A DNA stretch of 39,273 nt from Anaerolineaceae bacterium (lineage in GTDB: Bacteria; Chloroflexota; Anaerolineae; Anaerolineales; Anaerolineaceae): assembly GCA_003563055.1 (NCBI GenBank), contig PWSY01000147.1:1-39273 (forward strand), given 5' to 3'. A program made the position numbers and the translations under genes. Within the stretch, counting starts at the first letter, position 1. Each line of letters opens with the position of its first letter. Below, one piece after another: positions 1 through 39,273 of this stretch. Under the pieces are notes generated by a model, which saw only the letters and a program-made list of their open reading frames with translations, was not told the DNA's origin and searched no databases.

Positions 1-2
1 AG

Positions 3-899
3 CGGGTCATTGGTCAGGACGAAGCGGTCAGTGTCGTCTCCAATGCTGTCAGGAGAGCCCGCGCTGGACTACAAGACCCCAATCGCCCCATCGGGTCCTT
101 TATCTTCCTGGGCCCCACCGGCGTAGGTAAAACAGAACTCGCCCGAACCCTAGCTGAGTTCCTCTTCAATGATCAAGACGCCATGGTGCGCATCGATATG
201 AGTGAATACCAGGAAAAACACACCGTCAGCCGGCTGTTCGGCGCTCCGCCCGGGTATGTGGGTTTTGAAGAAGGTGGTCAACTCACCGAAGCCGTGCGAC
301 GGCGCCCCTACAGCGTAGTTCTGTTTGACGAAATCGAAAAAGCCCACCAAGAAGTGTTCAACACCCTCCTGCAGCTCCTGGATGACGGACGCTTGACAGA
401 TGGCCAGGGGCGCACGGTTGATTTTCGGAATACCGTCGTCATCATGACCAGCAACCTGGGCAGCGAGCTGTGGATGAGCGCGTTAGAAGACCAGAGACTG
501 GTCAAAGAGGTCTCGCGAGACCAGATCAACCGCCTGCTGCAGTCCCACTTCCGCCCGGAATTCCTCAACCGCATGGATGAGATCATCGTCTTCCATCCCC
601 TCACAAAGGAAGACCTGGCAAAAATCGTCGATATTCAGCTGGAACACGTGGCAAAATTGATGCAGCAGCGCGACCTGACCCTGACGGTTGACCGTGAAGC
701 CCGGGAATACCTGGCCGAAATCGGCTACGACCCGGATTTCGGCGCCCGCCCCCTCAAACGCACCATCCAACGTGAGGTCCAGGATCCGCTGGCATTGAAA
801 GTGGTCAGCGGCGAAATCAGCGAAGGGGACACGGTCAAGGTCACGCGCAGTGCGGATGGGCTTGCCTTTGAGACCCTCACCAGTCAGGAAACAGCTTAA
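3..899 (+). CDS. clpB: ClpB disaggregase, C-terminal part (5' end outside window)
   Basis: Cytoplasmic AAA+ chaperone that extracts polypeptides from aggregates with DnaK. The frame is open from the window edge, so the Met at 183 is internal and not a start. The visible 298 residues begin at RVIGQDEAV of the second nucleotide-binding domain. They contain Walker A (GPTGVGKTE), the pore-loop region ([13 protein letters not shown]), Walker B ([11 protein letters not shown]), a sensor segment (IMTSNLGS), the arginine-finger region ([11 protein letters not shown]) and the D2 small domain with the sensor-2 motif (GARPLKR). The combination [13 protein letters not shown] plus [16 protein letters not shown] is typical of ClpB rather than ClpA or ClpC, although without the N-terminal and middle domains ClpC cannot be excluded completely. 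The gene ends at a TAA followed by repeat-rich intergenic DNA. Confidence 0.93.
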
Positions 900-905
900 T
901 CAAAA

Positions 906-960
906 CAATCCCCGGGGTTTAGTTTCCATCACAATCGCCATTATTAAAACCCCGGGGGTC
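906..960. repeat. CCCCGGGG-armed palindromic repeat, copy A
   Basis: Left arm ATCCCCGGGGTTT and right arm AAAACCCCGGGGGTC flank a core with CCATCACAATCGCCA. The same core and arms recur at 1141-1198 and 2326-2385, and separated arms occur at 3498-3587. The arms can pair into a GC-rich stem. It may be a small non-autonomous or REP-like element; this copy has lost the leading AAAGAC of the others. Confidence 0.75.
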
Positions 961-1009
961 ATGAAAAAATTATAATGCATTCTTATTGGTTTAGCGATAA
1001 AAATATTAT

Positions 1010-1057
1010 GAGACCTGGCGGTCAAACCCCTCGCTCGGTCAGGAGACCGGCGAGAAC
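1010..1057 (+). repeat. 48-bp inverted repeat, left copy
   Basis: Starts GAGACCTGGCGGTC and ends GAGACCGGCGAGAAC. By eye 42 of 48 bases match the reverse complement of 2218-2265. The unit is itself nearly palindromic around CTCGCTCGGTC / GAGACCGGCGAG, so it resembles REP/BIME-type units. The two copies bracket the broken radical SAM gene. Confidence 0.7.
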
Positions 1058-1140
1058 TAAGCTCTCACCAGTCTCTTAACCCCCAAAGCAGATCCGAGAT
1101 GGGCCAGATAATCCAAAATAGTTTCATTCAAAACGCAAAC

Positions 1141-1198
1141 AAAGACCCCCGGGGTTTCACGACCCATCACAATCCCCTTTTCAAAACCCCGGGGGTCT
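1141..1198. repeat. CCCCGGGG-armed palindromic repeat, copy B
   Basis: Begins AAAGACCCCCGGGGTTTC, has the core CCATCACAATCCCC and ends AAAACCCCGGGGGTCT. It is preceded by AAAACGCAAAC, a context shared exactly with copy C at 2326, so the homologous block extends at least 11 bases outside the hairpin. Confidence 0.8.
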
Positions 1199-1295
1199 CA
1201 GGATGATCAAATAAACCGAACCCGAGGTGTATTTATTGTAGAGTACAATTATCAGGCCCTTAATCAGGCAGTAGAAAAAGGAAAGTATAATTTTA

Positions 1296-2127
1296 ATGGT
1301 AATTCATCCGCTCACACAAAAAATAATTGACAATGTTTTTATTGGTAAAGCCCCAGACTATAAAGAATGTATTCATCTCCTTGACCTCAATCCTATTTCC
1401 TTTGAGGCTTCTCTGATCCGTGCCACAGCAGACTGGCTGACCAGAAAGCGTTTTGACAATCAAGCCATCCTTTTAGGCCAAATTGGGATTGAATCAGGCC
1501 CATGCCCCGGTGATTGTCAATTTTGCCATTATGGGGTGACCCATTACCCAGAAGAACATAAAAAGATGCCCATGGATGAGATTGTCACCCATGCTGTCTC
1601 CTTTACGTCCACAGGGGATTGATTCCGATCTCGATCCAGAAGATCGTGTCGAAACAATAGAAGCCATTCGGAAAGCAGGCATGGATTGGTATTATTGTTG
1701 TGAACCAATCGGGCCAGAACATACATCGCAGGAAATAGCCGATCAAATGTTTTTGGGAATCGAATTGGGGTGTTTCCAACACGCTGCCATGAGGCGAGTG
1801 CCTGTGCCGGGCACACCACTCAAGTCAAAGAGACAGATCTCAGAACTGCGTTTGGCTCAAATCGTTGCTGTCGTCACGCTTGCTTCACTTGCCTGCCCCG
1901 AGACAAAGACCATCGCAGTTCACGAACCTAATTCATTGGGTTTAGTGTCTGGAGCAAATACCATTTATGCTGAATCAGGCATAAACCCAAGAGATCAAAA
2001 GCAAAGAACTGAGGAAGGACGTGGATTAGATCTTTTACGCTGTCATCAAATGTTACTTGAGACAGGTTTCAGTGAATTATTATTAGGTGATGGCACCTCC
2101 AAACCAATCATTAACGCGATAAATTAG
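1296..2127 (+). pseudogene. BioB-like radical SAM protein, internal deletion and frameshift
   Basis: The first part (1296-1622, 108 codons) carries the radical SAM cluster motif CxxxCxxC as Cys70, Cys74 and Cys77 in GPCPGDCQFC. It then runs into a TGA. Homology-like sequence resumes in the +1 frame at about 1620 (DPEDRVETIEAIRKAGMDW, VPVPGTPL, GLVSGANTIYAESG) and continues to a TAA at 2127. In biotin synthase about 115 residues separate the first cluster Cys from the DxxxxTIEAIRKAG-like helix; here only about 47 do, so roughly 65-70 codons of the central barrel are missing besides the frame change. It belongs to the biotin synthase-related radical SAM group (BioB, HydE, PylB, HcgA-like); the substrate cannot be decided. 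It is not expected to be functional unless the break is a sequencing error. Confidence 0.8.
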
Positions 2128-2217
2128 TTCTCGCTAGTTTTTTACCCCTGGAGAGAAGTGGAACCCGCACCCTCTTTAGGTGGGGGCTGAAGCAAAGCGG
2201 AGAGGAGCCAGACCACT

Positions 2218-2265
2218 GTTCTCGCCGGTCTCCAGACCGAGCGAGGGACTTGACCTTAAGGTCTC
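2218..2265 (-). repeat. 48-bp inverted repeat, right copy
   Basis: Reverse-complement partner of 1010-1057 (42 of 48 matches by eye). It contains the perfect 12-base palindrome GACCTTAAGGTC, which is GACCTGGCGGTC in the left copy, and a near-palindromic CGGTCTCCAGACCG. Confidence 0.7.
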
Positions 2266-2325
2266 CAATGCGCGCGTTCTCGCCAATCGCCAGACTGAAC
2301 ATACAAAGCATAACAAAAACGCAAA

Positions 2326-2385
2326 CAAAGACCCCCGAGTTTTATTTTCCATCACAATCGCCACATCTTAAAACCCCGGGGGTCT
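2326..2385. repeat. CCCCGGGG-armed palindromic repeat, copy C
   Basis: Begins AAAGACCCCCGAGTTTT, has the core CCATCACAATCGCCA and ends AAAACCCCGGGGGTCT. Same orientation and same 5' context (AAAACGCAAAC) as copy B, so B and C form direct repeats about 1.2 kb apart around the radical SAM relic. Confidence 0.8.
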
Positions 2386-2581
2386 TTAGAATTTCCATTC
2401 ATTTGTTTTTACTAGTCACCAAAGCACGAGGAGTTCTTCAAGGAAAGTTCCAGCAAGAACCAGGAAAATCTCTATCTTATCCTCGTCGAAATTATGTTAG
2501 TATTAAATAAATCTTCAACCCAAAACAACCAACAATAACAGGCTCCTCAAACAACCCCCAATGCGGAAAAAGGCGGCTCAT

Positions 2582-3439
2582 ATGAACACAAAATTTCTCA
2601 AACTTGGCCTCACCATTTTTACCCTCTTTCTTTTATTAATCGCCTGCCACACCCTCGCGCCAAAGCCAACGGAACAACCCCCCACCGAGCCACCAGTCGA
2701 GGGCATTGGCCGCACCAGGGTCAATCCCAACGATGGCATGGGGATGGTCTATGTCCCTGCGGGTGAGTTCCTGATGGGCAGCGAAGATGAGCATGCCTCC
2801 TTAGATGAAAAACCAGAGCATCTAGTTTACCTGTCTGCCTATTGGATCTACCAGACCGAGGTCACCAACCAACAGTATCGCCAGTGCATTCTGGCGGGCG
2901 CCTGCCGGGGTGAGCTTGAAGATTACCCGGAGGACGACCATCCCGCCAATTACATTTTCCGTTGGATGGGATCGATGTATTGCAAATGGGCGGGGGGGCG
3001 CCTACCGACGGAAGCTGAATGGGAGAAAGCCGCTCGCGGCACAGACGGACGCAAGTACCCCTGGGGGAATGAACCCGTCACCGGTGAAAGGGCAAACTTC
3101 TGTGATGTCAACTGTCCTGAAGATGGCGCTGACAAATCTCAAGACGATGGCTATGCGCATACTGCGCCCGTGGGCAGCTACCCAGCCGGCGCCAGCCCCT
3201 ATGGGGCATTGGATATGGCCGGCAATGTGTGGGAATGGGTTTCAGATGGCTATGACCCCGAATACTACGCTGAATCCCCCTATCGTAACCCCACCGGCCC
3301 CAAAGATTATACTTACGACTCAATGCGCGGCGGGTCCTGGGCAGAGGATGCACGTTTCCAGAGGGTCACTTATCGGGGCAGAAACTACATGGGAATGATA
3401 TTTGACAACCTGGGCTTTCGCTGCGTGCACGAAGAATAA
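2582..3439 (+). CDS. SUMF1/FGE-fold lipoprotein
   Basis: Start chosen at 2582 because AAAAAGGCGG lies just upstream and the signal peptide begins MNTKFLKLGL; an upstream ATG at 2561 has no ribosome site. Residues 1-21 form a lipoprotein signal ending LLLIAC with Cys22 as the lipidation site, followed by a Pro/Thr/Glu linker. The rest is a formylglycine-generating-enzyme-type domain: MVYVPAGEFLMGS, a TEVTNQQYRQC block, RLPTEAEWEKAARG, YPWGN, LDMAGNVWEWVSDGY and MRGGSW. The C-terminal region lacks the paired catalytic cysteines of true FGE (only one Cys, in GFRCV), so it is probably a non-sulfatase-activating member that binds or modifies something at the outer face. Right arms of the CCCCGGGG repeats lie on both sides. 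Confidence 0.88.
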   Translation: MNTKFLKLGLTIFTLFLLLIACHTLAPKPTEQPPTEPPVEGIGRTRVNPNDGMGMVYVPAGEFLMGSEDEHASLDEKPEHLVYLSAYWIYQTEVTNQQYRQCILAGACRGELEDYPEDDHPANYIFRWMGSMYCKWAGGRLPTEAEWEKAARGTDGRKYPWGNEPVTGERANFCDVNCPEDGADKSQDDGYAHTAPVGSYPAGASPYGALDMAGNVWEWVSDGYDPEYYAESPYRNPTGPKDYTYDSMRGGSWAEDARFQRVTYRGRNYMGMIFDNLGFRCVHEE

Positions 3440-3440
3440 T

Positions 3441-3463
3441 GGCCTGTAACTTTTCTTACAGAC
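3441..3463. terminator. Possible hairpin after the SUMF1 lipoprotein gene
   Basis: CTGTAA and TTACAG pair around CTTTTC directly after the stop codon at 3439. There is no clear T run, so function as a terminator is uncertain. Confidence 0.3.
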
Positions 3464-3497
3464 CAATCGGATATACCTTTCATTAAACAGCAACCCA

Positions 3498-3587
3498 TTA
3501 AAACCCCGGGGGTCTAAAAATTTAACATTTCTTCAAACCAATCCACCATAGCCACCATTACAAGAGCAACCAAAGACCCCCAAGGTT
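3498..3587. repeat. CCCCGGGG repeat arms in outward order, copy D
   Basis: A right arm (TTAAAACCCCGGGGGTCT, about 3498-3515) is followed 55 bases later by a left arm (CAAAGACCCCCAAGGTTTCC, 3570-3589). The order is the reverse of copies A-C, so these are half-units of two adjacent elements or a rearranged one. The DNA between them includes CCACCATAGCCACCATTAC, loosely like the usual core. Confidence 0.55.
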
Positions 3588-3659
3588 TCCTATGCAAACA
3601 CCTCACGCAAGCCTCTCTTCTTTATTCTGAGAGCCTGAAGGGTTTGGCAAGCTCGGCAT

Positions 3660-4478
3660 TTACTGTTTCTTGACCAGCACCGTCTGAATCGGGTAGGGCA
3701 GGTCGATCTTGTGTTCCAGAGAAGCAGTGTTAATGGCTTTTAAAACCTCCGAGTGCACCTTCAATACACTGCTGTTTTGCTGGTCAATCCAGAAAAAAGC
3801 CGAAAGTGTCAGGGTGGACTCGTCCATAGACACAGCCTGTATCATTGGGATGGGTTCCGATTCCACTCCGGGTACTGATCGGATAGCTTGCAGAAAGATT
3901 TCCATGGCCCGATCAGCATCCTCCTCGTACCCCAACCCGATCCTCACCGTACGCCGTCGGAGTTTGGCAACCGACATATTCGTGATCGGGTTCTCAAAAA
4001 CCGACATGTTGGGGATGATCACCGTATCACCATCGAGGGTCTCAATCTCGATGTCTCGGATATTGATGCGGCGCACAATCCCGCTATGACCGGCGACCTC
4101 AATAAAATGGCCCATGTTAAAGGGCTGCCGATAGAGCAGGATTAGGCCTGAGATGAAATTCCTGGCAATATCCTGCAGTGCAAAGCCAATGGTGAAACCG
4201 GCAATCCCCAGTCCGGCGATAAACCCGGTCACGTTAAAATCCACCTGGTCCAGCGCTACAATCGTGCCAATGATCAGCACAGCCCAATGGGTTATCCGGT
4301 AAACCAGCTTTAGGATCTCATGGTTTTTAATCCGCCGGGCACTTAACCGCCTGGCCGCCCTAGCGATAAAACCAGCTCCAACCAGCGTCAGGATGAAGAT
4401 CACGATCCCCGATATCAATTTCGGTAAAAAAAGAAGAAATGCGGTCAGCCACTCCTGGAATATGGCTTGAAAATCCAT
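3660..4478 (-). CDS. Small-conductance mechanosensitive channel (MscS family)
   Basis: Predicted inner-membrane heptameric channel that opens on membrane tension to release solutes. The 272-residue protein is near the size of E. coli MscS (286). Membrane helices lie at about 9-40 and 59-80. The pore helix follows at about 85-115 as the Gly/Ala-rich GFIAGLGIAGFTIGFALQD, then the beta domain (GHSGIVRRINIRDIEIETLDGDTVIIPNMSVF) and a C-terminal alpha/beta domain ending TVLVKKQ. The start at 4478 (MDFQAIFQEW) is preferred because GGGAAAGGA precedes it; a TTG-initiated extension to 4526 adds a non-conserved segment. It is followed after about 130 bases by the LmbE-like gene upstream on the same strand. 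Confidence 0.9.
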   Translation of the reverse strand: MDFQAIFQEWLTAFLLFLPKLISGIVIFILTLVGAGFIARAARRLSARRIKNHEILKLVYRITHWAVLIIGTIVALDQVDFNVTGFIAGLGIAGFTIGFALQDIARNFISGLILLYRQPFNMGHFIEVAGHSGIVRRINIRDIEIETLDGDTVIIPNMSVFENPITNMSVAKLRRRTVRIGLGYEEDADRAMEIFLQAIRSVPGVESEPIPMIQAVSMDESTLTLSAFFWIDQQNSSVLKVHSEVLKAINTASLEHKIDLPYPIQTVLVKKQ

Positions 4479-4606
4479 GCTCAATCCTTTCCCAGCATCA
4501 ATACAGCCAGATAACGAACAACCCAATCATAATGGATGTTTTAAGCCAAGGCAATCATCCAGGCAGATTTTAGCGCAGCCATCAATGCAAAGGTAAAGGC
4601 TTGATT

Positions 4607-5491
4607 TCAGAGATCTTTGCTGTTTTCATAAAACAAGTCTTTTTGAACTTCTTGCAGCGCTAAAGGTTCAGGATAAGCCTGCATGAACAAATCTTTATGC
4701 CCGCCAAACAGCCAGGTGATCAACCCACGTAAACCTTTGTTCATGTCAGCCCCACCCTGGCTGGCGTGACACCGGCTGGCCTGATCTTTGATGCGCTTCA
4801 CCGGCCCATAATCAACCTTGACATGCACAGGGAAATCGACCTCTGTGATCGCCAACAAATCCACATCTTTATTGCGTCCAAATTGCCGTGGATCCTGCCC
4901 AAGCAAGCGCAGCACCCAGACAACAATTCTCAAAAAAGATCGGTTGATAGAGTGGAAATACAGTTTACCGGGACAAAAAGGTGCCAGGTCTTGGGGATCA
5001 TTAAACCCCGATTCACCAGCCAGGTCAAAAGCCTGCACGGTGGCCTGATGGATTGCAATATGGTCTGGGTGGCGATACCCGCCAATTGGGTCGAAGGTTA
5101 CTACCACATCCGGTCGGACCTGGCGGATCAAGTGGGCGACTTCTTGGGCGACTTTTTCAATCGGCTGGGCGGCCAGCGCTTTGGGATGCCCATTCGCCTC
5201 AGACCCAGGCATCCCCGAATCCCGGTAGTTTAAGAAATGAACCTGCCCGATCCCCAGCAGATCCGCTGCGCAACGCAGTTCCTGGGTGCGTAAACAGGCT
5301 GCGCTCTTAATCGTCTCTTTATATTCCGGATCAATCTCCCCTACCTCACCCCTGGTCGCGCAAATCAAGTGCACATCCACGTTCTGGCGGGCATACAGGG
5401 CTAATGTGCCGCCCATCCCAAAGGTTTCATCATCCGGGTGCGCCAGGACGCTTAACAGGATCTTGCCATTATGTTGTGGAATCTTTGCCAT
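4607..5491 (-). CDS. PIG-L/LmbE-family N-acetylglucosaminyl deacetylase
   Basis: Predicted zinc-dependent hydrolase that removes N-acetyl groups from GlcNAc-type conjugates (family includes BshB, MshB and PIG-L). The metal motif AHPDDE is at residues 17-22 and the second HPDH at 141-144, with GGxLALYARQNVDVHLICATRGEVGE between. Length 294 residues is usual. The C-terminal third (after about 190) is less conserved and has LFxExS-type endings seen in bacillithiol/mycothiol enzymes, but no thiol-pathway genes are nearby, so the substrate is open. Ribosome site is weak (GAGAATTGACTC before the ATG). Confidence 0.9.
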   Translation of the reverse strand: MAKIPQHNGKILLSVLAHPDDETFGMGGTLALYARQNVDVHLICATRGEVGEIDPEYKETIKSAACLRTQELRCAADLLGIGQVHFLNYRDSGMPGSEANGHPKALAAQPIEKVAQEVAHLIRQVRPDVVVTFDPIGGYRHPDHIAIHQATVQAFDLAGESGFNDPQDLAPFCPGKLYFHSINRSFLRIVVWVLRLLGQDPRQFGRNKDVDLLAITEVDFPVHVKVDYGPVKRIKDQASRCHASQGGADMNKGLRGLITWLFGGHKDLFMQAYPEPLALQEVQKDLFYENSKDL

Positions 5492-5609
5492 GAGTCAATT
5501 CTCGTCAAATTTTTAATTTTACAGCATTGGTTGCATGCTGAGATTGTTCTTAATCATACTCCCAAATTCTGGGTCAAAGAGTCATTTGTCTGAGGTTAGG
5601 GAAGTCTTC

Positions 5610-6443
5610 TTAACCGTCACTGAGAAAAACACCTGCCGGCCCATCTGGATTCAGAAACTCGATCATTTCATCCCAGGGGATCAACACAAACTGCGGCCCC
5701 GCTGCCCCTGGACCAACCTCGTAAGCATCAAAGTTGATTCGCAGTCCCTCCGGGAGGATATTCCAGTTCGGGCGCCGTCGCAAGACCTCTTCTGCAGTGC
5801 CAGGTTGGTAACCAAAATCACGGTTGAGCAGGGTCTCTTCAACAGCCGCCAAGATCATCCCCTGGTGATCTGCATCCGGCAAAAACAGGTCTCCTAATAA
5901 AAGGAATTCTCCGTCCCTGGCATCGTAAGTATAGGCAAAGGATACGGTGGCCGGCGAGGGTGAAATTGCCAAATAGGTCGTGATCGGCAGATAGATACTG
6001 ACCAAAGGATAGTCAGAATAAGTCAGGTCATAGCGGAGCTCCAATGTACTGATCCCTGGCATGGCATCTTCACCCCGTTGAGCTTCTCTTTCGGTCACAT
6101 CCGCTAAAAAGACTTCTCGGAGGACTTCTACCAGATATTCGATTTCTGCATTGAATGGCTTAACAACCGTATGGTGACCCTCCAGGAAGGGATAAAAAAG
6201 ATCAATTTCATAGGCAGGATCTTCCGATCTCTCCTGGATGATTTGCTCCGTTATAAAGATAGCCGGCTCAACAGTTGGTTCCGGTTCGGGGCTTTCGGTT
6301 GGCTGAATCTCCTCAAGGATGACTGCGGTCACCGCCTCTGTTGGCGCCTCAACAGTGTTTTCGATTACCTCGCTGATTGCACAGGCAACCAGTATTAAAT
6401 TCAAGCTGACGATCATCAACAATATCTTGATTGTTTTTTGCAT
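5610..6443 (-). CDS. Lipoprotein with DUF3298/RsiV-like C-terminal domain
   Basis: 277 residues. A signal peptide (MQKTIKILLMIVSLNLILVAC) gives Cys21 as the lipid anchor, then a long Glu/Pro/Thr linker to about residue 62. The folded part has YEIDLFYPFLEGH, a segment like the DUF4163/DUF3298 tandem (VSFAYTYDARDGEFLLLGDLF) and ends with GLRINFDAYEVGPGAAGPQFVLIPWDEM, the typical DUF3298 signature of extracytoplasmic RsiV-type domains. In RsiV this fold binds lysozyme; here there is no sigma factor or transmembrane anti-sigma region, so a sensor/binding role at the outer face is only inferred. A ribosome site AAAGGCAGG precedes the ATG. Confidence 0.8.
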   Translation of the reverse strand: MQKTIKILLMIVSLNLILVACAISEVIENTVEAPTEAVTAVILEEIQPTESPEPEPTVEPAIFITEQIIQERSEDPAYEIDLFYPFLEGHHTVVKPFNAEIEYLVEVLREVFLADVTEREAQRGEDAMPGISTLELRYDLTYSDYPLVSIYLPITTYLAISPSPATVSFAYTYDARDGEFLLLGDLFLPDADHQGMILAAVEETLLNRDFGYQPGTAEEVLRRRPNWNILPEGLRINFDAYEVGPGAAGPQFVLIPWDEMIEFLNPDGPAGVFLSDG

Positions 6444-6692
6444 AAGACCTGCCTTTCATGAAATTTGTATTACTGTACAATTGCTTTAAAAGAATTGCCC
6501 AGCATGGGGGGGACATGCCAGGCAATCTTCAGGGAGGAAACCACCAATCACGTCTAACAAAACGCTTAAGTCCTGCAGATTTCCTGGTGGAAGACACATG
6601 AAATACCAATAAATTGTTGTGTCTTTAGTAGTATCTTACTCGATTAACAAGCGTCTTACATTAAAATAACATTAGAGTTTACTAAGTTTACC

Positions 6693-7190
6693 TTATTTGT
6701 AGGATTTGTTTGGTCCTTCCGGGGAAGTTCCCTCCCTGAACATCTTCTCCCACATAGTCAACTCTGACTTGGTGAGCGATTGGTTGCGTGGGTCCAGCTC
6801 GGGTTCTTGATCAATTAAAGCTTGCCATTCGGCAGCAAAGGCCTCCGATGTAATGATCGCCGCATGAACAGCGCGTGCTGCCCGCTGCACCTGGCGGTCG
6901 GAGCTGACAACCTGATAATTTCGAGCACGCTTACCAAGCTGCTGCAAACGGGCCATAATGGCTTCATCTGCAGTATGCGCTTCAGGTACAAAATAGGCCC
7001 GTACCTGTCCAAAGCGTTGTTCACCCGATTGGCCTGCAGGGGCACGATCAAAGAAGACCTCCACAGTCTTGCGACGCAATCGGCAGTATTCCTGTAAGCG
7101 TGTCACCAACTTCATCTCATCTTCAGGGTCATCCAAGCTGATACCTGCCATCCGAGGGATCAGATTATGACCATCAATAATTATGCTCAT
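6693..7190 (-). CDS. NYN-domain protein (YacP-like predicted ribonuclease)
   Basis: 165 residues. The PIN-like NYN signature IIIDGHNLI is at the N-terminus, followed by RKTVEVFFDRAP, an acidic motif TADEAIMARLQ and VVSSDRQVQRAAR. These match YacP/Rae1-type proteins, which cut mRNA on ribosomes. The C-terminal tail (about 120-165) carries SKSELTMWEKMF-like helices often seen after NYN domains. It stands alone on the minus strand, divergent from the zinc-ribbon operon, with a hairpin repeat element in the shared upstream region. Its Shine-Dalgarno site is weak. Confidence 0.85.
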   Translation of the reverse strand: MSIIIDGHNLIPRMAGISLDDPEDEMKLVTRLQEYCRLRRKTVEVFFDRAPAGQSGEQRFGQVRAYFVPEAHTADEAIMARLQQLGKRARNYQVVSSDRQVQRAARAVHAAIITSEAFAAEWQALIDQEPELDPRNQSLTKSELTMWEKMFREGTSPEGPNKSYK

Positions 7191-7311
7191 GTGTTAATTC
7201 TAACGCATGGGGCAAGTTTATTTGGCCCATGTATAGGTTCAACCCCTCATCTTTTTTTACACCGTGAAAACATTGTTTCCCCACCACCCTTTGGGTTAAA
7301 ATAGAATAGTG

Positions 7312-7413
7312 GTAACTACTCAGGCAGCCCTGCTTCTGAAGGGAGGGGAGTGTTGTGTGGCGGCTTCGCCGCCACACAACACTCCCCTATTCCCTCGCAT
7401 GCTGAGTAGTTAC
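7312..7413. repeat. Long palindromic repeat element with 21-bp perfect hairpin
   Basis: The core stem 7344-7364 pairs perfectly with 7368-7388 around a 3-base loop (AGGGGAGTGTTGTGTGGCGG on the left side). Outside it, GTAACTACTCAG at 7312 pairs with CTGAGTAGTTAC near 7401, giving terminal inverted repeats. A related hairpin with similar right flank lies at 11735-11813, and the left-arm block ACTCAGGCAG...CTGAAGG recurs at 33324-33354 and, inverted, at 31066-31090. It sits between divergent genes, in the likely 5' leader of the zinc-ribbon operon. Confidence 0.85.
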
Positions 7414-7450
7414 TAATAGTGACTATTTACTAATTGAGGAGTTCTGATAT

Positions 7451-8758
7451 ATGCCCACAAACCAATCTCACAGCCAGCCCTGGAGCCCCCCGGAACAATT
7501 TGTGCTGGTGGAATCAAGTGTACCTGGGGTGATGGTTTATGCACCACAACCGGAAACAACCAAAAGCGATCGGGCAAAAAGTTTTGCCTGCCCAAATTGC
7601 GGCGCGAATATCACCTATGATGTCTCAGCAGGCGGCGTGGCCTGTGAATACTGCGGTCACATTGCTCCAGTCAAATCAGTCCACGTAGGAAGAAATGCCG
7701 AGGACTTTGAATTTACCCTTGAGACTCTCTCACAATCTAATCGTGGTTGGGGTACGCAACGCCAGATTTTGCATTGCGATTCTTGCGGTAGTGACCTCTC
7801 AATTTCCGAAAGCACATTAACCACAACCTGCCTGTTTTGTGCCTCCAATAAGGTTAACGTGATCACCAGCCTGGAAGAAACGCTTCGGCCCCGATTCCTG
7901 ATCCCCTTTACCGTCACCCGAGACCAAACCCAAAAAATAGCCTCCCAATGGCTGGGTAAAGGCTGGTACCACCCTGATGAACTGGCACGCAATGCTATCC
8001 TGCGTAAATTTGTGGGCATTTATCTCCCCTTTTGGACTTTTGACACCCAGGTCGATGCCCGCTGGCGCGCCCAGGTGGGTTACGAAAAAACGGAACGCCA
8101 CTATAATGCACGTGAGAAGCGCTGGGTGACCAGGACCAGGATAGATTGGCGCTGGGAAAATGGAAAAACGCACCTCAATATCGATGATTTTTTAGTCTCT
8201 GGAAGTCATCAGCGGCACATCAGCCAGCTGATCCTCAAACGGCTTTATCCTTACGACATGAATGGCCTGAAGACCTATCAGCCAGATTACCTGGCAGGTT
8301 GGCAAGCCCAGGCCTATGAAGTCACCCTGACCGATGCATGGGCATCGGCAAAAAAAGCCATTCGTGAAAAAGCAAAAACAGCCTGTCACCGGGATATCCC
8401 CACCCATCATGTCCGCAACTTCAGCATGAGCGCCGATTTTCGAGATGAATCCTGGCGATACATCCTCCTGCCAGTGTATTTAGCCGCGTATAAATACGAC
8501 AATCAGGTCTACCAGGTGATGTTAAACGGGCAGACGGGCGCCATAGCCGGCCAAAAGCCCATTGCCTGGTGGAAGATCTGGCTTGCTATCGCTGCCATGC
8601 TGGCCCCGGGCACGCTTCTTGGCTTGATTGGGTTGCCACTACTGTTGGTGGGTGGTGTGGGTATTATCGCTATCGTGCTGGGGATCATCCTTTTCGTACT
8701 TGGAATAATCTTCAGCTTTATCCTATATAATAAAGCACGTGAATCGGAGGCTAAATAA
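7451..8758 (+). CDS. Membrane-anchored zinc-ribbon protein (paralogue 1)
   Basis: 435 residues, unknown function. Two zinc ribbons lie at the N-terminus: Cys47/50 with Cys65/68 (CPNCG...CEYCG) and Cys109/112 with Cys127/130 (CDSCG...CLFC). A middle domain follows with LRPRFLIPFTVT, VGIYLPFWTFD and a Trp/Arg-rich patch (RTRIDWRWENG), then HHVRNFSMSADFRDESWRYILLPVYLAAYKY and GQTGAIAGQKP. Two hydrophobic segments cover about 373-428, so the large domain probably faces the cytoplasm with a C-terminal anchor. The type is often misannotated as a primosomal protein N'-like or TFIIB-type zinc protein. GAGGAG precedes the ATG. It overlaps the next gene by one base (TAATG), implying translational coupling. 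Confidence 0.85.
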   Translation: MPTNQSHSQPWSPPEQFVLVESSVPGVMVYAPQPETTKSDRAKSFACPNCGANITYDVSAGGVACEYCGHIAPVKSVHVGRNAEDFEFTLETLSQSNRGWGTQRQILHCDSCGSDLSISESTLTTTCLFCASNKVNVITSLEETLRPRFLIPFTVTRDQTQKIASQWLGKGWYHPDELARNAILRKFVGIYLPFWTFDTQVDARWRAQVGYEKTERHYNAREKRWVTRTRIDWRWENGKTHLNIDDFLVSGSHQRHISQLILKRLYPYDMNGLKTYQPDYLAGWQAQAYEVTLTDAWASAKKAIREKAKTACHRDIPTHHVRNFSMSADFRDESWRYILLPVYLAAYKYDNQVYQVMLNGQTGAIAGQKPIAWWKIWLAIAAMLAPGTLLGLIGLPLLLVGGVGIIAIVLGIILFVLGIIFSFILYNKARESEAK

Positions 8759-9873
8759 TGGCCGACCTGACACCCCAGGCAGACATCATTGACGAGAACC
8801 AATCCCTGTGGGAGACAAAGCGCCAGCCGGCCGGATGCACCCTGTGCCACCGGGTTTTTCTGGTACAGGAGGCCATAATCGGCTCATCCTGTCCCCTTTG
8901 CCAAAAAGGGCAGCTTGAAACACAACCGGCTCGCATGCGTCCCACAGCGCCAGAGCAAATGCTTCCTTTTAAGCTTGGAAGGAAGCGCCTATCCAGGATA
9001 TATGAAGACTTTGTGTCAGGGGTGTGGATTAAACCGGAAGATTTTCGCGCTGAAAAGCTGCTCAGCCGGACCACAGCAGTTTTCTGGCCCTTATGGCTGG
9101 TTGATAGCGATGTCAGTGGTCACTGGGAGATGGAGGCCGGCTTCGATTACCAGGCCGAAACTTATAAAGAAGCTTACTCCGGGGGCCAGTGGCAATCTCG
9201 GAAACAGGTAGAAACACGGGTGCGTTGGGAGCCTCGCCTGGGGCAAATCAACACCCATGTCGAGAATGTCACCGTGCCTGCCCTGGAAGAACATGAGAAC
9301 AGGCTGGCTATGACCGGGCGTTACCAGCTTGACCGTGGGCAACCCTTTGATCCCGACCAGTTAGGAAAGGCCTTATTAGAAGTGCCAGATCTGCCTCCAG
9401 AGGAAGCCTGGCCCCTGGCAACGCCACAGATTGAGCGTGAAGCTGCGCAGATTTGCAAACAAGCCGCCGATGCCCAGCACATTCGAAATTTCCACCTGAA
9501 GGCGGATTACCAAAACCTCAACTGGACCGAGTTCTTCCTGCCCATGTATACGAGTTTTTATACCGACGACGAAGGACAGGCCCAAATCGTGGTGATTAAC
9601 GGCGAATCCGGCGAAATTCGCGGACCGCGTATGGCATCGAGAAAACGTGGTCTTCGAATCGCGGGGATTATGGCTGTCATCGCTGCTGTCTTTTTAGCGT
9701 TGGCGTTGTTTGGGGCCTTGCTCACGCTGGTCATCCCACCCATCGGATTGATAGCAATCCTGTTTGGTTTCATGGGTCTGGGCCTTGGCATCGCTGCCAT
9801 CATCCCAGCTGTTTGGCCTGGACAATGGAATCGCAAACAGGGTGATGGGCCCCGAATGATGCCCCGCAGATGA
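8758..9873 (+). CDS. Membrane-anchored zinc-ribbon protein (paralogue 2)
   Basis: 371 residues, a diverged paralogue of the preceding protein. It keeps one CxxC...CxxC ribbon (CTLCHRV at about 27-30 and CPLCQKG near 45-48). The shared middle domain follows: MLPFKLGRKRLSRIYEDF, AVFWPLWLVDSDVSGHWE, RVRWEPRLGQINTHVENV and HIRNFHLKADYQNLNWTEFFLPMYTSFY ending GESGEIRGPRM, which aligns clearly with HVRNFSMSADF...GQTGAIAG of paralogue 1. Two C-terminal hydrophobic segments (about 297-350) end in a basic tail. The pair may form a hetero-oligomeric membrane complex; partner and function are not known. Confidence 0.83.
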   Translation: MADLTPQADIIDENQSLWETKRQPAGCTLCHRVFLVQEAIIGSSCPLCQKGQLETQPARMRPTAPEQMLPFKLGRKRLSRIYEDFVSGVWIKPEDFRAEKLLSRTTAVFWPLWLVDSDVSGHWEMEAGFDYQAETYKEAYSGGQWQSRKQVETRVRWEPRLGQINTHVENVTVPALEEHENRLAMTGRYQLDRGQPFDPDQLGKALLEVPDLPPEEAWPLATPQIEREAAQICKQAADAQHIRNFHLKADYQNLNWTEFFLPMYTSFYTDDEGQAQIVVINGESGEIRGPRMASRKRGLRIAGIMAVIAAVFLALALFGALLTLVIPPIGLIAILFGFMGLGLGIAAIIPAVWPGQWNRKQGDGPRMMPRR

Positions 9874-9882
9874 GGCCTAGTA

Positions 9883-10647
9883 ATGTTGATCAACCCCACA
9901 AGTTACCACGCACTGATCGCCGACGCCCAGGCTGCCGATTTCCAGGGCTGGGATTTTCGCTGGTTGAATGGGCGCATGCTCCAGGAAGAACCGCCCTGGG
10001 ATTATGTCAGGCTGGTTAAAGAGCAATTTACAAACACCTTCAGCCTGCTGGACATGGGAACCGGCGGCGGCGAACTGCTGACCTCATTAATCCCCCTCCC
10101 ACAGGATACCCATGCCACTGAGACCTATCCCCCCAACCAATCCATCGCAAGGGAACGTTTAGCCCCACTGGGTGTGACCGTCCATGCCCTGGAGCAAGAC
10201 GCACCCCTGCCCTTTAATGACTCGCATTTTGACCTTTTGATCAACCGCCACGAGCAATATGACCCACTTGAAGTCCATCGCGTGCTCAAACCCGGCGGGC
10301 GTTTTATCACCCAGCAGGTTGGCGGTCTGGACAACCTGGAACTGAACCAGGTGCTGGAAACAGAGCTATCATTTCCCTTCAGACGCTGGGGGCTGGCAAC
10401 CGCCCTATCAGGGCTATACGAAGCCAACATGTTTGTTGATCGGGCAGAGAAAGCTGCCTTAAAAACAGTTTTCACTGACATCGGCGCAGTGGTTTACTAC
10501 CTCAGAGCAATCTCCTGGCAGGTGGCAGGTTTTCACTCGCGAACCCATGACACGGGACTGACCCTAATCCATGCCATCATAGAGCGCCTGGGGCACTTCA
10601 CCACAACGGCGCACAGGTTTTTTATCATCGCCCATAAAGAGGATTGA
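9883..10647 (+). CDS. Class I SAM-dependent methyltransferase
   Basis: 254 residues. The SAM site motif LLDMGTGGGELL lies at about 55-66, followed by ATETYPPNQSIARERL (motif II region), PFNDSHFDLLINRHEQYDPLEVHRVLKPGGRFITQQVGG (motifs post II-III) as in methyltransf_11/25 proteins. No target-recognition domain is evident; the substrate is probably a small molecule or a lipid/tRNA-like acceptor, undecided. It starts 10 bases after the zinc-ribbon pair and overlaps or abuts the next gene, so it is part of the same operon. GAGG lies about 8 bases before the start. Confidence 0.88.
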   Translation: MLINPTSYHALIADAQAADFQGWDFRWLNGRMLQEEPPWDYVRLVKEQFTNTFSLLDMGTGGGELLTSLIPLPQDTHATETYPPNQSIARERLAPLGVTVHALEQDAPLPFNDSHFDLLINRHEQYDPLEVHRVLKPGGRFITQQVGGLDNLELNQVLETELSFPFRRWGLATALSGLYEANMFVDRAEKAALKTVFTDIGAVVYYLRAISWQVAGFHSRTHDTGLTLIHAIIERLGHFTTTAHRFFIIAHKED

Positions 10648-10652
10648 CCCTC

Positions 10653-11105
10653 ATGAAACAACGAGTTATCAAATTACCGGAAATAATTCACATTCTGGCT
10701 TTCCTCCTTTACTTATATGGCAGCACACTGGCTCATAAAGAAAACGGCGCTGAGCTATCCCTGTGGTTGATGGCTTTTGCAGTCATCAGCACCGCTGCTA
10801 CAATCATCTTTCCCTGGCTGGGGTTCCGCTGGCTCAAGCTCGAAAAAAAGGGCAGCAGGTTCGGCTGGTGGGTAGCTCTGCTTCTCCAGGTAAGCTCTTG
10901 GGGTCTTTACAGCCTGGCTATGTTCTTTCGCCTGGGAAGAAACCTGCCCCGTTTTCACAACCTGATCACCCTCACGACCCAGGCATGGGCCTCCTGGTTA
11001 ATCATCTTTATCTACAGCCGCCATGCATTTCAGCCCAAACAGGCTGATAACACACTAGAACAAACACAACCTCTTCAATCAATCAAGGAAACTGGAGAAC
11101 ACTAA
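10653..11105 (+). CDS. Small integral membrane protein
   Basis: 150 residues, not recognised. ATG at 10653 is preferred over a TTG at 10644 because AGAGGA lies about 10 bases upstream. Four hydrophobic segments can be seen: about 9-25 ([14 protein letters not shown]), 36-58 ([23 protein letters not shown]), 73-93 ([21 protein letters not shown]) and 105-120 ([12 protein letters not shown]), with a hydrophilic Gln/Thr-rich tail. It overlaps the start of upp by one base, so it is cotranslated with it; a link to pyrimidine transport is only a guess. Confidence 0.75.
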
Positions 11106-11728
11106 TGAAAAATGTCCATGAATCCGCGCATCCCCTGGTTAAACATAAACTGACCCGCCTGAGAGATAAAAACACCAAACCCAAGAAATTCCGCGAGCTG
11201 GTTCGCGAGCTGGGCGCTTTGCTCACCTATGAAGCAACCATGGATTTATTAACAAAACCCGTAAAAATTGAGACCCCAATGGCTCAAATTGATGGTGAGG
11301 ACTTAGAGGAAAATATCGGCCTGGTGCCAATTTTACGCGCAGGTCTGGGAATGGTCGAAGGTGTATGGGGACTGATGCCCTCTGCCGAAGTGTGGCATAT
11401 CGGGCTTTACCGGGATGAGCGGACACTGAAGCCGGTAGCCTATTACAACCGGCTCCCCATTGCACCCACAGTTTCCGTTTGCCTGATCCTCGACCCCATG
11501 CTGGCAACGGGTGGGTCAGCCGTAGCAACAGTGGATATCCTTAAGAAATGGGGGGTAGAAAAGATCAAATTCGTGGGGTTGATTGCCGCCCCGGAAGGGA
11601 TCGCCCGGCTCCATCAATCGCACCCGGATGTCGCCATCCATATCGCCGCCATTGACGATCACCTCAATGTGGATGGGTTTATCATCCCCGGGCTGGGGGA
11701 TGCAGGTGACCGCCAATTTGGAACTTAA
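11105..11728 (+). CDS. upp: Uracil phosphoribosyltransferase
   Basis: Converts uracil and PRPP to UMP and pyrophosphate in pyrimidine salvage. The 207 residues match the family length. Conserved pieces are [16 protein letters not shown] at the N-terminus, [31 protein letters not shown] and the PRPP-binding loop [18 protein letters not shown] (Asp130), ending [19 protein letters not shown], the uracil-binding C-terminal motif. GGAGA precedes the ATG, which overlaps the stop of the small membrane protein gene (TAATG). A hairpin repeat follows and probably ends transcription of the five-gene run. Confidence 0.97.
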
Positions 11729-11734
11729 GAGATT

Positions 11735-11813
11735 CAGGGGGGTGTGGTGTGTCGGCTTCGCCGACACCCCACACCCCCCATCTCTTTACGCAGCTGGGCT
11801 AGCTGAGCAGTTA
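11735..11813. repeat. Hairpin repeat element after upp
   Basis: GGGGGGTGTGGTGTGTCGGC pairs with GCCGACACCCCACACCCCCC around TTC with a single G.T pair, about 20 bp. The sequence after it (GCTGAGCAGTTATG near 11798) resembles the right flank of the 7312 element (GCTGAGTAGTTAC). It may act as a transcription end for the upp operon, but it lacks a T run. Confidence 0.72.
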
Positions 11814-11844
11814 TGATTAAACCTTAATCAGATAGACAATACAA

Positions 11845-12633
11845 TTAAGATTCTGTCTCTGCCATCACAATAGCCACCATGGAGGCTGCCTCGATAATGC
11901 TGACAAAGGAATCTGCTGTCAGGCTGGCCCCACCGACCAGGCCTCCATCAATATCCGACATGGAAAATAATTCTGCTGCATTGTCGGGTTTAATGGACCC
12001 GCCATATTGTATGCGCATGGCCTGGGCCCGTTTCTCACCAAACTGCTTAGCCAACAAAGGACGGATTACATCCTTGTGGACATCATTGGCATCCTCGGGG
12101 GTCGCGGCCCGACCAGTCCCAATAGCCCACACAGGCTCGTAAGCAATGGTGATATCGGCCGCTTGGGCTTCGCTGATCCCGGCTAGCCCTTGTGTCAACT
12201 GCCTGGTGACAACGGCCTCTGTCTGGCCTGCTTCATTCTCTTCCAGTGTCTCTCCCACGCAAACGATCACATGCAGCCCTGCCGCCAAAGCCGCTTTCAA
12301 GCGCTTATTGACCGTTTCATCGGTTTCAGCAAAATATTCTCGCCGTTCTGAATGGCCCACAATCGCATAATCACAAATTTCAGCCACCATCTTCGGCGCA
12401 ATTTCACCCGTATACGCACCGGATTCTTCCCAATACAGGTTCTGTGTACCTACTTTCAAGCCAGTGTTCTTGCAGCATGCTGCTACTGCAGGTAAAGCTG
12501 TATACGGGGGACAAACGGCTTTATCCACATTCGCAAAAGCGTCAACTCGGGGTAACATCTCCTGCACCAAGACTTCTGCTTCAGCGATGGTTTTGTTCAT
12601 TTTCCAATTGCCGGCCACAAATAATCTTCGCAT
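11845..12633 (-). CDS. tpiA: Triose-phosphate isomerase
   Basis: Interconverts glyceraldehyde-3-phosphate and dihydroxyacetone phosphate in glycolysis and gluconeogenesis. The 262 residues carry the full active site: Lys11 in GNWKMN, His94 in IVGHSERREYF, Glu166 in the AYEPVWAIGTG loop, and the phosphate-binding GGSIKPDN and GGLVGGASL segments. AAGGAGTGTAAAAA lies before the ATG. It is the last gene of the minus-strand block and is separated from the mgtE pair by an intrinsic terminator, so it may need its own promoter. Confidence 0.98.
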   Translation of the reverse strand: MRRLFVAGNWKMNKTIAEAEVLVQEMLPRVDAFANVDKAVCPPYTALPAVAACCKNTGLKVGTQNLYWEESGAYTGEIAPKMVAEICDYAIVGHSERREYFAETDETVNKRLKAALAAGLHVIVCVGETLEENEAGQTEAVVTRQLTQGLAGISEAQAADITIAYEPVWAIGTGRAATPEDANDVHKDVIRPLLAKQFGEKRAQAMRIQYGGSIKPDNAAELFSMSDIDGGLVGGASLTADSFVSIIEAASMVAIVMAETES

Positions 12634-12664
12634 TTTTTACACTCCTTCACTTTCGTTATTACAA

Positions 12665-12699
12665 AATAAAAACCTGGTAACCATCATGATTTTACCAGG
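12665..12699 (-). terminator. Intrinsic terminator between mgtE and tpiA
   Basis: On the minus strand CCTGGTAA (12699-12692) pairs with TTACCAGG (12680-12673) around an 11-base loop and is followed by TTTTTATTTTG. It lies downstream of the mgtE pair and about 40 bases before the tpiA start. Confidence 0.75.
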
Positions 12700-12824
12700 A
12701 AAAATTAATCCTCAATTCATACAGAATTTCTCTGCCAATTAACCGGACAGATATCCATTCAACTTTATGATAACCTAGATCTGCTGCCATTCTTGCAATA
12801 AAAAACCTGCTGATAACTGAAATT

Positions 12825-14201
12825 CTAAAGGAATTTGTCCAGCAATAAGATGGCCAAACCAAAATAAATAAACAAGCCGGTAATATCCTTGAGGGTGGTG
12901 ATCAAAGGGCCTGCCCCTGCCGCAGGGTCCAGCCCGATCTTTGTCAGAAAGAATGGGATTAAAAAGCCCAGTATTGTGGCAATAATGATCGTCAAGGATA
13001 AGGCAAGACCGACCACCAACCCGATCTCCGGTATTCCCTGCCAAAGTACAGCAAAAGCACCGGTAATCAAGCCCAACACAACGCCCATCCCCACACCAAT
13101 ACCCATCTCTCTGAGGATGTGTTTACCAATATGCCTGACATCAATATGATCTAACACATACCCTCGAATAAAAATGGATGTCGATTGGAGACCGGCATTG
13201 CCGCCCATACCCATGATGACCGGGATAAAGAAAGCCAGAATAACCTCTGATTCAAGAATGTCGGAAAACATCTCGATCACAATCCCGGCCAGAATCCCCC
13301 CAGCCATGGTCACCAGAAGAAAGGGTATCCTGACAGCCCAAACATGCCACAGTGGACCTTGTACCAGCAAATTACTTTTAGCAGCCTGGGTGCTCCCACC
13401 GGAGATAATACCCACCCGTTTGTAAATATCCTCGGTCGTCTCATCTTCCAGGACGGCCATGGCATCATCCGCCGTGATAACCCCCAGGATCCGTTGATGG
13501 TCATCCACCACAGGCAGGGCTAAAAGGTCGTAACGGTTGAGCAAGCGCGCCGCGATTTCCTGATCTTCGTGGGCTGATATCGAGACAACCTGCGATTTTG
13601 CAATAGTGCGAAGCGGCTCACCTGGATGAGCACGCAGGATATCAGCCAGCTTAATCACACCTGTCAATCTTCCATGTTCGTCAACCGCGTAGATATAAGG
13701 GATTTCCTCTTCATAAGTTGGCTGCGATCGAATATCCTCAATCGTATCATGAGCGGTTTTTTCCTCCGGGAAGACATAAAATACGGTCGTCATCAGGCCG
13801 CCAGCAGTATCATCGGGATAGCGCAGCAACGGGCGGATTTTTGACGCATCCGGTAATTGCTCTAAAACGCGTTTCCTAAGATCCTGGTCAATGTCACCCA
13901 ATAAGTTGGCCGCTTCATCCGGGGCCATTTCACTGAGCACCTGTACAAGAACACCAGGCGTAAGGCTTTCAGCCAATTGTGCCGCCTCTTGGTCTTCAAT
14001 TTGCTCAATAATATCGGCTACATCGCTGGCCCTGGCCACAGGCAGCAGTTCCTGTTGCTGTTCTTCAGCCAGTGACTCATATACATCCGATTTGTCGGCT
14101 GGTAATAATGCGCTGAATAGATTACGTACTTCTTTCCATTTGCCCGCCTTGATCAATGTGACAATTTGCTTCATGTTCGACTGGTGTGTTTGCGTAACCA
14201 T
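12825..14201 (-). CDS. mgtE: MgtE-type Mg2+ channel/transporter (paralogue 1)
   Basis: 458 residues, inner-membrane Mg2+ uptake protein. The start at 14201 (MVTQTHQSN) has AAAAGGTGG upstream; a TTG six codons earlier is less likely. Order: helical MgtE_N superhelix (about 1-120, with LNDxxAxNLLGDIDQDLRKRVLEQLPD), two CBS domains (about 125-250, TAGGLMTT, GVITADDAMAVLEDE) and a five-helix membrane domain (about 285-455) with GNAGLQSTSIFIRG and the Asp-containing TTLKDITGLFIYFG near the pore. The cytoplasmic N and CBS domains close the channel when Mg2+ is plentiful. It starts 53 bases after paralogue 2 on the same strand, so the two are likely one transcript and may form a hetero-dimer. Confidence 0.95.
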   Translation of the reverse strand: MVTQTHQSNMKQIVTLIKAGKWKEVRNLFSALLPADKSDVYESLAEEQQQELLPVARASDVADIIEQIEDQEAAQLAESLTPGVLVQVLSEMAPDEAANLLGDIDQDLRKRVLEQLPDASKIRPLLRYPDDTAGGLMTTVFYVFPEEKTAHDTIEDIRSQPTYEEEIPYIYAVDEHGRLTGVIKLADILRAHPGEPLRTIAKSQVVSISAHEDQEIAARLLNRYDLLALPVVDDHQRILGVITADDAMAVLEDETTEDIYKRVGIISGGSTQAAKSNLLVQGPLWHVWAVRIPFLLVTMAGGILAGIVIEMFSDILESEVILAFFIPVIMGMGGNAGLQSTSIFIRGYVLDHIDVRHIGKHILREMGIGVGMGVVLGLITGAFAVLWQGIPEIGLVVGLALSLTIIIATILGFLIPFFLTKIGLDPAAGAGPLITTLKDITGLFIYFGLAILLLDKFL

Positions 14202-14253
14202 TATTGCCACCTTTTCCAATTTTTGCCCGGTTGAAATAAATTAATCATAGGAC

Positions 14254-15630
14254 TCACAGCAGGCCTGAGATAAAGAAGGATGCAAAGCCAAAATAGATCA
14301 ACATACCAGTGATATCCTGGATGGTGGTAATGATAGGTTCAGATGCAACAGCTGGGTCCACACCCAATTTATTAACCACCAAAGGCACCAAAAAACCCAA
14401 TGAGGTGGCCAGGGTAATTGTACTGACCAGCGAAAGCGCCACAACCAGCCCAATATTAATGTCGTTCTGCCAAATAGTAGCAATCGTGCCGCCGATGATA
14501 CCCAGGATCATCCCCAGCCCCAGCCCAATAATTACCTCTCTAAATAAATGTTTGATGAAATCATTGTATGTTATCTGCCCTAATACAAACCCCCGAATAA
14601 AAATACCCACCGATTGGGTGCCACTATTTCCACCCATATCCATCACGATGGGAATAAAAAAGGCCAAGACGACCACTGCTTCAAGTGCTTCTTCATAAAC
14701 ACCTATGACACTACCAGCAAACATGCCGCCAATCATTGTTATCAATAAAAATGGAATCCGCAGCAGCCATGACCGCCAAATCGGGCCACGCACCATCATA
14801 TCACTTTTTACCGTTTGCTGGTCTCTTGGTGATAGAATACCTGCACTCTGGTAAATGTCTTCTGTGGCCTCTTCCTCCAGGGCCTCGATGGCATCGTCAA
14901 TGGTAATCACGCCCAATAAACGCCCTTGCTCGTCCAGCACAGGCAGGGCAAGCAGATCGTAACGATTTAGAAGTTGGGCAGCAATTTCCTGGTCTTGATC
15001 TGCCTCGATTGACACGAACTGCGTTTCTGTGATAGCGCTCAAATATTGTTCAGGGTGGGCACGGATCAGGTCTGCTAAACGGGCAAAGCCTTTCAGCCGG
15101 CCTCCCTCATCTAAAGTAAAAATAAACGGGATCTCCTCATCGCGTATGGGCTGCTCACGGATGAAGTTAAAGATTTCTCCTACCCTCGTCTGCTGGGGGA
15201 ATGCATAGTAATCGGATGTCATCAAACCGCCAGCTGTGTCATCGGGATAGCGCATCAGCGATTTGATCTCTTGTGCATCTGTCATTTGGTCCAGGGACTT
15301 CTGCCGCAATTCCCCATCAATGTCGCCCAAAAGGTCAGCGGCTTCATCCGGTTCCATTTCATTCAGGATGCGGATTAAGACATTCACATCCAGGTTATTG
15401 GCCAGGTTGGCAGCCTCATCATCATCAAGGAATTCAAGGATATTGGCTGCTTCCTGAACGGCAACCACCTTCAAGAGACGTGTTTGATAATCTATGGGCA
15501 GCTCATCAAAAACTTCAGCCTGGTCCGGAGGGAGAAGCGGCTCAACTAACGCTGCGGCCTCTGCACGCTGACCTTCTTCCAGTAAACGGCGAACTTCCGC
15601 AAATAATTGTTCTTTTTGTTCTTCGTTCAT
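14254..15630 (-). CDS. mgtE: MgtE-type Mg2+ channel/transporter (paralogue 2)
   Basis: 458 residues, same architecture as the downstream copy: acidic N-terminal superhelix (EMEPDEAADLLGDIDGELRQ), CBS pair (TAGGLMTSDYYAFP, GVITIDDAIEALEEE) and membrane domain with GNSGTQSVGIFIRG and TTIQDITGMLIYFG. The two proteins share most motifs but diverge strongly elsewhere, so the duplication is old. GAGGAGTGAGAG precedes the ATG. The 220-base leader from the promoter at 15858-15886 holds an early terminator and a second hairpin, so Mg2+- or repressor-linked control is possible. Confidence 0.95.
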   Translation of the reverse strand: MNEEQKEQLFAEVRRLLEEGQRAEAAALVEPLLPPDQAEVFDELPIDYQTRLLKVVAVQEAANILEFLDDDEAANLANNLDVNVLIRILNEMEPDEAADLLGDIDGELRQKSLDQMTDAQEIKSLMRYPDDTAGGLMTSDYYAFPQQTRVGEIFNFIREQPIRDEEIPFIFTLDEGGRLKGFARLADLIRAHPEQYLSAITETQFVSIEADQDQEIAAQLLNRYDLLALPVLDEQGRLLGVITIDDAIEALEEEATEDIYQSAGILSPRDQQTVKSDMMVRGPIWRSWLLRIPFLLITMIGGMFAGSVIGVYEEALEAVVVLAFFIPIVMDMGGNSGTQSVGIFIRGFVLGQITYNDFIKHLFREVIIGLGLGMILGIIGGTIATIWQNDINIGLVVALSLVSTITLATSLGFLVPLVVNKLGVDPAVASEPIITTIQDITGMLIYFGFASFFISGLL

Positions 15631-15665
15631 CTCTCACTCCTCAACAGACAACAACACGTAATCCA

Positions 15666-15693
15666 CAGGCTCTTTTCCGCGAAATTGAGCCTG
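15666..15693 (-). promoter_or_regulatory. Leader hairpin upstream of mgtE
   Basis: CAGGCTC and GAGCCTG pair around 14 bases in the presumed mgtE leader, about 36 bases before the ATG. It has no T run. Function unknown. Confidence 0.4.
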
Positions 15694-15797
15694 CTTTAAT
15701 TTACCATGATGCCTTATCTGAGTTGTTAACCTGCACATCTGGCAACAGACAAAACCCTACGCCCTGACATAACACTCAAGATAAGTGTTTTCTAAAT

Positions 15798-15841
15798 AAA
15801 AAAGGGAAACTGGCTCTGGATTTATAGTATCCAATTTCCTT
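15798..15841 (-). terminator. Early intrinsic terminator/attenuator in the mgtE leader
   Basis: On the minus strand GGAAATTGG pairs with CCAGTTTCC (9 bp with one U.G pair) around a 17-base loop and is followed by TTTTTTATTT. It begins roughly ten to fifteen bases after the predicted start of transcription. An overlapping small stem, TGGAT with ATCCA, would compete with the left half of the terminator. It could also end read-through from pgk. Confidence 0.55.
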
Positions 15842-15857
15842 GCCGTTACCCAATAAT

Positions 15858-15886
15858 ATTTTACGTATATTATATACGTTTGTCAA
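15858..15886 (-). promoter_or_regulatory. Consensus promoter with operator-like palindrome
   Basis: Minus strand: TTGACA (15886-15881), 17-base spacer, TAAAAT (15863-15858). The perfect 17-base palindrome ACGTATATTATATACGT (15863-15879) fills the spacer, which is the classical place for a repressor site. It points to the mgtE pair, with transcription expected to start near 15851. Confidence 0.65.
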
Positions 15887-16148
15887 TTTATTTAAATCAT
15901 AGCTTAGGGTCAAACTAGTAATTTTGTGCTAAATTTCGCTGGTCATCCGAAACCAGCAGGAGGTCTGATGATAGTAATTCAATCCATATGAGCCTAAAGC
16001 CATACCCATTAATAACATGCCCAACAACCCGGGTAAGGTGAATTCATTTAAAAATTTCTCAAACCAGTTTTACAAAGTGAGGTGCAAACACCCCCCAAAT
16101 AACGGCTAAATTGAATGGATAAAGTAATCATTTGATCATTTTATTAAT

Positions 16149-16202
16149 GGTGCGGTCACGCCATACACCCTTCGGGCTAGGCGCAGGCAACTGGACCGCA
16201 CC
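16149..16202. repeat. GGTGCGGTC inverted repeat
   Basis: GGTGCGGTC at 16149-16157 and GACCGCACC at 16194-16202 are exact 9-base inverted arms around 36 bases that contain CCTTCGGGCTAGGCGC. No second copy was seen in the window. Confidence 0.45.
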
Positions 16203-16327
16203 CTACGACTTCCAAGAAAGATCTCGTTAAAGCGATGCCACAATACAAGGGGCACGATTTGGTGTGGCTAATCTGGCAGAAAAAACGCGACATATCCGGC
16301 TCTTATGGACTTTCATCCAAACCGAAT

Positions 16328-17503
16328 TTACTTATCATCCAGCGCAGCCAACCCGGGCAAGGTTTTCCCTTCCAGCATCTCTAATGACGCGCCGCCACCT
16401 GTTGAGATGTGGGTGATCTGATCATCCAGGCCAGACTTCTTGATGGCTGAGGTTGAATCCCCCCCACCGATGATTCCCGTCGCATCGCTCTCCGCAACTG
16501 CTTTTGCGATCGCGAAGGTGCCTTGAGCAAATTTCTCAAATTCAAACACGCCCATCGGCCCGTTCCAGACCACAGTACCGGCTTTGGCGATGATCTCACC
16601 AAAAACTTGCACGGTGCGGGGGCCGATATCAAGGATGCGCCATTGAGGAGGTACATCGCCGACATCCATGACCTTGTCGGCTGCATTGGCATCAAAAGCA
16701 TCTGCAATCACCACATCCACCGGGAGCACAAGTTTCTCGCCTGCCTTTTCCAGTAAAGACCTGGCAATATCCAACACGTCATCCTCCACGAGGGATTCGG
16801 CCATTTCATAACCCTGGGCTTTGAAGAATGTGTTGGCCATACCGCCACCAATCAGAATATGATCTGATTTGTCCAGTAAGTTTTCAATAACCGGCACCTT
16901 ATCACTGACCTTTGCCCCACCCAAAATGGTCACAAAAGGACGCTTGGGGTCTGCAATCGCATTCCCCAGGTATTGAATCTCCTTCTCCAGCAAGAAACCC
17001 GCCGCAGCGGGGAGGTGTTCTGCCACGCCAGTCGTTGAAGCATGAGCGCGATGGGCTGTGCCAAAGGCATCATTTACATACAGTTCTGCCAGTAAAGACA
17101 ATTTTCTGGCCATTTCAGGGTCATTTTTCTTTTCACCAGCATGAAAGCGGGTATTTTCCAAAACAAGCACCTGGCCGGGCTCAAGGGCAGCCACAGCCGC
17201 TTGTGCTTTCTCGCCGATGCAATCTTCAGCAAATGAAACCGGTGCATCGATTAAGGTGCCAAGGTGATCAGCCACGGGTTTCAGGCTCAATTCAGGCTTG
17301 ATTTCACCGCCAGGGCGTCCCAAGTGCGAACAAAGGATCACTGCCGCACCCTGTTCTACCAGATAGGTAATGGTTGGTAGGGCTGCCTGAATACGCGAAT
17401 CATCACCTACCGCCCCATCCATGAGGGGGACATTGAAATCCACACGGACCAGTACATTTTTACCATTTACATCCAGGTCTGTGACCATTTTCTTATTAAA
17501 CAT
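16328..17503 (-). CDS. pgk: Phosphoglycerate kinase
   Basis: Transfers phosphate between 1,3-bisphosphoglycerate and ADP. 391 residues. The N-terminal substrate domain has [14 protein letters not shown], the SHLGRPGG loop and [13 protein letters not shown]; the C-terminal nucleotide domain has [37 protein letters not shown] and [35 protein letters not shown], the usual active-site end. AAGGGAGC lies before the ATG. An intrinsic terminator separates it from gap, so it may be expressed partly on its own. Confidence 0.97.
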
Positions 17504-17520
17504 CTGCTTGCTCCCTTCAT

Positions 17521-17561
17521 AAAAAATGCGTAATGTACTGTTTTTGGCTGCACATTACGCA
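17521..17561 (-). terminator. Intrinsic terminator between gap and pgk
   Basis: Minus-strand TGCGTAATGT (17561-17552) pairs perfectly with ACATTACGCA (17536-17527) around 15 bases and is followed by TTTTTTATG. It lies 30 bases after the gap stop and just before the pgk ribosome site, so partial read-through could set the gap:pgk ratio. Confidence 0.8.
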
Positions 17562-17590
17562 CTTAACTCATGTTCTTTCCTGCTTTGTGA

Positions 17591-18622
<1,032 letters not shown>

Positions 18623-18717
18623 TTACTACCTCCTATAGATTATAATATTTTTCCGGATATATTTTACCATTACTTAAGATCACAAAATGATGCCCTGAGT
18701 CACCAATCCTGTCGTCA

Positions 18718-20046
18718 TTAATCGACAAGCGGCCCGGTTCTTTCGTAAAATAAATCCATCGCTGTTTTTGCCAATCGTTTAGAATCGTGCCGCCAGGGAT
18801 ACTCTGGATCAATCAGGTTGGCAGAATAAACAGTGGTATACCGCAGTAAGTCTCTGTCGACCTGCACCCATTCCACATCCTGGCCAAGATCACCATCATA
18901 AAAATTATTGCTGATCACCAGGTCAAAAATACCCTGCCCGACGTGCTTTTCTACTGACCGGACATGGTCCAAACAAGAAAAATGATCTGTCTCCCCCCGT
19001 TCGGTGGCAACGTTACAAATGAAAAATTTCATGGCCGGGCTGACGCGAACAGCTTCGGCCAGGTCCTTCACCAGCAGATTGGGCAATAAACTGGTATATA
19101 AACTGCCAGGCCCAATGATGATCAGATCAGCGGATAACACAGCAGAAATCGCTGGTGGAAATGCAGGTGTGCTGGCTGGGTCAAGCCATAAGCGCTGAAT
19201 GGCGCCCTTTGTCTCACGAATATAAGTTTCACCGGAGACATGTGTCATTTTCCCATCTTCATCCAATAAATCTGCCAGCAGGCGGACATCGGAGAGGGTT
19301 GATGGCAGCACACGACCATAGACCGCTAAAACACGACCGGATTCAGCCACTGCTTCCTCAAAACTGCCGGTGATCTCGCTGAGGGCTGTGATAAACAGGT
19401 TGCCCAGTGAATGACCTTCCAAACCCGCACCAGCAGCAAATCGGTACTGGAAAACCTGAGACAATAGACTTTCATTATTGCTCAAGGCAGCCAGGCAATT
19501 TCGAATATCTCCCGGGGGCAGAATGCCAACCTTTTTTCTTAATTCACCCGAAGACCCACCGTCATCCGACACAGTCACAATGGCAGTAATATTATGGGAG
19601 TATTCCTTAAGCCCCCTTAATAGCGAAGCCAGCCCGTGCCCGCCGCCCAAAACAACAATCCGCGGCCCCCGATCACGACGGTGATAAGTATTAAGAGCTT
19701 CAATGAGAGGCTTACCAGGCGGCAGGAACGGCAGTAACAGGGAACGATTGGAGCCCCAAATGCCAATTAAGACCAGGATGACGCCAATGCCACCAAAGAT
19801 TACCACCCGGATAGGGCGATCAAGAAATCTTAAAGATAGGGTCGTGATTGCCGGGAGCCACCAGGTTTCAGGGGCGTTGCGGTACACATCCAGGACAATT
19901 AAGGCTAAACCTACCCCTAAGAGCGTGGTGCCAATGAAAACCAACACCAGCCAGCGTTTATACCCCAAACCCGGACGGAACCACTGGGATTCACGACGAA
20001 TATTATTCCACAAACGGGTAAATAGATTGGGCTTTCGAATTTGCAT
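18718..20046 (-). CDS. YvcK/CofD-like gluconeogenesis factor with N-terminal membrane helices
   Basis: 442 residues if MQIRKPNLFTRLW at 20046 is the start. Upstream in-frame codons to 20214 translate the 39-bp tandem repeat and are not conserved; an ATG at 20103 with AGGGA upstream is an alternative. Two membrane helices (about 31-53 and 77-97) come first. The YvcK/CofD domain starts at IVVLGGGHGLASLLRGLKEY, with VTVSDDGGSSGELRK, LPPGDIRNCLAALS, AGLEGHSLGNLFITAL and LIIIGPGSLYTSLLPNLLV. YvcK proteins bind UDP-sugars and are needed for growth on gluconeogenic carbon; placement just upstream of gap and pgk fits that role. Confidence 0.88.
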   Translation of the reverse strand: MQIRKPNLFTRLWNNIRRESQWFRPGLGYKRWLVLVFIGTTLLGVGLALIVLDVYRNAPETWWLPAITTLSLRFLDRPIRVVIFGGIGVILVLIGIWGSNRSLLLPFLPPGKPLIEALNTYHRRDRGPRIVVLGGGHGLASLLRGLKEYSHNITAIVTVSDDGGSSGELRKKVGILPPGDIRNCLAALSNNESLLSQVFQYRFAAGAGLEGHSLGNLFITALSEITGSFEEAVAESGRVLAVYGRVLPSTLSDVRLLADLLDEDGKMTHVSGETYIRETKGAIQRLWLDPASTPAFPPAISAVLSADLIIIGPGSLYTSLLPNLLVKDLAEAVRVSPAMKFFICNVATERGETDHFSCLDHVRSVEKHVGQGIFDLVISNNFYDGDLGQDVEWVQVDRDLLRYTTVYSANLIDPEYPWRHDSKRLAKTAMDLFYERTGPLVD

Positions 20047-20110
20047 CGCAATGAAATAATAGCAGGATTCAACACAGTCGTCAACATAATTAATGTCATA
20101 CATGCAATCC

Positions 20111-20280
20111 CTGAAGCGAAGCGGAACTCCTGTAGCACAGCAGAAGGAGCTGAAGCGAAGCAGAACTCCTGTAGCACAGCAGGAGGAACTGAAGCGTAAG
20201 TGGAATGGGCCCATTCACCATTCACTATTCACTATTCATGAAATCCCCGAAGCTGAACGAAGTGAAGCGGAGTGGGACCA
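20111..20280. repeat. 39-bp tandem repeat and related short repeats
   Basis: CTGAAGCGAAGCGGAACTCC begins units at 20111 and 20150 and a decayed third at 20189, a 39-base period. Next come CATTCACTATTCAC-type direct repeats (about 20212-20240) and another GAAGCGGAGTGGGACC unit near 20262. The block lies between the divergent yvcK-like gene and histidine kinase gene, so it may affect both upstream regions. A 39-base period equals 13 codons, which explains why spurious open frames run through it. Confidence 0.85.
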
Positions 20281-20337
20281 TTCACTACGTAGAACTTTTC
20301 TTATACCCTTGTAATAAAACTGAGCTAAAATTATCCT

Positions 20338-21879
20338 ATGTTACCTGATATCCGTGTACGTCAGCGAGATTATCTCCTTGAAATCTCACGGGCGCTGACC
20401 GAAGAGTTGGATCTGGATAAGCTCCTGGGACGAATCCTGACTTATGCTATCGAGATGCTGGCAGGGCATGCCGGCTTTATTTCGTTGAGCAATCACAATG
20501 GCCACTGGTTCCTGGCTGTCTCTAATGGCCTGCCTGAAGCCATCAAACGCTATCTAAACGCCTGGATGGACAATATCCCCCCGATTCAGGACCCCAAAAA
20601 CTTGAAGATACCCGAGATCAACCGACTGCTTCAACAGATCAGCATGGGCACCCTGTCCTCTGTTGGGCTGCCCCTGGTTGCCCAGCAAGAAGTGATTGGC
20701 TTCATTTACATCTTCCGAAATTACCAGGGTGTTTTCTCTTCCAATGACCGGTCGCTGCTTTCCAGCTTTGCAAACCAGGCAGCCATTGCCGTACGTAACG
20801 CTCGCCTCTATACTGAAATCAGCCGTGAAAAACAGCGAATTGACGCCATGCTTGACTCCGCTGCAGATGGCATTTTGATTCTCAACCCGGATTACACCAT
20901 TGAACGCACCAATGCTGCTTTCGCACATATGTATGGGCTTTCACAGGACCAGCTTCAAAACTCAGACCATCGCGAGGTAATCAAGTGGGCTCACCCCCCC
21001 CACGGCATTACGCTTGAACAAGCTGAAGCAGGGGGATGGCCCCTGTCACCGCAAGCACAACTGTATGTGGAAGGTGATATCGAGCGCCCCAATCAGCAGC
21101 CCACCCTGCCAGTTGCCATCACCTATGCGCCGCTGATCTCAGATGATGGCACATTAATTAACACAATCGCCACGGTCCGTGACATCACTCGCTTTCGGCA
21201 GGCAGATGAGCTTAAGAGTGAATTTGTGTCTGTCGTCAGCCATGAACTCAAAACACCTGTGGCTTTGATCAAAGGTTATGTGAGCACTTTACGTCGCAAA
21301 GATGTCGAGTGGGACCGCGAGATAATGGGGGATAGCCTTCAAGTCATTGAAGAAGAAGCTGACCGTCTGACAGGGTTAATTGAAAACCTGCTGGATGCCT
21401 CTAGATTACAGGTAGGCGGCATCCAACTCAAACGCTCAGATATCTCCTTACACCGACTGGCTGCCCGACTGGCTGAACGGAACCAGATCCAAACGGACTC
21501 CCACAAAATTATTGTCGATCTACCCAAAGACTTCCCGGTTGTCATGGCTGATGAAATGCGTATTGAACAGGTCATCTCAAACCTAATATCCAATGCCATC
21601 AAGTATGCCCCAGGTGGAGAAATTCGCATCACCGGCCAAGCTCTTAAGGATGAAGTCATCCTGTGCGTCAGCGATGATGGCCCCGGGATTGCAAAAGGCG
21701 ATCTCCCACACATTTTCGACCGTTTTTACCGGGCACAGGAAACCAGCCGCAAAACCAAGGGCGCTGGGCTGGGCCTTTACCTGGCCCGCGCCATCATTGA
21801 AGCTCACGGTGGCAGGATGTGGGCTGATCCGAAGACAGATAAAGGCGCTCGGATTTGCTTTTGTCTACCAAGAGAATGA
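20338..21879 (+). CDS. Orphan sensor histidine kinase (GAF-PAS-HisKA-HATPase)
   Basis: 513 residues, probably cytoplasmic with no membrane helix. A GAF domain covers about 10-160 (GFISLSNHNGHWF, SSVGLPLVAQQEVIGFIYIF) and a PAS domain about 168-295 (DSAADGILILNPDYTIERTNAAFAHMYG). The HisKA box has the phospho-acceptor His302 in VSVVSHELKTPVALIKGY. The ATPase has N box ISNLISNAIKYAP, G1 SDDGPGIA, F box HIFDRFYR and G2 GAGLGLYLAR. No response regulator is adjacent; the only regulator in the window is 15 kb away. No Shine-Dalgarno is visible and TAAAAT lies 6 bases before the ATG, so a leaderless transcript is possible. Confidence 0.95.
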   Translation: MLPDIRVRQRDYLLEISRALTEELDLDKLLGRILTYAIEMLAGHAGFISLSNHNGHWFLAVSNGLPEAIKRYLNAWMDNIPPIQDPKNLKIPEINRLLQQISMGTLSSVGLPLVAQQEVIGFIYIFRNYQGVFSSNDRSLLSSFANQAAIAVRNARLYTEISREKQRIDAMLDSAADGILILNPDYTIERTNAAFAHMYGLSQDQLQNSDHREVIKWAHPPHGITLEQAEAGGWPLSPQAQLYVEGDIERPNQQPTLPVAITYAPLISDDGTLINTIATVRDITRFRQADELKSEFVSVVSHELKTPVALIKGYVSTLRRKDVEWDREIMGDSLQVIEEEADRLTGLIENLLDASRLQVGGIQLKRSDISLHRLAARLAERNQIQTDSHKIIVDLPKDFPVVMADEMRIEQVISNLISNAIKYAPGGEIRITGQALKDEVILCVSDDGPGIAKGDLPHIFDRFYRAQETSRKTKGAGLGLYLARAIIEAHGGRMWADPKTDKGARICFCLPRE

Positions 21880-21970
21880 AAACAACCCTCTTCTCACCTT
21901 AAACCAACGGGCATCGGGTCCAGTCGCTATTGACTGTTTTTCTTAAACCAAATAGAGAGGAAATCATACG

Positions 21971-23884
21971 ATGGGCATGCATCGCAGAAACTGGCGCAGC
22001 TATATACGTGCATCGGAAGAAAAGCCACGTCTTTCATGGGGGTTGGTCAGGCGGGTTTTGGCATACGGGAACCCCTATCGCTGGCGCATTATTGGCAGCT
22101 TGCTGTCAATCCTTTTCTACACAGCTGTAGCGCTGCTCTCGCCCCTGATTCTCAGACACCTGATAGATGTCGCCATTCCCGAAGAAGATATTAACCAGCT
22201 TATCCTGGCTGCTGCAGGATTATTGGTGCTTCCCATCATCAGTGGTATTTTCCAGGTGATCACGCGCCGCCTGGTCGCTCAGGTTGGTGAAGGGGTCATC
22301 TTTGATTTACGCGTTTCATTATATGAACATCTCCAAAAGATGTCCTTAAGGTTTTTTACCCACACCCAGCTGGGTGAGTTGATCAGCCGCATGAACAATG
22401 ATGTGGTCGGGGCGCAAACTGCCATCAGCCGCACACTGGTGACCCTGGTGACTAACTTCATCGAGGTGTTATCAATCCTGGTGGTGATGGTGACGCTTGA
22501 ATGGCGATTGACCCTGATGGGCATCATCATATTGCCATTATTTATTCTCGCAGCCCGCCGTTTAGGACGAGTCTTCCGCGATATCGCCCGCCGCCAGATG
22601 GAAATGAACGCCCGTATGAACGCCACCATGAACGAGACCCTCAATATTGGCGGCGCTTTACTGGTGAAATTATTTGGGAGAAGGGAAACAGAAGTTGCAA
22701 GATTCAGCCGCCGGGCCTCCGAAGTCAAATTCCTGGGCGTCCAACGGGCAACCCTGGGCATTATTTTTATGGTCATCGTCCAATTATTAACAGCTGTGGG
22801 CACGGCCCTGGTGTATGGAGCAGGAGGCTACCTGGTCATCTTGAATTTATTCACCCTCGGCACCATCGTTGCTTTCGGCGATTACCTCTCGCGCCTGTAT
22901 GGTTCATTCCAGGGATTAATTAATGCGCCGGTGGAATTTGCCACATCCATGGTCAGCTTTGAGCGTGTCTTTGAAGTGCTTGACCTGCCCGTTGGAATAT
23001 CTGAAAGAGAAGACACCATTCCCTTAAAAAAGGTCCAGGGCCGGATAGAATTTGATCAGCTGTCCTTCAAATATCCGGATACGCATGATGGCTTACTCTC
23101 GGATGTCGACCGTCCTTACCTGACGGAAAAAGTAGGCAGTATCCTCTCCGAAGAAGTGGCGCCTGCAAAAGATCATCCATCTACATTTTCCAGCCAGGCC
23201 AGAGAATACGCCCTCCAGGATATCACCTTCACCGCCAACCCGGGTGATCTGGTAGCACTGGTCGGCCCCAGCGGGGCAGGCAAAACCACGCTGACCTACC
23301 TGATCCCCAGGCTTTACGACCCAACCCATGGCGCCATCCGTCTGGACGGTCACGATTTGCGAGACCTTCAAATGGACGATCTGGCTGCGGCCATTGGCAT
23401 GGTCACACAAGAAACCTACCTGTTCCACGACACCATCCGCACCAACCTGCTGTATGCCAACCCAGGTGCTTCCGAACAGGATTTAATCAACGCCTCAAAA
23501 GCCGCCAACATTCATCAGTTCATCTCTGAACTTCCCGATGGTTATCATACAATCGTCGGTGAGCGTGGATACCGTTTAAGTGGGGGAGAAAAACAACGAC
23601 TTGCTCTGGCACGGGTGCTCTTAAAAGACCCCCGTATCATGATATTGGACGAAGCAACCAGTCACCTGGACAGTGAATCCGAAGCCCTCATCCAGGAAGC
23701 ACTGGAACGTTTATACACCAACCGCACCAGCATTGTCATCGCCCACCGGCTGAGCACAATCCTTTCAGCAAATTTGATCCTGGTGATGGATAAAGGCAGG
23801 ATCATCGAGCGCGGCACCCACAAAGACCTGTTGAATCAGGGCGGGCTCTATGCACATCTTTATCAAACCCAGTTCAACCAATAA
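21971..23884 (+). CDS. ABC exporter half-transporter (TMD-NBD fusion)
   Basis: 637 residues, longer than the usual 570-600. An ABC_membrane domain with six helices spans about 35-330. The ATPase has Walker A GPSGAGKTT, Q-loop VTQETYLF, signature LSGGEKQRLALARVLL, Walker B IMILDEATSHLD and the switch IVIAHRLSTI. Between the first NBD strand (FDQLSFKYP) and ALQDITFTANPGD there are about 45 extra, mostly polar residues (THDGLLSDV...AREY), rich in Asp, Glu and Ser. It is a single gene, so it may be a homodimer exporting lipid or drug-like substrates, not specified. AGAGAGG lies 10 bases before the ATG. Confidence 0.92.
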   Translation: MGMHRRNWRSYIRASEEKPRLSWGLVRRVLAYGNPYRWRIIGSLLSILFYTAVALLSPLILRHLIDVAIPEEDINQLILAAAGLLVLPIISGIFQVITRRLVAQVGEGVIFDLRVSLYEHLQKMSLRFFTHTQLGELISRMNNDVVGAQTAISRTLVTLVTNFIEVLSILVVMVTLEWRLTLMGIIILPLFILAARRLGRVFRDIARRQMEMNARMNATMNETLNIGGALLVKLFGRRETEVARFSRRASEVKFLGVQRATLGIIFMVIVQLLTAVGTALVYGAGGYLVILNLFTLGTIVAFGDYLSRLYGSFQGLINAPVEFATSMVSFERVFEVLDLPVGISEREDTIPLKKVQGRIEFDQLSFKYPDTHDGLLSDVDRPYLTEKVGSILSEEVAPAKDHPSTFSSQAREYALQDITFTANPGDLVALVGPSGAGKTTLTYLIPRLYDPTHGAIRLDGHDLRDLQMDDLAAAIGMVTQETYLFHDTIRTNLLYANPGASEQDLINASKAANIHQFISELPDGYHTIVGERGYRLSGGEKQRLALARVLLKDPRIMILDEATSHLDSESEALIQEALERLYTNRTSIVIAHRLSTILSANLILVMDKGRIIERGTHKDLLNQGGLYAHLYQTQFNQ

Positions 23885-24005
23885 TTATTGATTGTCGAAG
23901 GCGCTCAGGGTATGTCACACCCAATGATTCTGGCACGATGAAATGATCAACCATACCAGGGATGAACAGCTTCCTTTCCATCTTCCAACCTAGATTGCTC
24001 GCGTT

Positions 24006-24767
24006 TCAACCGTGGCGACTGGACGATGTCATCTTATAAAACCAATACCGGTAACATGCTTTGAACCCTAACTTTTCATACATGGCCAGGGCCGGCTCAT
24101 TATCCGATTCAACCTGCAGATAACCAAACCTGGCGCCACGAGCAATGCCCCACCAGGTTAGCCCATCCATCATCGCGCGCCCATAGCCGCAACATCGCTT
24201 TGATTCTGCAGTATAAATACCAAAGAATCCCAAAAGGTCCTCATCCACCACACCCATACCGCAGGCTATGGGTTGATCCCCCACAAATAAACCCAACAAG
24301 ACCTTTTCTGGCACAATCACCTCCAAAATATGCTGGTAGATCTGCCAATTTGCCAGCTGGGTACCGGTGATCAGAGCCCGCAAGCGGATATATTCTGCCA
24401 TTTGCATCTCCCGAAGGATAATCCCTTCAGGCAGGGCTAAATCATCCAGAAGCTCACAGCCCAGGACAAAGGTGATATCAAATCGTTGATAGCCCGCTTG
24501 CAATAAGGCAGCCTCCAATTCTTCTGATTGACAGAAAGCTGGCATCCTGAAAATCAGGGGCAAACCTTGTTGATTGAAGACCGCTTCACAATAACGGATC
24601 TTCTCAGGGAAAGGTATCGTCGAATCGAAGCGAATATTGACTGAATTAACCCGTTTAGAATCGCCCCCTGCAAACCTTAATATCCACCCATCGAATATCA
24701 TCTGGCGTGGGGCAGGCCACGCATTTAATGCAGCATCTTCAATTTTTGTCTGGAATGAATCGTCCAC
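24006..24767 (-). CDS. GNAT-family N-acetyltransferase
   Basis: 253 residues. The acetyl-CoA domain is in the C-terminal half: LLGLFVGDQPIACGMGVV, GFFGIYTAESKRCCGYGRAMMDGLTWWG (the pyrophosphate-binding loop region) and YLQVESDNEPALAMYEKLGFKACYRYWFYK. The N-terminal half (WPAPRQMIFDGWILRFAGGDSKRVNSVN) is typical of a two-domain GNAT group with unknown small-molecule substrates. The start is GTG at 24767 with AAAGGAG upstream. It is divergent from the Gfo/Idh/MocA gene. Confidence 0.88.
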   Translation of the reverse strand: MDDSFQTKIEDAALNAWPAPRQMIFDGWILRFAGGDSKRVNSVNIRFDSTIPFPEKIRYCEAVFNQQGLPLIFRMPAFCQSEELEAALLQAGYQRFDITFVLGCELLDDLALPEGIILREMQMAEYIRLRALITGTQLANWQIYQHILEVIVPEKVLLGLFVGDQPIACGMGVVDEDLLGFFGIYTAESKRCCGYGRAMMDGLTWWGIARGARFGYLQVESDNEPALAMYEKLGFKACYRYWFYKMTSSSRHG

Positions 24768-24816
24768 AACACACTCCTTTCGATAGGTTTATTCTATCAC
24801 CACCACCATCTTACAA

Positions 24817-24825
24817 TGATATAAT
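24817..24825 (+). promoter_or_regulatory. Extended -10 promoter for the oxidoreductase gene
   Basis: TGATATAAT (extended -10: TGn plus TATAAT) lies 34 bases before the ATG at 24859, giving a leader of about 27 bases that includes AAAAGGAG. No good -35 box is present, which suits the extended -10 type. A GATAG...CTATC inverted pair lies just upstream (about 24782-24798). Confidence 0.55.
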
Positions 24826-24858
24826 CCGGTTGCACATCAAACCAAAAGGAGCTCCTCT

Positions 24859-26265
24859 ATGTCCGCCCCAGTTCGCATCTTATTATTTGGCGCCGGGAAT
24901 CGTGGCAGCGATGCTTACGGAGCGTACGGCCTGGCGCACCCCGACCAGGTCCGGTTTGTGGCCGTAGCTGAACCAAACGCCACCCGACGGTCTCGTTTCG
25001 CAGAGATCCATCAGATCCCGCCGGCAAACCAGTTTAACAGCTGGCAAGAAGCATTGCAATCAGGGAAAATGGCAGACGCGGTCATCAATGCCACTCAAGA
25101 TGAGATGCACCACGCTTCGGCCATCGCTGCCCTCACCGCAGGGTATGACATGCTGCTCGAAAAGCCAATTGCACCCACATTAAATGAAACCCTATCTGTC
25201 ATGCGTACAGCCAGAGTCAGCGGACGCTTGCTGATGATCTGTCATGTGCTGCGATACACCCAGTTTTTTCAAAAAGTGCATCAAATTCTCACATCCGGGC
25301 AGTTGGGACAAATCATTCACATCTCCCATAACGAAAACGTCTCCTATTATCACATGGCGCACAGCTTTGTGCGCGGCAACTGGCGCAACAGTGACCAGAG
25401 CGCGCCCATGATCCTGGCCAAATGCTGTCATGACCTCGACCTTTTGTACTGGTTTTTGAACGAAAAGCCAACCCTTCTCAATTCAAATGGCAATCTGAGC
25501 CATTTTCGGGCGGAAAACACACCTGATGGCGCGCCTGAACGATGTACGGATGGCTGCCCAGCAGCCAATTCCTGCCCCTATTTTGCTCCGAACATTTATA
25601 TTGAAAGCCTTCCGATAAAAATAGCGGTCAGCCGATCAGATCAACCTTTGCTCCGGTTTGTCGGCAACCTGGCATTGAAAAAACCACGGCTTGCAAATCA
25701 GATCGCGAAAGTCGTCCCAAAAATCAGGACGTTGACAGCCTACAGCGGTTGGCCCCGCAACACCATCACAGAACAACCCAAAAATGAACAGGCTGTGTGG
25801 GAGGCCTTAAAGACTGGCCCCTATGGCCGCTGTGTGTACCGCTGTGACAACAACGTGGTTGATCACCAAATCGTCACAATGACCTTTGAGAGCGGCATTA
25901 CGACCACATTGACCATGCATGGACATTCTCACGAAGAAGGGCGCACCCTGCGGGTAGACGGTTCCCGTGCCACCCTGCTGGGTAAATTCACCTATAGCCA
26001 AGTTTGGTTGGAAGTTCATGACCATGGGGTCAAGCCTGTAGAACGGATCACTTTACCATCCATGACAGATGGCACTTCCGGGCATGGCGGCGGCGACAGC
26101 GGATTAATGGCCCAATTCGTCAAAGCCATGCGCGGTGAACAACCGCCGCTGACCGGCTGGCGGGATTCCCTCGAAAGCCATTTAATGGCCTTTGCTGCAG
26201 AGGAATCCCGGCTGACGAACCAAACCATCATCATGCAGGACTTTCGAGATAAAGCTGAGTGTTAG
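24859..26265 (+). CDS. Gfo/Idh/MocA-family oxidoreductase
   Basis: 468 residues. Rossmann fold at the N-terminus (ILLFGAGNRGSDAYG) and the typical MLLEKPIAPT motif with the conserved Lys and Pro; CHDLDLLYWFLNEKP in the C-terminal catalytic domain contains the conserved HDLD pattern. A Cys-rich insertion (RCTDGCPAANSCPYFAPNIYI, about 230-255) may bind a metal; it is seen in a subgroup of these enzymes. NAD(P)-dependent oxidation or reduction of a sugar-like substrate is likely; the specific sugar cannot be told. AAAAGGAG precedes the ATG. Confidence 0.9.
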   Translation: MSAPVRILLFGAGNRGSDAYGAYGLAHPDQVRFVAVAEPNATRRSRFAEIHQIPPANQFNSWQEALQSGKMADAVINATQDEMHHASAIAALTAGYDMLLEKPIAPTLNETLSVMRTARVSGRLLMICHVLRYTQFFQKVHQILTSGQLGQIIHISHNENVSYYHMAHSFVRGNWRNSDQSAPMILAKCCHDLDLLYWFLNEKPTLLNSNGNLSHFRAENTPDGAPERCTDGCPAANSCPYFAPNIYIESLPIKIAVSRSDQPLLRFVGNLALKKPRLANQIAKVVPKIRTLTAYSGWPRNTITEQPKNEQAVWEALKTGPYGRCVYRCDNNVVDHQIVTMTFESGITTTLTMHGHSHEEGRTLRVDGSRATLLGKFTYSQVWLEVHDHGVKPVERITLPSMTDGTSGHGGGDSGLMAQFVKAMRGEQPPLTGWRDSLESHLMAFAAEESRLTNQTIIMQDFRDKAEC

Positions 26266-26535
26266 ATGAGAACGCGCTCAAGTCTGAGCTGCCTGTAAAC
26301 ATCAACAAGGAATCCACAGGAAGAAAAACACCTCATGCAATCCGGGGGCATCTCCTTTTACAGCCCATATCAACACCCATGTTGACCTTTATATGCCACC
26401 TTAATAATGAGCAACGCCGGTCACTGACCCACATCCATCTGGTTGACTGGAAAACATCCAAATTGATCCCTAGAGGGACGGTCTTAAGGTAAACTATCAA
26501 GGCAAACAAGCTTTATAAAAATAGGAGTGCTAATT

Positions 26536-27228
26536 ATGAAAACAATTGGCCTGTTGGGCGGTATGAGCTGGGAATCGACATCTGAGTACTATCGCATCAT
26601 CAACCAGACTGTAAACCGCCGCTTGGGCGGCCTGCATTCAGCCCAATGCTTGATGTACTCCTTCGACTTTGCAAAAATTGAAACCCTTCAGCATCAAGGG
26701 AATTGGGAGGCATTAACACTTGAGATGACCAAAGCGGCCAGAACCATGGAAGGAGCCGGGGCGGATGTGCTCATGATCTGCACCAACACCATGCATCGCA
26801 TGGCAGACCAGGTCCAGAAGGCGATCAAAATTCCCCTGCTGCACATCGCCGATGCAACCGCCAGCGCAGTTAAATTCAAGCAGATAACTACAGTGGGATT
26901 GCTGGGGACACGATTTACAATGGAGGCCGACTTCTACCGGGGTAAGTTAGAACAGGTACACGGTTTGAGCGTACTGGTACCGGACCAAACAGGGCGGGAA
27001 ACCATCCACCGGGTGATCTATGAAGAATTGGTCAAGGGAGAAATTATTGACAGCTCGCGTGAGGCTTATTTAGACATCATCACAGACCTTAACCAACAAG
27101 GGGCGCAGGGGGTGATCCTGGGCTGCACCGAGATTCCCATGCTGATCAAACAAAAAGATGTGTCCATCCCGGTTTTTGATACGACCAGATGCCACGCTGA
27201 AGCAGCTGTGGATTTTGCCCTAACTTAG
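26536..27228 (+). CDS. Aspartate/glutamate racemase family protein
   Basis: 230 residues. The start at 26536 (MKTIGLLGGMSWEST) has AGGAG 8 bases upstream; a GTG at 26527 would overlap that site. The family uses two cysteines as acid/base: Cys82 in MICTNTMHRM and Cys197 in ILGCTEIPML, both present and in the right pattern. Conserved GGMSWEST, LHIADAT and VFDTTRCHAEAAV agree with YgeA-like broad-specificity amino-acid racemases; L-/D-aspartate or other amino acids are possible substrates. Confidence 0.92.
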   Translation: MKTIGLLGGMSWESTSEYYRIINQTVNRRLGGLHSAQCLMYSFDFAKIETLQHQGNWEALTLEMTKAARTMEGAGADVLMICTNTMHRMADQVQKAIKIPLLHIADATASAVKFKQITTVGLLGTRFTMEADFYRGKLEQVHGLSVLVPDQTGRETIHRVIYEELVKGEIIDSSREAYLDIITDLNQQGAQGVILGCTEIPMLIKQKDVSIPVFDTTRCHAEAAVDFALT

Positions 27229-27246
27229 TGCCTGAAAATAAACGGG

Positions 27247-27441
27247 TTAGATCTCCCGTTCAAAGATTAACTCATAGAAATCAACCCACCCATACCCTCT
27301 GATAGCAGGTGCAAAAATCTGCACCAATCGCCAACCATCCCTGGAATACTTTTCGACAATCTCATGATAATTTTCTACAGGTTTAACTCTAAATAAATGT
27401 GATTTCATTTCCACCTTGACAAATTTATATTCGTAGGCCAT
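27247..27441 (-). CDS. DUF4177 small protein
   Basis: 64 residues. MAYEYKFVKVEM at the N-terminus, DGWRLVQIFAPA in the middle and YELIFEREI at the C-terminus match the DUF4177 pattern. A strong ribosome site GGAGGTGG lies before the ATG, which supports it being real despite its size. It is convergent with the racemase gene (18 bases between stops). Function of the family is unknown. Confidence 0.82.
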   Translation of the reverse strand: MAYEYKFVKVEMKSHLFRVKPVENYHEIVEKYSRDGWRLVQIFAPAIRGYGWVDFYELIFEREI

Positions 27442-27626
27442 TAATCCACCTCCATAATTGATTGGTTGCTTGAGGTTTTGGGTGTCCGGCTGATTTTTTA
27501 CAGGGTAATGTCAGCACGGACCTTTTTGGTTTATTCATTTTTTCTTAGCGGTCTAAATTATACAGTAGACCCATCATAATAGATTAAAATGCACCTGCAT
27601 TGAGCCCCCAAAAATAGATAAAACAA

Positions 27627-27660
27627 AACCAAAAAGGCTGTCCTTTATCAGAACAGCCTC
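27627..27660 (-). terminator. Intrinsic terminator of tRNA-Phe
   Basis: Minus strand AGGCTGT (27659-27653) pairs with ACAGCCT (27641-27635), followed by TTTTTGGTTTTG. It lies about 15 bases after the tRNA 3' end. Confidence 0.75.
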
Positions 27661-27674
27661 TTCTAAGTACAAGG

Positions 27675-27747
27675 TGCCGAGTCACAGAATCGAACTGTGG
27701 ACACCGCGATTTTCAGTCGCGTGCTCTACCAACTGAGCTAACTCGGC
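27675..27747 (-). tRNA. tRNA-Phe (GAA)
   Basis: 73 bases on the minus strand, GCCGAGT...ACTCGGCA. It has D-arm TAGCTCAGTTGGTAGAGCA, anticodon stem CGCGA/TCGCG with loop CTGAAAA (anticodon GAA), and T-arm with GTTCGATTC. The 3' CCA is not encoded (CCT follows the discriminator A), so CCA is added after transcription. Confidence 0.95.
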
Positions 27748-27780
27748 TTGTGACGCTTCCCTTGTCTGAGCGTGTCCATG

Positions 27781-27809
27781 ATTTTAACCTTTACCCTTGG
27801 TATTGTCAA
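27781..27809 (-). promoter_or_regulatory. Consensus promoter of tRNA-Phe
   Basis: TTGACA (27809-27804), exactly 17 bases, TAAAAT (27786-27781) on the minus strand, about 34 bases before the tRNA 5' end. It is one of the two best sigma-70-like promoters in the window, together with that before mgtE. Confidence 0.8.
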
Positions 27810-27845
27810 GCAATACTGCGCGCTTGTGAGAGTAGGCGGATCCAT

Positions 27846-28793
27846 TTACCCATCAGGTTCTTCAGGCCAATCTGCCTCCCCGGGCTGCATGTAGAAATCA
27901 ATCGGGTCCACGCCCTCAACCACCTCGCCCGCATTAACAATCACATCCACAAGCTGATGATCATCACAATCCTGTGTCATGCCGCAGAGGACGAAGTAAG
28001 AATATCCGCCAGCAATTTCCGCCCCCATCTCCTGGACATAAGCAACCACGTGGTAGACACCTGGTGGAAGACCCAGTATTTGATAGGTAGCCTGGTCGAG
28101 GTCCGTATTGACATCATAATAATCACCCGTCTGGATGTTAAAAGCCACCACCCGCTGGGGAGGGATGAACGAACTCGGGTACCCCAGCTCACCAGTGATC
28201 ACGCCTGTCTCCCCTAAAGTCGGGTCACCTGGCCAATCGGTGATTTGCTCAACAGGGATGTACCAATCTGCTGGGTCAATATTGGTCACTGTCTGACCTG
28301 GGCTCACCTCTACCGGGATTAAGCTATGATCATCACAGCCAACTTGCAGCCCGCAGGGCACAGCCTCGGAATAACCACCAACCATCACCAAGGATGGATC
28401 CATCAGGTAAGCCAGGACATAGTAGGTTCCAACCGGCACCTCCAATGCATACACATTCCCCGATTGAATTTCTGTCATAAAGTAATTGTCCAGATCATTT
28501 ACATCAAAAGCCACAACCCTTTGAGGGGGTAAAAATTCGCTGGGGTATGACAAATACCCGGTAATGGTACCGTAAGCATCCGGTAAATCCGTCGCTGTCG
28601 CTGTGGGCACTTCTTCAACAGGACTTGCCATTTCAGTCTGTAAAACGCTCAGTGTTGCCATCACTTTTTCTTCTACCTCCTGCGATTGATCACCAATCAC
28701 ATTCGCGAGAATGTCCGCCAGACTGCATGCAGACAGAACCAGGAAAAAAAGCACCGATAAACCTATCAAAATCTTTAAGCGTTGATTATTCAT
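27846..28793 (-). CDS. Lipoprotein with two tandem beta-rich repeats
   Basis: 315 residues. Start at 28793 (MNNQRLKILIG) chosen for the strong AAGGAGG site; frames extending to 28859 have no support. A lipoprotein signal ends LVLSAC (Cys23). After a Thr/Ala/Glu linker, two copies of a module follow (about 72-180 and 195-305), each with G-x-ITG-x-L-x-YPSxFxPPQRVVAF, a YYxVxxY segment, GGYSxxVxCG...CDDH and a final VDPxDWY/DFY. They look like surface beta-sandwich (carboxypeptidase-regulatory-like) modules; ligand unknown. The gene is not part of an obvious operon. Confidence 0.82.
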   Translation of the reverse strand: MNNQRLKILIGLSVLFFLVLSACSLADILANVIGDQSQEVEEKVMATLSVLQTEMASPVEEVPTATATDLPDAYGTITGYLSYPSEFLPPQRVVAFDVNDLDNYFMTEIQSGNVYALEVPVGTYYVLAYLMDPSLVMVGGYSEAVPCGLQVGCDDHSLIPVEVSPGQTVTNIDPADWYIPVEQITDWPGDPTLGETGVITGELGYPSSFIPPQRVVAFNIQTGDYYDVNTDLDQATYQILGLPPGVYHVVAYVQEMGAEIAGGYSYFVLCGMTQDCDDHQLVDVIVNAGEVVEGVDPIDFYMQPGEADWPEEPDG

Positions 28794-28921
28794 CTTCAGC
28801 CTCCTTAGAGGGTTCATTTGACCGAAAAAAATCATCCATTGAACCAACCTTTCCACCACGTCCCATTCTAACCTGTGTGCAGATCAAGCCCATCTTGGAT
28901 TCAGTAAACCGAAACATTCCA

Positions 28922-29461
28922 TCATTTGACCAGTTTTGAGATCGTGCGAAAGGCTGGATGTCGGGATGTGCGCATCAGCTCAAAAAGAGCCATTTCGGTG
29001 CTTGAGACAATCGCACCCGCATCATGGAGTCTCGCCAACCCCAGTTGATAATTCTCTTCTGTGCGCGAGAAAACGGCATCACCTAAAACATAAACCTCGT
29101 ACCCTGAGTCCCGCATATCTAAACCCGTCTGGAACACACACACATGGGTTTCAATGCCTGTCAACAGCACCTGCTTTCGAGAAGTTTGAGCTAATTCAGT
29201 CAGGAATGCTGGCTCTCGCAGCGCGCTGAATGCCGATTTGGAAATGGGTTCGGAACCTTCCAGGGCATTTTTAATCTCGGGCAGGACCGGCCCTAGTTTC
29301 TCAGGCACCTGAGCGGTTGCCAGGATTGGGAGACCTAAGGCCTGGCAACCCCTTATGATTTTTAATGTATTTGGTAAAACAAGCTCTGTACGACTGACAA
29401 TATCAACCAGGCTTCCCTGCACGTCAACCACGACCAATACGGCCTCTTCAGTATTCAACAT
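28922..29461 (-). CDS. Isochorismatase-family hydrolase
   Basis: 179 residues. The catalytic triad is visible: Asp13 in LVVVDVQGS, Lys75 in EPISKSAFSA and Cys108 in GIETHVCVF. The middle has LPILATAQVPEKLG. Closest type is the YcaC/nicotinamidase-like group that cleaves C-N bonds of small amides; metal ligands typical of nicotinamidase are not obvious, so substrate is uncertain. GGAGG lies 4 bases before the ATG and a promoter-like TATAAT is upstream. Confidence 0.9.
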   Translation of the reverse strand: MLNTEEAVLVVVDVQGSLVDIVSRTELVLPNTLKIIRGCQALGLPILATAQVPEKLGPVLPEIKNALEGSEPISKSAFSALREPAFLTELAQTSRKQVLLTGIETHVCVFQTGLDMRDSGYEVYVLGDAVFSRTEENYQLGLARLHDAGAIVSSTEMALFELMRTSRHPAFRTISKLVK

Positions 29462-29487
29462 AAAACCTCCAAAAAACCTTTGTGTGA

Positions 29488-29516
29488 ATTATACCTGTCG
29501 ATCAGGTCATTAAACA
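29488..29516 (-). promoter_or_regulatory. Probable promoter of the isochorismatase-family gene
   Basis: TATAAT (29493-29488) with a weak TGTTTA at 17 bases upstream. The spacer holds the dyad CCTGATCGACAGG, which could be an operator. The hexamers are about 27 bases before the ATG. Confidence 0.45.
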
Positions 29517-29650
29517 GGATCCTCGATCCCATCTATGGACAATGTAATCCGCTCCTGTGATTATTGGATTCAATCGGGTCAAAAAAGGACTGGAAATTGG
29601 TAAAAAATTCAGACACCTGGCAGAATGAAGCGGGTTTTTTTGAACAAATG

Positions 29651-31015
29651 CTATTGAGTATATACAGACGGCAACCTCAGACCGGCTGATTTACCTACAC
29701 CAAGAAGCGCTTCTCCTGCTTTGACCCGAATTTCGTCCTCATCAAATTGAAGAAAATGTCGATCCTTCAGCACACATTGACCATCGATAATGACATCGTT
29801 CACATCGCTTGGCCCAGCTGCTAAAACCATCGTTTTGGGAAGATCAGCTGTTGGGGAAAGGTGGAGAGATTTTATTGCCAGTAAGACCACATCTGCTTTT
29901 TTCCCAATCTCCAAACTACCGATGTGCTTCTCCTGCATGACGGCCCGAGCGCCCCCCATCGTTGCCATTTTAAATACCGCCATCAAAGGTAAAACAATGG
30001 GGTCGTTGATCTCAATCCCATACCGGGCCTGCATGGCATTTTTAAGCAACCTCATCAGCTCAAACATATCCAATCGCATGCCTGACGCGCCATCTGTCCC
30101 CAGACCGATTGTGAGACCTCTGGTAACCATGAATGGCGTCTTGCTGAAACCATGACTTCTTAAATTCGAAACCGGACAATGAACTGCACTGGCATCTCGG
30201 TCTCGTAACAACTCGATCTCACCATCAGATAGTTTAATCGAATGGGCGCCGATGAAGTTGGGGCCTAATAAACCGTAATGGTCAAACCATTCTGCAGGTC
30301 GCATCTTGTAATTTGTAAGACTATATGAGACTTCATCAAAGTGTTCAGCCAGGTGCGCGTGCACACCGGTATTCAATTCCTTCGAGCGGATAGAAATCGC
30401 TTCAGCCAGGGCGGGTGTGGTTGTTAATAATTGCCTCAGACCAAACCAAACTTGGATTCTTTCATTGGCAGCCCCATGAAACGCATGATACAATGCTTCA
30501 GTTTTTGCAATGGCCACATCGACACTATCTTTCATGCTATCAGGAATAAACTCACCCTGATCCATTGTTGATCGGGTGATAATGGCCCGCATCCCTGTTG
30601 TAATGGCGGCCTTACACACCTCTGCCATATGGGTGCCACCAGCATCTGCAAAAGTAGTAATCCCTGCCTTAATATTTTCAAGACAAAAAAGCATCGCACC
30701 TGCATATACTTCTTCAGGTTTTATGCTACTCTCAAAGGGCACTAAAATCCTCGCCCAAATCATTGGCATTTCATCAACAACACTTCCTCGCAGTAAAGTC
30801 TGGGTGGCATGGGTATGCGCATCGATCAGACCTGGAATGGCCAATTTTCCATCACCTTCTATTGTGAGTTCTCCTGTATAGGAAGAGTCTAATTCAGACT
30901 TTTCAACGATTTTCACAATGACACCATCCTTAATGAGAATAACGGCATCATGAAGGATTGAGAAATCTGGCTGCAATACTTCACAACCATCAATCAGGAT
31001 ATCAACTTTGGTCAT
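29651..31015 (-). CDS. Amidohydrolase, SAH/MTA deaminase-like (ATZ/TRZ type)
   Basis: 454 residues. Start at 31015 (MTKVDILIDG) with AAAGGAG; longer frames run into the palindromic repeat at 31066. Metal and catalytic motifs are GLIDAHTHATQTLLRG (HxH), AGVHAHLAEH-like (THAHLAEH with HxE), GAHSIKLSDGE and GLGTDGASG (Asp). These place it in the metal-dependent amidohydrolase superfamily, close to 5'-methylthioadenosine/S-adenosylhomocysteine deaminase and atrazine-type enzymes. Actual substrate is not determined. It lies next to isochorismatase-family protein with a 190-base gap containing nothing recognisable. Confidence 0.92.
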   Translation of the reverse strand: MTKVDILIDGCEVLQPDFSILHDAVILIKDGVIVKIVEKSELDSSYTGELTIEGDGKLAIPGLIDAHTHATQTLLRGSVVDEMPMIWARILVPFESSIKPEEVYAGAMLFCLENIKAGITTFADAGGTHMAEVCKAAITTGMRAIITRSTMDQGEFIPDSMKDSVDVAIAKTEALYHAFHGAANERIQVWFGLRQLLTTTPALAEAISIRSKELNTGVHAHLAEHFDEVSYSLTNYKMRPAEWFDHYGLLGPNFIGAHSIKLSDGEIELLRDRDASAVHCPVSNLRSHGFSKTPFMVTRGLTIGLGTDGASGMRLDMFELMRLLKNAMQARYGIEINDPIVLPLMAVFKMATMGGARAVMQEKHIGSLEIGKKADVVLLAIKSLHLSPTADLPKTMVLAAGPSDVNDVIIDGQCVLKDRHFLQFDEDEIRVKAGEALLGVGKSAGLRLPSVYTQ

Positions 31016-31065
31016 TTGATACACTCCTTTTCTAGAGGATAAGCGATACGCAGTCAGCAAGTGAG

Positions 31066-31090
31066 CCTTCAGCAGCAAGGCTGCCTGAGT
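31066..31090 (-). repeat. Fragment of the ACTCAGGCAG repeat family
   Basis: On the minus strand reads ACTCAGGCAGCCTTGCTGCTGAAGG, matching the left flank of the 7312 element (ACTCAGGCAGCCCTGCTTCTGAAGG). The flank, not the 21-bp hairpin, is present here. Confidence 0.65.
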
Positions 31091-31349
31091 GCACTATTTA
31101 AGGATGATCTTTCGTGATCGTGATCGTCATTGCACTGGCAAAAATACTTTCGCCGGTTATCAATATTATAACCGATGGGATCATCCTCCTGTTCATTGAG
31201 TGAATTGGACTCTACTTGAAAACAAACCTGGCGCGGCACATTAGCAAGCAGATGAGCCCTGGCCTGCTCAGTTTATTGTTAACATCCATGCCTGGATGAG
31301 GCACTGCATTTATCACATTAACTTGAAAAGAACACTATAATGGGTGATT

Positions 31350-32243
31350 ATGGATAAAGACAAATCCCGTTCGACCGAAACCAGCGCCTTTGGCACTCCT
31401 GGCCGCGTAAGCCATGATTCCTCAAGATTTTACAACAGCAAGATGTATGAGGGTATTCAAGTGGAAGAGAATGTACCCTACCATGAAAACGCCGTTCCCA
31501 TGGATGTTCTCAATCGTATTTATTGCCAATCCAGTGAAAATATGGCCCTCCTCCCCAATGATTGTGTTCACCTGATGGTCACCTCGCCCCCATATAATGT
31601 CCAAAAGGAATACGACCGAGACCTATCCCTGAACGAATACCTGTCTATGCTGGCCCAAGTCTGGCAGGAGACCTACCGTGTGCTCGTACCAGGCGGAAGG
31701 GCTTGTGTTAACGTGGCCAATCTGGGTCGAAAGCCCTATATTCCCCTGCACAGCCTGATCATTGAGCAGATGCTTCAGGTTGGTTTCCTGATGCGTGGCG
31801 AGATCATCTGGGATAAAGCAGCCAGTGCCAGCCCATCCACCGCCTGGGGAAGCTGGCTGAGCGCCAGTAACCCTGTATTGAGAGATGTCCATGAATACAT
31901 CCTGATCTTCAGCAAACAAAGATTCAGCAGACCCAAAAACAACCGTGAAAACACCATTCAAAAAGAGGACTTTTTAGCCTGGACCAAGTCCGTGTGGCAA
32001 TTTCGGGCTGTCTCTGCCCGGCAGGTTGGCCACCCGGCCCCATTCCCTATCGATCTACCCCATCGCTGCATCCAGCTCTACACCTATCGAGGAGATATCA
32101 TACTGGACCCCTTTGCAGGCAGTGGGACCACATGCCTCGCTGCCAGGCAGGGTGGACGTGCTTACATCGGGTTCGAGATCAACCCGGATTACTGCCAATT
32201 AGCAGAATCGCGAATACGTAATCTTAACACGACCAATGCCTAA
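31350..32243 (+). CDS. Beta-class DNA methyltransferase, orphan
   Basis: 297 residues from ATG 31350 (a GTG at 31344 is possible). Motif IV SPPY is at about residue 79-82 and motif I DPFAGSGTT at about 253-261, the IV-before-I order of beta-class N4-cytosine/N6-adenine enzymes; SPPY leans to N4C. FRAVSARQVGHPAPFPIDLPHRCIQLYT is the usual segment before motif I. No restriction endonuclease is nearby, so it is an orphan regulatory or decayed RM component. There is no SD site and TATAAT at 31336-31341 ends 8 bases before the ATG, which suggests leaderless expression. Its stop overlaps the stop of the convergent 4Fe-4S gene. Confidence 0.92.
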   Translation: MDKDKSRSTETSAFGTPGRVSHDSSRFYNSKMYEGIQVEENVPYHENAVPMDVLNRIYCQSSENMALLPNDCVHLMVTSPPYNVQKEYDRDLSLNEYLSMLAQVWQETYRVLVPGGRACVNVANLGRKPYIPLHSLIIEQMLQVGFLMRGEIIWDKAASASPSTAWGSWLSASNPVLRDVHEYILIFSKQRFSRPKNNRENTIQKEDFLAWTKSVWQFRAVSARQVGHPAPFPIDLPHRCIQLYTYRGDIILDPFAGSGTTCLAARQGGRAYIGFEINPDYCQLAESRIRNLNTTNA

Positions 32244-33064
32244 CGCACATCCACGGCTTGTGACAACCTTTGAATGGCTTCTTCAGCATAGTCATCACGC
32301 TCTACCACCACTCGAATAGCATGATGCGGACAAACTTCTGCACAGTTTCCACAACCTCGACAGTCTGCATGGATCACAGCTTTGCCATCGACCAACTGAA
32401 TCGCGTCGATGAAACACACATCCTCAGTGCACTTCCCACAGCCCACGCAATCCTGAGAGACCTCAAAATGAACCCCTGGCATGCGCTCGATTTTCTTCTG
32501 CAGTTTTGGCGCAAGGTTAGGTAAAAACCGGAACAGACAACAACAGGGACAACAATTACAAATGGTCATCAATTTGGTGGAAGGTTTTACACCCATCCAA
32601 ACGGCGTCAATTTTATCCCTGCCAATCAGATGCACAAGGCCTGCCTTGCGAGCTCGGTCGACATGCGCCAGGGCAGCCTCTGCATCAACAATCCGACCAA
32701 GTTTTGGATTAATATCCTGCACAGCATCACCCAGGAATATGCAGCCAATATTGTGGTCAAATTCTTTACACCCAGCAGCATCCCTGCAAATACATTCATC
32801 CATTAAGAAAACAAACTTTGCCTGTTTGATAAAATGAGCAACCACCGACGAAGGCACAACGGTATTGGCCTGCTCCGCAATGCTTTGTTGGATAAGCACC
32901 CGGTCTTTTGGCAGATAGAATAGTGCATCACCCGTTTGGTGACCATTAAATAAGGCGCGCTCCATCAAATGACCCAAAACCGGCCATTTTGTCATCTCTG
33001 CACCGAAATAACGCAGAGAGAAATTTTTCTTCAGTAAATTGACAAACCAAAGCGGACGCGCCAT
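32240..33064 (-). CDS. Cysteine-rich 4Fe-4S dicluster protein
   Basis: 274 residues. C-terminal ferredoxin domain: CVGCGKCTEDVC (Cys206/209/212/217) and CRGCGNCAEVCP (Cys235/238/241/245). Two further clusters occur upstream: CICRDAAGC (91,93,99) with GC at 108, and CNCCPCCC (169,171,172,174-176), so at least ten extra cysteines exist besides the eight ferredoxin ones. A region with FIKQAKFVFLMDE suggests a larger redox domain. It likely carries several clusters and works in electron transfer; no partner enzyme is adjacent. AGGAGTATTA precedes the ATG. The stop overlaps that of the convergent DNA methyltransferase. Confidence 0.85.
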   Translation of the reverse strand: MARPLWFVNLLKKNFSLRYFGAEMTKWPVLGHLMERALFNGHQTGDALFYLPKDRVLIQQSIAEQANTVVPSSVVAHFIKQAKFVFLMDECICRDAAGCKEFDHNIGCIFLGDAVQDINPKLGRIVDAEAALAHVDRARKAGLVHLIGRDKIDAVWMGVKPSTKLMTICNCCPCCCLFRFLPNLAPKLQKKIERMPGVHFEVSQDCVGCGKCTEDVCFIDAIQLVDGKAVIHADCRGCGNCAEVCPHHAIRVVVERDDYAEEAIQRLSQAVDVR

Positions 33065-33477
33065 TAATACTCCTAAAAAACCAACACCACTAAAAAACGA
33101 CCAGTAAAAAATTTACTCGTTCTCATAGACAAGGTTTCTCTAACCAAACATTATATCCTGAGATCACCAAACCCATATGGAAGGATCAGCTTTCTTGGAT
33201 TTAACAACACATGCTGGTTATCACCTACTGCCTTCACAGATCCATTAGAATAATATCCTACCTATAAAATATCCAGAGGTTCTTTTTCCTATTTTAAAAA
33301 GACTACCCATTAATACTATTAGCGTAACTACTCAGGCAGTCCTACTGCTGAAGGTTGGAGTTTTATTCACAGACGCCAAAATGATTTTACCCGTAATCCA
33401 TCCAAACCCATCCTCTGGAATCAAACTTGCCCCATTTAGGCTATCAGCATATCCATCAGAGAAGCATGGATTCATTT
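33065..33477. other. Divergent intergenic region with repeat fragment
   Basis: No gene is visible. It contains AGTAAAAAATTTACT (hairpin-like, near 33101) and a left-flank copy of the ACTCAGGCAG repeat at 33324-33354. Remaining bases are AT-rich and may hold promoters for both flanking genes. Confidence 0.5.
33324..33354 (+). repeat. Fragment of the ACTCAGGCAG repeat family
   Basis: GTAACTACTCAGGCAGTCCT at its start, then ACTGCTGAAGG, close to the left flank of the 7312 element. The hairpin part is absent; TTGGAGTTTT follows. Confidence 0.7.
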
Positions 33478-34767
33478 ATGAAAATATATCCCCTCAATAA
33501 AAATAACGGTAGAATACTTCAGATGCGAAGAATCAATCCGTGTATACCTTTCTTGTTTTTTATGCTTGTTTTCCTCTCGGCCTGTCACCCCGTGGTGACA
33601 GCGCCCATACCGTATAGAGGCTTTCCTACGCTCCAAAGTCAGAATGCAGAGTCAACCGCCACACCACCACCAACGATGGTGATACCCACCCACACCCCCA
33701 CCAGCCCTCAGCCAACACCAACCATACAGCCCATAGAACTCTCAGCGACAGTTTGGGAAGCGCTACCCCAGACTCCTATCTTGATGTATCATCGCTTCAA
33801 TCCTGCACAAAATGCGTCATCTTCCGCTTATATGACGACTCTGGCTGACTTTGACAAACAATTGCATGCACTCTATCATGCAGGTTACTCACTCGTTTCA
33901 TTGAACGACTGGCTTCGGGGTGAGATTCATGTTCCAGAAGGGCGTAAACCCCTGATTATCACAATCGATGATCTTTTTTATGCGGATCAGATCTCCCTCG
34001 ATGAATCTGGAGAACCGGCCGCGTATTCTGGTTTAGGGCACCTGTGGCATTTTTATCAAGATCACCCTGAATTTAGCTTCAAAGTAGCCCTATTCTATAA
34101 TATGGGAGACAAGGGATATTTAAATCATTACACCAATGGTTCTTTCTCTGCCCAGCCAGGATGGCGCGAGGATCGCGCCAGGGCAATTGCCTGGGGGATC
34201 GAGAACGGTGCTATCCCGCTCAACCATTTCTACGAACACCCATTCCTCGACAGCTTATCCCCTCAGGAAATCCACTGGCAAATGGAGGAAAATGACCGCG
34301 CCCTGCGTGAAACCCTCGCTCTGATAGGAAAAGAGAGTTTAGCCAAAGACCTGCCGAATATTCTTGCGCTGCCCTATGTTATCTGGCCAAAAACGCCCGC
34401 AGGCAGGCAAATTCTGTATGATTACACATCACCTGATGGGGCGCCGGTTGCGGCGATAATGGAAGGCGGGTATCATCCCCAGCTTTTTCCAGCCCCATTC
34501 TCACCAGACTTCGACCCCTGGCACGTTCCTCGCGCCAATGCCTCGCCCTATGCCATACAAGCGATCGCAGACTTTGCGGAAAGTCTCCCGTCACCCACAA
34601 CTTGTGATTTAGGAAAATTTCCCGATGAAACCCACATGAATGCCGAGCCTATCCTAAAATCTATCCTCAATATCGTCAATGCAGGTCACTGCCCCTATGG
34701 CTATTATATCGTTGGGCAACTGGCCTTCCATGTGCATGAAAATGGCATCATCCAGCTTTCACCATAA
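33478..34767 (+). CDS. Lipoprotein with polysaccharide deacetylase-like domain
   Basis: 429 residues if started at ATG 33478 (GGATT before it); a start at 33523 (MRRINPCIPFLFF) would give a shorter, cleaner lipoprotein signal. The signal ends LVFLSAC, then a Thr/Pro-rich linker to about residue 85. The domain has PILMYHRF, LADFDKQLHALYHAGYSLVSL, LIITIDDLFYADQ (metal Asp region) and NHFYEHPF (second His motif), the NodB/CE4 pattern. It may de-N-acetylate cell-wall or exopolysaccharide at the outer face. A glycan substrate is inferred. Confidence 0.8.
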   Translation: MKIYPLNKNNGRILQMRRINPCIPFLFFMLVFLSACHPVVTAPIPYRGFPTLQSQNAESTATPPPTMVIPTHTPTSPQPTPTIQPIELSATVWEALPQTPILMYHRFNPAQNASSSAYMTTLADFDKQLHALYHAGYSLVSLNDWLRGEIHVPEGRKPLIITIDDLFYADQISLDESGEPAAYSGLGHLWHFYQDHPEFSFKVALFYNMGDKGYLNHYTNGSFSAQPGWREDRARAIAWGIENGAIPLNHFYEHPFLDSLSPQEIHWQMEENDRALRETLALIGKESLAKDLPNILALPYVIWPKTPAGRQILYDYTSPDGAPVAAIMEGGYHPQLFPAPFSPDFDPWHVPRANASPYAIQAIADFAESLPSPTTCDLGKFPDETHMNAEPILKSILNIVNAGHCPYGYYIVGQLAFHVHENGIIQLSP

Positions 34768-34816
34768 AGAGATAAAGTGGTTTATTCGTCTCTCATCAAA
34801 TTAAAAGGACCCGGCC

Positions 34817-35611
34817 ATGTTTGTTTACCTCAGTAAATTATTACCATTGTTAATTTACCCATTGGGCTTATCGATCCTATTACTGATCCTGGCACTGGTG
34901 TTGTCAAAATACCCCAAATGGCGCAAAGGAATGCTTATCACAGCGCTGGTTATCTTGTGGTTAGGATCTAACCGCTGGGTAAGCTTCTCATTGGCCCGCT
35001 CTCTCGAGTGGCAAAACCTCCCACCTGACCCAATGCCAAACACCGAGGTCATTGTACTGTTGGGTGGTGGTACCGAGCCAGGTGACGCGCCCAGGCCAAT
35101 GACAGAAGTGAATAGTGCAGGCGACCGAGTCTTCTATGCTGCAAAGCTGTACCAAGCAGGCGCGGCGCCCATCATCCTGGCCAGCGGCGGTAATTTAGAT
35201 TTCAGCGAAGAGCGGGGGTCAACCCCGGCCGAAGAGATGACCGAGCTGCTGTTATTGACAGGCGTCCCAGAATCCGCCATCTGGCAGCAGAGCAACTCCC
35301 AAAACACCTATGAGGATGCGCTTTATTCTGCGACAATGCTCAGGGAAGGGGACATCACTGAAATCATCCTGGTCACCTCGGCCATGCACATGCCCAGGTC
35401 AAAGGCACTTTTTGAGAAGCAAGGCATACACGTCACCCCTGCGCCCGTGGATTTCACCATCACTGAGCGCAACTGGGAAAGCACCTTTCGACCAGGATTG
35501 GATGAGTTTTTAATTTTTATAATGCCCAATTCCAGTTCGCTGGGCCTGACAACCAATGTCCTCAAGGAGTATATCGGCTACCTGATCTATGGTTTGCGCG
35601 GTTGGCTCTGA
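34817..35611 (+). CDS. YdcF/ElyC-like (DUF218) membrane protein
   Basis: 264 residues. Two N-terminal membrane helices (about 5-28 and 36-55) are followed by the DUF218 domain: EVIVLLGGGTEPG, RVFYAAKLYQAGAAPIILASGG, ESAIWQQSNSQNTYEDALYSA and LVTSAMHMPRSKALFEKQG. In E. coli ElyC/SanA relatives act in envelope integrity. It follows the deacetylase-like gene by about 50 bases, so the two may be cotranscribed. AAAAGGA precedes the ATG. GGTTGG...CCAACC at the stop could form a small hairpin. Confidence 0.88.
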   Translation: MFVYLSKLLPLLIYPLGLSILLLILALVLSKYPKWRKGMLITALVILWLGSNRWVSFSLARSLEWQNLPPDPMPNTEVIVLLGGGTEPGDAPRPMTEVNSAGDRVFYAAKLYQAGAAPIILASGGNLDFSEERGSTPAEEMTELLLLTGVPESAIWQQSNSQNTYEDALYSATMLREGDITEIILVTSAMHMPRSKALFEKQGIHVTPAPVDFTITERNWESTFRPGLDEFLIFIMPNSSSLGLTTNVLKEYIGYLIYGLRGWL

Positions 35612-35626
35612 CCAACCATGCCGGTT

Positions 35627-35694
35627 AAAAAAAACACAGCCTGCCAGGGATGGTATTGATCCCACCCAACAAGCTGCCTGCTTAAAAAGCTGTG
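35627..35694 (-). terminator. Possible terminator of the response regulator gene
   Basis: Minus strand CACAGC (35694-35689) and GCTGTG (35640-35635) enclose a branched region with GGGAT/ATCCC inside and are followed by eight T residues. It lies between convergent genes. Confidence 0.45.
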
Positions 35695-35742
35695 ATTCAC
35701 CAGGCAAGTCACAACCAAACACAAATCCATTAAAATTAAAGA

Positions 35743-36525
35743 TCAACCGGCAAAACGGTATCCCCTGGAGCGAACTGTGAGAATGTGGTTGGGATTGGAG
35801 GTATCTTTCTCAATCTTCTGCCGCAGCCGCCTGATATTGACCCGCACAATGGGTCGGGCATCCTTCTCGTCCATATCATAACCCTGCACAGCGCGGATTA
35901 ATTCGCTCGCGCTGACCACTCGGTCAGCGTTGGAAGCAAGATAATCCAGCATTTCAAATTCAGTGGGGCTCAGTTGAATAGGTTTTCCACGATTTATAAC
36001 CAGCCTTTTTCGACGATCCACAACCATATTATTGCTTTCGAGAACCTGATCCGAAACAAATTCATCCTCATCATTTTCCAGAAGCTGGTTTTTCAACTGG
36101 CTGAGCATCAACTCAATTCTCTGGATCATCTCAAGGCGCTCAGCAAATTCTCGCCTTTCAATCATGCACCTTTTAACCCTCGAGACCAGTTCAACGATAT
36201 TTACCGGAGTGACCAGGTAGTCATAGGTCTCTTTGCGTAAGATATCCAGCGAATATTTCAAGATAGCATAGGTCGTTACCACGATCACGTCCGTATCCGG
36301 TTGGTGTCCCTTTATCCATGTCAATAATTCAATTCCAACAGCTCGGCTCCCATTATTCAGGTCAATAATCACCAGGCCGAAATGATGATTCTCCAAAAAC
36401 GGGTGTGCTGCCTCATTTTTATCAGCACAATCAACAATGAATCCCAATTTTTTAATCGCCTCAGACCAAACGGCGCTACTTCTTTTATCATCACTGACAA
36501 TCAATATTGATTCTTCTAAAACCAT
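35743..36525 (-). CDS. OmpR-type response regulator with degenerate receiver
   Basis: 260 residues. The receiver domain (about 1-120) has an acidic SDD near the N-terminus and phospho-acceptor candidate Asp55 in LVIIDLNNG, plus Thr84/85. The usual Lys before Pro (KP) is Thr106 in DYLVTP, so phospho-signalling could be altered. A linker of about 40 residues with a Gln/Leu-rich helix leads to a winged-helix DNA-binding domain (about 165-258: LSPTEFEMLDYLASNADRVVSASELIRAV, RVNIRRLRQKI, RSRGYRFAG). GAGG lies before the ATG. No kinase adjoins it. Confidence 0.92.
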   Translation of the reverse strand: MVLEESILIVSDDKRSSAVWSEAIKKLGFIVDCADKNEAAHPFLENHHFGLVIIDLNNGSRAVGIELLTWIKGHQPDTDVIVVTTYAILKYSLDILRKETYDYLVTPVNIVELVSRVKRCMIERREFAERLEMIQRIELMLSQLKNQLLENDEDEFVSDQVLESNNMVVDRRKRLVINRGKPIQLSPTEFEMLDYLASNADRVVSASELIRAVQGYDMDEKDARPIVRVNIRRLRQKIEKDTSNPNHILTVRSRGYRFAG

Positions 36526-36858
36526 AAGAACCTCGCTTACTTATTAACACACCAACGCTTCATACCCATTAATCCTTCACAATCCAAGACTGAGACATAA
36601 CAAGGACCGATCACGTAATGGCGAAAATTATTTCAATCCAGCTATGTTATGGATACAAGTTTTATGCCTATCGGTAAAAATAACAGTATTCATAGCAGTT
36701 TCATAACAAGATTCATTACAGAATTGTTTTTTTCCTGGGACTTTATTTTACAATATCGAACTGATAGATACCTTAATCTAAGTTTATAATATGGGAAATT
36801 TAGTTATACATGTATGATTAAGAAAAGAGCACATCCCCCAAAATTTTCTAGGTTTATT
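36526..36858. other. AT-rich intergenic region
   Basis: 333 bases, no gene. It is clearly richer in A and T than the flanking genes, with T-rich stretches near 36727. On the minus strand a weak pair TTGGAT / TATGAA (17-base spacer) lies upstream of the regulator gene, about 36564-36592. Nothing else is recognised. Confidence 0.45.
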
Positions 36859-38181
36859 TTAAGGAAAGAGCACCTTCAAAGCATCGGGGGCATATGTCTC
36901 AACAACCTCTGCCGAAATGCCATTTAGGCCACATATCTCGGCATACAGATCAGCACTGGGTCGGCGGATGCGCGCCTGCGTTTCCACATCCAAGCCCCAT
37001 AACCCAAAACGCTGAGTCCAGCCGCGCTCCCACTCAAAGTTATCAACCAGGGACCAGTGAAAATAACCCTTAACCAGGTAATTATCGTTGATAATTTGCC
37101 ACAAGGCATACAAATGCTCCAGGAGATACTGTGGCCGCAGGGTATCCTCAGAATCCTCGACCCCATTTTCTGTGATGATCATCGGAAGCCCAAATTGACT
37201 CCCCCACTTCACACATTCGATCATACCTTCAGGCAAATTGGCGATAAAACCAGACTCACTCAGCGACGCCCCATCCGGGTACGAACGATGACCGAAGATC
37301 TTTCCCGGCGCGAATAGATCGAACCGGACCCGATCGCTGGAATAATAATTTAAGCCCACAAAATCTTGCGTCCCAACAGCGTCACTGATGCGGTGTTTTT
37401 TACAAATCGCGTTGAACACACCGTCTTTTAGCGTCCTGGGGAACAAATCATTGAACAATGTATTGTAAACACCGGCCGTCCAGCGATCAACAGGCAACCA
37501 GGTGGCGGGTTTAAATCCCCGGTAATGGAGCGCCACACCCACGCGGGCTTCGGGTTGGATCTCATGGATCACATGATAAGCCCTGGCATGGGCCCGGATC
37601 AGATGGTCCATAACCCTCAGTGCCGCTTTGAGGCTCCTCTTACCGGGGGGAAAGACCCCTTCAAGATACGCACTGTACATATAGACATTAGGTTCGTTTA
37701 TCGTTATCCACAGATCACAGAAAGGTTCTAAAGCCTCAACGGATTTTTTTACAAAGCGAGCAAAGAGATCAACCACCGCCTCATTTTCCCATCCCCCCAT
37801 TTCAGCCACCCAAAGCGGTTCGCTGAAGTGATGCAGCGTCACCATGGGGGCCATATTTCGCTCTCTTAACCGTTTCAACATTTCTCGATAGCGATCCAAT
37901 GCGCCTTCATCCCAACGATCAGGTGTAGGTTGAATCCGGCTCCAGGCAATGGACAGCCTGTGGGCATTCTGATTGGCCTCATAAGCCCGGTCAAAATCTT
38001 CCCGCCAACGGCCTCCCCACCAATCACAGGCAAGCCCAGACTTATCGCCATTTAAAATCCGACCCTCTTCCTGCTCCCAGGCATACCAGGTGTTATTCTG
38101 ATTGCGCCCCTCTACCTGGTGAGCTGCTGTGGCCGTCCCCCATAGAAATCCCTCTGTAAAATAATAAATTCCTTTTGGCAT
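36859..38181 (-). CDS. Beta-glucosidase, glycoside hydrolase family 1
   Basis: 440 residues. TIM-barrel retaining glycosidase. The N-terminus has FLWGTATAAHQVEG; the acid/base Glu163 is in WITINEPN and the nucleophile Glu338 in MIITENG. WSLVDNFEWERGWTQRFGL and the aglycone-site residues are in place. Length agrees with the family. AGGAG lies 9 bases before the ATG. It has no sugar transporter next to it in the window. The upstream gene on the same strand is the truncated surface-type protein. Confidence 0.96.
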   Translation of the reverse strand: MPKGIYYFTEGFLWGTATAAHQVEGRNQNNTWYAWEQEEGRILNGDKSGLACDWWGGRWREDFDRAYEANQNAHRLSIAWSRIQPTPDRWDEGALDRYREMLKRLRERNMAPMVTLHHFSEPLWVAEMGGWENEAVVDLFARFVKKSVEALEPFCDLWITINEPNVYMYSAYLEGVFPPGKRSLKAALRVMDHLIRAHARAYHVIHEIQPEARVGVALHYRGFKPATWLPVDRWTAGVYNTLFNDLFPRTLKDGVFNAICKKHRISDAVGTQDFVGLNYYSSDRVRFDLFAPGKIFGHRSYPDGASLSESGFIANLPEGMIECVKWGSQFGLPMIITENGVEDSEDTLRPQYLLEHLYALWQIINDNYLVKGYFHWSLVDNFEWERGWTQRFGLWGLDVETQARIRRPSADLYAEICGLNGISAEVVETYAPDALKVLFP

Positions 38182-38319
38182 CTTTGATCGCTCCTGAAGC
38201 GGATTAACCGGGTTATTATCAAACCGTTGGTGATTTAGTTCATTTTCCTAATTTTACCAAGTATTAAATCAAATACCCTTTGCCAAATTTTTCCCCGCAG
38301 GTGTTTAAAAAGAGCTGGC

Positions 38320-39228
38320 TTAAGCGGTAAAGGGCTCTGAATAGGGTTTTTGGGTTGTTTTTACGATCACCTTTTCGGTGATAAGGTTATACTCCGCTGC
38401 CAGGACAAAAGAGGGTGGGAAAAAGTGTTTGTCCCATGGCTTTGAAAGTTGGCCCTGGCCGGCGTAAGCGGCCCAAGTGCCGATGGGCGGCCGGTAGGAT
38501 GGCAGCCTGACCCCGTTATGGCCATAGAAGTTACCAAACCGATCCATATAGGATTCAATGTTATTAGGATCTGGCTGTTCGTAGAAAAATAAATTTAGAT
38601 CTGGTGTTACACGGGCCAAAATACGGCGCTTGTTTACGGTGCCCATATCCATAAGGTGTTTAACTTCAGACAAATGGGTATTGAACTCATTGCGAAATGG
38701 GCACGCCTCAACACCTGACGTAAAGGGTTCGACTTTGTTAAAGAACTGGTCGTAATCTGCGATGATGTCTGTAAGCTGCTGGCCTGTGTCTTGTGCTGCG
38801 ATGGCACGAAAATAAAGATTGGGCCTAACACCTGGAGAAGTTACATTAGGAATATCAGTCCAGGCAGCGCCAACATAGAGCCTGGCCCTAAAATGATGGG
38901 TTGTATCTTCCGCGGCTTCATCTAACTTAATATCATAATGATTAGAAGCGTTTGAAGTGGCGGGATCGAATGAAAGCCAGGCCCTGCCTAATGGAACCGT
39001 AACAGGGGGATTAAACTCATAGGCAAACCAAGTAAAGCGAGTAGAAGAGTAGCTTGAACCTGAAATTGTATTAGAATAGCCAACAATTGACCCTGGCGTG
39101 TTGGTGTTTATACCCTGTTGATGAAGCCTAACCTGGGTATTTGAAGTGGGGGCGCCCTGCTTGCGGCCTTTTAAATAAACAAACTTATAATTAATAGCTG
39201 AGAGGTTAATCCCCCTGTTACGGTTCCA
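38320..39228 (-). CDS. C-terminal part of an uncharacterised surface or virion-like protein
   Basis: The minus frame is open for 302 codons up to an in-frame TAA at 39229-39231, with no convincing start codon. The first about 115 residues (INYKFVYLKGRK, TQVRLHQQG, FNPPVTVPLGRAWLSFDPATSN) resemble beta-sandwich modules found in phage structural and choice-of-anchor-type surface proteins. A second region has NKRRILARVTPDLNLFFYEQPD, IGTWAAYAG and ends TTQKPYSEPFTA. I do not recognise a named family. The upstream part is broken at 39202 where an inverted copy of 38947-39018 begins, so the real N-terminus is missing or lies elsewhere. No tail, portal or terminase genes were seen. Confidence 0.55.
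   Translation of the reverse strand, partial: WNRNRGINLSAINYKFVYLKGRKQGAPTSNTQVRLHQQGINTNTPGSIVGYSNTISGSSYSSTRFTWFAYEFNPPVTVPLGRAWLSFDPATSNASNHYDIKLDEAAEDTTHHFRARLYVGAAWTDIPNVTSPGVRPNLYFRAIAAQDTGQQLTDIIADYDQFFNKVEPFTSGVEACPFRNEFNTHLSEVKHLMDMGTVNKRRILARVTPDLNLFFYEQPDPNNIESYMDRFGNFYGHNGVRLPSYRPPIGTWAAYAGQGQLSKPWDKHFFPPSFVLAAEYNLITEKVIVKTTQKPYSEPFTA
38947..39018 (-). repeat. 72-bp inverted repeat, copy inside the frame
   Basis: Matches 39202-39273 in reverse complement at 69 of 72 positions by eye. On the minus strand it encodes EFNPPVTVPLGRAWLSFDP followed by ATSNA. Confidence 0.85.
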
Positions 39229-39273
39229 TTAGGCAGGGCCTGGCTTTCATTCGATCCCGCCCTTTCAAACGCT
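39202..39273 (+). repeat. 72-bp inverted repeat, copy at the window edge
   Basis: Reverse complement of 38947-39018 with three differences. Read on the plus strand it encodes the same motif with Val for Phe and Leu for Thr (EVNPPVTVPLGRAWLSFDP then ALSNA). It reaches the last base, so it may be longer. The plus-strand frame has a TGA right before it, so this copy is not part of a complete gene here. Confidence 0.85.

Follow-up and report, generated by a model that had tools for sequence, protein, structure and literature searches.

The inverted copy of coding sequence at the end of the window (the whole stretch of Anaerolineaceae DNA analysed here, 39273 bases) is most probably a fold-back chimera, an artefact of sequencing or assembly where a metagenome contig is cut off. 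We assign this reading, which concerns the arm at 39202-39273, a probability of about 0.84. Misassembly was one of the options offered by the original prediction, and it is the one favoured by the evidence, as the arm lies at the contig end and the gene that it interrupts is whole in most relatives.

The inverted repeat at the contig end

The repeat consists of two arms of 72 nt each, which are complementary at 69 of 72 positions and are separated by 183 nt, just as had been described from the sequence before. Arm 1 (38947-39018, minus strand; EFNPPVTVPLGRAWLSFDPATSNA) is the in-frame copy and aligns with the corresponding stretch in relatives. The loop (39019-39201, minus strand) is in the coding orientation seen in relatives, while arm 2 (39202-39273, plus strand) is the inverted copy. 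The window is the entire contig C188, and arm 2 therefore closes the contig as its last 72 bases. The core of the repeat (39206-39261) is an exact match of 56 bases, for which the chance of occurrence as an inverted match in 39 kb is approximately 3e-25 by a simple equal-base estimate; thus, a chance origin of the repeat was excluded. Upstream of the two arms only 5/16 bases match, and the similarity does not continue there.

The arms differ, in the sense of the gene, at 39205 (T/G), 39262 (A/C) and 39263 (C/T), which are 69, 12 and 11 bases from the contig end, respectively. These three bases fall into two codons, TTT>GTT and ACT>CTT, and bring about the Phe to Val and Thr to Leu changes reported in the original prediction; no synonymous change was found. 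The translation of arm 2 shares 22 of 24 residues (91.7%) with that of arm 1. Arm 2 amounts to 24 codons, beyond which the reading frame goes no further, and it is directly preceded by an in-frame TGA stop at 39199-39201.

The search for further copies suggested in the original prediction found no third copy of the repeat segment in the source assembly (2.47 Mb, 256 contigs, 75.5% complete; contigs of at least 3 kb). Comparable arms were also sought at the other contig tips, namely at 60 starts and 29 ends of other contigs and at the start of the window itself; 31 tips that read N (20 starts and 11 ends, contigs under 3 kb) were left out. None of these 90 tips carried one, the next best inverted-repeat score being 22 versus 63 in the window. 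The inverted join is no assembly-wide fault and looks like a single event. A general MDA fault, considered as a candidate cause, was weakened by the same count (0/90 usable tips). The N-terminal half of the gene gave no match elsewhere in the own genome (contigs of at least 3 kb; the query had no positive control).

The truncated gene and its homologues

The interrupted gene is represented in the window by the C-terminal 293 codons of a phage-tail-like gene (38320-39201, minus strand), identified as an open frame with homologues, whose N-terminal side is cut by the contig end. The minus-strand frame is open from 39228 to 38320 (302 codons), and the 293 codons up to the junction are free of stops. 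Homologues were detected in 14 of the 15 genus relatives searched (none in G001, a fragment in G013), with exactly one clear homologue in 13 of the 15 and stop-to-stop frames of 509–575 aa in 12. Beyond the genus, homologues were found in 4/21 further genomes of the family and in 0/24 from the rest of the order. The first residue of the window protein aligns with position 226 of the G010 protein (507 aa), and the homology breaks off no more than a few residues short of 39201. The full-length relatives continue upstream of this point with a GPG-type stretch and about 225 more residues, which are missing from the window. This alignment indicates that arm 1 and the loop have the same orientation as in relatives, while arm 2 stands where the gene should continue.

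Searches with the window protein gave no matches in genome_contigs, viral_contigs, the phage collection or PHROGs, and the single match in Pfam was below the cut-off. The structure model of the G010 homologue was confident (pLDDT 88). Its fold matches were weak and mixed: they included proteins of phage tails or baseplates and carbohydrate-binding domains, alongside many unrelated proteins rich in beta structure, and TM-scores normalised by query length did not exceed 0.24; a match to DUF4082 in the middle of the protein remained below the Pfam cut-off. From this predicted model, a tail hub carrying an inserted beta-sandwich can be suggested at most. The tail identity of the gene is based on its position together with the weak fold match. 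As to the kind of gene, the earlier description as virion-like was correct, mainly on the evidence of the gene's neighbours in relatives.

Inverted copies at this gene were not found in any of the 20 relatives' loci scanned: the best inverted-repeat score was 21 among five long loci, and a further set of 15 loci, several of them from the same genomes, reached 19 at most, compared with 63 in the window. Not all loci of the genus are intact. G013 (L017) keeps only the last ~104 residues of the tail gene, with a stop counted inside the match. In G004 the tail frame is 307 aa long, being truncated near the position equivalent to residue 201 of the G010 protein and fused directly to the terminase gene (L013:5-2283), and in G014 (L132) terminase, lysin and portal genes are present while the capsid gene is absent. 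At the Anaerolinea thermolimosa locus (L163:14460-16755), two overlapping frames each show a match to the tail gene, which points to a frameshift or a gene duplication.

Origin of the inverted arm

A fold-back of this kind could have formed if, at the amplification, library-making or assembly step, a strand ending near 39201 had paired with the opposite strand close by through a short near-match (GAG-TTAAT...). Extension or joining would then have added 72 bases, copied in reverse from the stretch 39018-38947, and the contig would end at 39273 for want of a correct overlap to carry it on. The mismatch at 39205, which is close to the join, would represent a mispriming mismatch, while those at 39262-39263 may be read-tail errors or may derive from a sister-strain template, i.e., from a co-occurring strain. 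A sister copy was sought in viral_contigs with two exact 22-base patterns, neither of which was found. The near-match at the join, GAG-TTAAT, is a candidate for junction microhomology, read from the contig sequence.

Such products are known from the literature. In PMC1855051, over 85% of MDA chimeras are described as inverted with an intervening deletion, 337/406 inversions linked sites less than 10 kb from each other, and 2–21 complementary bases were present at more than 70% of the chimera junctions. Chimeric reads at near-perfect inverted repeats also arise in sonicated libraries, according to PMC10908179.

Several observations speak against a chimera. No comparable arm was found at the 90 other tips, and neither the N-terminal half of the gene nor a capsid gene was found elsewhere in the own genome. 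Between the two neighbouring mismatches, 11-12 bases from the end, and the end itself lie 10 exact bases, a pattern which simple copying does not explain. The tail gene is cut in G004, too, and real deletions may therefore occur near this place in the genus. The cut gene of G004 lowered our estimate for the chimera from 0.88 to the value given above and slightly raised that for a real inverted duplication, in which a local template switch or rearrangement broke the tail gene, now decaying in this lineage. We consider such an event unlikely, although it deserves some weight. The exclusively non-synonymous differences between the arms fit a non-coding relic, and the phage-derived block is damaged in three other members of the genus (G004, G013 and G014). 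Against such an event stand the 293 stop-free codons up to the junction, the coincidence of the arm with the very end of the contig and the lack of an inverted copy at any relative's locus scanned; moreover, the terminase-tail join of G004 may itself be an assembly fault.

The two biological readings of the original prediction fared worse. A shufflon-like invertible element switching part of the tail protein would suit the location of the arms on either side of a 183-base loop (61 codons) that encodes a poorly conserved middle portion of a tail-type protein, but inversion of this loop brings six stops into frame. Neither further copies of the segment in the own genome nor such repeats at the relatives' loci scanned were found. 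The recombinase search proposed earlier yielded no match to the resolvase family (PF00239) in the own genome, the control being positive in 10/14 known genomes, and only two to the tyrosine recombinases (PF00589), both on other contigs (C231 and C60) of this incomplete genome. Switching of this kind is thus given hardly any credence. The same applies to two inverted paralogous genes adjoining each other. Their one asset is the 22/24 residues retained in arm 2, but the arm comprises just 24 codons after an in-frame stop and all of its differences change amino acids. A second copy of the tail protein was not found in the five long loci either, where only chance-level matches appeared (E 0.12 or worse; no match in one), and the single clear homologue in most relatives of the genus tells against paralogy as well. 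We regard inverted paralogues as extremely improbable.

The phage-derived block and its host flank in relatives

In relatives, the tail gene is the last gene of a phage-derived block of approximately 10.5 kb, which occupies one place in the genus, beside a family 1 glycosyl hydrolase (GH1) gene. The block (L127:967-11398; equivalents in L125, L126, L128, L129 and L153-L158) includes terminase, portal and capsid/protease fusion genes, in some cases a GH25 lysin, as well as small genes, a ~445 aa gene and the tail gene. In G010, the order upstream of the tail gene is terminase-like gene (PHROG E 1.9e-5; Pfam below the cut-off), GH25 endolysin (Pfam E 5.2e-18), portal (PHROG E 5e-28; Pfam below the cut-off) and capsid/protease (Pfam E 1.7e-25), followed by the small genes and the ~445 aa gene. 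The lysin was recognised in only some of the relatives, and no tape-measure gene was recognised in the block.

The window preserves the host side of this arrangement. Its GH1 gene (36859-38181, minus strand; PF00232, E 1.6e-79) is 73% identical to the G010 copy and adjoins the truncated tail gene, as GH1 adjoins the tail gene or its remnant in 12/12 genus genomes examined whose locus reaches it (nine with loci reaching both, plus G004, G011 and G013). At the other-genus loci examined, GH1 is not the neighbour. Farther along, a DUF218 protein gene (34817-35611, plus strand) and a second gene (33427-34767, plus strand) match host genes f4 and f5, respectively, of the relatives' syntenic flank. 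Elsewhere in the window, 12825-15630 (minus strand) holds two adjoining MgtE-type magnesium transporter genes.

The capsid profile matched 27/61 genomes searched, comprising 10/16 of the genus (the own genome, in which the capsid gene was not found, is included in this count), 15/21 further members of the family and 2/24 from the rest of the order. The misassigned G014 sequence was left out of the capsid alignment. Capsid relatives were present at 35 loci, the named ones of which are labelled Anaerolineaceae, Anaerolineae or Chloroflexi, including Anaerolinea, Bellilinea, Leptolinea, Pelolinea and Flexilinea; the cultured Anaerolinea thermolimosa, Bellilinea caldifistulae and Flexilinea flocculi are among those with a capsid match. 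The phage collection added seven distant matches in this survey. Relatives of the capsid are also encoded by at least 152 contigs labelled as viral (IMG/VR), of which 80 (L190-L269) were kept, the longest being 26.7 kb. Within flanks of at most 3 kb, a portal gene was found in 65 of the 80 kept contigs and a glycosyl hydrolase in none. Some of the IMG/VR contigs with capsid relatives may be host-borne blocks filed as viruses, all of the 80 kept being under 27 kb.

The divergence of the block was compared with that of three neighbouring host genes. Pairwise protein distances correlated with those of the host genes at r 0.78–0.91 for the terminase, 0.48–0.82 for the portal and 0.65–0.86 for the capsid (six genomes; 2–45 of 720 permutations as high), and at r 0.77–0.94 for the tail gene (eight or nine genomes; 0 of 2000 permutations as high). 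The median protein identity was 63–66% for terminase, portal and capsid, 42% for the tail gene and 69–72% for the host genes. The corresponding medians of uncorrected pN/pS, with synonymous sites near saturation, were 0.31–0.38, 0.57 and 0.23–0.29. Among the matches listed, no integrase lay on the capsid contig in 8 of the 10 relatives of the genus that have a capsid match, and the nearest ones listed were ~88 kb (G012) and ~141 kb (G009) from the capsid gene; one match each of G003, G008 and G009 falls outside this listing. Within the genus, the block diverges in step with its neighbouring genes, which fits a vertically kept, phage-derived block.

Judged from its genes, the block may be hypothesised to resemble a domesticated prophage or a gene transfer agent. 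It is possible, if still tentative, that the truncated gene closes a vertically inherited, phage-derived and gene-transfer-agent-like particle block of Anaerolineaceae, that the contig breaks in the variable middle of this gene, and that the fold-back is a scar only. The damage in a third member of the genus (G004) made us lower this assessment somewhat. The missing tape measure, the different neighbour outside the genus and the damaged blocks of G004, G013 and G014 all speak against a strict gene transfer agent. No description of a gene-transfer-agent element in Anaerolineaceae or Chloroflexota was found in the titles and the beginnings of abstracts searched (without preprints and most subscription journals), and PMC8597652 mentions gene transfer agents in general terms. 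Should the block make particles, it would constitute a system akin to gene transfer agents, of which the literature covered by this search gave no description from this phylum. This conserved block, at the stage of a hypothesis, matters more than the fold-back itself and is the better lead.

Comparison with known systems

The end of the window resembles the published fold-back chimeras of amplification and library making (PMC1855051, PMC10908179) in its inverted join, in the short distance between the joined points and the intervening bases dropped, in the possible near-match at the join and in the short arm at the end of the molecule. It differs from the published cases in that it is known from an assembled contig alone, has no counterpart at the 90 other tips and carries three mismatches. 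An inverted copy at a contig end should not be taken for a DNA switch when the gene concerned is intact in most relatives.

Shufflons and phage tail-fibre inversion systems of the Rci or Gin/Cin type have inverted repeats in a tail-type gene, and the window shares this feature. Unlike in those systems, no recombinase was found nearby on the contig, the frame does not stay open once the loop is inverted, no further copies were found in the own genome and the arrangement is not conserved at the relatives' loci scanned.

The gene transfer agents CcGTA and RcGTA have phage-type head, packaging and tail genes on the chromosome. The block of the relatives departs from them in being known here from its genes alone, in lacking a recognised tape-measure gene, in being damaged in three genus members and in belonging to another phylum. 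Like CcGTA and RcGTA, however, it combines terminase, portal, capsid/protease and tail-type genes, with a lysin in some relatives, and it occupies one chromosomal place in the genus; among the integrase matches listed, none lies near the block.
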